The translations under genes were made by a program, and so were the position numbers. Source: Pelagibacteraceae bacterium AG-325-E13 (lineage in GTDB: Bacteria > Pseudomonadota > Alphaproteobacteria > Pelagibacterales > Pelagibacteraceae). Taken from it: a stretch of DNA of 64,000 nt. A model generated the notes under the pieces. The model had not been told where the DNA came from. It searched no databases and saw nothing but the letters and a program-made list of their open reading frames with translations. The DNA lies in the NCBI GenBank assembly GCA_003282965.1, contig QBYF01000001.1, positions 1-64,000 of the forward strand. Direction: 5' to 3'. Positions 1 to 64,000 of the stretch are shown here, piece by piece (position 1 is the first letter of the stretch; each line of letters begins with the position of its first letter).

Positions 1-2
1 CC

Positions 3-215
3 TTTTCTGAAAGACTTAAACTTGATCTAGTTCATGTACATATCAATAATTTTGCAGAAACAAATAATAAAGGTTATGCGACTGTCTTTGAGGCTACATA
101 CTCTCCAAGAAAGCATAATATCCAAAGAGAAAAAGATGATTTTATTTTTCCAGTTCAAGGATTAGATCAACCCAATAACGAAAAAGTTATAGATGAAAAA
201 GTCTTTTTTGAATAA
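3..215 (+). CDS. C-terminal end of a FkbM-like methyltransferase-family protein (5' truncated by window edge)
   Basis: An open frame enters from the window edge and ends at TAA 213-215, giving 71 codons. The segment LVHVHINNF followed by VFEATYS resembles the C-terminal block of FkbM-family proteins, where an H-x-H-x-N-N motif precedes a short E-x-T-[FY] strand; this match is made from memory of the family. The tail is hydrophilic and no other domain is visible. Two sugar/glycan genes follow on the same strand, 14 bases on, which fits surface polysaccharide decoration. The catalytic part lies outside the window, so the call is tentative. Confidence 0.5.
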   Translation, partial: FSERLKLDLVHVHINNFAETNNKGYATVFEATYSPRKHNIQREKDDFIFPVQGLDQPNNEKVIDEKVFFE

Positions 216-229
216 AAATTTTAAATAAA

Positions 230-967
230 ATGAAAGTAATAATTTTAGCTGGTGGATTTGGATCAAGGTTATCTGAATATACAAAATTGATACCAAAGCC
301 AATGGTTAAGGTAAATAGCTATCCCCTTTTAATTCATATTATGCAAATCTACATCAAACATAATATCAAAGATTTTATAATAGCTGCAGGATATAAAAGT
401 CACATAATTAAAAAATATTTTAAAAACTTTAAAAAAAGTGGAAAAAATTTTTCATGTAGAATAAGTGGCAAAGAATGTAATGTTGTAATCGTAGATACTG
501 GATTAAACAGTTTAACAGGTGGGAGGATTAAAAGAGCTTCTAAATATTTGAGTAATAGTGATAAAGATTTTATGTTTACTTATGGAGATGGCGTTTCTGA
601 TATAAACATTTCAAAATTACAAAGATTTCATAAAAAAACAAAAAAAATTATCACGGTAACTGCTGTAAGGCCACCTGCAAGATTTGGTGAGATCAAGATG
701 AAAAAAAATTTAGTTTATTCTTTTAAAGAGAAACCTCAGGTTACAAATGGGTGGATTAATGGAGGTTTTTTTGTAGCCAAAAAAAGTTTTTTAAAGTTAA
801 TACGTGGAGATAAAGAAATTCTAGAGAAATATCCTCTTGAGAGATCAGCAAAAAATAAACAGTTATCTGCTTATAAACACAAAGGATTTTGGAAGTGCGT
901 TGACACAAAGAGAGATAAAAATGAGCTCGACAAAATTTTAAAAAAAAATCTTATTAAATATAAGTAG
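230..967 (+). CDS. Sugar nucleotidyltransferase, RfbF-like (glucose-1-phosphate cytidylyltransferase family)
   Basis: 245 residues with the NTP-transferase start MKVIILAGGFGSRL, an IPKPMV substrate loop at 21-26, a YGDGVSD metal/nucleotide motif near 118-124, a KEKP motif near 167 and NGGFFV near 177. The late WKCVDTKRD resembles the W-x2-x-D-T-x-R-D signature of CDP-glucose/dTDP-glucose pyrophosphorylases. The enzyme would activate a sugar-1-phosphate as a nucleotide sugar for lipopolysaccharide or O-antigen synthesis. It is slightly shorter than typical RfbF (about 257 residues, from memory). CDP-glucose is the best guess, but the nucleotide and sugar cannot be fixed from sequence. A GT2 transferase follows after 10 bases, probably co-transcribed. 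Confidence 0.8.
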   Translation: MKVIILAGGFGSRLSEYTKLIPKPMVKVNSYPLLIHIMQIYIKHNIKDFIIAAGYKSHIIKKYFKNFKKSGKNFSCRISGKECNVVIVDTGLNSLTGGRIKRASKYLSNSDKDFMFTYGDGVSDINISKLQRFHKKTKKIITVTAVRPPARFGEIKMKKNLVYSFKEKPQVTNGWINGGFFVAKKSFLKLIRGDKEILEKYPLERSAKNKQLSAYKHKGFWKCVDTKRDKNELDKILKKNLIKYK

Positions 968-977
968 TAAAATAAAA

Positions 978-1760
978 ATGTCTTATAGTCCAGTTGTAAG
1001 TGTAATTATGAATTGTCATAACGGGCAAAATTTTTTAAATGAGGCGATTCAAAGTTTAATTAAACAAACATACAAAAATTGGGAATTAATTTTCTTTGAT
1101 AATTGTTCCAACGACAATACTTTAAAAATTTTCAAGCAATTTAAAAATAAAAGATTCAAATATTTTTATTCAAAAAAAAAATTAAAACTTTACAAAGCAA
1201 GAAATTTGGCTTTGAAAAAAGCAAAAGGAGAATTTATTACTTTTTTAGATACCGATGATAAATGGCACAACAATAAGCTTGCAAAACAAGTAAATTTTTT
1301 TAGAAAAAATAAGAAATGCGAATTTTTATACAGCAATTACCTTGTATTAGACATGGATAAAAACAAAGTTTTAAAACAATATAAATTTAATTTACCCGAA
1401 GGAATGATATCAAAAATTTTATTAAACAATTATGTTATCGCAATACTAACTGTAATGATAAGAAGAAAATTATTTCTTAAATATAAGTTTAATGAAAAAT
1501 ACGAAATCATAGGAGATTTCGATTTATTTTTTGAAATCAGTAAAAATCATAAAATTAATAAAATTCAAGAACCTCTTGCATACTACCGATTACATAAAAA
1601 TAACTTTTCAAAAAGATTAAATATTTATATTGGAGAACTATATAAATGGATAAAAAAAAATGAAAAAAAATTAATTAATTCAGGATATAATTTATATAGT
1701 TTAAAATATTATTTAATTAAAATGAGAATTAAAAAAATTATAAGTAATTTTTTTAATTAA
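978..1760 (+). CDS. Family 2 glycosyltransferase
   Basis: 260 residues. The N-terminal GT-A fold is clear: VSVIMNCHNG at 7-16 (nucleotide-binding strand), SLIKQTYKNWELIFFDN near 26-42, ARNLALKKAKGEFI near 75-88 and the metal-binding DTDD at 92-95. The last 60 residues are Lys/Asn/Ile-rich without a recognisable domain. It would transfer a sugar from a nucleotide donor at the cytoplasmic membrane. It sits between a sugar nucleotidyltransferase and tRNA-Val, at the edge of a surface-polysaccharide region. Acceptor and donor are unknown. Confidence 0.85.
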   Translation: MSYSPVVSVIMNCHNGQNFLNEAIQSLIKQTYKNWELIFFDNCSNDNTLKIFKQFKNKRFKYFYSKKKLKLYKARNLALKKAKGEFITFLDTDDKWHNNKLAKQVNFFRKNKKCEFLYSNYLVLDMDKNKVLKQYKFNLPEGMISKILLNNYVIAILTVMIRRKLFLKYKFNEKYEIIGDFDLFFEISKNHKINKIQEPLAYYRLHKNNFSKRLNIYIGELYKWIKKNEKKLINSGYNLYSLKYYLIKMRIKKIISNFFN

Positions 1761-1764
1761 GTCT

Positions 1765-1839
1765 GGGTGTGTAGTTCAGTGGTAGAACGCTACGTTGACA
1801 TCGTAGAGGCCATAAGTTCAATTCTTATCACACCCACCA
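1765..1839 (+). tRNA. tRNA-Val(GAC)
   Basis: A complete cloverleaf with encoded CCA. The acceptor GGGTGTG (1765-1771) pairs with CACACCC (1829-1835). The anticodon stem CTACG/CGTAG encloses the loop TTGACAT, giving anticodon GAC. The T arm contains GTTCAATTC. The gene starts five bases after the glycosyltransferase stop codon. Confidence 0.96.
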
Positions 1840-1900
1840 AAACCTTATAATTAGTATGTAATGAGCTATTTACTTATTATTATAAAAATACTATAAGACC

Positions 1901-2019
1901 ATGCCTGGTAATTATTGCGAAGGGGCTACACCCGATCCCATTCCGAACTCGGAAGTTAAGTCCTTCAGCGCCGATGGTACTTTGTCTTAAGATACGGGAG
2001 AGTAGGACGTTGCCAGGCT
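1901..2019 (+). rRNA. rrf: 5S ribosomal RNA
   Basis: About 118 bases with the 5S hallmarks: terminal helix GCCTGG near the 5' end pairing with CCAGGC near the 3' end, the conserved block CCCGATCCCATTCCGAACTC at 1931-1950, GAAGTTAAG, and the late GGGAGAGTAGGACGTTGCC region. Exact ends are uncertain by one or two bases. No 16S or 23S rRNA lies beside it: tRNA-Val and glycan genes are upstream, and rpmJ is eight bases downstream. In SAR11 genomes the 5S gene is known to be separated from 16S-23S. Confidence 0.95.
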
Positions 2020-2026
2020 TTAAATT

Positions 2027-2152
2027 ATGAAAATAGCAAGCTCATTAAAATCTTTAAAAAAAAGAGATCTAAACTCTAAGTTAGTTAAGCGTAGAGGGAA
2101 ACTTTACGTTATAAATAAAAAAAATCCAAGATTCAAAGCGCGTCAAGGTTAA
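2027..2152 (+). CDS. rpmJ: Large-subunit ribosomal protein bL36, zinc-free type
   Basis: A 41-residue ORF starting [14 protein letters not shown] and ending RFKARQG. The block [24 protein letters not shown] has the layout of the YkgO-type bL36. It contains no Cys or His, so the C-x2-C-x12-C-x4-H zinc ribbon of the C+ form is absent. The ATG lies eight bases after the 5S rRNA. A co-directional small membrane-protein gene begins one base after the stop. Confidence 0.93.
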
Positions 2153-2153
2153 T

Positions 2154-2264
2154 ATGAGCGATGACGACCACAAAGATACTTGGAAAGGATTTACCAAGTT
2201 TGTCCTATGGGGAACCATTGCAGTAATTGCGATCTTAGTGATACTTGCTTTAACTTTACTTTAA
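2154..2264 (+). CDS. Small single-span membrane protein resembling aa3-type cytochrome c oxidase subunit IV
   Basis: 36 residues: an acidic/His-containing head (MSDDDHKDTW), the segment KGFTKFVLWGT, then one hydrophobic helix of about 18 residues to the C-terminus. Size, W/F-rich pre-helix segment and single C-terminal helix match the bacterial aa3 oxidase subunit IV family (COX4_pro_2). That family is often encoded just upstream of pntA in alphaproteobacteria, as here (18 bases apart); this is from memory. The protein is so short that the assignment rests on topology and neighbourhood rather than on catalytic residues. Confidence 0.65.
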   Translation: MSDDDHKDTWKGFTKFVLWGTIAVIAILVILALTLL

Positions 2265-2282
2265 TCTAAAAATATTTTTAAA

Positions 2283-3377
2283 ATGATAGTTGGCTCGACT
2301 AAAGAAGATTTAACATTTGAAAAAAGGGTCGCATTAACCCCTGAAACTGCAAAAAGTATTATAGCTTTGGGACTTCAAGTATATATTGAAAAAGACTACG
2401 CAAGCCATCTAGGAATTCAAGATAATGAGTATACAAAAGTTGGAGTTGAAATTAAAGCCTCCTCAAATGAGGTTTTAAACTTAAGTAAAGCGATTATTAA
2501 AGTGAATTGTCCTTCTGAAAGTGAAATTAGTATTTTAAAAGAAAACACGATTTTAATTGGAATGATCAATCCTCTAAAAAACAAAGATCAAATTAACAAA
2601 ATAATAAACAAAAATATTAAAATTTTCTCACTTGAATTATTACCTCGTATCACAAGAGCTCAATCGATGGATGTGTTATCCTCTCAATCAAACTTAGCAG
2701 GGTATAGAGCAGTTATTGACTGTGTTGCTGAATTTGAAAAAGCCGTGCCGATGATGATGACTGCTGCTGGAACTGTGCCAGCTGCTAAAGTTTTGGTAAT
2801 TGGAGCGGGTGTAGCAGGATTACAAGCTATTGCTACTGCAAAAAGATTGGGTGCAATAGTTTCAGCGACAGATGTAAGAGCGGCATCAAAAGAGCAAGTA
2901 GAAAGCTTAGGTGGAAAATTTTTAACTGTTGAACAAACAGAAGATATGGAAACAGCGGGAGGATATGCAAAAGAAACTTCAGACGATTATAAAAAAAAAC
3001 AAGCCGAGATGATGAAGGAAGCATTAAAAAAAAATGATATTGTTATATGCACTGCGCTGATACCTGGAAAACCTGCACCAAGAATTCTAACTGAGGACTT
3101 AGTAAAATTAATGAAACCCGGGTCTATCGTTTACGATTTAGCAGCAGAACAAGGAGGAAATTCCGCATATTCTGAAGCAGGAAAAATTAATACAGTTGAT
3201 GGAATAAAAGTAATTGGTGTGAAAAGTTTAATGAACAGATTGCCGCTTACAGCTTCAAGTTTATATGCTAAAAACCTATTTAGCTTCATTCGAAACTTAT
3301 ATAGTAAAGAAAAAAAAGATTTTAATATTAATCTAGAAGACGAGATAATTGAAAAATCATTAATAAAAGGAGTTTAA
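2283..3377 (+). CDS. pntAA: NAD(P)+ transhydrogenase subunit alpha part 1 (NAD(H)-binding domain I)
   Basis: 364 residues in the alanine dehydrogenase/PntA fold. RAQSMD at about 125-130 is the transhydrogenase/AlaDH signature, and GAGVAG at about 174-179 is the Rossmann dinucleotide loop followed by SATDVR. The domain binds NAD(H) on the cytoplasmic side and passes hydride to NADP bound by PntB, coupled to proton entry. The alpha subunit is split into two genes, as usual in alphaproteobacteria. pntAB follows after two bases and pntB overlaps that by four, so translation is probably coupled. In a light-powered cell, proton-motive force could drive NADPH formation here. Confidence 0.95.
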   Translation: MIVGSTKEDLTFEKRVALTPETAKSIIALGLQVYIEKDYASHLGIQDNEYTKVGVEIKASSNEVLNLSKAIIKVNCPSESEISILKENTILIGMINPLKNKDQINKIINKNIKIFSLELLPRITRAQSMDVLSSQSNLAGYRAVIDCVAEFEKAVPMMMTAAGTVPAAKVLVIGAGVAGLQAIATAKRLGAIVSATDVRAASKEQVESLGGKFLTVEQTEDMETAGGYAKETSDDYKKKQAEMMKEALKKNDIVICTALIPGKPAPRILTEDLVKLMKPGSIVYDLAAEQGGNSAYSEAGKINTVDGIKVIGVKSLMNRLPLTASSLYAKNLFSFIRNLYSKEKKDFNINLEDEIIEKSLIKGV

Positions 3378-3379
3378 TT

Positions 3380-3691
3380 ATGGAAATAGATCCGTTTATA
3401 TTTAGATTAAGTATATTTATTTTGTCGATTTTTATTGGCTACTATGTGGTATGGAGCGTTACTCCATCTCTACATACCCCTCTAATGTCTGTTACAAATG
3501 CTATCTCATCAGTTATCATTGTTGGTGCTATAATCGCAGCCTTAGCAGGATCTTCGGAGAGTGTTTTTAATATATCTAGTATTTTTGGATTTATCGCTAT
3601 TGTCTTAGCTGCGATAAATATTTTTGGTGGGTTTTTAGTAACTCAAAGAATGCTTCAAATGTATAAAAAAAAAAAAGATAAAAAGAAATGA
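3380..3691 (+). CDS. pntAB: NAD(P) transhydrogenase subunit alpha part 2 (membrane domain)
   Basis: 103 residues with three or four hydrophobic helices: about 8-28, 36-58 and 65-92. The motif VTPSLHTPLMSVTNAIS is the conserved PntA membrane-domain sequence. The C-terminus is a Lys-rich cytoplasmic tail. It overlaps pntB by ATGA. It forms half of the proton-conducting membrane domain with PntB. Confidence 0.95.
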   Translation: MEIDPFIFRLSIFILSIFIGYYVVWSVTPSLHTPLMSVTNAISSVIIVGAIIAALAGSSESVFNISSIFGFIAIVLAAINIFGGFLVTQRMLQMYKKKKDKKK

Positions 3692-5091
3692 TATCTGCAA
3701 ATTTGTCAGCAATTTTTTATTTAGTTTCAGGCATCTTATTCATTCTTGCTTTAAGAGGATTGTCATCTCCAGACACATCAAGACAAGGAAATTATTTCGG
3801 AATTGTAGGAATGATAATTGCAATTGTTGTAACATTCTTATCAATCGGAAATTTTTCTACATCATTAATTTTTGTAATAATGTTTCTAGTTATTGGTGGG
3901 GCAATTGGGGCTTTTATAGCTTTTAAAATTCCAATGACTGCAATGCCAGAGCTGGTGGCAGGTTTTCATAGTTTAGTTGGTTTAGCAGCTGTTTTTGTTG
4001 CAATTGCAGCTTTTTTAAATCCAGAAGCTTTTAACTTAGGAGCTGTTGGCGCAATTAAATTAGCAAGTCTTATAGAAATGTCTATTGGTGCTGCTGTAGG
4101 GGCAATAACTTTTTCAGGTTCTATAATAGCGTTTTTGAAATTAAGAGGGATGATGTCTGGCTCTCCAATTACATTTAGCGGCCAACACTTTTTAAATTTA
4201 ACACTTGGTATAGGAATTTTTGTATTAATTTTCTATTTATGTAAAACTCAGTCAGCGAATATTTTTTGGTTGGTAGTTATAATTTCTTTTTTAGTTGGTG
4301 TTTTATTAATCATACCTATTGGTGGAGCAGATATGCCCGTAGTTATTTCAATGCTTAACTCTTACTCTGGTTGGGCTGCAGCGGGAATAGGTTTTACATT
4401 AGAAAACACTGCTTTAATCATTACTGGCGCGCTCGTAGGATCTTCTGGAGCAATACTTTCTTATATAATGTGTAAAGCTATGAATAGATCATTCTTTAGT
4501 GTAATTCTTGGTGGTTTCGGAGCAGATAGTTCAGCCGGTGAAAAAAAAGAAAAGAAAGATCAAAAACCAGTTAAAAGTGGTAACGCTGAAGATGCAGCCT
4601 TTTTAATGAAAAATGCCTCCTCAGTAATTATAGTACCAGGTTATGGAATGGCAGTCGCACAAGCACAACATGCTTTAAGAGAGATGGTAGATAAGTTGAA
4701 AAAAAATGATATCAAAGTTACTTATGCCATACATCCAGTTGCTGGTAGAATGCCCGGTCACATGAATGTTCTTTTAGCTGAAGCCAATGTTCCTTACGAT
4801 GAAGTATTTGAATTAGAAGATATAAATAATGATTTTGCTAATTCTGATGTGGCTTTTGTGATTGGAGCTAATGATGTAACCAATCCGATTGCTAAAACTG
4901 ATCCAAAAAGCCCTATTTTTGGTATGCCTGTGTTGGATGTTGAGAAATGTAAATCAGTTTTATTTGTAAAGAGAAGTTTATCCCCCGGATACGCCGGCAT
5001 AGATAATGAGTTGTTCTACAGAGATAACACATTAATGTTATTTGCGGATGCAAAAAAAATGACTGAAGATATAGTAAAAAACTTGGATTAA
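3688..5091 (+). CDS. pntB: NAD(P) transhydrogenase subunit beta
   Basis: 467 residues. An N-terminal membrane domain of about eight or nine helices runs to residue 275, followed by a charged linker (EKKEKKDQK) and the soluble NADP-binding domain III with GYGMAVAQAQ at about 318-327, HPVAGRMPGHMN and GANDVTNP. These are diagnostic for PntB. It completes the proton-translocating transhydrogenase with the two upstream genes. The stop codon overlaps the next start (TAATG), so the transaldolase-like gene is in the same transcription unit. Confidence 0.96.
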   Translation: MISANLSAIFYLVSGILFILALRGLSSPDTSRQGNYFGIVGMIIAIVVTFLSIGNFSTSLIFVIMFLVIGGAIGAFIAFKIPMTAMPELVAGFHSLVGLAAVFVAIAAFLNPEAFNLGAVGAIKLASLIEMSIGAAVGAITFSGSIIAFLKLRGMMSGSPITFSGQHFLNLTLGIGIFVLIFYLCKTQSANIFWLVVIISFLVGVLLIIPIGGADMPVVISMLNSYSGWAAAGIGFTLENTALIITGALVGSSGAILSYIMCKAMNRSFFSVILGGFGADSSAGEKKEKKDQKPVKSGNAEDAAFLMKNASSVIIVPGYGMAVAQAQHALREMVDKLKKNDIKVTYAIHPVAGRMPGHMNVLLAEANVPYDEVFELEDINNDFANSDVAFVIGANDVTNPIAKTDPKSPIFGMPVLDVEKCKSVLFVKRSLSPGYAGIDNELFYRDNTLMLFADAKKMTEDIVKNLD

Positions 5092-5789
5092 TGAAAACAA
5101 AAATATTTTGTGATATTGCTGACTTTAAAATAATAAAAATCTTTAATACTAAATCTATTGTTGATGGTTTTACAACCAACCCAAGCTTAATGAGAATAGC
5201 CGGAGCGAAAAATTACAAAGCTTATTCTTTAAAAATATTAAAAGTTTGTAACAAAAAACCTATTTCATTTGAAGTTTTTGCTGATGAACCTAAGGAAATG
5301 CTTAAACAAGCCTATGAGATTAATACTTGGGGGAAAAATGTTTATGTTAAAATACCAGTGGTTAATTCTAAAGGTTTATTTATGGGTCAAGTTATTAAAG
5401 AGCTCAGTAACAAAGGTATAAAATTGAATATAACTGCTGTTTACACTTACGAACAAACAAAAAAAATTTATAAAAGTCTAAACAAAAAAACAAAATCAAT
5501 TATATCTATTTTTGCCGGAAGAATGGCTGATAAAGGCAAAGATCCTCTTCCAATATTTAAAAAAAGCATTTCCCTTACTAAAAAGAGTAAAAATACTGAA
5601 ATACTTTGGGCAAGTACCAGAGAAGCGTACAACTATATTCAAGCTAAACAATTAAAATGCAATATTATTACCATGCCTCCAAAAGCGATCAATCAGATAA
5701 GCTCTTTTGGCAAAAGCTATAAAGCAATGACTCTAGACACAGTTAAAGGGTTTTTAATTGACAGTAAAAAATCTAAATTTAAAATTTAA
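5091..5789 (+). CDS. Transaldolase-family enzyme (fructose-6-phosphate aldolase/short transaldolase type)
   Basis: 232 residues, the size of short transaldolases and FSA. TTNPSL at 28-33 is the family signature; VYVKIPV at 84-90 supplies the expected Schiff-base lysine (K87); FAGRMADKGKDP and WASTREAYN are the usual late motifs. It would act on sugar phosphates in the non-oxidative pentose phosphate pathway, complementing the transketolase at 13202-15184. Transaldolase and FSA cannot be separated by eye. The start codon shares one base with the pntB stop. Its TAA interlocks with the TAA of typA on the other strand (TTAA, 5786-5789). Confidence 0.85.
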   Translation: MKTKIFCDIADFKIIKIFNTKSIVDGFTTNPSLMRIAGAKNYKAYSLKILKVCNKKPISFEVFADEPKEMLKQAYEINTWGKNVYVKIPVVNSKGLFMGQVIKELSNKGIKLNITAVYTYEQTKKIYKSLNKKTKSIISIFAGRMADKGKDPLPIFKKSISLTKKSKNTEILWASTREAYNYIQAKQLKCNIITMPPKAINQISSFGKSYKAMTLDTVKGFLIDSKKSKFKI

Positions 5790-7603
5790 GAAACTCTAGA
5801 CTGTCTTTTTCTTTCGTGAGGGTCTAAGATTAATTTTCTCAATCTGCAAGACTTTGGTGTAATTTCAAGAGCTTCATCAGTATTGAGCATACCTAACTGT
5901 TCTGCTATTGCCATCTTTCTTACTGGAGTTAAGACAACATTTTCATCTGTTCCTTGTGTTCTCATATTGGTAAGTTTTTTTCCTTTCATAACATTTATTT
6001 CTAGGTCCCCACTTTTAGATGCTAGACCGACAATCATACCTTCATAAACAGGGTCATTATGAGTTACAAACATTTCTCCTCTTGCTTGAAGGTTGAATAT
6101 TGCAAATGCAACAGCTTTTCCTTTTTCCATAGAAATTAAAGCTCCATTTCTTCTTCCTTCCATATCGCCAGAATATTCTCCATAAGAGTGAAAAATTCTA
6201 TTAATCACACCAGAACCTTTTGTTAGCGTCAAAAATCTACTTGTATAACCCATTAAACCTCTGGTTGGTGCATGAAAAATTAATCTTTTTTTATTTTTAC
6301 CTGTATCTTTTAACTCAATCAATTTTCCTTTTCTTCTATTCATCGAGTCAATTATTCTAGAAGAAAATTCTTCATCTAAATCCATTGTAATTTCTTCTAA
6401 AGGTTCCAATTTATTTCCTTCTTTATCTTTTTGAAATAATACTTTTGGTGGGCTAACAGTCATTTCAAATCCTTCTCTTCTCATTTGAGTAAGCAAAATT
6501 TCTAGCATTAATTCTCCACGACCACTTATAATAAAAGCATCTTTATTTTCATTTTCGTTAAAGGATATTCCAACATTATTTTCTGCTTCTAAAATTAACC
6601 TTTCTCTAATTTGTGTACTGGTAAGCTTTTTACCTTCTGTTCCAGCAAGAGGAGAACTATTAACAGTAATAGTAATAGACATCGTTGGGGGATCAATAGG
6701 GGTGGCGTCTATAGGTTCATTTATTTCTAAATCACAAATCGTATCAGCAACATTTGCTTTTTCTAAACCAGCTATTATTACGATATCTCCAGCTTCCCCA
6801 GTTTCAATAGGTACTTTTTTAGTGCCTTCATATCTAAAAATTTTTGTTAGCCTTCCCTCATCAATTTTTTCTCCTTTAAGATTTATTGCTTTAATTTGTT
6901 GGTTTGCCTTTGCAGTTCCTTGCGCAATTTTACCAATTAAGCTTCTACCTAAAAAACTATCAGCATAAAGTAATGTTGACAACATTGCAAAAGGCTTAGT
7001 TTTGTCTAAGTCAGCTGGTTTCACTTTTTCAATAATTAAATCCAATAAAGGATTTAGATTTTCTCTAGGCCCATCTATTTCTTTACTAGCCCAACCAGAT
7101 CTTCCGCTTGCATATAATATAGAAAAATCTAGCTGTTCCTCATTAGCATCTAAGCTAACAAATAAATCAAACGTTTCATCTAAAACTTCGTTAGCTCTCT
7201 GATCCGTTTTATCCAATTTATTAATGACAACAATTGGCTTAAGGCCTTGTTTAAGTGCTTTAGATAAAACAAATTTAGTTTGTGGCATAACTCCTTCAGA
7301 AGAGTCTATTAACAGTAATGCTCCATCAGCCATATGCAAAACTCTCTCTACTTCAGCGGCAAAATCTCTGTGCCCAGGAGTGTCTATTATATTTATTCTG
7401 GAGTTTTTCCAATTTATTGATGTTGGTTTTGCTAAAATTGTAATACCTCTCTCTTTTTCGAGCTCACCAGAGTCCATAACTCTTTCTTCGACAACTTCAT
7501 TTTCTCTAAATAAACCGCTTTGTTTCATTAAATTATCAATCAAAGTTGTTTTGCCATGATCTACGTGAGCAATGATAGTTATGTTTCTGATTGTGTTTTT
7601 CAT
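5786..7603 (-). CDS. typA: Ribosome-associated GTPase TypA/BipA
   Basis: 605 residues, the usual TypA length. The translational GTPase domain has AHVDHGKTT at 12-20, ERGITI near 52-57, DTPGH near 74 and NKLD near 128. EF-G-like domains follow, then the TypA-specific C-terminal region with VYEGMIVG and the basic terminus. TypA binds the 70S ribosome and is linked to stress and low-temperature ribosome assembly. The initiator tRNA-Met gene ends five bases upstream and a cold-shock protein lies before that. Confidence 0.96.
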   Translation of the reverse strand: MKNTIRNITIIAHVDHGKTTLIDNLMKQSGLFRENEVVEERVMDSGELEKERGITILAKPTSINWKNSRINIIDTPGHRDFAAEVERVLHMADGALLLIDSSEGVMPQTKFVLSKALKQGLKPIVVINKLDKTDQRANEVLDETFDLFVSLDANEEQLDFSILYASGRSGWASKEIDGPRENLNPLLDLIIEKVKPADLDKTKPFAMLSTLLYADSFLGRSLIGKIAQGTAKANQQIKAINLKGEKIDEGRLTKIFRYEGTKKVPIETGEAGDIVIIAGLEKANVADTICDLEINEPIDATPIDPPTMSITITVNSSPLAGTEGKKLTSTQIRERLILEAENNVGISFNENENKDAFIISGRGELMLEILLTQMRREGFEMTVSPPKVLFQKDKEGNKLEPLEEITMDLDEEFSSRIIDSMNRRKGKLIELKDTGKNKKRLIFHAPTRGLMGYTSRFLTLTKGSGVINRIFHSYGEYSGDMEGRRNGALISMEKGKAVAFAIFNLQARGEMFVTHNDPVYEGMIVGLASKSGDLEINVMKGKKLTNMRTQGTDENVVLTPVRKMAIAEQLGMLNTDEALEITPKSCRLRKLILDPHERKRQSRVS

Positions 7604-7608
7604 TTTTT

Positions 7609-7685
<77 letters not shown>

Positions 7686-7690
7686 TTGAA

Positions 7691-7894
7691 TTACAATTTT
7701 TTAATATTTATTGCTTGGAGTTTATTTTTTTCTTCTTTTATATCGAATTTTATTTTTTGCTCTTCTTTTAAAACTCTCAACTTAGACTCTTCTAAGGCTG
7801 AAACGTGTAAAAAAATATCCTTGTTTGTTTCATCATCAGTAATGAATCCGTAACCTTTCTTAGAATTAAACCATTTGATTTTACCTGAAGGCAT
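7691..7894 (-). CDS. Cold-shock domain protein (CspA family)
   Basis: 67 residues from the chosen start MPSGKIKWFN. RNP1 is KGYGFITDD and RNP2 is DIFLHVSAL, both intact, so it should bind single-stranded RNA/DNA as an RNA chaperone. An upstream in-frame ATG at 7909 would add five residues (MRGSI). The later start is preferred because AGAGGA lies at a proper distance before it and the family begins this way. It is co-directional with rpsU and trcR, a translation-related cluster. Confidence 0.93.
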   Translation of the reverse strand: MPSGKIKWFNSKKGYGFITDDETNKDIFLHVSALEESKLRVLKEEQKIKFDIKEEKNKLQAINIKKL

Positions 7895-7919
7895 TATTGA
7901 TCCTCTCATTTTGTATAAA

Positions 7920-8114
7920 TTAGTATCTATTTTTTAATTTTTGGAGTTTTTTAATTCGTTTGATATTTTCAGTTTGAACTCTTTTTTTTCTTTCAGAGGG
8001 TTTTTCATACGTGCTTTTCATTTTCATAACTTTAAAAAAACCTTCTTTTTGTAGCTTTCTTTTCAAAACTCTAATAGCCTGTTCAACATTATTATCTTTT
8101 ACGTCTATTTTAAT
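7920..8114 (-). CDS. rpsU: Small-subunit ribosomal protein bS21, apparent ATT start
   Basis: 64 residues if read from ATT at 8114-8112. The product aligns end to end with alphaproteobacterial bS21: KIDVKDNNVEQA at the N-terminus, RVLKRKLQKEG, MKSTYEKPSERKKR and a basic tail. The codon at the expected Met position is ATT. No ATG, GTG or TTG exists in frame between the upstream in-frame stop and the conserved region; the first in-frame ATG is codon 30, which would remove half the protein. A perfect GGAGG sits five bases before the ATT. An in-frame CTG overlapping the GGAGG is the only other near-cognate start but has no ribosome-binding site. Confidence 0.88.
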   Translation of the reverse strand: MKIDVKDNNVEQAIRVLKRKLQKEGFFKVMKMKSTYEKPSERKKRVQTENIKRIKKLQKLKNRY

Positions 8115-8119
8115 AAAAA

Positions 8120-8124
8120 CCTCC
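8120..8124 (-). promoter_or_regulatory. Ribosome binding site that fixes the ATT start of rpsU
   Basis: GGAGG on the minus strand, followed by five T residues and then ATT (8114-8112). Spacing is ideal for initiation at the ATT. This is one of the stronger Shine-Dalgarno sequences in the window; many genes here have none that is obvious. Confidence 0.8.
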
Positions 8125-8150
8125 AGTTAATTTTACGTTAGTTATCATTT

Positions 8151-8176
8151 GCTTCAGTAATTGTCTATACTGAAGC
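8151..8176 (-). other. Stem-loop overlapping the trcR stop codon
   Basis: GCTTCAGTA and TACTGAAGC form a perfect 9-bp inverted repeat around an 8-base loop. The 5' arm encodes the last codons of trcR and the loop holds the TAG stop. No T-run follows, so it is not a standard intrinsic terminator. It may protect an mRNA 3' end or separate the trcR and rpsU messages. Confidence 0.5.
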
Positions 8177-8749
8177 TAATTGAGCTTTTTTTTCTTCTCT
8201 AATTTTAGCTTTTTTCTCTCTTTCAACTCTTCTTTTAGCTTTTTCGAGGCTTTTTTGAAAAGTCTCTTGCGTGCATAAAGCTAAAATCACTGGGTCTCTT
8301 GGCTTAAGGTTAGAAAAGTTCCAATAACTTCTTTTTCTAATTAACGACACCGTATTTTTTGTGCTTCCAACTAATTTTGAAATTTGTCCATCGGTTAACT
8401 CTGCTGCATTTTTACATAACCATAAAATAGCATCTGGTCTATCCTGCCTTTTAGACAGCGGCGTATATTTAGGTTTTTTCCTAGCTTTTAACTCAACTTC
8501 GTCCACTTTTTTAATTAAACTTAGATCTTTCGTAGGATCTTTTGAGCAGACTTCAATTTCATCTCTAGATAATTGACCTGCTAAAATAGGATTGTAGGCC
8601 TTAATTCCCTTAGCTACATCTCCATCAGCAATACCTTTGATTTCAAGCTCGTGGAGATTACAAAATTTTGCAATTTGTTTAAATGTCAAAGTTGTGTTTT
8701 CTACTAACCAAACAGCTGTGGCTTTTGGCATAAATGGCGCTTCAGACAT
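8165..8749 (-). CDS. trcR: Cell-cycle transcriptional regulator TrcR (DUF1013)
   Basis: 194 residues. The opening PFMPKATAVWLVENTTLTF is characteristic of the DUF1013 family, named TrcR in Caulobacter. A central helix-turn-helix-like segment (LTDGQISKLVGSTKNTVSLI, about 118-137) and a Lys/Arg/Glu-rich C-terminal helix follow. The family is largely restricted to alphaproteobacteria. Its role in a streamlined cell with few regulators is unknown. It starts three bases after the rpmE stop and is probably co-transcribed with it. Confidence 0.88.
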   Translation of the reverse strand: MSEAPFMPKATAVWLVENTTLTFKQIAKFCNLHELEIKGIADGDVAKGIKAYNPILAGQLSRDEIEVCSKDPTKDLSLIKKVDEVELKARKKPKYTPLSKRQDRPDAILWLCKNAAELTDGQISKLVGSTKNTVSLIRKRSYWNFSNLKPRDPVILALCTQETFQKSLEKAKRRVEREKKAKIREEKKAQLASV

Positions 8750-8752
8750 ATT

Positions 8753-8977
8753 TTATTTTTTTGTTCTAAGGTTGCTAAATTTTTTGTTATATTTACTAAC
8801 TCTACCTTTATCCAAAATTTTTTGCGCACCACCTGTCCATGCAAAATGGGACTTAGGATCTATATCTAATTTTAAAGTGTCGTTTTCTTTTCCCCAGGTA
8901 GATTTAGTTTCAAATTCACTTCCATCAGTCATAACAACTTTAATTTTATGGTAGTCTGGGTGTAAGTTTTTTTTCAT
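8753..8977 (-). CDS. rpmE: Large-subunit ribosomal protein bL31, zinc-free type
   Basis: 74 residues beginning [12 protein letters not shown], with [13 protein letters not shown] and a C-terminal RVSKYNKKF, the normal bL31 layout. There is no cysteine at all, so this is the C- form without the zinc-binding motif. It is the first gene of a bL31-trcR-bS21-csp series. Confidence 0.95.
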
Positions 8978-9005
8978 GTTGCGAGTTTTATATGATTAAA
9001 GGTTT

Positions 9006-9806
9006 TTACTCAATATTTTTTTTAATTATTAAGTCACGTAATTCACTATGAATGTTTGAATTTGACGCTAAAATGTTCTTTTTTAATGGTGCCTTATCGT
9101 CAATTTCAAAAAAATCAATAAATCCACCAGCTTCTTTTAAAATAATTATCCCTGCTGCAATATCCCAATAATTCAACTCTCTTTGCCAATAACCATCAAA
9201 TCTACCGCAAGCTACGTACGCCATGTCTAAGGCAGCGCTTCCAAATTTTCTTACGTTAGATACTTGTTTAGACACATTAATGTATTCAGAAAAAATTTTA
9301 TCTTTTATTTTACTTGCTTGTTTTGGACCTCCAGTAACTAAAAAGGCATCCTTAATTTTTTTTTTATTTGAGACTCTAATTCTAGAATTATTTAAATAAG
9401 CTCCGTTACCTTTTTCAGCACTAAACATTTCATTCGTAATAGGATTAAATATTATTCCACATTTTATTTCATTCTCTTCCTCATAACCTATTGAGATTGC
9501 AAATTGTGGTATTCCATTTAAAAAATTCATAGTTCCATCTATTGGATCAATAATCCATCTATTTTTGGTATTTGATTTATTGATTTCTCCAGTTTCCTCT
9601 GTAATAATTCCATATTCTGGATGCGCTTTTTGCAACTCTTCGATTAAGATTTTTTCAGTTCTTTTATCTGCAGATGTTACAAAATCTCCAGGACCTTTAG
9701 TAGAAACTTGTAAATTTTCTACTTCACCATAGTCTCTAATTAGTAACCTAGACGCTTTCATGCATGCCCTGGTAATAATATTTATGTGAGGAGAATTTAA
9801 TCTCAT
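9006..9806 (-). CDS. suhB: Inositol monophosphatase family protein (SuhB-like)
   Basis: 266 residues. Metal-binding motifs are present: TEETG near 69-73 and DPIDGTMNF at about 87-95, with the later WDIAAG motif near 218. The family is Mg-dependent and Li-sensitive and hydrolyses inositol-1-phosphate or related sugar/nucleotide phosphates; SuhB also acts in rRNA antitermination in E. coli. Substrate cannot be fixed. The start overlaps the efp stop by one base, implying translational coupling. Confidence 0.9.
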   Translation of the reverse strand: MRLNSPHINIITRACMKASRLLIRDYGEVENLQVSTKGPGDFVTSADKRTEKILIEELQKAHPEYGIITEETGEINKSNTKNRWIIDPIDGTMNFLNGIPQFAISIGYEEENEIKCGIIFNPITNEMFSAEKGNGAYLNNSRIRVSNKKKIKDAFLVTGGPKQASKIKDKIFSEYINVSKQVSNVRKFGSAALDMAYVACGRFDGYWQRELNYWDIAAGIIILKEAGGFIDFFEIDDKAPLKKNILASNSNIHSELRDLIIKKNIE

Positions 9807-10369
9807 TAACTAACTCTTTTTACATATTCTAAAGTGCGAGTATCTATTATAATTTTTTCACCACTTTCGATAAAAGGCGGAACATCTATTTTAATCCCAC
9901 AGTCTAACAAAGCTGGTTTATAAGAAGAAGATGCTGTTTGATTCTTTATCGCTGCGTCAGTGCTTTCTATAGTGCACTCTACATTATTAGGCAAGTTAAT
10001 TGATATAGGCTTTTCTTCCATAAAAGAAATTGTAACTTCGAGATTTTCTCTCAAAAGTTTATGACTATCTCCAGCGATAGATTTTGAAATCTCTACTTGT
10101 TCAAAAGTTTCATTGTCCATGAAATGGCAAGTTTCTCCGTCGATATATAAAAAATTGAATTTTTTTTCATCGACTTCTGCTTTTTCAACAGTTTCACTCG
10201 ACCTAAATCTTTCATTTAACTTAGTTCCTTTCAATAAACTTTTTAATTCTACTTGGTTAAAAGCGCCACCTTTTCCTGGTTTGACGTGTTGAGTTTTAAG
10301 AACATTCCAATAATCATTTTTATGTTCAATAATCATTCCTGGTTTAATTTCTATGGCAGTTATTTTCAT
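9806..10369 (-). CDS. efp: Elongation factor P
   Basis: 187 residues in the three-domain EF-P layout. KPGKGGAFNQ at about 30-39 carries K33, equivalent to the lysine modified by EpmA in E. coli. The C-terminal domain has the EF-P signature (DTRTLEYVKR). It relieves ribosome stalling at polyproline. No epmA/epmB is seen in the window. It overlaps thiE by four bases and suhB by one. Confidence 0.96.
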   Translation of the reverse strand: MKITAIEIKPGMIIEHKNDYWNVLKTQHVKPGKGGAFNQVELKSLLKGTKLNERFRSSETVEKAEVDEKKFNFLYIDGETCHFMDNETFEQVEISKSIAGDSHKLLRENLEVTISFMEEKPISINLPNNVECTIESTDAAIKNQTASSSYKPALLDCGIKIDVPPFIESGEKIIIDTRTLEYVKRVS

Positions 10370-10968
10370 TTAAACTTTCTTATCGCAATTTCTGGTTTTA
10401 ATTTTGGGTTATCCCAAATATAACTTGATATTGCAATATATTTTGCACCAGATTTAATAAATTTTTTATAGTTTGAACCTTTGATGCCACCAATTGCTAC
10501 AATTGGTTTTTTAATATTTCTTTTGGCCCACTTTAAAATATTTATATTTGCTTTTTTAGCTTCAGGCTTAAGTTTTGATTTATTAAAAGAACCAAAAGCC
10601 AAATAATCGGCCTTATTTTTTATTGCAATTTTGGCCAAAGATTTTGAGTTATGACAAGTAACACCAACAATTTGTCTTTTTAGATATTTTTTAGCATTTA
10701 ATATAGAACCATCTTTCTGACCCAAGTGACAACCATCAGCATTTGTAATTTTTGCAATATGGGGATTATCATTAATTATAAGTTTTACACTGTATTTTTT
10801 TAAGATTTTTTTAATTTTTTTTACTATTTGAATTGTCTCTTTGACTTTAATTTTTTTTAATCTTAATTGAAAAAATTTTACATTTTTGGCAGCTAAAACT
10901 TTATGTAGATTATTATAAAAATTACTACTGATTTTTTTTGGTGAGATTAAATATACAAACTTTCTCAA
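10366..10968 (-). CDS. thiE: Thiamine-phosphate synthase
   Basis: 200 residues forming a TIM-barrel of the ThiE/TenI type. FQLRLK near 33-38, IINDN at 64-68 (pyrophosphate/Mg contact), HLGQ at 81-84, YLAFGSF near 132 and AIGGI support the call. It joins HMP-pyrophosphate and thiazole phosphate. The Lys-rich sequence is shortened relative to E. coli ThiE. TenI, a close non-catalytic relative, is the main alternative, but retention of the INDN and HLGQ motifs favours ThiE. thiD lies at 28892-29704. Confidence 0.82.
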   Translation of the reverse strand: MRKFVYLISPKKISSNFYNNLHKVLAAKNVKFFQLRLKKIKVKETIQIVKKIKKILKKYSVKLIINDNPHIAKITNADGCHLGQKDGSILNAKKYLKRQIVGVTCHNSKSLAKIAIKNKADYLAFGSFNKSKLKPEAKKANINILKWAKRNIKKPIVAIGGIKGSNYKKFIKSGAKYIAISSYIWDNPKLKPEIAIRKFK

Positions 10969-10973
10969 TTTTA

Positions 10974-11990
10974 TTAAGCCGCAACTTCTTTTTCTAGATT
11001 TTCAGACCATTCTCCTCTTGAAGATAGTCCGTTCATTTTTGCTCTGTGGTTAAATGCTTTTTGAATATTGTTTTGACCATTTTGATCTTTTCCAAATTCC
11101 TTTAACGCACTGGCTTGCAAACCTCTGCCATAAGAAAAAGTAATTAAAAAATTCGTATCATTAATTTTATTGATTTCGTTTAGGTTTTTACTTGCTTCAA
11201 TTTCTGATTGTCCCCCAGATAAAAAAGCAATTCCAGTTACTTGATTTGGAACATTTTTTTTAAGGCAATCTAATGTTTTTTTTGCAATTTCTTCTGCGCT
11301 TGATTTTTTTTCTGAGCCCTTTCCAGGAATAATCATATTAGGTTTTAAAACTGTTCCCTTTAAATCAACTTTATGATTTTCAAGTTCATTGAAACATTCA
11401 TTTAATACGTCAGTTGTTACCTGGTAACATTTATCAATATCATGTGATCCATCCATTAATACTTCTGGCTCTACAATCGGAACCATTTTAGCCTCTTGTA
11501 CTAGAGCTGCATATCTAGCTAGAGCGTGGGCATTAGATTTTATTGATTGAGATGATGGGAGTTTATGTTCAATTTTATAAACCGCTCTCCATTTTGTAAA
11601 TCTTGCTCCCAGCTCATAATATTCTTTTAATCTTTCTCTTAACCCATCTAGGCCTTCAGTAATAGTTTCATCGGATGATCCTGCAAGTGATTTAGCTCCT
11701 TTATCAACTTTAATACCTGGAACAGCATTATTCTTTGTAATTAATTCTGGCACAGTTGGCCCAATTGTAGTTTTTTGTTTTATAGTTTCATCGAAAAGAA
11801 TAACTCCTCCAATATAATTTTTCATAGCTTCTGCACTAAAAAGAGTTTGTCTAAAAACCAATCTATTTTTTTCAGTATTTTCTACGTTTATACTTTTAAA
11901 TCTTTTTGCAATAGTTCCGGTGCTTTCATCAGCTGCGAGTATCCCTTTGCCTTTGGCACACATTTTTTTTGCAATTTCTTCTAAAGTCAT
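10974..11990 (-). CDS. Fructose-bisphosphate aldolase, class I
   Basis: 338 residues. GKGILAADESTGTIAKRF near 13-30, KWRAVYKI near 137-144 and LKPNMIIPG near 216-224 (containing the Schiff-base lysine) identify the eukaryote-like class I enzyme. It cleaves fructose-1,6-bisphosphate or condenses trioses in gluconeogenesis. It is nine bases downstream of pgk and part of a tkt-pgk-fba run. Confidence 0.95.
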   Translation of the reverse strand: MTLEEIAKKMCAKGKGILAADESTGTIAKRFKSINVENTEKNRLVFRQTLFSAEAMKNYIGGVILFDETIKQKTTIGPTVPELITKNNAVPGIKVDKGAKSLAGSSDETITEGLDGLRERLKEYYELGARFTKWRAVYKIEHKLPSSQSIKSNAHALARYAALVQEAKMVPIVEPEVLMDGSHDIDKCYQVTTDVLNECFNELENHKVDLKGTVLKPNMIIPGKGSEKKSSAEEIAKKTLDCLKKNVPNQVTGIAFLSGGQSEIEASKNLNEINKINDTNFLITFSYGRGLQASALKEFGKDQNGQNNIQKAFNHRAKMNGLSSRGEWSENLEKEVAA

Positions 11991-11999
11991 AGCTGATAT

Positions 12000-13190
12000 T
12001 TATTTTAAAACATTGAGGCCGGGCAAGTCTTTTCCTTCAAGAAATTCTAAAAACGCTCCGCCTGCTGTTGATAAGTGTGTAAAAGTAAATTTATCCTCAC
12101 TATTTTTAATTGCAGAAATGGTATCTCCACCACCTAGTATTGATATGAGAGATTTTCTAGCCGTACTTTCAGATATTTTCTTAGCAATCGCCAAAGTGCC
12201 AGTTGAAAAGTTTGTATTTTCAAAATACCCCGCTGGACCATTCCATAAAATTGTATTTGATTGATCTATAATACTCTTAATTTTTTTGATTGTTTTTGGC
12301 CCTATATCTAAGATTATTTCATCTTTAGAAATAGAGTTAAGCTCTTTAGTTTTTCCTGAGCCTTCAAAATTAGTTGAAACACTACAGTCTTCAGGAATAA
12401 AAATACTACAATTATATTTTTTGGCCTCAGTATATATTTTATTAATTATTTCTTTAGTTCCTTTCTCTACAAGAGATTTTCCAACTATAAAACCTTTGAA
12501 GGTCAAAAAATTGTTTGCCATGGCTCCAACAATTATAATGTTATCTACGTTTTTTATTAAATTAGTAATGACATTGATTTTTGTTGATACTTTTGACCCT
12601 CCAATAATACAAGTAACTGGTTTTTTTTTATTTTGAATAATTGTATTTATTGCATCAATTTCTTTTTTTACAAGTGGCCCAGCATAGGACTCTTTCATAT
12701 ATTTTGTAATTTTGTGAATGGAAGCCTGTTCTCTATGGGAGCACGAAAAAGCGTCATTTATATAAATGTCACCAAGTGAAGCAAGTTTTTTTGCAAAATT
12801 GTCATCATTTTTATTTTCCCCCTCAAAAAATCTAACATTTTCTAACAAAATAATTTCACCTTCTTTTAAGTATGAGAATTTATTTTTTGTTTCTTCATTA
12901 ATATCCCCCATAAAAAAAAATACATTTGTTTCTAGCTGTTCTTTTAAAAATTTATATATTGGCGCAAGAGATAATTCGCTATTTTTTTCCCCATTTGGTC
13001 TTCCCAAATGGCTTACTATGACAATCTTTGCTTTTTTATTTATCAAGTCTTTTATAAGAGGTAAACTTGTTAAAACTCTACTTTTATCTTGAATTTTTTT
13101 TTCTTTTAATGGAACATTAAAATCCAGTCTAAGAATTATTGTTTTGTTCTGAACTTTAAGATTTTCAGAAAAATATTTTATTTTACTCAT
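12000..13190 (-). CDS. pgk: Phosphoglycerate kinase
   Basis: 396 residues with LRLDFNVPL near 20-28, SHLGRPNG near 60-67, the ENVRF and AFSCSHREQAS blocks, and the C-terminal GGGDTISAI nucleotide loop. It interconverts 1,3-bisphosphoglycerate and 3-phosphoglycerate. It follows tkt with an 11-base gap; the gap (glyceraldehyde-3-phosphate dehydrogenase) gene often found in this position is not there. Confidence 0.97.
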   Translation of the reverse strand: MSKIKYFSENLKVQNKTIILRLDFNVPLKEKKIQDKSRVLTSLPLIKDLINKKAKIVIVSHLGRPNGEKNSELSLAPIYKFLKEQLETNVFFFMGDINEETKNKFSYLKEGEIILLENVRFFEGENKNDDNFAKKLASLGDIYINDAFSCSHREQASIHKITKYMKESYAGPLVKKEIDAINTIIQNKKKPVTCIIGGSKVSTKINVITNLIKNVDNIIIVGAMANNFLTFKGFIVGKSLVEKGTKEIINKIYTEAKKYNCSIFIPEDCSVSTNFEGSGKTKELNSISKDEIILDIGPKTIKKIKSIIDQSNTILWNGPAGYFENTNFSTGTLAIAKKISESTARKSLISILGGGDTISAIKNSEDKFTFTHLSTAGGAFLEFLEGKDLPGLNVLK

Positions 13191-13201
13191 TCAAACTGTA
13201 A

Positions 13202-15184
13202 TTATTTTCTTAACCTTTCTTGAATGGCCAATACTATTTTCCCCACTGATAGATTAAGATGTTCATATACTTGTTTATAAGGTGCGCTTTCACCAAATTT
13301 ATCAATACCTATGCTTAACCCTCTATTCCCTAAATATTTTTCCCAAGAAGAAATATTTCCAGCCTCGATTGTTACAATTAAAGACTCTTTATCTAAAATA
13401 TTTTTTTTAAAATCTTCAGATTGTTTATTAAAAAGTTCTTGGCATGGCATTGAAACAACTTTAGATGAAATATTATTTTTTTTTAACTCATCGTGAACAT
13501 TTATAGCCAGTTCAACTTCAGAACCTGAGGCAACTAAAGTAACCTTATTTTCGTGCGAGTCCATCCTTACAGTGTAGGCTCCTTTTTCACATTCATTATT
13601 TTCAGAAAATTTAGGATTAATGTAAGGTAATTTTTGTCTTGATAAAGCAATCGCGCTAGGTGTATTTTTACTTTTCAAAGCTATTTGCCAACATTCTAAT
13701 GTTTCATTTATGTCGGCTGGTCGAAAAACATTAAGATTAGGAATTGCTCTTAGGCCGTTTAATTGTTCTATTGGTTGATGTGTCGGACCATCTTCACCTA
13801 GTCCAATTGAGTCATGAGAGAAAATATAAATTACTTTTAATCCCATTAGTGCGGCAAGTCTTATTGATGGTTTACAGTAATCTGAAAAAATTAAAAAGGT
13901 TCCACCATAAGGAATTAATCCGCTGTATAATGCTAATCCATTCATAATTGCCGCCATTCCATGTTCTCTAACACCGAAATGAATATAATTTCCATCAAAA
14001 TTTTTTGAATTAATTACTTTAGAATTATTTGTTTTAGTATTATTTGATCCACTAAGGTCTGCTGATCCACCAATTAACTGAGGTAAGATACTTGAAATAC
14101 TTTCTATAACAGCCGAAGAACATTGTCTTGTTGCCATGCTTGGTTTTGAGTCGAAATATTTTACTTTTTCTTTTTTAATTAAATCTTCAAGATTTTTTAG
14201 ATTTGACTCCACATATGTTTTATTTAATTCTGATTTAATATGAGAGCTTTTTTTGTTTAATGTTTCTAACCATTTTTCCTCTAATTTTATTCCTTTTTTT
14301 CCAATTGTTCTCCAAGAGTTCAAAATATCTTCTGGAATCTCAAATGGTTCATTATTCCATTTAAGTTTTTTTCTTACTAAAGCAATTTCTTCCATTCCAA
14401 GAGGTGAGCCATGAGAAGAAGCTTTGCCTGATTTATTCGGAGATCCAAATCCAATGATAGTTTTACAAGATATTATAGTAGGCTTGTTTGCTTTAGATGC
14501 TTTAGTTATTGCTTTTGAAATTTGTTTTTCATTATGACCATTAATTTCTAAAAAATTCCATCCATATCCTTCAAATCTTTTTTTATAATTATCAGATACA
14601 CTTAACGAAGTAGGACCATCAATTGAGATTTTATTGTTGTCAAAAAAAACAATTAAGTTTTTAAGTTTCAGATGACCCGCTAAACTCATAGCTTCGTGGC
14701 TTATTCCCTCCATAAGATCACCATCACTTGCAATAACATATGTTTTGTTATTGATTAAAGTAGGTCCAAATTTTTTTTTTAAAATCTCTTCAGCGATTGC
14801 CATTCCAACAGCATTTCCAAGACCTTGTCCCAAGGGACCTGTGGTAGTTTCAATACCTGTACCACTTTTAAATTCAGGATGACCTGCACAAATTGAATCT
14901 AGTTGTCTAAAATTTTTTATGTCATCGAGCGACACACTTTCATAGCCAGTTAAGTGAAGCAATGAATATAAAAGCATTGAGCCATGTCCAGCTGATAAAA
15001 TAAATCTATCTCGATTGACCCAATCAGGATTTTTTGGATTAAACCTGAGGTGGTATTTAAATAGAACTGTAGCTACATCCGCCATACCCATCGGCATACC
15101 AGGATGACCAGAATTAGCCTTCTGAACAGCATCGATTGATAAAAATCTTATTGCGTTTGATAATTGATTAAATTTTACGTTCAC
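13202..15184 (-). CDS. tkt: Transketolase
   Basis: 660 residues, standard length. SGHPGMPMG near 26-34, GPLGQGLGNAVGMA near 116-129, the thiamine-diphosphate motif GDGDLMEGISHEA near 154-166, GEDGPTHQPIEQL in the second half and the C-terminal SIGIDKFGESAP. It acts in the non-oxidative pentose phosphate pathway with the transaldolase-like enzyme at 5091. It is the first gene of the long minus-strand series; the 71-base divergent gap to 15256 presumably holds its promoter. Confidence 0.97.
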   Translation of the reverse strand: MNVKFNQLSNAIRFLSIDAVQKANSGHPGMPMGMADVATVLFKYHLRFNPKNPDWVNRDRFILSAGHGSMLLYSLLHLTGYESVSLDDIKNFRQLDSICAGHPEFKSGTGIETTTGPLGQGLGNAVGMAIAEEILKKKFGPTLINNKTYVIASDGDLMEGISHEAMSLAGHLKLKNLIVFFDNNKISIDGPTSLSVSDNYKKRFEGYGWNFLEINGHNEKQISKAITKASKANKPTIISCKTIIGFGSPNKSGKASSHGSPLGMEEIALVRKKLKWNNEPFEIPEDILNSWRTIGKKGIKLEEKWLETLNKKSSHIKSELNKTYVESNLKNLEDLIKKEKVKYFDSKPSMATRQCSSAVIESISSILPQLIGGSADLSGSNNTKTNNSKVINSKNFDGNYIHFGVREHGMAAIMNGLALYSGLIPYGGTFLIFSDYCKPSIRLAALMGLKVIYIFSHDSIGLGEDGPTHQPIEQLNGLRAIPNLNVFRPADINETLECWQIALKSKNTPSAIALSRQKLPYINPKFSENNECEKGAYTVRMDSHENKVTLVASGSEVELAINVHDELKKNNISSKVVSMPCQELFNKQSEDFKKNILDKESLIVTIEAGNISSWEKYLGNRGLSIGIDKFGESAPYKQVYEHLNLSVGKIVLAIQERLRK

Positions 15185-15255
15185 AGTTTAATTACCTATA
15201 TAGACTTAAACTAAGTATATCAATAATATGATATAAAAAAAAATTATGAGTATTT

Positions 15256-15570
15256 TTGAAAAAAAAGAAAAAAAATTTAAACGAGCTAATTAATAAATTG
15301 GATGTTTTAACTTCAACTTATTCACAGTCTTCCTATGAGGCAGAAAATATAAAAACCGAGAAGAATGAAATACTAAGGCAAAAATCAGAGATTGAAAAAA
15401 AAAATCAAGAATTAATGAGAGAGCACAAATACTTAAAGGAAAAAATCGATAGTCTTAAAAAAGAGGTAAATCAACAATCGGCTATGGAAGATAAATTCAA
15501 CCAAGATATAGAAGAACTAAGCCAAGAAACAGAAAATTTAGTTAGTGAAATCGAAAAATGGCAAACATAA
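15256..15570 (+). CDS. Small coiled-coil protein, DUF4164-like
   Basis: 104 residues from a TTG start, almost entirely heptad-like charged helix (KSEIEKKNQELMREHKYL region), predicted coiled coil with no other domain. It overlaps zapA by 13 bases, the arrangement of DUF4164 proteins beside zapA in alphaproteobacteria (from memory). The start is doubtful: an ATG at 15246 (MSIFEKKEKK) would be a more natural N-terminus but is out of frame by one base across two A8 tracts. A role with ZapA at the division site is plausible but unproven. Confidence 0.65.
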   Translation: MKKKKKNLNELINKLDVLTSTYSQSSYEAENIKTEKNEILRQKSEIEKKNQELMREHKYLKEKIDSLKKEVNQQSAMEDKFNQDIEELSQETENLVSEIEKWQT

Positions 15571-16004
15571 ATATAAAATTTAATAATAAAGACTATCTTT
15601 TATCTTGCGACGATGGACAAGAAGAGTCCTTAAAAAACTTAACAAAATACTTGGATAGAAAATATACTGAACTAAAAGATAAACTAGGCAATATAGGAGA
15701 AAATAAACTTCTCTTAATTACAACAATACAATTAATTGACGAATATTTTAATTTAAAACAAAAGGTTACTCTACAAAAGAAAAAAATAGATGATCTTGCA
15801 AATAAATTCAAAGAATTAAAGAAATTAGCAATTGAATATAAAGAAGGAAAAGATAAAGAAATAGAAAAACTTAATAATGAATTAGATAAATTTAAAAAAA
15901 CTGTTGATGAAAGCAACAATCTTTATGAGTCAATGTTAGACAAAACCACAAAGTCTTTAGAAAAAATACTACTAAACACTGAATCAATTTCTAAAATTCA
16001 GTAA
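15558..16004 (+). CDS. zapA: Cell division protein ZapA
   Basis: 148 residues. The N-terminal ZapA domain (ANINIKFNNKDYLLSCDDG, then LTKYLDRKYTELK and a helix through LLITTIQLIDEYFNLKQ) is followed by a long coiled coil. ZapA crosslinks FtsZ filaments. The tail is longer than in E. coli ZapA (109 residues), as in other alphaproteobacteria. Its stop directly abuts the start of the folate cyclo-ligase gene, leaving no room for the 6S RNA often found between them in other proteobacteria. Confidence 0.88.
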   Translation: MANINIKFNNKDYLLSCDDGQEESLKNLTKYLDRKYTELKDKLGNIGENKLLLITTIQLIDEYFNLKQKVTLQKKKIDDLANKFKELKKLAIEYKEGKDKEIEKLNNELDKFKKTVDESNNLYESMLDKTTKSLEKILLNTESISKIQ

Positions 16005-16559
16005 ATGAAAAACAAAGACAGATTAAGAAAAAAATATTTTTTAATTAGAAAAAAAAAATATTATGATATAAAATCCAGTTTTTTTCTACCACTAATTAAA
16101 TTAATTAAAAGAAAATTTAAAAAAAAACAGCTTTTTTTGTCGAGTTATTACCCATCATCTTATGAAGTTAATACTACTAAGTTATTTGAAATCAGAATGT
16201 TAGATAAGTTTAAGATCCTTCTTCCAGTCATAAAAAAAAATAATGAGATGTATTTCCATGAATGGAAAAAAAATGATGTCTTAAAAATAAATCGATTTGG
16301 AATGTTAGAACCTGCTTTTTTGCCAGATCATATAGTGCCAGATATAATGTTGGTTCCTTTACTAGCTTATGATAATTTAAAAAATAGGCTGGGTTACGGA
16401 GGAGGATTCTATGATAGATATCTTAATAAATATTTAAGAAAACACGATAATATTTTAACGGTTGGCATTGCTTTTTCATTTCAAAAATATCATAAGATTC
16501 CAGAATTAAACCACGATGTAAAATTAAATTATATTTTGACCGAGAAAGGCATCAGTTAA
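16005..16559 (+). CDS. 5-formyltetrahydrofolate cyclo-ligase
   Basis: 184 residues. LGYGGGFYDRYL near 125-136 is the family signature, and SSYYPSSYEVNT and the LVPLLAYD strand are as expected. It converts 5-formyl-THF to 5,10-methenyl-THF with ATP and rescues the folate pool. Start and stop are both shared or abutting with neighbours (zapA ends at the preceding base; the next ATG overlaps the TAA by one base). Confidence 0.92.
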   Translation: MKNKDRLRKKYFLIRKKKYYDIKSSFFLPLIKLIKRKFKKKQLFLSSYYPSSYEVNTTKLFEIRMLDKFKILLPVIKKNNEMYFHEWKKNDVLKINRFGMLEPAFLPDHIVPDIMLVPLLAYDNLKNRLGYGGGFYDRYLNKYLRKHDNILTVGIAFSFQKYHKIPELNHDVKLNYILTEKGIS

Positions 16560-17365
16560 TGAAAATACTTGTATTAGGCGATGTGATGGGAGTTTCAGGG
16601 AGAAAAGCAATTAAAAAAAATCTTTCTAAAATTATTGATGACAATAAAATAGATTTTACCATTATAAATGGAGAAAACTCGGCAGATTCAGGAAAGGGAA
16701 TTACAAAATCTATAGCCGAAGAGTTTTTTTTGTTAGGTGTTGACGTCATTACCTCAGGAAACCATATTTGGGATCAAAAGGAAACGATCGATTACATAAA
16801 TAAAGAAAACAGACTTCTTAGGCCAGCAAATTTTCCGGAAGACTCTCCTGGAAAAGGTTATGGAGTATTTCAAACAAAGAGTAAGAAATATAAAGTTGGA
16901 GTAATAAATTTAATGGGAAATGTTTTTATGAAAAAAACTGAGGACGTTTTTAAAACAGCTAAAAAAATTAAAGAAAAGATTATATTAAAAAAAAATGTTG
17001 ATTTCATTTTAATAGATTTCCACGGTGAAATCACAAGTGAAAAAATGGCTATAGGACATTTTTTTGATGGTTCATCAACTGGAGTATTTGGGACGCATAC
17101 GCATGTGCCTACTGCCGATACAAGAATTTTGGAGAAAGGAACAGCTTATCAGACTGACATAGGAATGTGTGGAGATTATAATTCTGTAATTGGGATGAAT
17201 AAAGAAAATTCTTTAAAGAGATTTTTTAAAGACAAAGAGTCAAAACAACATTTTCCAGCCGAGGGAGAAGCTACGTTATCAGGAGTAATTATTGAAGGCG
17301 ATAACGAATCAGGTTTGGCAAAAAGAATAACAAGAGTAATTGAAGGAGGAAGTCTAATTAAATAA
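16559..17365 (+). CDS. YmdB-family (TIGR00282) metallophosphoesterase
   Basis: 268 residues. Di-metal ligands are visible: LGDVMG at 5-10, NGENSADSGKG near 39-49, SGNHIWDQKE near 67-76, DFHGE near 156-160 and GTHTHVPTAD near 178-187. Bacillus YmdB hydrolyses 2',3'-cyclic nucleotides and affects RNA turnover; this is the closest characterised relative I know. The position between folate cyclo-ligase and yebC is typical of alphaproteobacteria. Confidence 0.9.
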   Translation: MKILVLGDVMGVSGRKAIKKNLSKIIDDNKIDFTIINGENSADSGKGITKSIAEEFFLLGVDVITSGNHIWDQKETIDYINKENRLLRPANFPEDSPGKGYGVFQTKSKKYKVGVINLMGNVFMKKTEDVFKTAKKIKEKIILKKNVDFILIDFHGEITSEKMAIGHFFDGSSTGVFGTHTHVPTADTRILEKGTAYQTDIGMCGDYNSVIGMNKENSLKRFFKDKESKQHFPAEGEATLSGVIIEGDNESGLAKRITRVIEGGSLIK

Positions 17366-17367
17366 AT

Positions 17368-18093
17368 ATGGCAGGTCATTCTCACTGGGCAGGAATTAAA
17401 CATAAAAAGGGTCGTGCAGATAAAGAAAGATCAAAAATTTTTTCTAAACTATCGAGAGAAATAACAGTTGCTGCTAAGTTAGGAGATAAAGATCCAGATA
17501 TGAATCCGAGATTAAGGACAGCAATCCAAGCTGCGAAACAAGCAAACATGCCTAAAGATAATATTTCTAGGTCTATTAGCAAATCTGAGATGTCTGATGA
17601 AAAAAATTATGACAACTTAAGGTACGAGGGTTTTGGTCCATTTAATATCGCTTTTATAATTGAAACTTTAACAGATAATAAAAACAGATCTGCCTCAAGC
17701 ATTAGGACTATTTTGCAAAAAAATGGAGGAAGATTAGGAGAGTCAGGGTCAACCACGCACTTATTTTATAATTGTGGAATTATCCATATAGATAAGAAAA
17801 AAATTAGTGAAGAACAAATATTTGAAATAGCAATAAATTCTGGCGCTAAAGAATGTTTTAATTTAGATGGTTACTATGAAATTATTTGTGAAAAGGAGGA
17901 TTTTTATAAAGTCAAAAGCGATCTAGAAAAAAATTTAAATATTTTCGAATACTCTGGTATAGAATGGAGACCTATTAATTATTTAGATTTAAAAAAAGAA
18001 GAAACAGAAAAAATTGTAGAAATATTAGAGTCTTTAGAAGAATTAGATGATGTTCAAAATGTTTATATAAATGCTAATTTAGGAAATATTTAA
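17368..18093 (+). CDS. yebC: YebC/PmpR-family (TACO1) protein
   Basis: 241 residues. MAGHSHWAGIKHKKG, the SKLSREITVAAK helix, NPRLRTAIQAAKQANMPKDNI and GGRLGESGS are diagnostic. The family was annotated as a transcription regulator; newer work links members to translation of proline-rich stretches, like mitochondrial TACO1. It precedes ruvC by two bases, the usual yebC-ruvC order; ruvA and ruvB do not follow. Confidence 0.96.
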   Translation: MAGHSHWAGIKHKKGRADKERSKIFSKLSREITVAAKLGDKDPDMNPRLRTAIQAAKQANMPKDNISRSISKSEMSDEKNYDNLRYEGFGPFNIAFIIETLTDNKNRSASSIRTILQKNGGRLGESGSTTHLFYNCGIIHIDKKKISEEQIFEIAINSGAKECFNLDGYYEIICEKEDFYKVKSDLEKNLNIFEYSGIEWRPINYLDLKKEETEKIVEILESLEELDDVQNVYINANLGNI

Positions 18094-18095
18094 CT

Positions 18096-18587
18096 ATGAA
18101 AATTATAGGTATTGATCCAGGTTTAAGTGGAGCAATAGCAATTTTGGAGAATAATAAAGTACTTAACATTTTTGAAATTCCTGTGATGTCAGAAGGGAAA
18201 AAGAATAAAAGACAACTTAATAGTGCGCAACTAGTGAAGTTATTAAATGATAACGTTTCAAAAAATGAAGAAGTATCAGTAGTAGTAGAGCAAGTAAACG
18301 CAATGCCAGGGCAAGGAGTCACCAGTATGTTTAATTTTGGTCAAACATTTGGTGCTATTAAAGGTGTGTGTGCAGCTCTAGGACTGCCTATTTTTTTTGT
18401 TAGACCGTCCAAATGGAAAAAACACTTTGAATTGATTAATTCTTCAAAAGATTCTAGCAGAACTAAAGCAATAGAAATGTACCCTTCATTATCAAACGAT
18501 CTATCAAAAAAAAAAGATGTAAACAAATCTGACGCTATTCTTATAGCGAGGTTCTTCAGCGAGACTAGATTAAATGAAGGAAATTAA
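18096..18587 (+). CDS. ruvC: Crossover junction endodeoxyribonuclease RuvC
   Basis: 163 residues. GIDPGLSGA near 5-13 carries the first catalytic Asp, VVVEQVNAMPGQG near 65-77 the Glu, and the late SDAILIAR segment the C-terminal Asp. It resolves Holliday junctions as a dimer. ruvAB is not adjacent here, unlike in many relatives where ruvCAB are together; tolQ begins 70 bases later. Confidence 0.95.
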   Translation: MKIIGIDPGLSGAIAILENNKVLNIFEIPVMSEGKKNKRQLNSAQLVKLLNDNVSKNEEVSVVVEQVNAMPGQGVTSMFNFGQTFGAIKGVCAALGLPIFFVRPSKWKKHFELINSSKDSSRTKAIEMYPSLSNDLSKKKDVNKSDAILIARFFSETRLNEGN

Positions 18588-18656
18588 ATAAATTAATCAC
18601 ATATTTAATTTTAAAAGCGCCAAATTCATGACACATTCTAAAAGTAATTAACTTGA

Positions 18657-19337
18657 ATGGAACAAGAAATAGCAGCTCAAGTTGTTGGTTTAGGCGGTAG
18701 TTCAGATTTTTCATTATGGAAATTATTTGTCCGGGCTGATTTTGTTGTCAAATTTGTAATTATTTTATTAATCGCTAGCTCTATTTTTTCGTGGGCATTA
18801 ATATTTGATAAATTTAAATTATTTAAAAATATAAATGCTTCTACTGAAGATTTTGAAAAAAAATTTTGGAAAGCAAAATCTGCTGAAAGTTTTAATAATA
18901 ATCTTCCCTCTACCTCTAAAGATCCAGCTACAATAATTTTTAAAACTGCAATGAATGAAGTTATGAAAACAAAAAGACAATCATCTTCAGTGCAGGCAGT
19001 AAGAGTTGAAAGAATTTTAGAGATTGCTACAGATACTGAAATTAAGAAGATAGAAAAAAATTTTACTTATCTTGCAACAATAGGTTCAACAGCACCCTTT
19101 ATAGGCCTGTTTGGAACGGTTTGGGGTATCATGAATTCCTTTCAATCAATTGCAATTTCTAGAAATACAAGTTTGGCTATTGTAGCTCCCGGTATTGCCG
19201 AAGCTTTATTTGCAACTGCTCTTGGTTTATTGGCTGCAATTCCAGCTGTGGTTGCTTACAACAAATTTAATAGTGACTCAAAAAGATATATTTCAAAAAT
19301 AGACAACTTTTCAAAAAGATTTTTATCAATAATATAA
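18657..19337 (+). CDS. tolQ: Tol-Pal system proton channel subunit TolQ
   Basis: 226 residues with three membrane helices (about 27-48, 135-160, 170-195) and the ExbB/TolQ block TIGSTAPFIGLFGTVWGIM near 140-158. With TolR it uses proton-motive force to energise TolA for outer-membrane constriction. It is the first gene of tolQRAB-pal-cpoB; the 69 bases before it are the likely promoter region. Confidence 0.96.
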   Translation: MEQEIAAQVVGLGGSSDFSLWKLFVRADFVVKFVIILLIASSIFSWALIFDKFKLFKNINASTEDFEKKFWKAKSAESFNNNLPSTSKDPATIIFKTAMNEVMKTKRQSSSVQAVRVERILEIATDTEIKKIEKNFTYLATIGSTAPFIGLFGTVWGIMNSFQSIAISRNTSLAIVAPGIAEALFATALGLLAAIPAVVAYNKFNSDSKRYISKIDNFSKRFLSII

Positions 19338-19339
19338 AA

Positions 19340-19753
19340 ATGGCTTTAAAATTTAATCGCTCAAGAAACGAACCTATGAGTGAAATTAACGTTACACCGT
19401 TCGTTGACGTAATGTTAGTTTTATTAATCATTTTTATGGTAACAGCTCCTCTTTTAACAGTTGGCGTCCAAGTTGACTTACCTGAGTCCGCAGCAGATTC
19501 TTTACCTGATGATCAGGAACCTTTAACAATTTCTATAAATTCAAAAGGAGAAATTTATATTCAAGAACATAAAGTTAATTATCAAAAAATAGTCCCAAAA
19601 CTTCTAGCTATTGCTAAGAATAGAACAGATACAAGAATTTATGTTCGAGGCGATAAAACAATTAATTATGGTAGAGTTTTAGAGGTTATGGGAACATTGT
19701 CTGGTGCAGGTTTTTCAAAAGTAGCTTTAATATCTGAACCATACAAAAATTAA
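19340..19753 (+). CDS. tolR: Tol-Pal system subunit TolR
   Basis: 137 residues. ISEINVTPFVDVMLVLLIIF-type membrane helix near 14-35, with the proton-accepting Asp in FVDVM, followed by a periplasmic domain. The ExbD/TolR layout is complete. It begins two bases after tolQ. Confidence 0.96.
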   Translation: MALKFNRSRNEPMSEINVTPFVDVMLVLLIIFMVTAPLLTVGVQVDLPESAADSLPDDQEPLTISINSKGEIYIQEHKVNYQKIVPKLLAIAKNRTDTRIYVRGDKTINYGRVLEVMGTLSGAGFSKVALISEPYKN

Positions 19754-19760
19754 ATGAAAA

Positions 19761-20567
19761 ATGGCAAAAAGTTTAATTTATTCTATTATTTTTCACTCGG
19801 TAATGATTATGCTGACCATTTTATCTTTACCTTTCATGATTAGAGAGCCAATAGATTTACCTCCTATAGTATCCGTTGAATTGATTCAAATATCAGACAA
19901 AACAAATATTCCTTTTGCTCCAAAAGCTAGAAAAATTATTGAGGAGACTAAAGAAAAAGAGGAGAGAGTAGTCTCTGAACAAGCACCTCCAGCAGCAAAA
20001 GCAAAGGAAAAGCCTGATAGAATTCCTCTGCCTGATGAAAAAAAGGAAAAAAAACAAATTGTTAAAAAAAAACAAAATCCAGAAGAGATAGAACCCCAAA
20101 TAAGACAATCTTCCGAGTTTGAAAAAAAAGAAATTATAGACACTAATCAAATAGCAGCTTTAATTGATAAAGCTAAAGAGGAGGAAGCTGTAAAAAAAAA
20201 TAAAATAGACAAATTAACCCAAAGTAATGTTAAGAACTCTTTTGCAACAGGTTTATCTTTATCCGAAGAAGATGCACTTAGAGCTCAGATTTTTGGGTGT
20301 TGGAGTGTACCTCTTGGTTTACCATACGATGAAAATTTGTTAGTTAGAATTAAACTTAAATTAAAACAAGACGGAACAATTATGAAATCTGAGATTTTAG
20401 ACCATCAAAGAATGAATAGGCCTGGACAAAAATTCTATAAAGTACTGGCTGAAAGCGCATTAAGAGCCGTTCGATTATGTCAACCTCTTAAGGTTCCACC
20501 CACAGGATACGAAAAGTGGAAAGATATACAATTAAATTTTAATCCTGCAGAAATGTTAAAAGGTTGA
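19761..20567 (+). CDS. tolA: Envelope energy-transducing protein TolA
   Basis: 268 residues: an N-terminal membrane anchor (about 5-25), a central Glu/Lys/Pro-rich periplasmic segment (about 55-165), and a C-terminal globular domain starting [15 protein letters not shown] near 178. The same architecture as TolA, shorter than the E. coli protein. The call rests on position between tolR and tolB and on architecture, since TolA diverges quickly. Confidence 0.9.
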
Positions 20568-20568
20568 T

Positions 20569-21906
20569 ATGAAAAAAATATTTTTAGCTTTAACTATATA
20601 TTTCATCTCCTTAAATTCTTCATACGCTTTAATAGAAGTTGATATAACTAGAGGAAATTTAGACCCTCTTCCCATAGCGGTTTCACCTTTACACGTTGAT
20701 ATAAAATCAACAGAACATGAAGGTATAAAAGTTAAAGAGCTTGGTGCTAATATTTCATCAATAATAGAAAGAAATTTTAAAAACACTGGATTGTTTAATC
20801 CATTAAAAAAAGAGGCTTTTGTTCAAAAACCAGATATTGCTCATTTAAAACCTAGATTTGAAGACTGGAGATTAATTAAGGCACAAGCACTAGTAACAGG
20901 AAAAATATTAGTTAAAGATGGAAAGTTAAAAGTAGAATTTAGGCTTTGGGATTTAACAGCAGCTAAAGAAATGACTGCTTTAGCTTTTACTACAACACCT
21001 ACAAATTGGAGAAGAGTTGCTCATATAATTTCTGATAAAATATATGAACGTTTAACTGGCGAAGAAGGATATTTTGATACGAGAATTATATATGTAGCAG
21101 AAAGTGGTCCCAAAGATCAAAGAGTTAAAAAGTTAGGGATTATGGATCAAGATGGTGCGAATACAAAATATCTAACATTAGGAAATGAACTCGTGTTAAC
21201 ACCAAGATTTAATCCTACTAATCAAATGGTTACATATCTCTCATATTTTAGGAATATGCCAAGAGTTTATTTGCTTGATATAGAAACAGGTGTTCAAGAA
21301 GTGGTTGGAAATTTCCCAGGTATGACTTTTGCTCCTAGATTTTCTCCTGATGGAAAAAAGATAATAATGAGTTTCGCTGAAGACGGTAATTCAGATATTT
21401 ATACAATGGATTTAGAAACAAGAGTAGTTGAAAGAATAACCAACCATTCTTCAATTGATACATCGCCATCCTTTTCTCCAGATGGAAAATTTATTGTTTT
21501 CAATTCAGATCGAAGTGGGCTGCAACAAATATATGTTATGAGGAGTGATGGTAGCAGCGTGAAAAGAATAACATTTGGTAATGGAATTTATGGAACACCA
21601 GTTTGGTCTCCAAGAGGAGATTTAATTGCTTTTACAAAAGTTAGAAAAGGAAGGTTTTATATTGGAGTAATGAGGACAGATGGTTCAGGAGAAAGATTGT
21701 TAACTGAAAATTTTTATCAAGAAGCTCCTTCTTGGTCTCCTAATGGAAGAGTTTTAGTATTCTATAGAGAGACTAAAGCTGGTTCTAAAGGAGAAGGTTT
21801 TTCAGCTTCACTTTGGTCAATAGATATAACAGGCTATAATGAAAGAAAACTAACCACAAAAACTGACGCATCAGACCCATCTTGGTCTTCTTTATTATCA
21901 AAGTGA
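20569..21906 (+). CDS. tolB: Tol-Pal system periplasmic beta-propeller TolB
   Basis: 445 residues with an N-terminal signal peptide ([20 protein letters not shown]). The N-terminal TolB domain is followed by a six-bladed propeller whose repeats show FSPDGK, WSPRGD and WSPNGR. It links Pal to TolA. Start one base after tolA. Confidence 0.97.
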
Positions 21907-21983
21907 GGGCATTTTTTGTGTAATTAAAGCTTGAATAATGTTTAATAATTTGAAATATTTCAACAATCAACCCAGGGGAAAAA

Positions 21984-22460
21984 ATGACATTTAACAGGAA
22001 TTTGAAAAATATATTTTTAGTAGTTTTTACAACCTTGATTTTAAGCGCATGTTCAACGGCTAAGAAATCAGGTGATATGGATGGCGACGTATATACTGGT
22101 AAAGAAACAGTAAAATATTTAGCGAGTGGAGTTCCAGATAGAGTATTTTTTGCTACTAACAAATCTTCTTTAACTACAGCCTCAAGAGCGACCCTAAGAA
22201 AGCAAGCTACTTATTTAAGAAAGAATAAAAAGCTTAATGTAACAATAGAAGGTCACGCTGACGAAAGAGGAACTAGAGAATACAACTTAGCTTTAGGTGA
22301 AAGAAGAGCTAACGCAGCCAGAGATTATTTAATGACCTATGGAATTTCAGGTAAAAGAATTTCCACAATCAGTTATGGTAAGGAAAAGCCAGTTAATCCT
22401 GCATCTAGCCCTTTAGCATGGTCTCAAAACAGACGATCAGTTACAGTTAAAGTAAATTAA
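21984..22460 (+). CDS. pal: Peptidoglycan-associated lipoprotein Pal
   Basis: 158 residues. A lipobox LSAC places the lipidated Cys at about position 23. The OmpA-like peptidoglycan-binding domain includes VFFATNKSSL, IEGHADERGTREYN and LGERRANAARDYL. A strong GGGGAAAA precedes the ATG. Outer-membrane anchor of the Tol-Pal system. A perfect hairpin terminator follows. Confidence 0.97.
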   Translation: MTFNRNLKNIFLVVFTTLILSACSTAKKSGDMDGDVYTGKETVKYLASGVPDRVFFATNKSSLTTASRATLRKQATYLRKNKKLNVTIEGHADERGTREYNLALGERRANAARDYLMTYGISGKRISTISYGKEKPVNPASSPLAWSQNRRSVTVKVN

Positions 22461-22472
22461 TATTTAAGATTT

Positions 22473-22513
22473 AAGACCCTTTAATAAACACATTATTAAA
22501 GGGTCTTTTTTTT
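22473..22513 (+). terminator. Intrinsic terminator after pal
   Basis: A 15-bp perfect stem (arms 22473-22487 and 22493-22507, core AAGACCCTTT/AAAGGGTCTT) with loop ACACA, followed by a T-run to 22513. It is one of only two clear intrinsic terminators in the window and separates pal from cpoB. Confidence 0.92.
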
Positions 22514-22540
22514 GCCATTTTGTATATTTAAAGAATCATT

Positions 22541-23503
22541 ATGGTTTTAATTAAAAAAAATTTTTTAATTTTTTCTATCATTTTATTGTTGTCATTCTCT
22601 TTTTTAGAAGCAGAAGAAGAAGAAGTTTTAATTCAAGCAGTAGCAGATCAAATTCAAGTTTTAACTAAAGATTTAAAAACCTTGGAAAAAGCTGTCTATA
22701 ATAAATCTGATATTATCAAATCTTCAAACATATCTACAATACAATCCGATGGACTCAACGAAGATATTTTAACTAAACATCTTTTAAAATTAAATGAAAT
22801 TGAAGACCAATTTAGAGAACTAACGAATAAATTTGAGGAAGTTAATTTTAAATTAGATAAATTATCTTCGCGAGTAACAAAAATTCAATCAGACAATCAA
22901 CTAAGGTTCTCTGATCTTGAAAATGTAAATCCAGAAATTAAAAATAAAAAAACAAAAAAAAATTTACCGGGATCTAGTCAACCTGCAGATTTTGGTGCAA
23001 ACCCAGGATACTCTGTCTCTAGTTTGCCAAAAAAACAAGAGACTAGTTCGATCGAGAGCGCTCAAACAGTTATACTTGAGGAACCAGAAAAAAAAGAATC
23101 TTTGTTACCAAACAAACCACCGAAAGAACAATATGAGTTTGCTGTTAGCTTTATGAAAATAGGCGATTATGAAACTGCAGAGTTTGCACTAAAGGAATTT
23201 ATTGAAAAAAACAAAGGTGATGATTTAGCAGGGAATGCTCAATATTGGTACGGTGAAACATTCAGAATAAGACAACTTTACTCGGATGCGGCTACAGCAT
23301 ATTTAGATGGCTACCAGAATTATCCTAAAAGCAAAAAGGCTCCCGATAATCTTTTAAAACTTGGTATTACAATGGTTCAGTTAGGTGAAAAAGATCAAGG
23401 TTGTAAGATGATATCTGGTGTAAAAAAAGAATATCCAAAAGCAAGTAAGTCTGTGTTACAAAAAGCGCAGTATGAGCAAAAAAAATTCAAATGTAATTCT
23501 TAA
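22541..23503 (+). CDS. cpoB: Tol-Pal associated periplasmic protein CpoB/YbgF
   Basis: 320 residues: a signal peptide ending near FLEA (about 24), an N-terminal coiled coil, a low-complexity linker with GSSQPAD and EEPEKKE, and a C-terminal TPR domain (EQYEFAVSFMKIGDYETAE, then AQYWYGETFR and a third repeat). CpoB coordinates peptidoglycan synthesis with outer-membrane constriction. It overlaps tilS by 32 bases. Confidence 0.92.
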   Translation: MVLIKKNFLIFSIILLLSFSFLEAEEEEVLIQAVADQIQVLTKDLKTLEKAVYNKSDIIKSSNISTIQSDGLNEDILTKHLLKLNEIEDQFRELTNKFEEVNFKLDKLSSRVTKIQSDNQLRFSDLENVNPEIKNKKTKKNLPGSSQPADFGANPGYSVSSLPKKQETSSIESAQTVILEEPEKKESLLPNKPPKEQYEFAVSFMKIGDYETAEFALKEFIEKNKGDDLAGNAQYWYGETFRIRQLYSDAATAYLDGYQNYPKSKKAPDNLLKLGITMVQLGEKDQGCKMISGVKKEYPKASKSVLQKAQYEQKKFKCNS

Positions 23504-24494
23504 GAATAGATTTAAGGATTATGATGAATTGTCAAATATTTATTTAAATTTTAAAAAAAAACTCAATCTTTTTAAAAAAAAAAATTTCCTAATCGCTGTT
23601 TCTGGAGGACCAGACAGCTTGGCTTTGGCAGCTTTAGCAAAATCTTACAATTATGAAAAAAGATCTAAAATCTTTTATGTTTTAGTTGATCACAAGCTAA
23701 GAAAAGATTCATCCCGGGAAGCCCAATTAGTAAAAAAATTACTCAAAAAACACGGAATTAATCTTTATATTCTTAAAAATAATAAAATAATAAATAAGAA
23801 TATTCAAAGTGAGGCCCGGAAAGTTCGATATAGTCTTCTTACTTCTTTTTGCAAAAAAAAAAATATAAATGTGATTTTGACTGCTCACAATCTAGAAGAT
23901 CAAGTTGAAACTTTCTTTATTAGACTATCAAGAGGTAGTGGTTTGGATGGATTATCTTCAATGAAAAAGATTAATAAAATTGAAAATAGTATTAAATTAG
24001 TAAGGCCTTTATTGGATTTTAAAAAAATCGAGCTTATTAAAATATCAAAAATTATCTTTGGTAAGTATTATAACGATCCATCAAATAAAAATACAAAATA
24101 TTTAAGAACTAGAATTAGAAACCTAAAAAAAATCCTTGAGACGAGTGGCATTAACTATGATCAGGTGATTAAATCGATTAAAAATTTAGCTTCAAGTAAA
24201 GATACTTTAGAGCAATATTTTAATCAAATATATAAGAATATTGTAAATAAAAAGAAAAGTGAAATAATGATCGACTTAAAAATTTTTAATAAAATAAACC
24301 AAGAAATGAAAATGAGAGTATTAAAAAAAGCAATAAAGGATTTAACTAAAGTTTATTATGTAGCAAGGTCAAAAAAAATCTTCAATTTAATTGATCAAAT
24401 TAAAGCAAAGAAAAATGCAAAACTAACTCTAGGAGGATGTATCATTTCCAGGGAAAAAAATCATATAAATTTAAAGAAAGAGATCAAAAATTAG
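23472..24494 (+). CDS. tilS: tRNA(Ile)-lysidine synthase
   Basis: 340 residues. The PP-loop SGGPDSLALAAL is near 46-57, and HNLEDQVETFFIRLSRGSGLDGL near 137-159 is the TilS signature. It makes lysidine at C34 of the CAU tRNA-Ile so that AUA is read as Ile, an essential activity in this AUA-rich genome. The C-terminal substrate domain is reduced compared with E. coli (432 residues). The cpoB-tilS-ftsH order fits the usual tilS-ftsH pairing. Confidence 0.94.
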   Translation: MSKKNSNVILKNRFKDYDELSNIYLNFKKKLNLFKKKNFLIAVSGGPDSLALAALAKSYNYEKRSKIFYVLVDHKLRKDSSREAQLVKKLLKKHGINLYILKNNKIINKNIQSEARKVRYSLLTSFCKKKNINVILTAHNLEDQVETFFIRLSRGSGLDGLSSMKKINKIENSIKLVRPLLDFKKIELIKISKIIFGKYYNDPSNKNTKYLRTRIRNLKKILETSGINYDQVIKSIKNLASSKDTLEQYFNQIYKNIVNKKKSEIMIDLKIFNKINQEMKMRVLKKAIKDLTKVYYVARSKKIFNLIDQIKAKKNAKLTLGGCIISREKNHINLKKEIKN

Positions 24495-24589
24495 GAATTT
24501 TACTAAATGTGATATAATTTGTCTTATTTACAACTTAATTGTCTTTAATATAGACTTGTTTAATTAAAAAAAATACTTATTTAAATTAC

Positions 24590-26485
24590 ATGAATTTTAA
24601 AAATTTAATAATGTGGGGAATTATAGTCTTACTTTCTGTAGGTCTATTTAACATGTTTCAAGACCCCAAAAAAATAAACGCAGAAAACAATAAACTTCCT
24701 TTTTCGAGCTTCATGAGTGAGGTAGAGGCAGGTAGGGTAGTTGAAGTTCAAATTCAAGGTAACAATATTTCTGGAGTTTTATCTGATGGTAAAACTTTTA
24801 ATACGTACTCTCCAAATTATCCAAATCTAGTTGAAAAACTATCTGAACAAAATATAAGTATAGTTGCTTCCCCACTAGAGGATAAAATGCCTTCACTTTT
24901 AGGAATACTTTTATCTTGGTTCCCAATGTTATTATTAATAGGAGTTTGGATTTTCTTTATGCGTCAGATGCAAGGAGGAAAAGGTGGAGCAATGGGATTT
25001 GGAAGGTCAAAGGCAAAACTTTTAAATGAAGCTCAGGGTAAAGTTACTTTCAATGACGTAGCTGGAGTTGAAGAAGCAAAAGAGGAAGTAGAGGAGATTG
25101 TAGAATTTTTAAAAGATCCAAAAAAATTTAGTAGGTTGGGAGGAAAAATTCCAAAAGGAGCATTATTAATTGGCCCACCCGGAACAGGAAAAACTTTATT
25201 AGCTAAAGCAATTGCTGGAGAGGCAAATGTACCCTTTTTTTCTATCTCTGGATCAGATTTTGTTGAAATGTTTGTAGGAGTAGGGGCATCTAGAGTTAGA
25301 GATATGTTTGAACAAGGAAAGAAACATTCACCATGTATAATTTTTATTGATGAGATTGATGCAGTTGGAAGAAGCAGGGGTGCCGGACTTGGTGGAGGCA
25401 ATGATGAAAGAGAACAGACCCTTAATCAGCTTTTAGTAGAAATGGATGGCTTTGATACTAATGAAGGAATAATTTTAATTGCTGCTACTAATAGACCAGA
25501 TGTTTTAGATCCTGCTTTATTAAGACCCGGAAGATTTGATAGACAGGTAGTTGTTGGAAATCCAGATATTATTGGAAGAGAAGCGATTTTAAAAGTACAT
25601 GTAAAAAAGATAAGCACTGGACCAGATGTAAAATTAAGAACTATTGCAAGAGGAACTCCAGGGTTTTCTGGAGCAGATTTGGCAAATTTAATAAACGAGT
25701 CTGCTTTATTAGCTGCAAGAAAAAATAAAAGAGTTGTAACTATGTCTGACGTAGAAGAAGCAAAAGATAAAGTTATGATGGGAGCAGAAAGAAGATCTAT
25801 GGTCATGTCTGAAGATGAGAAAAAACTAACAGCATATCACGAAGGAGGACACGCAATTGTAGCTTTAAATGAAGAAGCATCAGATCCAATACATAAAGCA
25901 ACAATTATACCTAGAGGTAGAGCTTTGGGCATGGTGATGAGATTGCCTGAAAGAGATCAACTTTCAGTTACCAGAGAAAAAATGCATTCAGATATAGCAG
26001 TAGCAATGGGAGGAAGAATTGCTGAGGAAATTATTTTTGGTCATGATAAAGTAACCTCGGGCGCTTCATCGGATATTGATATGGTTACTAAAATGGCAAA
26101 AAACATGGTTACAAAATATGGAATGAGCAAAGAGCTAGGAACAATTGCTTATGGTGAAAACGAAGAAGAGGTATTTTTAGGAAGATCGGTTACAAAACAG
26201 CAAAATATGTCTGAAGACACTGCTAAAAAAGTCGATGAAGAAGTAAAAAAAATTGTAGATAAAGGTTATGAGAGAGCTAGAAAAGTTTTAACTGAAAAAA
26301 TCGACGATCTTCATAAGATTGCAAAAGCACTTTTAATTTATGAGACGTTATCTGGTGATGAAATAAGGGATTTGATATTAAAAAACATTAAGCCATCTAG
26401 ATCATTCAAAGAAGATGACGATGATGATGGAAAAGCTTCATCTGCTCTCGGCTCATTAGGTTTAAAACCAAAACCTGCGATTTAA
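24590..26485 (+). CDS. ftsH: ATP-dependent membrane zinc metalloprotease FtsH
   Basis: 631 residues. Two N-terminal membrane helices (about 6-22 and 103-124) flank a periplasmic domain. The AAA domain has Walker A GPPGTGKT at 195-202, FIDEIDAVG near 252 and the second region of homology [17 protein letters not shown]. The protease motif HEGGH is at 417-421, with its third ligand in SSDIDMVT. It degrades membrane and regulatory proteins, including sigma-32 in E. coli; rpoH lies 4.5 kb downstream. I saw no sigma-32-type promoter in the 95-base upstream gap. Confidence 0.97.
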
Positions 26486-26492
26486 AAAAACC

Positions 26493-27561
26493 ATGACAAA
26501 ATATTACACTAGAGCGTGTAATTTTTACTATGGGACAAACGCAAAATTTTTAATCAAAAAAAAAATAGCCCTGCCTTTATGTGGAAATCAAAATATTGCC
26601 TTTGATAAACTAGAGATTATCACAAGAAATAATAAAAAAGCTTTATCAAAAATTATTAATATTAATCAAGTTAAGAGTTTAAATACCTCAATTAAAAAAA
26701 AAGTTCGAGAAGATTTAAAAAAGATAGTTATCAAAAGAAAGAATTTCTTAAAAAATATAAATTTTATAGAACCATCAATTATGGGTATTTTGAATTTAAC
26801 TCCAGACAGTTTCTCTGATGGTGGAAAATTTAATAAAAGAAAAAAAAGCTCAAAATCATATTTTTAAGATGATTAAAGGAGGAGCAAAAATTATTGATGT
26901 TGGAGGCGAGTCTACAAGACCTGGTTCAAAAACAGTTCCAGTAAAAGCAGAGTGGAAAAGAATTGAAAACACTATAAAAAATTTTAAAAAAAAATATAAA
27001 AAAATAAATTTATCAGTAGATACAAGAAAATCAGAAATAATGATTAGAGCTATAAAATATAAAGTAGATATAATCAATGATGTTTCTGGTTTTAGCTATG
27101 AAGGTCAATCATTATCGAAACTAAAAAAGTACAATATTGCAAAAGTTCTACATCATATGCAAGGTACACCAAATACTATGCAAAAGAGTCCAAAATATAA
27201 AAATGTTTTGCTTGATATTTATGATTTTTTTGAAAAAGGTATAAAAGAGATAAAAAATAAAAAAATAATTATAGACCCTGGTATTGGGTTTGGTAAAAAT
27301 TTGAAACATAATTTGACTTTAATCTCTAAGATATCCTTGTTTCATAGTCTTGGATTGCCTATTTTGATAGGAACTTCAAGAAAAAGATTTATAAGTCAAA
27401 TTTCAGGGGACAACGATAGTGAAGAAAGAATTGGAGGCACCATCGCATCAGTTTTATTTTTGTTGTCTCAAGGAGTTCAAATTTTCAGAGTTCATGATGT
27501 TAATGAAGTAAAACAAAGTATTTTAGTGTTTGAGAAGATTTTATCAAATTTTAAAAATTAA
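26493..27561 (+). pseudogene. folP: Dihydropteroate synthase, interrupted by a +1 frameshift in an A8 tract
   Basis: Two overlapping frames together make one DHPS. Frame one (26493-26867) has an N-terminal extension and then IMGILNLTPDSFSDGGKF, the first pterin-binding signature. Frame two (from about 26845) continues with MIKGGAKIIDVGGESTRPGS, then VDTRK, INDVSG, MQGTPNTMQ, DPGIGFGK and GTSRKRFI. The break is at the A8 run 26840-26847: seven A would give one continuous protein of about 355 residues. All catalytic motifs survive on the two sides. This may be a sequencing error, a recent lesion or a site of transcriptional slippage. No other folP is in the window. Confidence 0.85.
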
Positions 27562-28891
27562 TGAAAAATAAATATTTCGGAACAGATGGAATTAGAGGAA
27601 CTGTAAATCAAGGAAATATTACAGGTGAAAAATTTTTTAAATTCGGCTTAGCGTCTGGGACGTATTTTAAAAATCAAAAAAAATCTAAACAAGTCGCTAT
27701 AATAGCAAAAGATACAAGATTATCTGGGTATACTTTGGAGCCCGCATTAGTATCAGGTTTAGTATCTGGAGGTATGCATGTTTTTACTTTAGGACCTTTG
27801 CCAACTAATGGGCTAGCAATGTTAACAAAATCTATGAAAGCTAATATGGGCATTATGATAACAGCATCTCATAACCCCTATCATGATAATGGATTAAAAT
27901 TGTTTGGACCAGATGGTATGAAATTATCTAATAAGATAGAAAACAAGATAGAGAAACTAATTGACGCAAAAATTACAAGACAATTAACAAACCCAAAATT
28001 ATTAGGTAGAGTAAAAAGACTTGAAGACGGAAATGATAAATATATTAAAATTTTAAGAAAAAATTTTCCTAAAAATTTTTATTTAAGAGGTACAAAAATA
28101 GTTTTAGATTGTGCTAATGGGGCCGGATATAAAGCTGCTCCAAAATTGCTTAAAGATCTTGGTGCAAAAGTCATTTCCTTGGGAATAAGACCTAATGGTT
28201 TAAATATTAACGATAAATGTGGGTCTACTTATCCCTCCAGAATTTGTTCAGCAGTAAAAAAATTTAAAGCACATGTTGGAATATCGTTTGATGGAGATGC
28301 TGATAGGATTATCATGTGCGACGAAAAAGGTAAGATTATAGATGGAGACCAAATAATTGCCATGCTTGCTCAAAGATGGAGATCAAAAAAAATTTTAAAA
28401 GGAGGAGTAATTGGAACATTAATGTCAAATTATGGATTGGAGACTTTTTTAAAAAAGGAAAAGATTAAGTTTTTTAGATCAAAAGTTGGAGATAAATATG
28501 TAAAAGAAAAAATGAAAAAATTAAATTTCAATCTAGGTGGAGAACAGTCTGGACATATCATTTTAGGAAAATTTGCAACAACAGGGGATGGGTTAATGGT
28601 CGCTCTAGAAGTTTTATTTTCTTTACGAAAAAGAAAAAAAGCAAGTAAGCTATTAAATGTATTTAAACCCCTTCCTCAGATTTTAGAAAATATTACAGTT
28701 AAAGATAAAGATATAATTAATAGGACCAAGTGTAAAAATGCCGTTAAAAAAGCGAATAAACTTATGAGCAATGAAGGAAGAATTTTAGTTCGAAAATCGG
28801 GCACCGAACCAAAAATAAGAATTATGGTTGAGTCTTATAATAAGAATTTAATTTTAAAATGTGTAAATATAATTAAAAAATCATTAAGATA

Positions 28892-28895
<4 letters not shown>
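27561..28895 (+). CDS. glmM: Phosphoglucosamine mutase
   Basis: 444 residues. YFGTDGIRGTVN at the start, active-site TASHNPYHDNG near 100-110, FDGDADR metal loop near 243-249 and GGEQSGHI near 323. It interconverts glucosamine-6-P and glucosamine-1-P for UDP-GlcNAc, peptidoglycan and LPS. Its ATG shares one base with the folP stop; folP-glmM is a common order. Confidence 0.97.
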
Positions 28896-31889
<2,994 letters not shown>

Positions 31890-31916
31890 ATCAGATTTAT
31901 ATATCAAATTTTATTT

Positions 31917-32897
31917 TCAACCACTAAGTTTTTTAAGTAAATTTAGTAATTTCTTAAAATCACTAGGTAATTCAGACTCAAAATTAACCCATTTTTTTTT
32001 TGATGGATGAATGAAGCCTAGACTTTTTGCATGAAGGGCTTGACCATTAAGAAATGAAAGTTTGTCAAGAAAGTCCTCATTAATTTTTTTGAATTTAATA
32101 TTTTTTTTTCCATATTGATTATCACCAAGCAAAGACGTTCCTTTATATTTCATATGCACTCTTATCTGATGTGTCCTTCCAGTCTCTAATTCACATTCTA
32201 CTAAACTTATTCTTGGAATATCTTTTATGTTAAAAACTCTAATTGTTTTGTAGTTAGTAATAGCTTTTTTTCCAGTAAAATCACTTACCATCATTAATTG
32301 TCTGTTTTTTTTATTTCTAGCGATCAATGTTTTTATAGTGCCTTGTAAAGGTCTTATAACTCCCCAAACTAAACATAAATATTTTCTTGAGATGGAATGT
32401 TCACTAAATTGTTTTCCAAGTTTTGAATGAGATAAATTATTTTTTGCTATCACTAATAAACCGCTAGTATCTTTATCAATCCTATGAACTATTCCTGGCC
32501 TAAATTCTCCATTAATATCAGATAATTTATCTTTATATTTATAAATCAGCGCATTCGCTAAAGTGTTTTCATGATTACCAGCCCCAGGGTGTACCACCAT
32601 TCCTTTTGGTTTATTTAAAATTAAAATATCTTTATCTTCAAAATGAATATCTAATTTGATCTTACTTGGCGATAATTTATCTAATTTTTTAATTAATAAT
32701 TTAATCGCTATAATGTCTTTAGTTTTAACTTTTTTTGATGAAGAAATAGCCGTTTTTTTATTTATTTTTACATTGGAAGACTCGATTATCTTTTTGATAT
32801 TAGATCTAGTTAAATCATCAATTTTTTCTGCCAAGAAAATATCAAGTCTTTTACGATTATCTTTTTCCTTTACTAAGAATTTAATTGAGTTATTCAT
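31917..32897 (-). CDS. rluD: 23S rRNA pseudouridine synthase, RluD family
   Basis: 326 residues. An N-terminal S4 RNA-binding domain (RLDIFLAEKIDDLTRSNIKK near 18-37) is followed by the RluA-family catalytic domain with PGIVHRIDKDTSGLLV near 137-152, whose HRIDKDTSGL includes the catalytic Asp. Substrate positions 1911/1915/1917 are known for E. coli RluD; the exact target here is inferred. The rluD-rpoH order is common in alphaproteobacteria. Confidence 0.93.
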   Translation of the reverse strand: MNNSIKFLVKEKDNRKRLDIFLAEKIDDLTRSNIKKIIESSNVKINKKTAISSSKKVKTKDIIAIKLLIKKLDKLSPSKIKLDIHFEDKDILILNKPKGMVVHPGAGNHENTLANALIYKYKDKLSDINGEFRPGIVHRIDKDTSGLLVIAKNNLSHSKLGKQFSEHSISRKYLCLVWGVIRPLQGTIKTLIARNKKNRQLMMVSDFTGKKAITNYKTIRVFNIKDIPRISLVECELETGRTHQIRVHMKYKGTSLLGDNQYGKKNIKFKKINEDFLDKLSFLNGQALHAKSLGFIHPSKKKWVNFESELPSDFKKLLNLLKKLSG

Positions 32898-32922
32898 GAT
32901 TTAATTTAGATTATAGTCTAAT

Positions 32923-32999
32923 GCGTTCGTAGCTCAACTGGATAGAGCGCCTGACTTCGGATCAGGAGGTTGAGGGTTCAAATCCTTCCGGGCGCACCA
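32923..32999 (+). tRNA. tRNA-Arg(TCG)
   Basis: Acceptor GCGTTCG (32923-32929) pairs with CGGGCGC (32989-32995) using two G:U pairs, and CCA is encoded. The anticodon stem CCTGA/TCAGG encloses CTTCGGA, anticodon TCG, reading CGA. The gene ends four bases before the stop codon of a convergent glycosyltransferase gene. Confidence 0.95.
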
Positions 33000-33003
33000 T
33001 AAT

Positions 33004-33810
33004 TTACATAATCCATTTTTTTAATTTATCTTTATTTTCAAGAATATATCTTGGAAAAGAGGAATCAATCTCTATTTTTTTTAAATTATAATTTCTCTTA
33101 AAAATATCTTGTCCTTTTTCGATCTTTAAACTTATATTTTCTTCATTAGTGATATCTGTCTTATTAAATTCTCCATGAGCAAAAGATTTAATTTTTTTGG
33201 ATATATTTTCTGGAGTTTGAAGATATGCAAAATGCCAACCTCCATTTTGAATTATTTGTAAATTTCTCATTTTATCAATTCTCCAAAAAGGGTATTTTTT
33301 AAATTTTAAATTTCTTAACCATTGTGGGGATTTGAAATTTTTTTTTAAACAAATTTTTGATCCGTGCCAGTTATTTTCCTTTAAATTTAAAAAGTTCAAT
33401 TTATACATGAACATTTTTTGAGAAAAAACTGCATACTTGTTTTTATCATATTCGCTCAGTTTGTTTAGATCAGGTATTTCATCTACGTCAGATAATATAA
33501 TCAAATCATTATCATTTGCGTCTTTTAAACCTCTCATGACAGAATTTCTTTGGTGTTGTTCTACCAAAGATTCACCACCTTCATGAGGTTTTTTTATATT
33601 TTCTGGAGTATCATCTACTACAATATAATTAATTTTATGTTGAAATTTTTTATATCTATTAATATCGAAATGTAATTTTTTTGTTTTTCCCTGATGATTA
33701 ACTGTTGACTCAACTATTACAAATTTATCTACAAATTCATTTAAAATGTTAAACCTTAAATCTGCTATATGATCTTCGTTAAAATATTGAAAGCAGTCAA
33801 AAATAGCCAT
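33004..33810 (-). CDS. Glycosyltransferase family 17 protein
   Basis: 268 residues. FDCFQYFNE near 4-12, VIVESTVNHQGKTKKLHF near 31-48, QRNSVMRGL near 86 and DLIILSDVDEIP near 100-111 match the GT17 family, whose eukaryotic members are beta-1,4-mannosyl-glycoprotein GlcNAc transferases. The VDE metal site is intact. Donor and acceptor in bacteria are unknown. It is the last gene of a minus-strand cluster ending at tRNA-Arg. Confidence 0.85.
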   Translation of the reverse strand: MAIFDCFQYFNEDHIADLRFNILNEFVDKFVIVESTVNHQGKTKKLHFDINRYKKFQHKINYIVVDDTPENIKKPHEGGESLVEQHQRNSVMRGLKDANDNDLIILSDVDEIPDLNKLSEYDKNKYAVFSQKMFMYKLNFLNLKENNWHGSKICLKKNFKSPQWLRNLKFKKYPFWRIDKMRNLQIIQNGGWHFAYLQTPENISKKIKSFAHGEFNKTDITNEENISLKIEKGQDIFKRNYNLKKIEIDSSFPRYILENKDKLKKWIM

Positions 33811-33816
33811 ATATTT

Positions 33817-34755
33817 TCAATTAAAGTATCTATCTTCGGTTTTCATATAAAACTCAGAATGCCCTAAATTTAAGATTTTAGATATTTTTTTCAAAAGATT
33901 TATTTGGCCTGTTATAAGCATTAAACTAATAAATTCTCTCTTCTTTTCGACGATTAATTTTTTTCCAGACTCTATTAAAAAATTTGGAATAAATATCATG
34001 TCCATTTCCGCTGGTGCTCTTGTAGAGTGAGATCCAATTTTTTTCCAGTCTGACACAATGTAACCTAGCTTATACAAAAGTTCAGTTACTTCTGTCCAGT
34101 AAGGTTCTTTTTTGTACATAGGAAATATCTGAACTTCACATTTTATGATTAAAGGCCTAAAACTTTCCAAACCTTTTAAAATTTCTAATTCAGCACCTTG
34201 AGTATCAATTTTTAAATAATCTAATGTATTTATATTTAGCTCTTTGAGACTTGAAGATAATGTATCACATTCAACCATTTCAGTTTTACTTACGTCAAAT
34301 AAATGAAAGTCTTTTTCCTTAAAGTCATAAATTTCTAAAGAATCTCTATTAGGCTCATACATTGAAGAGCTTTGAGGTCTTTTGTTTAAAATATAAAGTT
34401 TTCTTTCACCTCTAGAACTCCAAAGTCCTTTATTAATAGTAAATTTGCTTTCTTCACCGTTAAAAGAATTTTTTAATGGATCAACCAAGATAGAATCGAA
34501 ATATTTATTATATTTTCTAGGAAAATATTTATCTGAATTAAATCCCCCTTGAGCCCCCACATCAAGACCAATTAATTTTTTATTTTTCAACAATACTTCA
34601 ATATTATTTTGAAAATCATAAGCGTTGTTTGCGCTAAATTTTTTATCGTTAAGAAAATTTACTGCCCTAGTATTTGTCTTCAGTAGTTCAAAAACTTTAT
34701 ATAAAAATGGTAGCAATAGCTTGGTTATACTTATTCTTATTTTCTTTAGAAACAT
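33817..34755 (-). CDS. FkbM-family methyltransferase
   Basis: 312 residues. The SAM-binding strand LIGLDVGAQGG is near 61-71, followed by ILVDPLKNSF near 89 and the FkbM hallmark LDYLKIDTQGAELEILKGL near 177-195. It probably O-methylates a sugar or related acceptor. Spacing of six bases to GT17 and nine to the oxygenase suggests one operon. Residues 1-20 are hydrophobic/basic and could be a membrane-associated helix. Confidence 0.87.
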   Translation of the reverse strand: MFLKKIRISITKLLLPFLYKVFELLKTNTRAVNFLNDKKFSANNAYDFQNNIEVLLKNKKLIGLDVGAQGGFNSDKYFPRKYNKYFDSILVDPLKNSFNGEESKFTINKGLWSSRGERKLYILNKRPQSSSMYEPNRDSLEIYDFKEKDFHLFDVSKTEMVECDTLSSSLKELNINTLDYLKIDTQGAELEILKGLESFRPLIIKCEVQIFPMYKKEPYWTEVTELLYKLGYIVSDWKKIGSHSTRAPAEMDMIFIPNFLIESGKKLIVEKKREFISLMLITGQINLLKKISKILNLGHSEFYMKTEDRYFN

Positions 34756-34764
34756 AAAAGATTT

Positions 34765-35472
34765 TTATTTTCTCGTGAATGTTGCTATACCTATTTTATT
34801 ACCTTCAATAACCGAAGAAGAGCAATGTAGATGAGTTCTATCAAAAATCAACATTGATCCTACTTCCCATTCGTAAATTAGCTCTACTTCTAAGCCTTTT
34901 AAATTATCTATATTTTCATGTTTTAAATATTTTTTGTGTATTTCTTTATCAAAAGGTTTGTCACCATATAATCTTAAATGCTCAGAAGATCTTTTGTTTT
35001 GTCCGTAGCCTAACTTTTTTTTTTTCAATTCTTCAGGATCTTGAGTGAAACTAGTTGAACAATCATAGAATCTATTTTTAAAAATCACAGTGCTACCAAC
35101 AGAAGATAATGGAATTAGGCTTTGTTTATAAATTTGGTTTTTAAATTCAAAACCAGCATCTACGTGTAAACCGATCGGAGAACGACTTTCTTGTATAAGT
35201 CCAAAAATATCTTTACCATTTTCGTCTTGAAGATTATCCATTTTAAAGTCTCCAATTTCTTTTCTAAGTCTTTCACAAAATATTTTTTCTAATTTTTCAT
35301 TATAACCTTGTAACCATCTTTTTTTGATAACATTTTGTTTTTTGTTGTGAACTGTGGTTGGAAGATTCTCATACAATTTTAAAAATTCTTCAATTTCCTC
35401 TTTATTATATAAATTTTTTATTACTTTTGGAGGTGACTCGTGTTTCTTTATTTCTTTGATTCTTTCATTCAT
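34765..35472 (-). CDS. Putative 2-oxoglutarate/Fe(II)-dependent oxygenase
   Basis: 235 residues. GLHVDAGFEF at 101-110 gives an H-x-D pair (H103, D105) and DRTHLHCSS at 211-219 gives the distal His (H214 or H216), with IGIATFTRK as a final strand. This is the expected facial triad plus jelly-roll layout, like phytanoyl/prolyl hydroxylase relatives. A basic residue for 2-oxoglutarate would be the late Lys/Arg, but it is not certain. It could hydroxylate a sugar, lipid or small molecule made by this cluster. The family call is by motif only. Confidence 0.62.
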   Translation of the reverse strand: MNERIKEIKKHESPPKVIKNLYNKEEIEEFLKLYENLPTTVHNKKQNVIKKRWLQGYNEKLEKIFCERLRKEIGDFKMDNLQDENGKDIFGLIQESRSPIGLHVDAGFEFKNQIYKQSLIPLSSVGSTVIFKNRFYDCSTSFTQDPEELKKKKLGYGQNKRSSEHLRLYGDKPFDKEIHKKYLKHENIDNLKGLEVELIYEWEVGSMLIFDRTHLHCSSSVIEGNKIGIATFTRK

Positions 35473-35478
35473 TGTATT

Positions 35479-36270
35479 TTATTCACCCATGTTTATTAGT
35501 GTTCCTCTTTGCTTAGCTCCTAAATAAGAAGAATAAAAAATTATAACACCTAAAATAAAATAAACTATAGATATTGATATTGATTTAATTATGTCGAAAT
35601 AATTGACAGTATTATTTAACAGAATGTTTCTCATTTCTTCAAATATATGAACTAAAGGAAGACCTTTTGCTACAATTTGAAGGGAATAGGGTAAAATTTC
35701 TATAGGATAATAAATGCATCCCAATGGAGCTAAAAAAAATAAGCTCGCCCACGCAATATTCTCAAAAGAAGGCCCAAATCTTAATAATCCAGATGTCACT
35801 AAAAGTCCTAAAGTAACTCCAAATAAATATAGAGGCAATAATAATAATAACAGCGGCAAGCCAAGTTTAAAAACTGAAACCCCAAAAAGAGGTATAGCCA
35901 AAATTGCAGCAGGAACTAAACCAATAAGAGCTCTTAAAATTGCAGTTAATGTTAAAGATGTAATGATTTCACTTATTCTAATAGGCGCAATAAATAAATT
36001 TGTAAAATTTCTACTCCAAATTTCCTCCAAAAACATCATATTAAAACTTATACTAACTCTAAATAGAAAGTCATATAAGATTGCTGCCGTTAAAATGATA
36101 CCAACTGTATTACTATAATAGTCTGAACTTAAAGTAAAAAATTTAGATATAAAACCCCAAAGAAAAATCTGCACGGTCGGCCAGTAAATTAAATCTATAA
36201 TTCTTGGCAAAGAGTTGCTTATTAAATAAATATGCCTAAGTCCTAAAGCGTAAATCTTACCGAAGTTCAT
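35479..36270 (-). CDS. ABC-2 type exporter, membrane permease
   Basis: 263 residues with six hydrophobic segments (about 27-45, 58-78, 103-130, 132-155, 170-195, 230-250) and no ATPase domain. WPTVQIFLWGF and the NLFIAPIRISEI coupling region resemble ABC-2 permeases. It overlaps the ATPase gene by 14 bases, so translation is coupled. Substrate is unknown; polysaccharide, lipid and drug exporters share this fold. Confidence 0.85.
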   Translation of the reverse strand: MNFGKIYALGLRHIYLISNSLPRIIDLIYWPTVQIFLWGFISKFFTLSSDYYSNTVGIILTAAILYDFLFRVSISFNMMFLEEIWSRNFTNLFIAPIRISEIITSLTLTAILRALIGLVPAAILAIPLFGVSVFKLGLPLLLLLLPLYLFGVTLGLLVTSGLLRFGPSFENIAWASLFFLAPLGCIYYPIEILPYSLQIVAKGLPLVHIFEEMRNILLNNTVNYFDIIKSISISIVYFILGVIIFYSSYLGAKQRGTLINMGE

Positions 36271-36991
36271 CGTTGCTCCTAGCTAGTTTGAGAAAAGTTT
36301 CTTCAAGATTATTCCTTCCATGTTTTTTAACTATTTCATTACAAGTTCCTTTATCTATAATCTTTCCTTTTTTCATCATTATTATACTGTCACAAAGTCT
36401 TTCAACCTCGCTCATATTGTGAGAAGCAAGAAGAATAGTGACTTGATTTTTTGATCTATATTCTTGAATATAACTTCTTACAAAATCACCAATATCGGGA
36501 TCTAAACTTGCAGTTGGCTCGTCTAAAAGTAAAATTTCTGGTTTATTAATTAATGATTTAGCTAATGATACTCTATTTTTTTGTCCAGAGGATAACTCTC
36601 CAGTTTTTCTTTTAAAAAAATTTTTAATATCTAAATCTTGTGATATTTCTAATATTCTTTCACTTAAGTTTTTAACTCCATACAACCTTCCATACACCTC
36701 TAAATTTTGTTTCACAGTTAATTTTTTTGGAAGCTCAATATAAGGAGAGCAAAAATTTATTCTAGTTAATATGTCATCTCTTTTAAAAGATTCTAAATTT
36801 TTATTATCTATCATGATTTCCCCTTCAGAGGGCTTAATTAGACCTAGCATCATACCTATAGACGTTGTTTTTCCACATCCGTTTGGACCTAATAAACCTA
36901 CAGTTTTATTTTTCTCAATGTGAAAATTAATTTTATCTACTGCCAAATTCTTTTTAAATACTTTAGAAAGATTTTTAATTTGAATAAACAT
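36257..36991 (-). CDS. ABC-2 type exporter, ATP-binding subunit
   Basis: 244 residues. Walker A GPNGCGKT at 35-42, signature LSSGQKNRVSLAK near 137, Walker B ILLLDEPTASLDP near 155-167 and a switch His in LASHNMSEVE. It pairs with the permease downstream. It abuts tsaC upstream with no gap. Confidence 0.93.
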   Translation of the reverse strand: MFIQIKNLSKVFKKNLAVDKINFHIEKNKTVGLLGPNGCGKTTSIGMMLGLIKPSEGEIMIDNKNLESFKRDDILTRINFCSPYIELPKKLTVKQNLEVYGRLYGVKNLSERILEISQDLDIKNFFKRKTGELSSGQKNRVSLAKSLINKPEILLLDEPTASLDPDIGDFVRSYIQEYRSKNQVTILLASHNMSEVERLCDSIIMMKKGKIIDKGTCNEIVKKHGRNNLEETFLKLARSNDELR

Positions 36992-37939
36992 TTAATAGGC
37001 TGCTCTTTTTAATCGATCATTTATTGCTATACCTTCATCTACGTTTGGTATTTTCACAACGAAAATTTTTTTAAATCCTTGTTTTTTAATTTTTCTGAAA
37101 GTTTTGTATAAATTAGATGCAGCTTCTTTCAAGTCTGATTTTTTACTCAGATTAAAATAATTTGTTTTATTTTCGTACTTTTTTCCAAAAGTAATCAAAG
37201 CACAATTTTTTTCTGCTCTTTTTTTATTTAATATTACAGGAATTCCTGGTGAATAATGTTTTTTAAGCATACCAGGGGATCTAATTTTTGAACTTTTTTT
37301 AAAAATACTAATTTTTAAAATTTTTTTAATGGTTTTTGCTCCAATTATTCCAGGTCTCAAAATTTTTGGTTTTCCAATTAAGCTTACTACTGTTGACTCA
37401 ATTCCAATTTTTGAATTTCCACTATTTATGATGATTTTAATTTTCTTATTAAATTCTTCGGAAACATCTTGAGCATTCACAGGACTTATTCCGGAAGATA
37501 AATTTGCGCTAGGCATTGCCAATGGAAAATTAAGTTTTTTTAGAACCAATCTTGTAGTTTTGTGACTTGGAAATCTTATAGCTACTGTATTTAATTTTGC
37601 AGTAACTAATGATTGGATCTTAGATTTATTTTTTTTTCTTAAAACAAAAGTAATTGGTCCAGGACAAAACTTTTTATACAATTTGTAAAAATCACGATTA
37701 AAGATAACATCTTTATCAGCATCTTTATAATTTAAATAATGTACAATTAATGGATTCTTTTTTGGTCTTTTTTTTAAACGATATATTTTTTGAACTGCTA
37801 ATTTTGAATATGCGTTTCCACCTAATCCATAAACTGTTTCAGTAGGCATACCCACTACATTTCCCCTTTTCAAATTTGTAATACATTTGTGTAGTATTTT
37901 TTTGTTAAAAGAAAATATATTTGAATAGATATTTTTCAT
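36992..37939 (-). CDS. tsaC: L-threonylcarbamoyladenylate synthase, Sua5/TsaC type
   Basis: 315 residues, the long Sua5 form. GNVVGMPTETVYGLGGNAYS near 26-45, KKRPKKNPLIVHY near 56-68, RFPSHK, MPSANLSSG and the later SPGMLKKHYSPG linker to the Sua5 C-terminal domain are present. It makes the activated precursor for t6A37 of ANN-decoding tRNAs, which is critical here as AAA/AAT/ATT codons dominate. Confidence 0.94.
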   Translation of the reverse strand: MKNIYSNIFSFNKKILHKCITNLKRGNVVGMPTETVYGLGGNAYSKLAVQKIYRLKKRPKKNPLIVHYLNYKDADKDVIFNRDFYKLYKKFCPGPITFVLRKKNKSKIQSLVTAKLNTVAIRFPSHKTTRLVLKKLNFPLAMPSANLSSGISPVNAQDVSEEFNKKIKIIINSGNSKIGIESTVVSLIGKPKILRPGIIGAKTIKKILKISIFKKSSKIRSPGMLKKHYSPGIPVILNKKRAEKNCALITFGKKYENKTNYFNLSKKSDLKEAASNLYKTFRKIKKQGFKKIFVVKIPNVDEGIAINDRLKRAAY

Positions 37940-37960
37940 AATGTAATTATTATACTACTA

Positions 37961-38188
37961 ATGAAAAATGAAAATATTCCAGCTGACGTCAAAAGTAAAT
38001 CATTAAAAGAAGCGAGAGAAGAAATAAATGATATTTTAAATAAACTTGAGAATAAAGACACAGATTTAGCAGGTTCAATCAATGATTATAAAAGATTAAT
38101 CCAACTTAACAATCATATAGATAAATTGTTTAAAAAAAAAGTTAAAGAAATTTCCTTGACTACTAACGAAATTAAAAAAGATGATTAA
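37961..38188 (+). CDS. xseB: Exodeoxyribonuclease VII small subunit
   Basis: 75 residues with the three-helix XseB pattern: SLKEAREEINDILNKLENKDTDL, then SINDYKRLIQL and a second helix. XseA is not in the window. It overlaps ispA by eight bases; xseB-ispA-dxs is a widespread proteobacterial order, which strengthens the call for such a short protein. Confidence 0.85.
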   Translation: MKNENIPADVKSKSLKEAREEINDILNKLENKDTDLAGSINDYKRLIQLNNHIDKLFKKKVKEISLTTNEIKKDD

Positions 38189-39056
38189 AGTCAAATTAAT
38201 TAGAAATGCAAAAAGAATAGATAAATTTCTTATCAACTATTTAAAAAAACAAGATAGATCTTTACTAGTTAATCCAATGAAGTATGGAATTATATCAGGA
38301 GGAAAAAAAATAAGATCCACCGTTATATTGAGTGCAGGAAAAATATTTAATTTAAATCAAAAAAAATTAATTAACATATGCGCTTCTGTAGAATGTATTC
38401 ATTCATACTCTTTGATACACGATGATCTTCCGTGTATGGATGATGACTCAATAAGAAGAGGTAAACCTTCAACTCATATCAAATTTGGGGAGGCCTCAGC
38501 TGTACTAGCTGGGAATTCTTTATTAACCTTAGCCTTTGAGATGATAGCTGACAAAAATTACCGCATAAATTCAAAATCAAAAAACGAAATTATTAAATCA
38601 TTAGCATTTTGTTCAGGTCATACAGGAATAGCAGGTGGTCAAGAGCTTGATCTTAAGTTTGAGAATAAGAAAAAAAGCTTGAGTCAAATTATATCGATGC
38701 AAAAGAAAAAAACAGGAAAGTTATTTAGTTTTTGCCTTTATGCAGTAGGTGTATTGGCAAAAAAAAGCAATAAGGAAAAAAAATTCTTAAGCACTTTAGG
38801 TGAAGAAATTGGACTTTTGTTTCAACTTGCTGATGATTTTTTAGATATCAAGGGTCAAAAGAATTTAGTGGGTAAACCGACAAAAAAAGATCATAAAAAA
38901 GGAAAATCAACCTTAATCAATTTGATGGGGTACAAAAAAGCAAATATCTATGCAAATAATTTAAAGAAAAAGATATTGCTTAAGTTAAAAAAACATGGAA
39001 AAAAAGGGAAAGACTTATCTGATATTATAGAATTTATATTAGGTAGAAATTTTTAA
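38181..39056 (+). CDS. ispA: Farnesyl diphosphate synthase
   Basis: 291 residues. [11 protein letters not shown] near 40-50, first Asp-rich motif DDLPCMDDD at 81-89 and second DDFLD near 212. A short-chain trans-prenyltransferase making C15 from IPP/DMAPP. Retinal for proteorhodopsin, ubiquinone and undecaprenyl carriers all draw on this pool. The stop shares its last base with the dxs start. Confidence 0.94.
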
Positions 39057-40975
39057 TGACTAAATTAATTAGGCAAATAAATTTTCCTGCAGATTTAAGA
39101 AAATTTCATAAAGATCAACTTAAACAAATCTCTAGTGAATTAAGAGATGAATTAATTGATGTAGTCTCTGAAACTGGTGGACATCTTGGAGCGGGTTTAG
39201 GTGTTGTAGAATTAACTGTAGCTTTACATTATGTTTTTGATACTCCTAAAGATAAATTAGTTTGGGATGTAAGTCATCAATGTTACCCTCACAAGATTAT
39301 AACTGGAAGAAAAGATAAGATCAAAACTCTTAGAAAGGGTGGAGGCTTATCTGGATTTACAAAAAGATCTGAAAGTGAATATGATCCCTTTGGTGCAGCA
39401 CATAGTTCAACATCTATTTCCTCAACTCTTGGGATGGCAGTAGCTAAAAAATTATCTAATAATAATAATAACGTAGTTGCAGTAATTGGCGACGGAGCAA
39501 TGAGCGCAGGTATGGCTTACGAAGCCATGAATAATGCTGGAGCATTAAAGTCTAAAATTATAGTAGTCCTTAACGATAATGATATGTCGATAGCAAAGCC
39601 GGTAGGAGCTATGAGTAAATATCTTGCAAGACTTTTATCTGGAAAATTATATTTTAGTTTTAGAGAGACAGTCAAAATGGTTATTTCTGCTTTTTCAAAA
39701 AGATTTAGTCAAAAAGCTGGTAAAGCAGAGGATATGTTGAGAGGATTGGTAACAGGAGGAACTTTATTTAGTGAATTAGGCTTTTATTATATCGGCCCAG
39801 TTGATGGACATGATGTTGATAACCTAGTTCAAATATTTGAAAATGTTAAAAATTCAAGCCATCAAGGGCCAATTTTAATTCATGTAAGAACTCAAAAGGG
39901 TAAAGGTTATAAACCAGCAGAAGAGTCGGGTGACAAATATCATGGAGTATCTAAATTTAATGTGGCCACAGGGGAACAAAGCAAATCCAAGTCTAATGCT
40001 CCCGCTTATACAAAAGTGTTCGCTGAAACATTAATTAAGCATGCCGAGCAAGACACTAAGATTGTTGGAATTACAGGAGCTATGCCTTCTGGAACAGGTT
40101 TAAATTTATTTGAAAAAAGATTTCCAGATAGAGCTTTTGATGTTGGAATAGCTGAACAACATGCTGTAACTTTTGCAGCTGGTTTAGCAACAGAGGGTTA
40201 TAAGCCATATGCAGCAATTTATTCAACTTTTCTTCAGCGAGCTTACGATCAGGTTGTTCACGATGTAGCTATCCAGTCATTACCTGTAAGATTTGCAATT
40301 GATAGAGCGGGCTTAGTAGGCGCTGATGGCCCAACTCATGCTGGATCTTTTGATATTACATACTTATCTACTTTACCTAATTTTGTAGTTATGGCTGCTA
40401 GCGATGAGTCTGAACTTGTAAAAATGATTAATACCTCAGTTCATATAAATGATCGTCCATCTGCGTTTAGATATCCTCGAGGTAATGGAATAGGGGTTGA
40501 AATGCCTTCAATTAGAGATCTTTTAGAAATCGGAAAAGGACGAGTTATTCAAGAAGGAAAAAAAGTTGCAATTTTAAATTTTGGCACAAGATTAGAAGAA
40601 TGCAAAAAAGCATCGGAGATATTATCTAAAAAAGGAATAGATATCACGATTATTGACGCAAGGTTTGCTAAGCCTTTAGATGAAAAATTAATTATGGAAG
40701 TTGCAAATAATCATGAGGTTTTAATCTCAATTGAAGAAGGTTCTGTTGGTGGATTTGGTTCTCATGTCATGCAATTTTTATCTGATAGAGGAGTATTTGA
40801 TAAGGGATTAAAATTTAGATCTATGATTTTACCTGATATATTTATTGATCAAGACACTCCTGAAAAAATGTATGAAAAAGCTGGGTTGGATAGTTTGTCA
40901 ATTGCCAATAAAATTCAGGAAACTTTAAATTCAAATATTGTTTTAGCTAAGAATAAAAGCAAGCTGACTAATTAA
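39056..40975 (+). CDS. dxs: 1-deoxy-D-xylulose-5-phosphate synthase
   Basis: 639 residues. [22 protein letters not shown] near 41-62, the TPP motif [18 protein letters not shown] near 147-164, YIGPVDGHD near 243 and the [15 protein letters not shown] block near 418-432. It is the first step of the MEP isoprenoid pathway. The convergent aroC interlocks with its stop (TTAA). Confidence 0.97.
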
Positions 40976-42054
40976 CCACACTGAGCTCGATGCATTAATA
41001 AATGATCAAGTAAAACACAACTTATCATTGCTTCACCTATAGGGACTGCTCTGATTCCGACGCAAGGATCATGTCTCCCTTTAACAGAAATTTTTGTATT
41101 TTTACCTTTTTTATCTATAGTTTCGCGACTAGTTAAAATTGAAGAAGTTGGTTTAACCGCAAAAGATGTAACAATATCTTGCCCTGAAGAAATTCCACCT
41201 AATACTCCTCCAGAGTGATTAGTTTTGAATTTTATTTTTCCAGAACTTTTTCTAATTTCATCTGAGTTTTCTTCGCCACTTAAAAAGGCTGCATTCATTC
41301 CAGTTCCAATGTTGACGCCTTTTACCGCATTTATACTCATAAGGGCTGCAGCAATGTCAGTATCTAATTTTGAGTAAATAGGAGCTCCTAAACCTATAGG
41401 AACTCCTGAAGCTCTTAATTCAATTACGGCTCCACAAGAGGAACCCGCTTTTCTTACAGCTAAAAGATATTTTTCCCATAGCTTTACAGATTTTTTATCG
41501 GGACAGAAAAAAGGATTTTTTCTTATTTCAGAATTTTTCCAATTTTGCTTATCACATGACATTAATCCTAGTTGGGTTACAGCACCAATTATACTAAATT
41601 TTTTACCTATAATTTTTTTTAAAACTATTTTAGCTACAGCTCCAGCTGCTACTCTGCAAGCAGTTTCTCTTGCCGATTGTCTTCCGCCTCCTCTAAAATC
41701 TCTAATGCCATATTTTTTAAAATATGTGTAATCAGCATGACCTGGTCTAAATTTATTTTTAATAGACTCATAATCTCTAGATTTTTTATCTTCGTTATGA
41801 ATAATAATAGAGATAGGGGTTCCAGTGGTTTTTCCTTCAAACACCCCAGATAGAATGACCACTTTGTCTGACTCTTTTCTTTGAGTAGTAAACTTAGATT
41901 GCCCAGGTCTTCTTCTGTCCATGTCTTTTTGGATATCTTTCTCAGATATCTCTATATTTGGAGGGCAACCATCTATAACACAGCCTATAGCCGGCCCATG
42001 GGACTCTCCCCATGTAGTAAATCTAAATATTTTTCCAAAAGTATTAAAAGACAT
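40972..42054 (-). CDS. aroC: Chorismate synthase
   Basis: 360 residues. [17 protein letters not shown] near 13-29, [15 protein letters not shown] near 47-61, FRPGHADYT and [10 protein letters not shown] near 126-135 (FMN/EPSP site), late [18 protein letters not shown]. It performs the last shared step of aromatic synthesis. Full length. Confidence 0.97.
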
Positions 42055-42088
42055 ATATATTTAATGTATAAATTATTTTATAGAATAT

Positions 42089-42721
42089 ATGAATCAAAAA
42101 AATGGCAAAAACTCACTGGGAATAGATTCTTGCTTCGAAGATCTTGAAAATCCTATCGATTTATTCAAAAAATGGTTTTCTGAAGCTGAGAAGTCAGAAA
42201 TTAACGATCCAAATGCAGTTGCAGTAGCATCATCTGATAAAGACAATCAGCCAAATGTAAGAATGGTTTTGCTGAAAGGCTTGAGTTACAAAGGTTTTGT
42301 TTTTTATACCAATTTTAATAGCAAAAAAGGAGTTGAGTTAAAAATCAATCAAAAAGCCTCAATGTGTTTTCATTGGAAAAGTTTAAGAAGACAAGTGAGA
42401 ATAATAGGAAAAGTTGAAGAAGTAACATCCAAAGAAGCTGATGACTATTACAACTCAAGACCTTATAAGAATAAAATTGGCGCATGGGCTTCATCCCAAT
42501 CTCAGGTGTTGGATAAAAGAGAAACTTTTATAGAAAAAATAAAAAAATTTGAAAAAAAATATTCAGATCAAAACAAAATTCCAAGACCACCTCATTGGTC
42601 TGGCTGGAGATTGATACCGAATGAAATTGAATTTTGGTTAGATGGAGAAGGTAGAATTCATGAAAGACTGAATTATATAAGATCTAATGATAAATGGAGC
42701 AAAGAACTTCTTTATCCCTAA
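42089..42721 (+). CDS. pdxH: Pyridoxamine 5'-phosphate oxidase
   Basis: 210 residues. NVRMVLLKGLSYKGFVFYTNFNS near 54-75 and the C-terminal FWLDGEGRIHERL are conserved FMN/PLP-binding parts. Makes PLP from PNP/PMP. The stop TAA interlocks with the TAG of ispB (CTAA, 42718-42721). Confidence 0.95.
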   Translation: MNQKNGKNSLGIDSCFEDLENPIDLFKKWFSEAEKSEINDPNAVAVASSDKDNQPNVRMVLLKGLSYKGFVFYTNFNSKKGVELKINQKASMCFHWKSLRRQVRIIGKVEEVTSKEADDYYNSRPYKNKIGAWASSQSQVLDKRETFIEKIKKFEKKYSDQNKIPRPPHWSGWRLIPNEIEFWLDGEGRIHERLNYIRSNDKWSKELLYP

Positions 42722-43731
42722 AAAGATCTATTAAGACTGAAGCTAGTTAAATTTTGTAAAATTCTTTTTTCTTCATTGTCAGGAAAAATACCCAATGAGT
42801 CACAAGATACATTAACGAAATATTCAGCTCTTTTCAAACTTGCCTCAACTGCTTTATATTTATTTATCAAAGCTAAAGTTTCACTAAAATCATCTTCATT
42901 TCTTTTATTTTTTTTAAGAATTTCAGATAAAAAATTTCTTTCTTCTTCATTGCCTTTTTGAAAAACTATGATTAATGGAAGAGTTACTTTTCCTTCAAAA
43001 AAGTCTTTGCCAATTTCTTTTCCAAAAAATTTATCTTTTCCGTAATAATCTAGAGCATCATCTGCTATCTGGAATGCAAGTCCAAGATTTTTTCCATATG
43101 ACTCTAAAGCTTTTTTTTCTTTTTCGTTGACTTTTGCAATACAAGCTCCTGTTTTTGTTGCTGCTGAGAAAAGCGATGCTGTTTTTAAATTAATAATATC
43201 AATATATGTATCCTCTAAAAGATCTGCCTCTCCTTTGTGCTGTAGTTGCAAAACTTCACCTTGAGCGATTTTAGCTGAAGTAGAAGAAAGCAGTTTAAGA
43301 ACTTCCAAATCTCCATCATCAACCATAATCTCAAAACATCTGCTTAAAAGATAATCGCCAACTAATATAGAAGATTGATTACCCCAAATAGAATTAGTTG
43401 TTTTAACTCCTCTTCGCAAAGAACTCTCATCAATCACGTCATCATGTAATAATGTTGCTGAATGAATTAGCTCGACACAAGCAGCTAAATTTATATCCCG
43501 ATCTCCTAGCTCATAACCAGATAATTTAGCAGATCCTAAAGTTAGAAGTGCTCTAAGTCTTTTTCCTCCAGATTTAAGATGATGATCAGACATCTTTTCT
43601 ATTAAGCTCACATTACTCTTTAATTTGAATCGGACTAAATTTTCTACCTTTTCTAATTTAGTTCCTACTAGATTTTTGAGCTCTAAGTAGGCTGAATTAG
43701 CAGATTTTTTTAATGGAATTACTGAACCCAT
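42718..43731 (-). CDS. ispB: Long-chain polyprenyl diphosphate synthase (octaprenyl/ubiquinone side chain)
   Basis: 337 residues. GGKRLRALL near 55-63, first Asp motif LLHDDVIDES near 93-102 and second QIADDALDY near 223-231. The absence of bulky residues just before the first motif fits a long-chain product. It supplies the ubiquinone tail. Chain length (octa-, nona- or deca-) cannot be read. Confidence 0.9.
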   Translation of the reverse strand: MGSVIPLKKSANSAYLELKNLVGTKLEKVENLVRFKLKSNVSLIEKMSDHHLKSGGKRLRALLTLGSAKLSGYELGDRDINLAACVELIHSATLLHDDVIDESSLRRGVKTTNSIWGNQSSILVGDYLLSRCFEIMVDDGDLEVLKLLSSTSAKIAQGEVLQLQHKGEADLLEDTYIDIINLKTASLFSAATKTGACIAKVNEKEKKALESYGKNLGLAFQIADDALDYYGKDKFFGKEIGKDFFEGKVTLPLIIVFQKGNEEERNFLSEILKKNKRNEDDFSETLALINKYKAVEASLKRAEYFVNVSCDSLGIFPDNEEKRILQNLTSFSLNRSF

Positions 43732-43879
43732 AATAGATAATTATAATTGATTTTCACAATAATAATTTTTTAAATCAAACCCTGGTGACGCACCCATAAT
43801 TCAACTAGAAGTAGCGTAATAAAACAATTAAAATTTAAATTTTTACTGTTATAAGAATAATTGTAACTAGCAAAAAATT

Positions 43880-44692
43880 ATGTTTTCTATTTTCAGAAAA
43901 AAAACAGTAGTACCTCATGTGAGATTAACTGGCATTATTGGCTCTGCTGGTCGTTTTAAACAAGGAATGGAATTAGCTAATCAAAGGGACATCTTAAAAA
44001 AAGCTTTTTCAGTTAAAAAGATTTCTCACGTGGCTATCTCAATAAATTCTCCTGGAGGCTCGCCGGTGCAATCTCATTTGATTTATAGTTACATAAGAGA
44101 GCTAGCTGATAAAAAAAAAGTAAAAGTTTTAATTTTTGCTGAAGATGTTGCTGCCTCTGGAGGATATTTTATTGCATGTGCAGGAGATGAAATATTTGCT
44201 AATTCAAGTTCAATAATTGGCTCCATTGGAGTTATATCTGCTTCATTTGGTTTCAAAGATTTAATCCAAAAGATTGGAGTTCAGAGAAGAGTTTATACAG
44301 CAGGAAAAAACAAAAGTACTTTAGATCCTTTTGTAGAAGAAAAAGAGGAGGATGTAAAAAGATTAAAAAATATCCAATTAGAGTTACATGCTGATTTTAT
44401 TAAAGTTGTAGAAACTAGCCGGGGATCAAAATTGAAAGATCCAGAAAAAAATAATATTTTTACTGGTGAATTTTGGACTGGCAAATCCGCATTAAGACTA
44501 GGCTTAATTGATGGTATTGGTAATGCAGATCAAGTGCTTAAAGAAAAATTTGGAGATAAAGTTATAATAAAAAACTTTGAAAAACGAAAAGGCTTTTTAG
44601 CAAAAAAACTTTCTTCATCGATATCTGATCCTTTTGATAAAATAATAAGCAATTTAGAAGAAAAATCGATGTGGCAAAGATTTGGTTTATAG
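43880..44692 (+). CDS. Signal peptide peptidase A-like serine protease (S49 family)
   Basis: 270 residues. INSPGGSPVQSH near 55-66, catalytic serine in AASGGYFIAC (S93), SIIGSIGVI near 111-119 and the catalytic Lys in AGKNKSTLDPF (K145). It is the short half-length SppA/SohB type. No N-terminal membrane helix is evident, unlike most SppA. It would cleave remnant signal peptides or membrane fragments. It directly abuts glyQ. Confidence 0.88.
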   Translation: MFSIFRKKTVVPHVRLTGIIGSAGRFKQGMELANQRDILKKAFSVKKISHVAISINSPGGSPVQSHLIYSYIRELADKKKVKVLIFAEDVAASGGYFIACAGDEIFANSSSIIGSIGVISASFGFKDLIQKIGVQRRVYTAGKNKSTLDPFVEEKEEDVKRLKNIQLELHADFIKVVETSRGSKLKDPEKNNIFTGEFWTGKSALRLGLIDGIGNADQVLKEKFGDKVIIKNFEKRKGFLAKKLSSSISDPFDKIISNLEEKSMWQRFGL

Positions 44693-45565
44693 ATGCCAAC
44701 TAAAAAAAAATTAAAATCGTTATCTTTTCAAGAGATCATAATGAATTTGCAAAAATTTTGGGGGAAATACGGCTGCATAATCTTGCAACCTTATGATTTA
44801 GAAGTTGGGGCAGGAACTTTCCACCCAGCAACAACTTTAAGATCTCTAGGACCTAAACCTTGGAAAGCAGCTTATGTACAGCCTTCAAGAAGACCAACAG
44901 ACGGAAGGTATGGAGAAAATCCAAATCGATTGCAACATTATTATCAGTATCAAGTTATAATCAAACCTTCGCCTGATAATATTAAGCAAACTTATTTAAA
45001 AAGTTTATCTGTGATTGGTATTGATGTTAAGAGTCATGATATACGTTTTGTTGAAGATGATTGGGAGAGCCCAACTTTAGGTGCCGCAGGATTAGGCTGG
45101 GAAGTTTGGTGTGATGGCATGGAGATAACACAATTTACTTATTTTCAACAGATGACAGGATTAGAATGTAAACCTATTCCAGTTGAAATGACGTATGGCT
45201 TGGAAAGATTATGTATGTTTGTCCAAGGAAAAAAAAATGTATTTGATCTTGACTGGAACAGTGAAGGAGTAAAATATAAAGATGTATTTTTTCAAGCAGA
45301 AAAAGAATTTTCCGCATACAATTTTGAATTTGCAAATACCGAAACTTTATTAAAAAATTTTGGATCAACTGAGATTGAATGTAAATCTTTATTAGATAAA
45401 AAACTTTCTTTACCTGCATACGATCAATGCTTAAAAGCAAGTCATATATTTAACTTACTTGATGCCAGAGGAGTAGTTGGTGTTGCAGAAAGAACTGGAT
45501 ACATAAATAGAATAAGAGAACTCGCAAAAGGATGTGGAGCACTTTGGTTAAGTACACAAAATTAA
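44693..45565 (+). CDS. glyQ: Glycyl-tRNA synthetase alpha subunit
   Basis: 290 residues. [25 protein letters not shown] near 10-34, [14 protein letters not shown] near 35-48, [19 protein letters not shown] and the class II motif 3 GLERLCM. The bacterial alpha2beta2 form, partner to glyS six bases downstream. Confidence 0.98.
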
Positions 45566-45571
45566 TAAACT

Positions 45572-47626
45572 ATGCCTGAATTTTTGCTTGAACTTTATAG
45601 CGAAGAAATACCTCCTCAACTTCAAATTAATGCCAGAACTCAACTTAAGCAACATCTTGAAAACTCTTTAAAAGAACAAGGAATTGAGTACAAAGATTGT
45701 CTTGAATATTCAAGTCCAACCAGATTAAGTATTTACATAAAAGGTGTTCCTCAAAAGATTAAAATTAAATCAAAAGAAATCAAAGGACCTAAGATAGGAG
45801 TTCCTGAAAACATATTACAAGGTTTTGTTAAGTCTCATAATGTTTCTGAAAAAGAATTATTTAAAAAAAAAACAGAAAAAGGTGAATTTTATTTTATAAA
45901 AACTGCGGAAAAAAATATTTTAGTAGAAGATTTGTTGACCAGTATTTTACCAAAAGCCATATCTTCAATTAATTGGAAAAGATCTATGAAATGGTCATCA
46001 AGCAATATGATCTGGGGTAGGCCACTTAGATCAATATTTGCTGTATTTAATAGTAAAAAATTAACTTTTAAGTATCAACATTTAGAGTCGACAGATAATA
46101 TCATCATTGAACAAGATTTAATTACAAAATCCCAAAAAATTAAAAGTTTTAAAGAGTATTCTTTACTTCTTAAAAGCAATAAAATTGTCATAGATCAAAA
46201 TGAAAGACAAAAAATAATATTAAAAAGAATCAATTCAGTCTCAAAGTTAAAAAACTATAAAGAACAATATAACCAACGTCTTTTAGAAGAAGTTGTGAAT
46301 ATTGTAGAAGATCCCAATGTTCTGGTGGTTGATTTTGATAAGGAGTATTTAAAAATTCCTCAAGAAATAATCATTTCTACACTAGAAAAACACCAAAGAT
46401 ATTTTCCTATATTTGATAGCAGAGAAAAACTTACAAATTATTTTTTCGTTGTTGCAAACAAAAAAGATGAAAAAAAACTTATCACGGAAGGTAATAAAAG
46501 AGTTGTAGAAGCTAGACTTTCTGATGCTAAATTCTTTTGGGAAAAAGATAGATCAAAGAATATGATAAAACAAATAGCCAATCTTAAAACAATTACTTTT
46601 TATGAAAAAATAGGAACTATTTATGACAAGACTCAAAGAATAAAAAACTTAGCAGGTTTTCTCTCAGATGAATTAAATATTAATAAAGAAAAAGCCCAAG
46701 TGGCAGCATCTATTTCAAAATCTGATTTATGTTCAGATCTAGTAGGAGAGTATCCAGAATTACAAGGTGTCCTGGGAAAATATTTTGCGTTATCTCAAGG
46801 TTTTGATGAAGATGTTGCAAACTCTATAAGCGAGCATTATCTACCTATTGGTTTAACCTCAGCACTACCAAAAAAACCTTTTAGCTATTCTATTTCTATT
46901 GTAGACAAGATAGATAGTTTGGTCGGTTTTTTTCTTATAAATGAAAAACCAACTAGTTCAAAAGATCCTTTTGCTCTTAGGCGAGCAGCAATTGGTTTAC
47001 TCAGAATTATTATTGAAAATAAATTATCAATCAAAATAAGAGACCTTATTGTTTATTCAATAAGATTATATGAGGAACAAGGAGTTGAAATAATAAATAA
47101 AGATACGGAAATGGAAGTGCTTGATTTTTTAAAAGATAGAATGAGAAATATATTGAAATTAAAAAATATAAAAATCGATATTATTGAAGCTTCTTTAAGC
47201 TCTCATACTGGCGATAATTTCTTAGACCTTTATAAAAAAAATATTTTAATGAATAAATATATAAATAAAGATGTAGGAATAAATGTGATCAGTTCATATA
47301 AAAGGGCTTCTAATATTGCCGATAAAGTTGAAAAAGGAATCACTGGTAGTCCAGATGTGATACTTTTTAGAACCGAAGAGGAAAAAATATTATTTGAGAA
47401 GATTAATGAAATACGTAAAGCTTTTACAGTAAAAGAAAGCAATAAAGATTATGAAAATTTATTAATTAGGCTATCAGAAACAAAACAATTTACAGATAAT
47501 TTTTTTGACAATGTAGTTGTAAATGATGAGAATCAAGATATTAAGAATAATAGATTAGAATTATTAAAAATGTTTTGTAATACATTTGATAATTTTATTA
47601 ATTTTTCTAAATTAGAAGGTATTTAA
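45572..47626 (+). CDS. glyS: Glycyl-tRNA synthetase beta subunit
   Basis: 684 residues. MPEFLLELYSEEIP at the start, FGRPLRSI-type WGRPLRSIFAVF near 148, EKHQRYFPIF near 271, DKIDSLVGFF near 446 and DPFALRRAA near 467-475 are hallmarks. The C-terminal anticodon-binding domain is present. It shares one base with the ppdK start. Confidence 0.98.
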   Translation: MPEFLLELYSEEIPPQLQINARTQLKQHLENSLKEQGIEYKDCLEYSSPTRLSIYIKGVPQKIKIKSKEIKGPKIGVPENILQGFVKSHNVSEKELFKKKTEKGEFYFIKTAEKNILVEDLLTSILPKAISSINWKRSMKWSSSNMIWGRPLRSIFAVFNSKKLTFKYQHLESTDNIIIEQDLITKSQKIKSFKEYSLLLKSNKIVIDQNERQKIILKRINSVSKLKNYKEQYNQRLLEEVVNIVEDPNVLVVDFDKEYLKIPQEIIISTLEKHQRYFPIFDSREKLTNYFFVVANKKDEKKLITEGNKRVVEARLSDAKFFWEKDRSKNMIKQIANLKTITFYEKIGTIYDKTQRIKNLAGFLSDELNINKEKAQVAASISKSDLCSDLVGEYPELQGVLGKYFALSQGFDEDVANSISEHYLPIGLTSALPKKPFSYSISIVDKIDSLVGFFLINEKPTSSKDPFALRRAAIGLLRIIIENKLSIKIRDLIVYSIRLYEEQGVEIINKDTEMEVLDFLKDRMRNILKLKNIKIDIIEASLSSHTGDNFLDLYKKNILMNKYINKDVGINVISSYKRASNIADKVEKGITGSPDVILFRTEEEKILFEKINEIRKAFTVKESNKDYENLLIRLSETKQFTDNFFDNVVVNDENQDIKNNRLELLKMFCNTFDNFINFSKLEGI

Positions 47627-50286
47627 TGGCAAAGGTAATATTTAGTTTTGACGATAAATCAGCAAAAAAACTAAAAAATAAAAAATATATATTAGGTGGC
47701 AAGGGAGCAAATCTTGGCGAAATGGGAAGATTGGGCTTACCTGTCCCTCCAGGTTTTACTATATCTACCAATGTATGTGATATTTTTTACAAAAATAAAA
47801 AAAAATTACCTAATAAAATAATTAAGAATATTGAAGTAGAATTAAAACAAATTGAAAAAAAAACTAAAAAGAAATTTGGTGATTTAAAAAATCCATTACT
47901 TGTCTCAGTAAGATCTGGTGCACGAGTTTCAATGCCAGGCATGATGGACACAATATTAAATCTCGGCCTTAATGATAAAACAGTAGAAGCTTTAAGTATG
48001 AAAACATCAAATGGCCGATTTGCAAAAGATAGCTATAGAAGATTTATTCAAATGTATAGCAATGTCGTTCTAGGTATCGAGGGGCATTTATTTGAAGAAT
48101 TAATTGATAATTATAAACTTACCAAAGGAGTTTTGTTAGACACAGATCTTGATGAAAGTGATTGGGATGGATTAATTAAAAATTTTAAAGAACTAGTAAA
48201 AAAAGAAAAAAAAATTAATTTTCCTCAAGATGTTAAACAGCAACTTTATGGAGCTATAAACGCAGTATTTTTATCTTGGGAAAGCCAAAGGGCTAAGACT
48301 TATAGAAAATTAAATCAAATCCCGGATCATTGGGGAACAGCAGTAAACGTTCAAGCTATGGTTTTTGGAAACATGGGAAAAGATTGTTCTACTGGAGTAG
48401 CTTTTACTCGAAATCCTTCAACAGGAGAAAAATTATTCTTTGGTGAATTTTTAATTAATGCTCAAGGAGAAGATGTAGTTGCTGGAACAAGAACACCTCA
48501 ATACATCTCAAAAAAAGCCAAACTAGACTCGGGTTCAAAAGAACTTTCAATGGAAGAAGTTATGCCTCAAGTTTATCATCAACTTGTAAAAGTTTTTGTC
48601 AAACTAGAAAAACATTATCGAGACATGCAAGATATTGAGTTCACTGTTGAAAATAAAAAATTATGGATGCTACAGACAAGATCTGGAAAAAGAACAGCAA
48701 AAGCGGCAATTAAAATTGCAGTAGATATGGTTAAAGAAAAGCTTATTTCAAAAAAAGAAGCAATATTAAGAATTGATCCAAATACACTTGATACCTTGTT
48801 GCATCCAACTTTAGATGAGAAAGTTGAAAAAGAAACCATTGCTTCTGGTTTACCTGCATCACCAGGAGCCGCAAGTGGAAAAGTTGTTTTCACTGCCGAC
48901 GAAGCTGAAAGGCTAAATGGAATGATGCAAGATACAATATTGGTCAGATTAGAAACTTCTCCAGAGGATATTCACGGTATGCATGCCGCAAAAGGAATTT
49001 TAACAGCGCGAGGTGGGATGACAAGCCATGCGGCTGTAGTTGCTAGAGGTATGGGCAGGCCTTGTGTGTCTGGTTCAAGTGAAATTACAATTGATTATGA
49101 AACAAAACAATTTAAAGCAGGCAATGAAATTATAAAAGAGGGCGATGTTATAACTATCGATGGAGGAAGCGGAAAGGTTATGAAAGGCTTGGTTCCAACT
49201 GTCCAACCCGAGATATCAGGATACTTTTCTACAATTATGAAGTGGGCTGATGAATTTAGAAAATTAAGAGTTAGAACTAACGCTGAAACTGAAGCTGACA
49301 GCAAGACAGCAAGAGAGTTTGGTGCTGAAGGAATAGGTTTATGTCGAACAGAACATATGTTTTTTGATGAGGAAAGAATCTTATCAGTAAGACAAATGAT
49401 TCTATCTAAATCTATAGATGATAGAAATCACGCATTGTTAAAGCTTTTACCTCATCAAAAAGATGATTTTAAAAAAATATTTAAAGTAATGTCTGGTTTG
49501 CCCGTTACAGTAAGGTTGCTTGACCCACCTCTACATGAATTTTTACCTAAAGCGAAAAAAGACATAGAGGAAGTCGCTCGATCTTTAAATTTATCATCAA
49601 AAGAAATTAAAGATAGAATTTCAGAACTTCATGAAGAGAATCCAATGTTGGGGCACAGAGGTTGTAGATTAGGAATCTCATTTCCGGAAATTTACGAGAT
49701 GCAATGTGAAGCTATTTTTGAAGCATTAATTGAGCTAAAAAAAGAAAAAACAAAAGCAGCGTTTGTTGAAATCATGATACCATTAGTTTCAACAGATACA
49801 GAATTAAAAATTTTAAGAGCTTTAGTAAAAAGAATAGCTAAAAAAATTGAATTAAAAAATAAAACCAAATTAGATTATATCGTTGGAACAATGATTGAGT
49901 TACCAAGAGCAGCTTTACAAGCTAAATCAATTTCAAAACATGCAGATTTCTTTAGTTTTGGAACCAATGATTTAACACAAACTACGTTAGGTATTAGTCG
50001 TGATGACTCCGGAAAATTTTTAAATGATTACATCAATAATAAAATTTTTGAAGTTGATCCATTTGTGAGCATTGATCAAAGTGGAGTAGGTGAGCTCGTT
50101 GAACTAGCTTCTTCCAGGGGTAGAAAAGTTAATAAAAAACTTAAACTAGGAATTTGTGGTGAACATGGTGGAGACCCAAAGAGTATTGAGTTTTGCTCTA
50201 GAACAGGCTTACATTATGTTTCTTGTTCGCCATTCAGAGTTCCTGTTGCAAGATTAGCTGCCGCTCAAGCAGAATTAAGAAGATAA
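47626..50286 (+). CDS. ppdK: Pyruvate, phosphate dikinase
   Basis: 886 residues. The N-terminal ATP-grasp domain (GGKGANLGEMGRLGLPVPPGF near 25-45, SVRSGARVSMPGMMDTILNLG near 89-109), phospho-His domain GGMTSHAAVVARGMG with H468, and C-terminal PEP barrel with GLCRTEHMFF, GHRGCRLGI and SFGTNDLTQTTLG. It makes PEP from pyruvate or the reverse, giving a gluconeogenic entry feeding fba/pgk. glyQ-glyS-ppdK is an alphaproteobacterial order. Confidence 0.98.
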   Translation: MAKVIFSFDDKSAKKLKNKKYILGGKGANLGEMGRLGLPVPPGFTISTNVCDIFYKNKKKLPNKIIKNIEVELKQIEKKTKKKFGDLKNPLLVSVRSGARVSMPGMMDTILNLGLNDKTVEALSMKTSNGRFAKDSYRRFIQMYSNVVLGIEGHLFEELIDNYKLTKGVLLDTDLDESDWDGLIKNFKELVKKEKKINFPQDVKQQLYGAINAVFLSWESQRAKTYRKLNQIPDHWGTAVNVQAMVFGNMGKDCSTGVAFTRNPSTGEKLFFGEFLINAQGEDVVAGTRTPQYISKKAKLDSGSKELSMEEVMPQVYHQLVKVFVKLEKHYRDMQDIEFTVENKKLWMLQTRSGKRTAKAAIKIAVDMVKEKLISKKEAILRIDPNTLDTLLHPTLDEKVEKETIASGLPASPGAASGKVVFTADEAERLNGMMQDTILVRLETSPEDIHGMHAAKGILTARGGMTSHAAVVARGMGRPCVSGSSEITIDYETKQFKAGNEIIKEGDVITIDGGSGKVMKGLVPTVQPEISGYFSTIMKWADEFRKLRVRTNAETEADSKTAREFGAEGIGLCRTEHMFFDEERILSVRQMILSKSIDDRNHALLKLLPHQKDDFKKIFKVMSGLPVTVRLLDPPLHEFLPKAKKDIEEVARSLNLSSKEIKDRISELHEENPMLGHRGCRLGISFPEIYEMQCEAIFEALIELKKEKTKAAFVEIMIPLVSTDTELKILRALVKRIAKKIELKNKTKLDYIVGTMIELPRAALQAKSISKHADFFSFGTNDLTQTTLGISRDDSGKFLNDYINNKIFEVDPFVSIDQSGVGELVELASSRGRKVNKKLKLGICGEHGGDPKSIEFCSRTGLHYVSCSPFRVPVARLAAAQAELRR

Positions 50287-51108
50287 TTCTAAACTAACGT
50301 CAAAAGATTTAGCACTATGAGTAATAGCTCCTATTGAAATTCTATCAATTCCTGTATTAGATATTTTTTTTACATTCCTTAGATTGGCATTACCAGAATA
50401 TTCTGTTTCATATTTATTTTTGCAAATTTTTAAACATTTTCTTAATTGTTTTATATTCATATTATCAAATAGTATTCTTTTGAATTTAAGCCCAATAACT
50501 TGATTCAATTGTTTAAGATTTTCTATTTCTACAGTGACAGTTTTTTTTGTCTTAATGGCTTTTTTAACTAAATTTTTTAAACTTTCCTCGGCACTTATGT
50601 GGTTATCTTTAATTAAAATTTCATCACTTAGATTATATCTATGGTTGTGACCACCACCTCTTTTAACTGCATATTTTTCTAATAATCTTAAATTAGGCGT
50701 CGTTTTTCTTGTGCAACAAATTTTAGTTTTTTTATTAACTTTTTGAACAAATTGACTTGTTAGCGAAGCTATACCTGAAGCGTGATTTAAAAAATTTAAA
50801 GCAGTTCTCTCTGCAATTAAAATTGTTCTAGTTTTGGCTTTTATTTCAGCAATGACTTTATTTTTTTTAACTTTAGATCCATCTTTGACTTTTCCTATAA
50901 AGACTGTCTCTTTACCTATAAGTTTGAAAGCAGCTTTGCAGAAATTTAAACCTGCGATAATTCCATTTTGTTTTGCAACGATTTTAGCCGTAGTTTTTTT
51001 ATTTTTAAAACTAATTAAGTTTGTGGTGATATCTCCTTTAGGCTTTAGATCTTCATCAAGAGCCTTTTTAACAACTGATTTTATAAAAATTTGATTTATC
51101 TTTTGCAC
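50275..51108 (-). CDS. nadC: Nicotinate-nucleotide pyrophosphorylase (carboxylating)
   Basis: 277 residues from the GTG at 51108. A longer in-frame reading to 51198 would overlap nadA by 86 bases and add about 30 residues absent from the family, so the GTG is preferred. DLKPKGDITT near 20-29, ERTALNFLNHASGIAS near 106-121, TRKTTPNLRLLEKYAVKRGGGHNHR near 131-155 and LIKDNH are diagnostic. It makes NaMN from quinolinate. Its 3' end overlaps ppdK by 12 bases. Confidence 0.92.
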   Translation of the reverse strand: MQKINQIFIKSVVKKALDEDLKPKGDITTNLISFKNKKTTAKIVAKQNGIIAGLNFCKAAFKLIGKETVFIGKVKDGSKVKKNKVIAEIKAKTRTILIAERTALNFLNHASGIASLTSQFVQKVNKKTKICCTRKTTPNLRLLEKYAVKRGGGHNHRYNLSDEILIKDNHISAEESLKNLVKKAIKTKKTVTVEIENLKQLNQVIGLKFKRILFDNMNIKQLRKCLKICKNKYETEYSGNANLRNVKKISNTGIDRISIGAITHSAKSFDVSLELSS

Positions 51109-51112
51109 TGAT

Positions 51113-52102
51113 CTAACGACCAATTTCGGCCATTCTTTGTACAGACTGTCTTGCAGCTTTTGCCATTTTTTCTTCGATGAAAATTTCATTAGTTTCATTT
51201 TCTAGACAATTAAGAATTTTTTGTAATGTTATCTTCTTCATATACGGACATAGATTACAGGGTTTAATAAATTCAACATTTGGATTGTCAGCTTGAACAT
51301 TGTCACTCATTGAACATTCAGTAACCAGCATAACTTTTTGGGGCTGGTTTTTCTTTACATAATCTATCATGCCGCCAGTTGAACCAGCAAAATCACAAGC
51401 ATCTAAAACATCGCTCGGACACTCTGGGTGACCTATAACTTTGATACCTGGGTTTAAATTTCTAATATCTTGAATTTCTTTCGCCGAAAATTGTTCATGT
51501 ACAATACATGAACCTTTCCATGAAATTATTTTAACTTTTGTTTGTTTAGCCACGTAGTTAGCTAAGTGCTGGTCTGGTAAAAATATTACTTTGTCAGTTT
51601 TTAGTGACTCTACTACTTTTACAGCGTTTGCAGAGGTACAACAAACATCAGTTTCAGCCTTAACATCAGCTGAAGTGTTTACATATGAAACTACAGGAAC
51701 TCCTGGATATTTTTTCTTTAATAACCTTACATCTTCTCCAGTTAATGAAGCAGCAAGGGAACAACCAGCTTCCATATCAGGGATTAAAACTTTTTTTTCC
51801 GGACTCATTAATTTTGCAGTTTCTGCCATGAAGTGAACTCCACATAGAACAATAATATCCGCTGAGGTTTTAGCAGCTTCAACTGCTAGCGCTAATGAAT
51901 CAGCAGCTATGTCTGAAACACCATGATATATTTCTGGTGTTTGATAATTGTGAGCTAGAATTACAGCATTCTTCTCTTTTTTTAGTTTGTTAATTTTTTC
52001 TATTAAAGGAGCATGCACTTTCCACTCTACCTCAGGAACATGCTTAGAGATTTTTTTATAAATCTCAGAAGTGCTTATATTATAGTGCTCTTGTACAGAC
52101 AT
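51113..52102 (-). CDS. nadA: Quinolinate synthase A
   Basis: 329 residues. VILAHNYQTPEIY near 47-59, CGVHFMAETAK near 87-97, three cluster-ligand regions (CGVHF, the CCTSANA/HPECPSD regions and CNLCPYMKK) for the oxygen-sensitive 4Fe-4S. It condenses iminoaspartate and DHAP. nadB is not adjacent, so the iminoaspartate source is elsewhere or is aspartate dehydrogenase. Confidence 0.96.
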   Translation of the reverse strand: MSVQEHYNISTSEIYKKISKHVPEVEWKVHAPLIEKINKLKKEKNAVILAHNYQTPEIYHGVSDIAADSLALAVEAAKTSADIIVLCGVHFMAETAKLMSPEKKVLIPDMEAGCSLAASLTGEDVRLLKKKYPGVPVVSYVNTSADVKAETDVCCTSANAVKVVESLKTDKVIFLPDQHLANYVAKQTKVKIISWKGSCIVHEQFSAKEIQDIRNLNPGIKVIGHPECPSDVLDACDFAGSTGGMIDYVKKNQPQKVMLVTECSMSDNVQADNPNVEFIKPCNLCPYMKKITLQKILNCLENETNEIFIEEKMAKAARQSVQRMAEIGR

Positions 52103-52163
52103 ACTAATTCTAATCTATCAACTTGAACTAAAATTGTCATTCATTTATTGTCGCATTATATAA

Positions 52164-52247
52164 GCGGTCGTGCTGAAATTGGTAGACAGGCACGCTTGAG
52201 GGGCGTGTGGGTTTCCCGTGAGAGTTCGAGTCTCTCCGACCGCACCA
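52164..52247 (+). tRNA. tRNA-Leu(GAG)
   Basis: A class II tRNA of 84 bases. Acceptor GCGGTCG (52164-52170) pairs with CGACCGC (52237-52243), CCA encoded. The anticodon stem CACGC/GCGTG encloses TTGAGGG, anticodon GAG. A variable arm follows (GGGTTTCCC). Confidence 0.95.
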
Positions 52248-52355
52248 AAATGTTAAGAAAACGTGTTTTTTGATTCATTGTAAAGAGTTGTTAGTGATCA
52301 ATTAAAGGTATAGAGCCATTAATATCTAAGCTTAATTAAATATAATTAATCTATT

Positions 52356-53702
52356 ATGGAAAATTTTTTATCTCTCAAATTAGAAGAAACTCTTTTTGAG
52401 TCTTTAGCTAAAATTAATTTTAAAGCTCCAACACCTATTCAAGCTAAAGCTATTCCTATTGCGTTAGAAGGTAAAGATATTTTAGGAACTGCACAAACTG
52501 GAACTGGAAAAACAGGAGCTTTTGGAATTCCTTTGGTGAACTATCTACTTAAAACAAAAAAAGAAACTGCGTTAGTAATGACGCCAACTAGAGAACTCGC
52601 AACACAAGTTATGCAAACTATGAATAACTTAATTGGAAGAGGAAACATTAGAACAGCTCTACTGATCGGCGGCGACTCGATGCAAAAACAATTAAAACAA
52701 ATGCGAAGAAATCCAAGGCTAATAGTTGGCACACCTGGAAGAATTAATGATCATCTTAAGCGCAAAACTTTAAGACTAAATAATACTTCTTTTTTAGTTC
52801 TGGATGAGTCAGATAGAATGTTAGATATGGGTTTTACGCCTCAAATTAATCAAGTGCTTCAAACAGTTCCTAAAAAACATCAAACTTTATTATTTTCAGC
52901 TACGTTACCAGGCAATATTTTAAGGCTAGCTGAAAAATATTTAAATCAACCTGTTAGAATTTCAGTTGGCTCTACATCAACTCCAATTGAAAAAATTAAA
53001 CAAGAAGTACTTCGTGTAAATGACGGAGATAAATATAATCAATTAATTAAAGAAATTTACATTAGACAGGGTTCTATTTTGATATTTGTTAAGACCAGAC
53101 GAAATGCTGAAAAAATGGTTAAAAGATTGAAGTACGATGATCATGATGCTGATGCAATTCACGGAAACCTAAGACAAAACAAAAGAGATCGAGTAATAAA
53201 AGCATTTAGAAATAATCACTTTAGAATATTAGTGGGAACAGATGTAGCAAGTCGCGGTTTAGATATACCTGCAATAAAACATGTTATAAATTTTGATTTA
53301 CCTCAGGTGCCTGAAGATTTTATTCATAGAATTGGAAGAACAGCTAGAGCAGGAGCTGAAGGTTCAGCATTAAGTTTTATTGGTAATGAAGATAAGTCTA
53401 AATGGAATGCTATTCAAAGATTAATAGACCCAAATTTTAGAGCAGAACCAGGCAGCAATATAAGGCGAAGAAAAAAAAGAGGAGGACGCTCTTTTGAAAG
53501 ACGGGGCGGGAGAAGAGGAAGAAATAGATTTGCAGATAAAAAAAGAGATAATCAAGATAGACCTCATGAAAATCGAAATGAAAGAAATGGCAGGTCTTTT
53601 ACTTTTAGTAAAAAATTTAATGGAAAGAAAAAAGGTTTCAAAAAAAGGTTTTTCAATAAAAAAAAAAGATTTTCTGGTAAAAAAAAATTTTTTAGAGACT
53701 AA
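52356..53702 (+). CDS. DEAD-box RNA helicase, RhlE-like
   Basis: 448 residues. Q motif PTPIQAKAIPIAL near 26-38, Walker A AQTGTGKT at 46-53, PTREL, motif II DESD at 150-153 (Ser replaces Ala), SAT near 181, and motif VI HRIGRTARAG. The last 75 residues are extremely basic (RRRKKRGGR, GRRGRNR, KKRFFNKKKRF), a likely RNA-binding tail. Such helicases help ribosome assembly and mRNA decay, especially in the cold. Confidence 0.93.
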   Translation: MENFLSLKLEETLFESLAKINFKAPTPIQAKAIPIALEGKDILGTAQTGTGKTGAFGIPLVNYLLKTKKETALVMTPTRELATQVMQTMNNLIGRGNIRTALLIGGDSMQKQLKQMRRNPRLIVGTPGRINDHLKRKTLRLNNTSFLVLDESDRMLDMGFTPQINQVLQTVPKKHQTLLFSATLPGNILRLAEKYLNQPVRISVGSTSTPIEKIKQEVLRVNDGDKYNQLIKEIYIRQGSILIFVKTRRNAEKMVKRLKYDDHDADAIHGNLRQNKRDRVIKAFRNNHFRILVGTDVASRGLDIPAIKHVINFDLPQVPEDFIHRIGRTARAGAEGSALSFIGNEDKSKWNAIQRLIDPNFRAEPGSNIRRRKKRGGRSFERRGGRRGRNRFADKKRDNQDRPHENRNERNGRSFTFSKKFNGKKKGFKKRFFNKKKRFSGKKKFFRD

Positions 53703-53754
53703 TCTTTCCTAATAAGTTAGAATCTTTTCAATTGCACTAAAACAAAGGACAATT

Positions 53755-53871
53755 ATGGAATTTTTTCATAAGCACAAAAAGATAATATTAATAGTATTAA
53801 TAGTTTTATTTATAGAACTAAGCGGATATGGAATTTTAGCTTCATTATCCAGACTATTAAGCGCTTTATAA
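53755..53871 (+). CDS. Hypothetical 38-residue single-span membrane peptide
   Basis: MEFFHKHKK is followed by a hydrophobic helix (IILIVLIVLFIELSGYGILA) and ASLSRLLSAL. A good AAAGGA lies eight bases before the ATG. No family is recognised. The positive head predicts the N-terminus inside. It sits alone between a helicase and a CBS-domain gene. Confidence 0.55.
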   Translation: MEFFHKHKKIILIVLIVLFIELSGYGILASLSRLLSAL

Positions 53872-53914
53872 TTAATTTGTTGACTGCAAGGGTTGAATCT
53901 AATTAAATAACACT

Positions 53915-54343
53915 ATGCCTGGCAAACTAGTTAGCAGGATGTCTGAACGAAAATGTTTTACTTTAAGTGAAACTGATACAATAAAATCTGCTAGTCAAAA
54001 TTTTGATGAAAAAAAAGTTGGCTGTATGCCAGTTTTAGATAAAAATGAAAATGTTATAGGAATTTTATCTGAGCGAGACTTATCAAGATCTATTTATACT
54101 GAAAAATTCAATTTAACTATGCCTATAACTCATCTAATGACAAAAAATCTAGTGACTTGTGATCTTAACACTTCTGTCACTGAGTTAATGGATGAAATGA
54201 CTGAAAAAAAAATAAGACATATCTTAATTATGGACAGTAATAAACTAATTGGAATAGTTTCAATAGGTGATGTAGTAAATCATTTAATTAATAAAATTAA
54301 AGAAGAAAATAAAAATTTAAAAGATTATATCAATAGTTATTAA
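53915..54343 (+). CDS. CBS-domain pair protein
   Basis: 142 residues, essentially two CBS domains: CMPVLDKNENVIGILSERDLSR near 37-58 and IRHILIMDSNKLIGIVSIGDVV near 105-126. Such stand-alone pairs bind adenine nucleotides as energy sensors. No catalytic domain is attached. It ends exactly one base before the convergent stop of the DUF4396 gene. Confidence 0.88.
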   Translation: MPGKLVSRMSERKCFTLSETDTIKSASQNFDEKKVGCMPVLDKNENVIGILSERDLSRSIYTEKFNLTMPITHLMTKNLVTCDLNTSVTELMDEMTEKKIRHILIMDSNKLIGIVSIGDVVNHLINKIKEENKNLKDYINSY

Positions 54344-54787
54344 TTAATGACAAGACTTGTCGAATTTTTTTAATCTCCAATAGTTATATGGCCAAGGAGT
54401 TAAGAAACCTGCTGTAAGCATAAAAGGTATTACCCACCAAGTTAATCTTGCATCACCTACCAAAAGATAATCAACTAAATTCATTGCAATTTCCATACTT
54501 ATCATTGAAATGAAACTCATTCCTAAAGCTGTCTTTAAAGCTTCTGAAAATTTAAATTTTTGTTTCATTAAAATAATGGTTTCAAGAATAATGCTTGTAA
54601 TTAATCCATTAATAATTGCCAAAATCATTATTCCTATTACTGCAAATGGTATTTTTGTTAATTGAAAAAATAAAATAGTTCCAAAATCTCCAATTGAACA
54701 TCCCAACAAACACCAAAGGGTATTCTTAGCACTTACATTCCAAGTATAATTACATGACCAATTAAAATTTTCATTTGTAGTTTTCAT
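54344..54787 (-). CDS. DUF4396-family membrane protein
   Basis: 147 residues with four or so hydrophobic helices. AKNTLWCLLGCSIGDFG near 20-36 and a later SMISMEIAMN near 93-102 match the DUF4396 pattern as I recall it (A-x-N-T-L-x-C-x3-C-x-I-G). The two conserved Cys suggest metal or redox function, unproven. It overlaps the ygfZ-like gene by four bases. Confidence 0.7.
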   Translation of the reverse strand: MKTTNENFNWSCNYTWNVSAKNTLWCLLGCSIGDFGTILFFQLTKIPFAVIGIMILAIINGLITSIILETIILMKQKFKFSEALKTALGMSFISMISMEIAMNLVDYLLVGDARLTWWVIPFMLTAGFLTPWPYNYWRLKKFDKSCH

Positions 54788-55659
54788 GAGATTATTTCAA
54801 CATTACTATCATTAATTTTTAGTTTTTTATCTTTAAAGACAGAAAAATCTGGATCAAATAATTTTATAAGAGCAAAAGGATATGGTTTATCAATTAAAAT
54901 TCTTCCAATAACACTATTATTATATTTGATTTCATCACCGATTTTTAAATCCTTTTCTGTTTTAATAGACATCAATTGTCTTCTAATTTTATTTTTTAGT
55001 TTCATCCTGGCAGTATTTTCTTGCCCAACATAACAGCCTTTTTTAAAATCAATTGCATTTAATTTTTCAAAATTTATTTCAAGTCCAAATAATTGTTCTT
55101 TCAAATTATTTAAACCCTCAACCGGAATTCCTTTAAGGAAAGCTTTTTCAATATAGGATTGATTTTTTACAATCTTTAAGTTAAGTTTTTTTATTGTTAA
55201 ATAAAGTTTTTCTAAAGGAGATATTATTCTTGCTCCAAGATCATTATCTCTAGGATCAACAAAAATTGGACTTTCTCTATATTCAAGGGTTGTTTCCTCT
55301 TTTCCCAACTCCTTTTGAATTATTTTAAAGTTATCAGTATTCATGACTCCCACAACGTAGTTAGAAGACAAATCTTTTATCTCTACTTTTGATCTAATTT
55401 TGTATTTAGATAAATTAACAACAAGTTCTTTTACAGATTTTCCATCACAATCAATCAGATAGCCCTCACTATCTTTGATTACAAAAAAATCAAAGAGATA
55501 TTTGCCCTGAGGACTCAATAATGCAGCAAAGATTGAATTAATTTTTGATACCTTATTTATATCGTTCGTAATTATATTTTGAAGATATTCTTTAGCATCA
55601 TCCCCAGTAATAGATATTAATCCTCTATTTTCTAAAATAATAATCTGGTCTTTTTCCAT
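54784..55659 (-). CDS. ygfZ: Folate-dependent Fe-S assembly protein, YgfZ/IBA57-like
   Basis: 291 residues in the aminomethyltransferase-like fold. The signature K-G-C-Y-x-G-Q-E is present as FKKGCYVGQEN near 215-225, and RGLISITGDDAKEYLQNIITND near 12-33 is the usual start. YgfZ helps maturation of particular 4Fe-4S proteins. The short form and this signature separate it from GcvT. Confidence 0.9.
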   Translation of the reverse strand: MEKDQIIILENRGLISITGDDAKEYLQNIITNDINKVSKINSIFAALLSPQGKYLFDFFVIKDSEGYLIDCDGKSVKELVVNLSKYKIRSKVEIKDLSSNYVVGVMNTDNFKIIQKELGKEETTLEYRESPIFVDPRDNDLGARIISPLEKLYLTIKKLNLKIVKNQSYIEKAFLKGIPVEGLNNLKEQLFGLEINFEKLNAIDFKKGCYVGQENTARMKLKNKIRRQLMSIKTEKDLKIGDEIKYNNSVIGRILIDKPYPFALIKLFDPDFSVFKDKKLKINDSNVEIIS

Positions 55660-55695
55660 ATCAATAGAATATATAGTATAATAATTTTTAAAAAT

Positions 55696-57015
55696 ATGTC
55701 TGATAATTATAGTCTCATCTTAAAAAATGGCTCTTGTTACATAGATGGCAAGTTAACTAAAGTAGATCTAGGTTTGTCTGGGAAAAAAATTAAAAAGATT
55801 GGTAAAATTGAGTTGAATAGCTCTAAAGTTTTTGATGCAACGAACAAAGTTATTTTTCCAGGAATAATTGATACTCAAGTTCATTTTCGAGAACCTGGAT
55901 CAACAAATGCAGAGGATTTAGAAAGCGGTAGTAGAGCAGCAGTATTGGGTGGAGTAACTTCTTTGTTTGAAATGCCAAATACAAATCCTCCAACATCTAA
56001 TTTAGTTGAGTTTGAAAAAAAACTTCAATTAGCAAAAGAAAGAATGCATAGTAATTATGCTTTTTATTTTGGGGCAACTCCAGAAAATACAGAACAACTC
56101 TCTCAACTTAAAAATTTAAAAGGATGTTGTGGTATTAAGCTTTTTGCAGGATCATCAACAGGGAATTTATTAGTTGATAAGGAAGCAGATATAGAAAAAG
56201 TAATTTCAAAAGCCGATAGAATAGTTTCAATTCATTCAGAGGATGAAGAAATTTTGAATATAAGAAAAAAATTTATCAAAAAAGGGGATGTCCACTCACA
56301 TCCGGAATGGAGAAACAGTGAAACAGCTATGTCTTCAACTCGTAGAGTTGTTAAAATTGCAGAAAGATACAATAAAAAGATTCATGTATTACATGTAACT
56401 ACTAGAGAAGAAGTAGATTTTTTAGCAATGCACAAAAAAAATGTAACTTTTGAAACCACTCCTCAACACTTAACTATGTATGCTCCAGATTGTTACAACA
56501 AATTAGGAACATATGCTCAAATGAATCCTCCTTTAAGAACAAAAGAACACTATGACCGATTATGGACAGCTATAAAAAATAATATTGTGGATGTTTTAGG
56601 ATCTGATCATGCACCGCACACTAAGGAAAACAAACAAAAAGAATATCCCAACTCTCCATCAGGAATGCCAGGAGTACAGACAATATTTCCAGTTATGTTA
56701 GACCATGTAAATAACAACAAACTTACTATACAACAATTAATAAATTTAATGTGTGAAAATCCTTGTAGAATATTTGGAATTAAAGATAAGGGTTTTATCA
56801 AAGAAAACTTTGATGCTGATTTGACCATAGTAGATATGAATAAAGAACAAGTCATCAAAGACGAAATGATTGCAAGTAAATGCGGTTGGACTCCATTTAA
56901 TAATTATAAAGTAAAAGGATTTCCTATTGCGACAATTATAAATGGTGCCATAGTAATGAATAATGGTAAGATAGTTTCCAATCAAGTTGGTAAACCACTT
57001 GATTTTAAACTATGA
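55696..57015 (+). CDS. pyrC: Dihydroorotase, class I
   Basis: 439 residues. FPGIIDTQVHFREPGSTNAEDLESG near 53-77 has the H-x-R metal/substrate site, HSEDEEIL near 191, HVLHVTTREE near 231-240 and LGSDHAPHT near 296-304. The family is Zn-dependent and converts carbamoyl-aspartate to dihydroorotate. The length and HxR rather than HxH motif pattern fit class I. It overlaps the cupredoxin start by ATGA. Confidence 0.94.
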   Translation: MSDNYSLILKNGSCYIDGKLTKVDLGLSGKKIKKIGKIELNSSKVFDATNKVIFPGIIDTQVHFREPGSTNAEDLESGSRAAVLGGVTSLFEMPNTNPPTSNLVEFEKKLQLAKERMHSNYAFYFGATPENTEQLSQLKNLKGCCGIKLFAGSSTGNLLVDKEADIEKVISKADRIVSIHSEDEEILNIRKKFIKKGDVHSHPEWRNSETAMSSTRRVVKIAERYNKKIHVLHVTTREEVDFLAMHKKNVTFETTPQHLTMYAPDCYNKLGTYAQMNPPLRTKEHYDRLWTAIKNNIVDVLGSDHAPHTKENKQKEYPNSPSGMPGVQTIFPVMLDHVNNNKLTIQQLINLMCENPCRIFGIKDKGFIKENFDADLTIVDMNKEQVIKDEMIASKCGWTPFNNYKVKGFPIATIINGAIVMNNGKIVSNQVGKPLDFKL

Positions 57016-57509
57016 AAAAACTGATACTAATTTTAATTTTTATTCCTAACATTCTTTTTGCTGGATCAATGAAAGCAATAGGCTCCAAAGGAAATAAAGA
57101 AAATGTTGATAGAGTGATCAAGGTTGTAATGTATGACAATTATTATAAACCAAACAGCTTCAAGGTTAAAAAAAATGAGACAATTAAATTTGTAGTGACA
57201 AATAAAGGTGAATTAGTTCATGAATTCAATATTGCTACTAAGGAAATGCATTTTAAACATCAACCAGAAATGATGATGATGGTAGAACATGAAATACTTT
57301 TAGCTGATAAAATTGATAAAAAGAAAATGATGGAGATGTCCAAAAAAAATCCTGCAATGGCGCATTCACATTCCAATAGTGTTTTGCTTTCACCTGGAGA
57401 AAAAGCTGAACTGATTTGGAAATTTAGCAACACAGTAGATATAGAAGCTGCTTGCAACGTTCCAGGTCACTACGATGTTGGTATGATCGCAAAAATTGAT
57501 AATATATAA
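57012..57509 (+). CDS. Secreted cupredoxin-like copper protein
   Basis: 165 residues: a signal peptide (MKKLILILIFIPNILFAGS, cleavage near 18), then a cupredoxin fold. The type 1 copper set is visible: H70 in LVHEFN, C148 in AACNVPGH, H153 and M158. A Met/His-rich insertion (QPEMMMMVEHE and MAHSHS) lies between strands. It is a probable periplasmic electron carrier or copper carrier. Its oxidase or donor partner is not in the window. Confidence 0.85.
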   Translation: MKKLILILIFIPNILFAGSMKAIGSKGNKENVDRVIKVVMYDNYYKPNSFKVKKNETIKFVVTNKGELVHEFNIATKEMHFKHQPEMMMMVEHEILLADKIDKKKMMEMSKKNPAMAHSHSNSVLLSPGEKAELIWKFSNTVDIEAACNVPGHYDVGMIAKIDNI

Positions 57510-57510
57510 T

Positions 57511-59409
57511 CTAACTTTTTAAAATATTATTATCTTTTAAGTCTTGTTTTATCTCATCTAAAATTGCCGGATCATCAATAGTAGCTGGTATTTTATATGG
57601 CTCATTATCTGCAATTTTTCTTACTGTTCCTCTTAATATTTTTCCTGATCTTGTTTTTGGAAGTCTTTTAACAACAAGCGCAATTTTAAAAGCAGCAACG
57701 GGACCAACTTTATCCCTAACCATTTTTACACACTCAGTGATTATTTCTTTTTTGTCTTTAGTAACACCAGCTTTTAAAGCTAGCAAACCTATAGGTAATT
57801 GTCCTTTTAATTTGTCTGCTATTCCTAGGACAGCGCATTCAGCAACATCTTTGTGTTCCGCTAGAACTTCTTCAATTGCTCCAGTAGAAAGTCTGTGACC
57901 TGCAACATTTATAATATCATCAGTTCGCGACATGATCCAAACATATCCATCTTCGTCTATATGTCCTGCATCGTAAGTTAAATAATAACCAGGGTATGTT
58001 GACATATAATTTTCTTTATATCTTTTGTCGGCACCCCAAAGAGTTGGAAAAGTTCCAGGAGGTAGAGGAAGTTTTACAACTATATCTCCCATTTTACCCG
58101 GTCCAACTTCTTTGCCTTCAGAATTTAATACTTTTAAATCGTAACCTGGTACTGGCTTGAATGCAGAACCATATTTCACAGGAAAAGATTCTATACCAGT
58201 ACAATCAGATGTTATTGCCCAACTTGTTTCTGTTTGCCACCAGTGATCAATAACTGGAGAACCTGAAAGTTTTTCAAACCATTTAATTGTATCTGGATCA
58301 GCTCTTTCGCCAGCAAGAAAGAGTTTCTCAAATTTACTTAAGTCATATTTTTTAAAAAAATCACCATTAGGATCTTCTTTTTTTATTGCTCTAATGGCAG
58401 TAGGGGCTGTAAAAAGAGATTTGACTTTATGTTCTGAAATAACTCTCCAAAAAACTCCTGCATCTGGAGTACCTACTGGTTTTCCTTCAAACAAAACAGT
58501 AGTACATCCATAAAATAAAGGCGCATAAACAATATAAGAGTGACCCACAATCCATCCAATATCACTAGCTGACCACCAAACATCGTCTTGCTCAATGTTA
58601 TAAATATTTTTCATTGTCCATTTTAAAGCAACTATATGTCCCCCAATGTCTCTGACAATTCCTTTGGGTAATCCTGTAGTACCAGAAGTGTAAAGTATGT
58701 AAGCATAATCATTAGCATTCATCTTTTCACATTCTGCAGGTTTTACGTCTTTAAGAGACTCATCCCAATCAATATCTATTTTAGAATTTAATTCTGCTTT
58801 ATCTTTTTCTCTTTGAAAAATTATACATTTACTTGGTTTATGATTTGCAAGTTCGAGTGCTTTATTTACTAAAGGTTTGTAATGTACAGTTCTACCTGGC
58901 TCATACCCGCAAGAAGCCGAGATTATTAATTTTGCTTTTGAGTCATCTATTCTGCTGGCAAGTTCATTTGCTGCAAAGCCTCCGAAAACAACAGAATGCA
59001 CTGCACCTATTCTTCCACAAGCTAGCATTGCAATAACTGCTTCAGGAATCATTGGCATATAAATGATTATTCTATCTCCTTTACTAATACCTTGTTTTTT
59101 TAGAGCGCCAGCAAACAAAGCTACTTTGTCTCTTAAATTATTATAGGAAATTTTTTTTTGCACTCCTGTAATTGGGCTGTCGTAAATAATTGCCAATTTT
59201 TCCCCTCTACCTTGATCAATATGAATATCTAAAGCGTTGTAACAAGTGTTTGTTACTCCATCTTCAAACCATTTATAAAAAGGAGGGTTGCTAGAATTAA
59301 GAATTTTAGTTGGTTTTTTATACCAAAATACATCTTCAGAAATTTTTTTCCAAAAATCTTCTCTATTTGTTATAGAATTTTCGTAGATTTCCTTATATTT
59401 TCGACTCAA
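57511..59409 (-). CDS. Propionate/acetate-CoA ligase (PrpE/Acs family)
   Basis: 632 residues from a TTG start at 59409. IYMPMIPEAVIAMLACGRIGAVHSVVFGGFAANELASRI near 115-153, YTSGTTGLPKGIVRD near 241-255, the ETSWA region, and the late acyl-lysine motif LPKTRSGKILRG near 590-601. Acetyl-CoA synthetases usually exceed 645 residues; the length and the GRTVHYKPLV segment favour PrpE, which activates propionate. Regulation by lysine acetylation at the KTRSGK site is usual for the family. Confidence 0.88.
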   Translation of the reverse strand: MSRKYKEIYENSITNREDFWKKISEDVFWYKKPTKILNSSNPPFYKWFEDGVTNTCYNALDIHIDQGRGEKLAIIYDSPITGVQKKISYNNLRDKVALFAGALKKQGISKGDRIIIYMPMIPEAVIAMLACGRIGAVHSVVFGGFAANELASRIDDSKAKLIISASCGYEPGRTVHYKPLVNKALELANHKPSKCIIFQREKDKAELNSKIDIDWDESLKDVKPAECEKMNANDYAYILYTSGTTGLPKGIVRDIGGHIVALKWTMKNIYNIEQDDVWWSASDIGWIVGHSYIVYAPLFYGCTTVLFEGKPVGTPDAGVFWRVISEHKVKSLFTAPTAIRAIKKEDPNGDFFKKYDLSKFEKLFLAGERADPDTIKWFEKLSGSPVIDHWWQTETSWAITSDCTGIESFPVKYGSAFKPVPGYDLKVLNSEGKEVGPGKMGDIVVKLPLPPGTFPTLWGADKRYKENYMSTYPGYYLTYDAGHIDEDGYVWIMSRTDDIINVAGHRLSTGAIEEVLAEHKDVAECAVLGIADKLKGQLPIGLLALKAGVTKDKKEIITECVKMVRDKVGPVAAFKIALVVKRLPKTRSGKILRGTVRKIADNEPYKIPATIDDPAILDEIKQDLKDNNILKS

Positions 59410-59533
59410 TTCGATCCCTCAGAAATGTTAATTTATTATCTACTATTTCATAAATATCCCCAAAAAAAAACAGAAAATCCAATAAAAACAAGCTTTTTTA
59501 ACTAAAAAAAGACTTCACTGTAACCTCAATATT

Positions 59534-59539
59534 TATTAT
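59534..59539 (+). promoter_or_regulatory. Possible -10 element for proteorhodopsin
   Basis: TATTAT, a close match to TATAAT, with only a weak -35 upstream (GACTTC, 17 bases before). A start about seven bases downstream would place the RNA's 5' end at the foot of the leader hairpin at 59548. There is no second clear -10/-35 pair nearer the gene. Confidence 0.35.
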
Positions 59540-59547
59540 GGTTCCCG

Positions 59548-59593
59548 CAAGTTATTCGGTAGTAAGCGATCAGCTAACTTGTCCGAGTAGTTT
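59548..59593 (+). promoter_or_regulatory. Structured 5' leader of proteorhodopsin with two mutually exclusive helices
   Basis: Fold A: CAAGTTA (59548-59554) pairs perfectly with TAACTTG (59575-59581). Fold B: a longer imperfect stem pairs 59549-59559 with 59583-59593 (11 bp including four G:U pairs), capped by an inner hairpin of AGTAAGC (59561-59567) and GCTAACT (59573-59579) with loop GATCA and one A:A mismatch. A and B share bases and cannot coexist. The region is clearly richer in G/C than its surroundings and lies 42 bases before the start codon. There is no T-run, so it is not an intrinsic terminator. Confidence 0.5.
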
Positions 59594-59624
59594 ATATATA
59601 AACTAAAAGAAAACTAACTAACGA

Positions 59625-59630
59625 GGGAGG
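59625..59630 (+). promoter_or_regulatory. Strong ribosome binding site of proteorhodopsin
   Basis: GGGAGG five bases before the ATG at 59636, within GAGGGAGG. This is the best Shine-Dalgarno in the window and fits a highly expressed protein. Confidence 0.85.
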
Positions 59631-59635
59631 TTTTC

Positions 59636-60406
59636 ATGAGAAAATTAAGTCTATTTGCTTTAGCGGCAGTTGCCTTTTTGGGTATTACTGGTTCAGCTAA
59701 CGCAGCGACGCCTATGCTAGAGACAGGAGATTTCGTAGGAATATCTTTCTGGCTTGTGTCAATGGGTATGATTGCAACAACTGTATTCTTCTTTGCTGAA
59801 AGAAACACAGTAGCTGCATCTTGGAGAACATCAATTTCAGTAGCTGGACTAGTTACTGGTGTTGCGTTCATCCATTACGTTTACATGAGAGAAGTTTGGG
59901 TGACTACAGGAGATACGCCAACAGTATACAGATATATTGACTGGTTAATCACTGTGCCACTTCAAATGGTAGAATTCTATCTAATCTTGGCAGCTGTAAG
60001 AAAAGTGCCAAGCTCTATATTCTGGAAACTATTAATTGGTTCATTAGTAATGTTAATCGGTGGATACTTAGGTGAAGCTGGCTACATTCAACCATTTGTA
60101 GGTTTCGTAATCGGAATGGCTGGATGGATCTACATCTTGTTTGAAATATTCTCAGGTGAAGCAGGAACATTGGCTGCTAAAACTGGAAACAAAGCAATGA
60201 CAACTGCTTTCAGTGCTATGAGAATAATCGTAACTATTGGTTGGGCTATATATCCATTAGGATATGTGTTCGGTTACCTAACTGGTGGCGTAGATGCAAA
60301 TGCATTGAACATTATCTATAATTTAGCTGACTTTATTAACAAGATCGCTTTTGGTCTAGTTATTTGGGCAGCAGCAATGCAAAATACAAGATTATCTTCT
60401 AGATAA
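59636..60406 (+). CDS. Proteorhodopsin, light-driven proton pump (predicted blue-absorbing)
   Basis: 256 residues: an N-terminal signal peptide (MRKLSLFALAAVAFLGITG, cleavage near 23), then seven helices. Functional residues by alignment to green-absorbing proteorhodopsin (in parentheses): H80 (H75), R99 (R94), proton acceptor D102 (D97), tuning position Q110 (105), proton donor E113 (E108), D232 (D227) and retinal Schiff-base K236 (K231). The D/E pair marks an outward proton pump rather than a sodium or chloride pump; Gln at the tuning site predicts blue absorption, while Leu/Met would be green. Codon use is enriched for stable, GC-richer codons, consistent with high expression. Retinal genes are not in the window. 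It has its own leader and terminator. Confidence 0.98.
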   Translation: MRKLSLFALAAVAFLGITGSANAATPMLETGDFVGISFWLVSMGMIATTVFFFAERNTVAASWRTSISVAGLVTGVAFIHYVYMREVWVTTGDTPTVYRYIDWLITVPLQMVEFYLILAAVRKVPSSIFWKLLIGSLVMLIGGYLGEAGYIQPFVGFVIGMAGWIYILFEIFSGEAGTLAAKTGNKAMTTAFSAMRIIVTIGWAIYPLGYVFGYLTGGVDANALNIIYNLADFINKIAFGLVIWAAAMQNTRLSSR

Positions 60407-60422
60407 TAGATTATAAACTTAA

Positions 60423-60463
60423 AAAAAGGGCGAGTATGTTTTTGCATACTTGCCCTTTTTCTT
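60423..60463 (+). terminator. Intrinsic terminator after proteorhodopsin
   Basis: AAAAAGGGCGAGTATG (60423-60438) pairs with CATACTTGCCCTTTTT (60445-60460) with one G:U pair, loop TTTTTG. The 3' arm supplies a T-run. It isolates the proteorhodopsin message, with the ferredoxin gene starting 25 bases later. The A-rich 5' arm makes it possibly bidirectional. Confidence 0.92.
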
Positions 60464-60484
60464 TAGATCCTTATATATATCACA

Positions 60485-60805
60485 ATGGCTAAAATTACAT
60501 ACACAGATCACCAAGGAAATTCTAAAACCGTTGATGTAGAAAATGGTCTCTCTGTGATGGAAGGCGCTATTCAAAACGATGTGCCTGGCATAGACGCTGA
60601 TTGTGGAGGTTCAATGGCGTGCGCTACCTGCCATGTTTATGTCGAAGAAAAATGGTTAGATAAACTTTCCAAAGCTGAGGATGGAGAAATTGATATGATT
60701 GATATGGCATTTGAACCAAAAAAAAATAGCAGACTTAGCTGCCAACTTATTGTGACGAATGAGCTAAACGGTCTTAAAGTGACAACTCCAAAAAAACAAT
60801 CATAA
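60485..60805 (+). CDS. 2Fe-2S ferredoxin
   Basis: 106 residues. DADCGGSMACATCHVYV gives C40, C46 and C49, with C86 in LSCQL: the C-x5-C-x2-C-xn-C set of adrenodoxin/putidaredoxin-type ferredoxins. A small soluble electron carrier. It is followed, with one base shared, by a ferredoxin-NADP reductase, so the two are probably partners. Confidence 0.94.
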   Translation: MAKITYTDHQGNSKTVDVENGLSVMEGAIQNDVPGIDADCGGSMACATCHVYVEEKWLDKLSKAEDGEIDMIDMAFEPKKNSRLSCQLIVTNELNGLKVTTPKKQS

Positions 60806-61818
60806 TGATAAAAACTGATGTAATAATTATTGGAGCTGGACCTGTAGGATTATTTGCAATCCACCAACTTGGTATTAAAGGACTAAAAGCAGTTGTAATT
60901 GATAATCTAGATAAACCAGGAGGACAGTGTATAGAGCTTTATCCAGATAAACCTATATACGATATCCCAGCTGTTCCTGAATGCACTGGAAAAGAACTTA
61001 CGGATAGATTACTTGAACAAACAAAACCTTTTAAAACAAAATTTTATTTAAATGAAAGAGTTGAAGAAGTAAAATCAATTGAAGATAATTGGAGCATTAA
61101 AACAAGTAATAACAATGAGTTTATTGCGCCAAATATAATTATCGCTGGTGGCGTTGGTTCGTTTGAACCTAGAAAACTGTCTTTAAAAGATGCGGATAAA
61201 TTTGAAGGAACATCAATATTTTATTCAGTGAAAAATAAAGATGATTTTAAAAACAAAAATATTTCTATATTTGGAGGAGGAGACTCAGCGCTTGATTGGG
61301 CGTTAGAATTATCAAAGTCATCTAAAATAACACTAATTCATAGAAGAAAAGATTTTAGAGGAGCGCAACATACTTTAGAAGAAATTAAAAAATCAGAGAA
61401 ACAAGGCAAGATTATAATTAAAACTCCATTTCAATTAAACAATGTTGAAGGAAATGAGAAAATTCAATCTATTACAATTAAAGATGAGAACGGTAAATCA
61501 GAAAAAATCAAAACAGATGTAATATTAAGTTTTTTTGGCCTAGTGATGAAACTTGGCCCAATAGCTGAATGGGGTTTAAATATGGATAAAAAAAATATTT
61601 CCGTAAATCCGAATAATTTTGAAACAAATAAAAAAGGAATATTCGCTGTTGGCGATATATGCACTTACCCCGGTAAACTTAAATTGATATTATCAGGTTT
61701 TCACGAAGTAGCTCTTGCTTCTGTAGAATGTTTTAAAAGAGCAAGACCAAATGAAAAATTCAAGTTCGAATTCACCACTTCTTCTAAAACGATAAAAGAT
61801 AGACTTGGAAAAAAATGA
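60805..61818 (+). CDS. Ferredoxin-NADP reductase, thioredoxin-reductase-like type
   Basis: 337 residues. FAD loop IIGAGPVGLFAIHQLG near 8-23, GGQCIELYPDKPIYDIP near 37-53, NADPH loop FGGGDSALDWALELSK near 153-168 and the C-terminal AVGDICTYPGKLKLI near 276-290. The C-x2-C redox pair of thioredoxin reductase is missing, which is the key difference and marks the FNR2 group. Flavin transfer between NADPH and the adjacent ferredoxin. Confidence 0.92.
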   Translation: MIKTDVIIIGAGPVGLFAIHQLGIKGLKAVVIDNLDKPGGQCIELYPDKPIYDIPAVPECTGKELTDRLLEQTKPFKTKFYLNERVEEVKSIEDNWSIKTSNNNEFIAPNIIIAGGVGSFEPRKLSLKDADKFEGTSIFYSVKNKDDFKNKNISIFGGGDSALDWALELSKSSKITLIHRRKDFRGAQHTLEEIKKSEKQGKIIIKTPFQLNNVEGNEKIQSITIKDENGKSEKIKTDVILSFFGLVMKLGPIAEWGLNMDKKNISVNPNNFETNKKGIFAVGDICTYPGKLKLILSGFHEVALASVECFKRARPNEKFKFEFTTSSKTIKDRLGKK

Positions 61819-62441
61819 TTGAACTTTTAACCGCTAATACGCCAAACGGTAAAAAGATATCTATCATGTTAGAAGAAATAAAGTTTGAGTATAAAGTAAC
61901 AAAAATAAACATCTATAAAGATGAACAATTTAAACCAGAGTTTATAAAGATTAGTCCTTTTAAAAAAATTCCAGTAATAATCGATCATGAAAACAATAAA
62001 AGTCTTTTTGAGTCAGGAGCAATTTTAATTTATTTAGGAGAAAGAAGTGAAAAATTTTATAATAAAGAAGAAAGAACAACTATAAACCAATGGCTGATGG
62101 GACAGATGGCTTATGTAGGTCCATTGTTAGGGCAACACCATCAGTTTCATCATTATAATCCTGGTAAAAGCAAATTTGGTGAGCAAAGATATTTTAAGAT
62201 TGCTAAGCAAATTTATAAGGATTTGGATGAAAGACTGTCAGAAGCAAAATTTTTAGCAGGTGAAAATTACACAATAGCTGATATTGCAACTTTTCCTTGG
62301 ATAGCTAGACATGAATGGCATGATATTGGATTAAAAAAATTTATTAATCTTAAACGTTGGTATGAAGAAATTGCGAAAAGAGATGCTGTTCAAAAGGGGT
62401 ATGATTTACTAAAAAACGGTGAATTAATCCCAAATCCCTAA
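61815..62441 (+). CDS. Glutathione S-transferase family protein
   Basis: 208 residues. N-terminal thioredoxin-like domain with TANTPNGKKISIMLEE near 5-20 and FESGAILIYLGE near 65-76, then an all-alpha domain with AGENYTIADIATFPW near 145-159. It resembles the YfcG/Nu-class GSTs with disulfide or peroxide chemistry. It overlaps the reductase by ATGA, implying a redox-linked operon. The real substrate is unknown. Confidence 0.88.
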   Translation: MIELLTANTPNGKKISIMLEEIKFEYKVTKINIYKDEQFKPEFIKISPFKKIPVIIDHENNKSLFESGAILIYLGERSEKFYNKEERTTINQWLMGQMAYVGPLLGQHHQFHHYNPGKSKFGEQRYFKIAKQIYKDLDERLSEAKFLAGENYTIADIATFPWIARHEWHDIGLKKFINLKRWYEEIAKRDAVQKGYDLLKNGELIPNP

Positions 62442-62863
62442 TCTTCTATAAAAATTTTTTCATCTCTTTCATGTTTTTCTTGAGCTTCTATTGAAAGAGT
62501 TGCAACAGGTCTTGCCATTAATCTTTTTAAACCAATTGGTTCCCCTGTTTCTTCACAATAACCATAAGTTCCATCTTTTAATCTTTGTAGAGCAGAATTG
62601 ATTTTATAAATAAGTTTTCTACTTCTATTAAGAGATTTCATCTCAACTGATTTATCCGTATAAGATGACGCTTGATCTACAATATCAGCTGAGGAGATAT
62701 TATCATCGGACGAATTCAACAAATTACCTAAATTATTTCCTTGAATTATTTCTTTTTTCCATCTGATTAATTCCTCATTAAAAAATTTTTTATGTTTAGC
62801 ACACATGTACTTTTCTTTAGAATTAGGAATATATTTTTTTTTAGTAGTTTTTTTCTTAAGCAT
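62438..62863 (-). CDS. dksA: RNA polymerase-binding protein DksA
   Basis: 141 residues. A coiled-coil with the DD-type acidic tip (SSDDNISSADIVDQAS near 51-67) is followed by GTYGYCEETGEPI and LKRLMARPVATLSIEAQE. Only C103 of the four-Cys zinc finger remains, as in the single-Cys alphaproteobacterial DksA. It acts with ppGpp at promoters in the stringent response. Its TAG interlocks with the GST TAA (CTAA, 62438-62441). Confidence 0.92.
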   Translation of the reverse strand: MLKKKTTKKKYIPNSKEKYMCAKHKKFFNEELIRWKKEIIQGNNLGNLLNSSDDNISSADIVDQASSYTDKSVEMKSLNRSRKLIYKINSALQRLKDGTYGYCEETGEPIGLKRLMARPVATLSIEAQEKHERDEKIFIED

Positions 62864-62888
62864 TTTTTGAGTTTTGGGGAGTATATGT

Positions 62889-62918
62889 TTGAATTTATTC
62901 GTGTCAATAGCTTATAAA
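62889..62918 (+). promoter_or_regulatory. Possible sigma-70 promoter for the GT39 gene
   Basis: TTGAAT (62889-62894), an 18-base spacer and TATAAA (62913-62918), 18 bases before the ATG at 62937. It lies in the divergent gap between dksA and the next gene. AT-rich sequence makes chance matches common. Confidence 0.35.
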
Positions 62919-62936
62919 TTGTATTAATTTGACATA

Positions 62937-64000
62937 ATGATTAATAAAAAAAATACATCTAATACTTTAACAATATTCTTGTTATTTCATTTAATAATTT
63001 GGACTTTAGTGCCGACTTTATCAAATGTGAATTTACCTTTAGATACAATAGAAGCTTTAGCTTGGGGTAGTAATTTAGACTGGGGTTTTAACAAACATCC
63101 CCCACTTAGTGCTTTTGCAGTAGAAATTTTTTACCAGATTTTCGGAAATCAAGATTGGGCTTATTATCTTTTAAGTCAAATTTTTGTAATAACTGCTTTT
63201 ATCGTTGTTTATAAATTTTCGATAGAAATTTTTAATAATAAAAATTTAGCTATTTTATCAGTGCTTTTACTTGAGGGTATTTACTTTTATAACTTTACAA
63301 CCCCAGAATTTAACGTAAATGTTGCACAGTTACCTTTTTGGGCTTTAACTGCTTATTATACTTGGAGATGTATTAAGTATGATAAAGGAACCGACTACGT
63401 ATTTTTAGGTCTTTTTGCTGGTTTAGGAATTTTATCAAAATACCTTTTTATTTATTTAATTATAGGAATAACACTTTTGTTTTTTTATTTTTTAAAGAGA
63501 GGAGCTAGATTTTCTCATTTTTTTATTGCGGGGCTAATAACCTTATTAATCATATTACCTCATTTACTCTGGTTAACTGAAAATAACTTTATTACTATCA
63601 CTTATGGTCTTTTAAGGACTGGTGGAGTTGGAAGTTTTTTAGACCACTTAATTTACCCTTTAATTTTCTTGGTAAAACAAATTGGTCTTCTAATTCCTTT
63701 TCTTCTAATGTTTTATTTTCTCATAAAAAAAGTAAAGCCTAAAATTAATTTAAAAGACAAAAAATTGGTATTTTTACTTTTAATTACTATAGCGCCAATA
63801 TTTTTTATGTTACTTACCTCAATGATAATGGGAGCTAAAATAAGAACAATGTGGATGACACCTTTTTACTTATTTTTTGGAGTTTTATTGATTTATATTT
63901 TTCAAAATAATATTTTAACAAAAAACTTGAATAAATTTTATTTTATTTTTTTATTTTTTTTTCTTATTTCTCCAATATCATATCTAGGAATTTCATTAAC
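62937..64000 (+). CDS. GT39-family membrane glycosyltransferase (ArnT/PMT-like), 3' truncated by window edge
   Basis: The frame from ATG at 62937 stays open to the window end, 354 codons. At least eight hydrophobic helices. PLDTIEALAWGSNLDWGFNKHPPLSAF near 33-59 matches the first periplasmic loop of PMT_2 proteins, with an Asp/Glu pair at D35 and E38 and the K-H-P-P motif near 53-56. Such enzymes move a lipid-linked sugar to lipid A, glycans or proteins in the periplasm. Acceptor unknown. Confidence 0.85.
   Translation, partial: MINKKNTSNTLTIFLLFHLIIWTLVPTLSNVNLPLDTIEALAWGSNLDWGFNKHPPLSAFAVEIFYQIFGNQDWAYYLLSQIFVITAFIVVYKFSIEIFNNKNLAILSVLLLEGIYFYNFTTPEFNVNVAQLPFWALTAYYTWRCIKYDKGTDYVFLGLFAGLGILSKYLFIYLIIGITLLFFYFLKRGARFSHFFIAGLITLLIILPHLLWLTENNFITITYGLLRTGGVGSFLDHLIYPLIFLVKQIGLLIPFLLMFYFLIKKVKPKINLKDKKLVFLLLITIAPIFFMLLTSMIMGAKIRTMWMTPFYLFFGVLLIYIFQNNILTKNLNKFYFIFLFFFLISPISYLGISL

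Follow-up and report, generated by a model that had tools for sequence, protein, structure and literature searches.

The gene rpsU, which encodes ribosomal protein bS21, almost certainly starts at the codon ATT in SAR11, a group of bacteria unmatched in abundance in the sea. This codon stands close behind a strong Shine-Dalgarno (SD) sequence, and comparison among relatives makes it very probable that selection keeps the start weak. A codon of the ATH type (ATT, ATC or ATA) is found at this place in every congeneric genome in which the start can be read. The window, the whole stretch of DNA that was analysed, comprises 64,000 nucleotides from Pelagibacteraceae bacterium AG-325-E13, and coordinates refer to it.

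The rpsU gene and its surroundings

On the minus strand of the window, rpsU occupies positions 7920..8114, with 64 codons and a stop. Its product scores 57 bits against the bS21 family (Pfam PF01165), where the cut-off is 27, and the core of the family is conserved. A search of the window's own genome finds the gene in a single copy.

The rpsU frame reads AAT TAA CTG GAG GTT TTT ATT AAA ATA GAC GTA on the minus strand. The start codon ATT lies at 8112..8114, and the SD sequence GGAGG (8120..8124, minus strand) is separated from it by the spacer TTTTT (8119-8115). An in-frame TAA at 8127..8129, 15 nt 5' of the ATT, closes the upstream frame. The earlier note had proposed a start at ATT behind GGAGG, and its coordinates are exact: the codon runs from 8114 to 8112, with the SD five bases before it. 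It had also held that no usual start codon is available in frame before residue 30. This is right for ATG, which first occurs in frame at codon 30, but a TTG at codon 17 (8064..8066, minus strand) is the first usual start downstream and would yield a truncated protein of 48 amino acids.

The order of genes on the minus strand is trcR (8165..8749, a Pfam match to PF06242), rpsU, a cold-shock protein gene (7691..7894, a Pfam match to PF00313) and a gene whose sequence suggests a TypA-like GTPase. The cold-shock protein gene is probably cotranscribed with rpsU.

Between trcR and rpsU lies a conserved TAGACA...AATGATAACTAAC (8137..8167, minus strand), which has similar spacing in relatives. The TAGACA...AATGNTAAC pair overlaps the stop codon of trcR and may be a SAR11 promoter followed by a leader of roughly 20 nt. 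A consensus scan found no sigma-70 promoter on the minus strand, despite the conserved TAGACA and AATGNTAAC. An inverted repeat, GCTTCAGTA/TACTGAAGC, surrounds the trcR stop codon at 8151-8178; its arms show no evident conservation in relatives. The rpsU leader folds no better than its shuffled versions (z 0.55). On this ground the idea that a fold in the leader serves as a repressor site was rejected, and the result argues against a classical binding site for a ribosomal protein.

Conservation of the start codon

Within the genus, 169 genomes were searched for the exact pattern ATH-Lys-Ile-(Asp/Glu)-Val-Lys-Asp-Asn-Asn. It is present in 130 of them, with ATT in 125, ATA in 3 and ATC in 2. With ATG, GTG or TTG in place of ATH, the pattern occurs in none of the 169. 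The 39 pattern-negative genomes consist of 35 without any rpsU match (mostly single-cell or incomplete genomes), one in which the gene is cut by a contig end, and three that carry ATT. All 133 readable congeneric rpsU genes have an ATH start (128 ATT, 3 ATA, 2 ATC).

ATG can be reached from ATT by a single base change, yet it is absent among the congeners. The claim that the initiating residue of bS21 falls on this ATT, against which an ATG in related strains would have spoken, has therefore stood: congeners with ATG number zero. From residue 2 on, the protein sequence of bS21 is kept in all relatives.

Similar arrangements are found outside the genus. In a complete genome from another genus of the family (G183), rpsU reads TAGGAGGTAGGTT ATT AAA, with an in-frame TAG just upstream. 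In the sister family, all 12 rpsU genes read (T/A)AGGAGG...ATA GTY GAA. The ATA is invariant behind TAAGGAGG, and the codon after it alternates between GTT and GTC.

The third base of the start codon is also restricted. In conserved genes of the window genome, isoleucine is encoded by ATT in 54% of cases, by ATA in 36% and by ATC in 10%, whereas the rpsU start is ATT in 87 of 91 distinct leaders. The third base is thus held more tightly than in an ordinary isoleucine codon, although these leaders come from related species and the counts are not independent. That every species with a readable start keeps a weak codon suggests that bS21 output is deliberately held down, and probably also regulated, by the cell.

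Evidence that translation starts at ATT

The 91 distinct congeneric leaders vary in the manner of coding sequence. Lys2 is encoded by AAA or AAG, codon 4 is GAC, GAT, GAA or GAG, and Val5 is GTN. Such synonymous-type variation from codon 2 on means that translation begins at or before codon 1.

How far upstream it could begin is limited by an in-frame stop at exactly -15, present in 83 of the 91 distinct leaders. The SD occupies -10..-6, and the four codons that separate the stop from ATT lie mostly on it. Given this stop and the position of the SD, ATT alone is well placed as a start. Two upstream candidates were rejected. A usual start codon in frame occurs in only 2 of the 91 distinct leaders, at unconserved places, and the CTG at -12 sits on the SD and varies between CTG, CAG, CCG, AGG, CGG, TCG and TTG.

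The same leaders share a strongly conserved block from -20 to +10 (AAAATTAAC.GGAGGTTTTTATTAAAATAGA); further 5' they are variable and contain indels. Codon 3 of rpsU (8106-8108) is ATA in 98% of congeners, compared with 36% of isoleucine codons, so that a synonymous base is constrained near the rpsU start.

Translation could instead begin inside the gene, at the ATA of codon 3, the TTG of codon 17 or the ATG of codon 30, and produce a shorter protein. The near-constant ATA of the leaders and the TTG of the window would be compatible with this, but the residues before codon 17 appear to be translated, because codon 2 always encodes Lys and codon 4 undergoes only synonymous changes or exchanges between Asp and Glu. 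Moreover, the first usual codon shifts between positions 10 and 32 across congeners, and GGAGG stands 11 nt from the ATA of codon 3 as against 5 from the ATT. An internal start is very improbable.

Still less credit is due to entry into rpsU by a +1 frameshift from a short upstream ORF, as in prfB. An ORF that overlaps the rpsU start does exist in the window genome (ATG ATA ACT ... TAT TAA), but among congeners the leader indels change the frame of the upstream ATG relative to rpsU, and the stop moves too. Since neither the frame nor the slip site is conserved, a programmed frameshift of the prfB type can be dismissed, and rpsU does not belong to that class.

A sequencing or assembly error in which ATG was misread would involve only one base, but this idea, like that of chance, is refuted by conservation: 133 species-level genomes, each sequenced independently, and the complete genome G183 all have this codon class.

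A strong Shine-Dalgarno sequence with a weak start

How unusual rpsU is within its genome can be seen from a screen that compared 838 kb of the window genome with 1.2 Mb of G183. With overlapping ORFs removed, it gave 686 conserved, non-overlapping ORF pairs. Only two credible genes, prfB and rpsU, have an N-terminus that is conserved upstream of any usual start in both genomes. The recovery of prfB, a known case of frameshifting, validates the method. Most of the other flagged items either lie on C4 at 54.6-58.7 kb, as short frames that resemble an rRNA locus, or have unconserved N-termini. SAR11 prfB itself (G000:C1:116380-117421) shows the conserved N-terminus upstream of any in-frame start that is expected from its +1 frameshift.

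Roughly nine out of every ten conserved genes in the window genome start with ATG. Of the 644 conserved genes with an assigned start, 8 have GGAGG in the SD region. Judged by its sequence, rpsU couples an SD that ranks among the strongest in the genome to a start codon that ranks among the weakest. The 3' end of 16S rRNA was not found with GGATCACCTCCTT in the 838 kb and 1.2 Mb that were compared.

Start codons of rpsU in other bacteria

At 70 other alphaproteobacterial loci, including that of G183, rpsU starts with GTG in 34, TTG in 10 and ATG in 16, and 10 have none of these; as 40 of the 70 were chosen largely from low-scoring, divergent matches, the counts are not fair frequencies. Only 2 of the 30 best-scoring loci have ATG. 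Among the ten loci that lack a usual start, seven carry ATH and belong to about six families that are not part of SAR11, and two carry CTG. ATC, ATA, ATT or CTG stands where rpsU should start at loci L163, L165, L168, L170, L172, L179, L185, L195 and L202.

Two comparisons bear on this pattern. For rpsR, taken as a control from the same set of genomes, an in-frame ATG lies upstream of the core in 29 of 30 loci. In a wider sample of the phylum, 21 of 22 rpsU loci that match an E. coli-type query have ATG. Set against these counts, avoidance of AUG characterizes rpsU in this class and is most extreme in SAR11.

Genes for bS21 are also carried by phages. On HTVC008M-like viral contigs they start with ATG (32 distinct genes) or TTG (7), and ATH is found in none; the starts of 8 distant viral bS21 genes could not be placed and are outside this count. 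Many viral bS21 genes (L395-L474) have a strong SD, AGGAGGTGATATA ATG. We infer that the phage copies would lie outside any start-codon control of host rpsU.

A broader reading is tentative and falls somewhat short of an even chance. According to it, Alphaproteobacteria would control bS21 by means of the codon at which its mRNA starts, and bS21 synthesis would read out the stringency of initiation, either as the ratio of initiation factor IF3 to 30S subunits or as the presence of 30S subunits free of bS21. The signal would be a weak GUG or UUG in most orders and an IF3-rejected AUU, AUA or AUC in SAR11 and several other lineages, and phage bS21 would escape with AUG or UUG. For E. coli IF3, GTG and TTG are canonical starts, so that the class-wide pattern may mean a weak start and not an IF3 switch.

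How a weak start may control bS21

To our knowledge, experiments have established for very few genes that IF3 controls them by rejecting their start codon. IF3 discriminates against any start that is not AUG, GUG or UUG, and E. coli infC, which begins with AUU, is autorepressed in this way (PMC5472188). The sigR gene of Streptomyces, with a GUC start, has been proven by experiment to be repressed by IF3, and infC and sigR are the only genes with proof of such repression at a non-canonical start (PMC5472188). The likeness to infC drawn in the earlier note therefore stands, but its view that such starts are known from infC alone does not, as sigR is a second case.

On this model, the strong SD with its five-base spacing would bring the 30S subunit to the rpsU start. 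Imperfect pairing between AUU and fMet-tRNA would expose the initiation complex to rejection by IF3. The output of bS21 would be held down and would track the ratio of IF3 to 30S subunits, being high when 30S subunits outnumber IF3 and low when IF3 is plentiful. That the ATT start is kept and that rpsU output follows discrimination by IF3, with IF3 as the agent, is the reading we favour, at slightly better than an even chance; both the repression and its direction are taken from the known biology of IF3. Feedback on rpsU from the level of IF3 or the state of the ribosome, as the earlier note envisaged, is plausible.

The infC gene of SAR11 bears on this reading. In the genus of the window, the GTG start of infC adjoins the stop codon of thrS (TAAGTG) in 22 of 22 cases; the window genome's own infC is locus L136, and further infC loci are L364-L392. 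With a GTG start, IF3 is not obviously homeostatic in Pelagibacter, and this counts against a role of IF3 at rpsU. In the sister family, no usual start is suitably placed at infC; a conserved ATA six bases behind GGAG (GGAG ATTAAA ATA) appears to be where it starts. Start-codon control of infC thus seems to have been lost or changed in Pelagibacter and kept in the sister family, and Pelagibacter rpsU seems to keep its own.

Alternatively, the weak start may simply fix a low, constant yield of bS21 per mRNA, and sense neither IF3 nor the state of the ribosome. Such tuning could, for example, bring the output of a highly transcribed gene into line with ribosome stoichiometry. The GTG and TTG starts across the class fit a general weakening, and conservation alone does not separate a fixed output from a regulated one. 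A lower yield could, however, be had from a weaker SD; what is found instead is a strong SD joined to a weak start, the layout of infC. Within the genus the codon also stays ATH, with no drift to GTG or TTG. Constant low output is an unlikely explanation, though one of some weight.

A further possibility is that the composition of the ribosome itself is sensed. Protein bS21 adjoins the mRNA exit of the 30S subunit. It sits on the platform beside the anti-SD, and in Flavobacterium johnsoniae ribosomes depleted of bS21 specifically translate rpsU by means of an extended SD (PMC9976891). In SAR11, 30S subunits without bS21 would prefer the strong-SD, weak-start rpsU mRNA, and a shortage of bS21 would raise its synthesis. 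Besides this precedent (PMC9976891), the idea gains from the unusual strength of the rpsU SD, which few genes of the genome share and which extends to TAAGGAGG in the sister family. In the genus of the window, however, the SD comprises no more than six bases (GGAGGT), as against 9-13 pairs in Bacteroidota (PMC9976891), and other SAR11 genes have SDs too. Sequestration of the anti-SD would apply to SAR11 only by analogy, and sensing of ribosome composition by itself leaves the AUU unexplained. As the main signal, bS21-free ribosomes are unlikely, somewhat more so than constant output.

Significance

A non-canonical rpsU start was not found described in the literature searched, which left most subscription journals out of reach. 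The start-codon device is known as a kind; its use on a ribosomal protein gene, fixed across a major clade, appears to be new. If control by IF3 is real, a ribosomal protein gene with an IF3-rejected start would be fixed in SAR11 and recur in other Alphaproteobacteria, and a device of one codon would link the composition of the ribosome to the fidelity of initiation. Pelagiphages, for their part, bring a bS21 gene whose start is normal, and this bears on why phages encode the protein. The start also matters for annotation. Since standard gene callers accept only usual starts, they will tend to truncate rpsU or miss it.

Relation to known systems

The E. coli orthologue of rpsU starts with ATG and lacks GGAGG (AAGGTGAGAGGCAC ATG). 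The closer likeness is to E. coli infC, which reads GGAGGAATAAGGT ATT AAA where SAR11 rpsU reads GGAGGTTTTT ATT AAA; both have GGAGG followed by ATTAAA. The two differ in spacing, 8 nt in infC and 5 nt in rpsU. They also differ in product: infC encodes IF3, but rpsU encodes bS21, and SAR11 has a separate infC with a GTG start. Control of rpsU by IF3 would therefore be cross-regulation and not autoregulation.

With infC and sigR, SAR11 rpsU shares a conserved start other than ATG, GTG or TTG. The sigR gene of Streptomyces resembles it further as a gene for a product other than IF3 whose conserved, non-canonical start is usually misannotated (PMC5472188). It has GTC, encodes a sigma factor and is proven by experiment, whereas SAR11 rpsU has ATH, encodes a ribosomal protein and is known from sequence.

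F. johnsoniae offers the same gene, whose SD is likewise unusually strong in a genome where SDs are scarce (PMC9976891). A system of that type has a nearly unique SD of at least nine pairs; the SAR11 SD is the 6-base GGAGGT, or the 8-base TAAGGAGG in the sister family. Thus F. johnsoniae rpsU combines an SD of 9-13 bp with sequestration of the anti-SD, and SAR11 rpsU combines an SD of 6-8 bases with a non-canonical start (PMC9976891).
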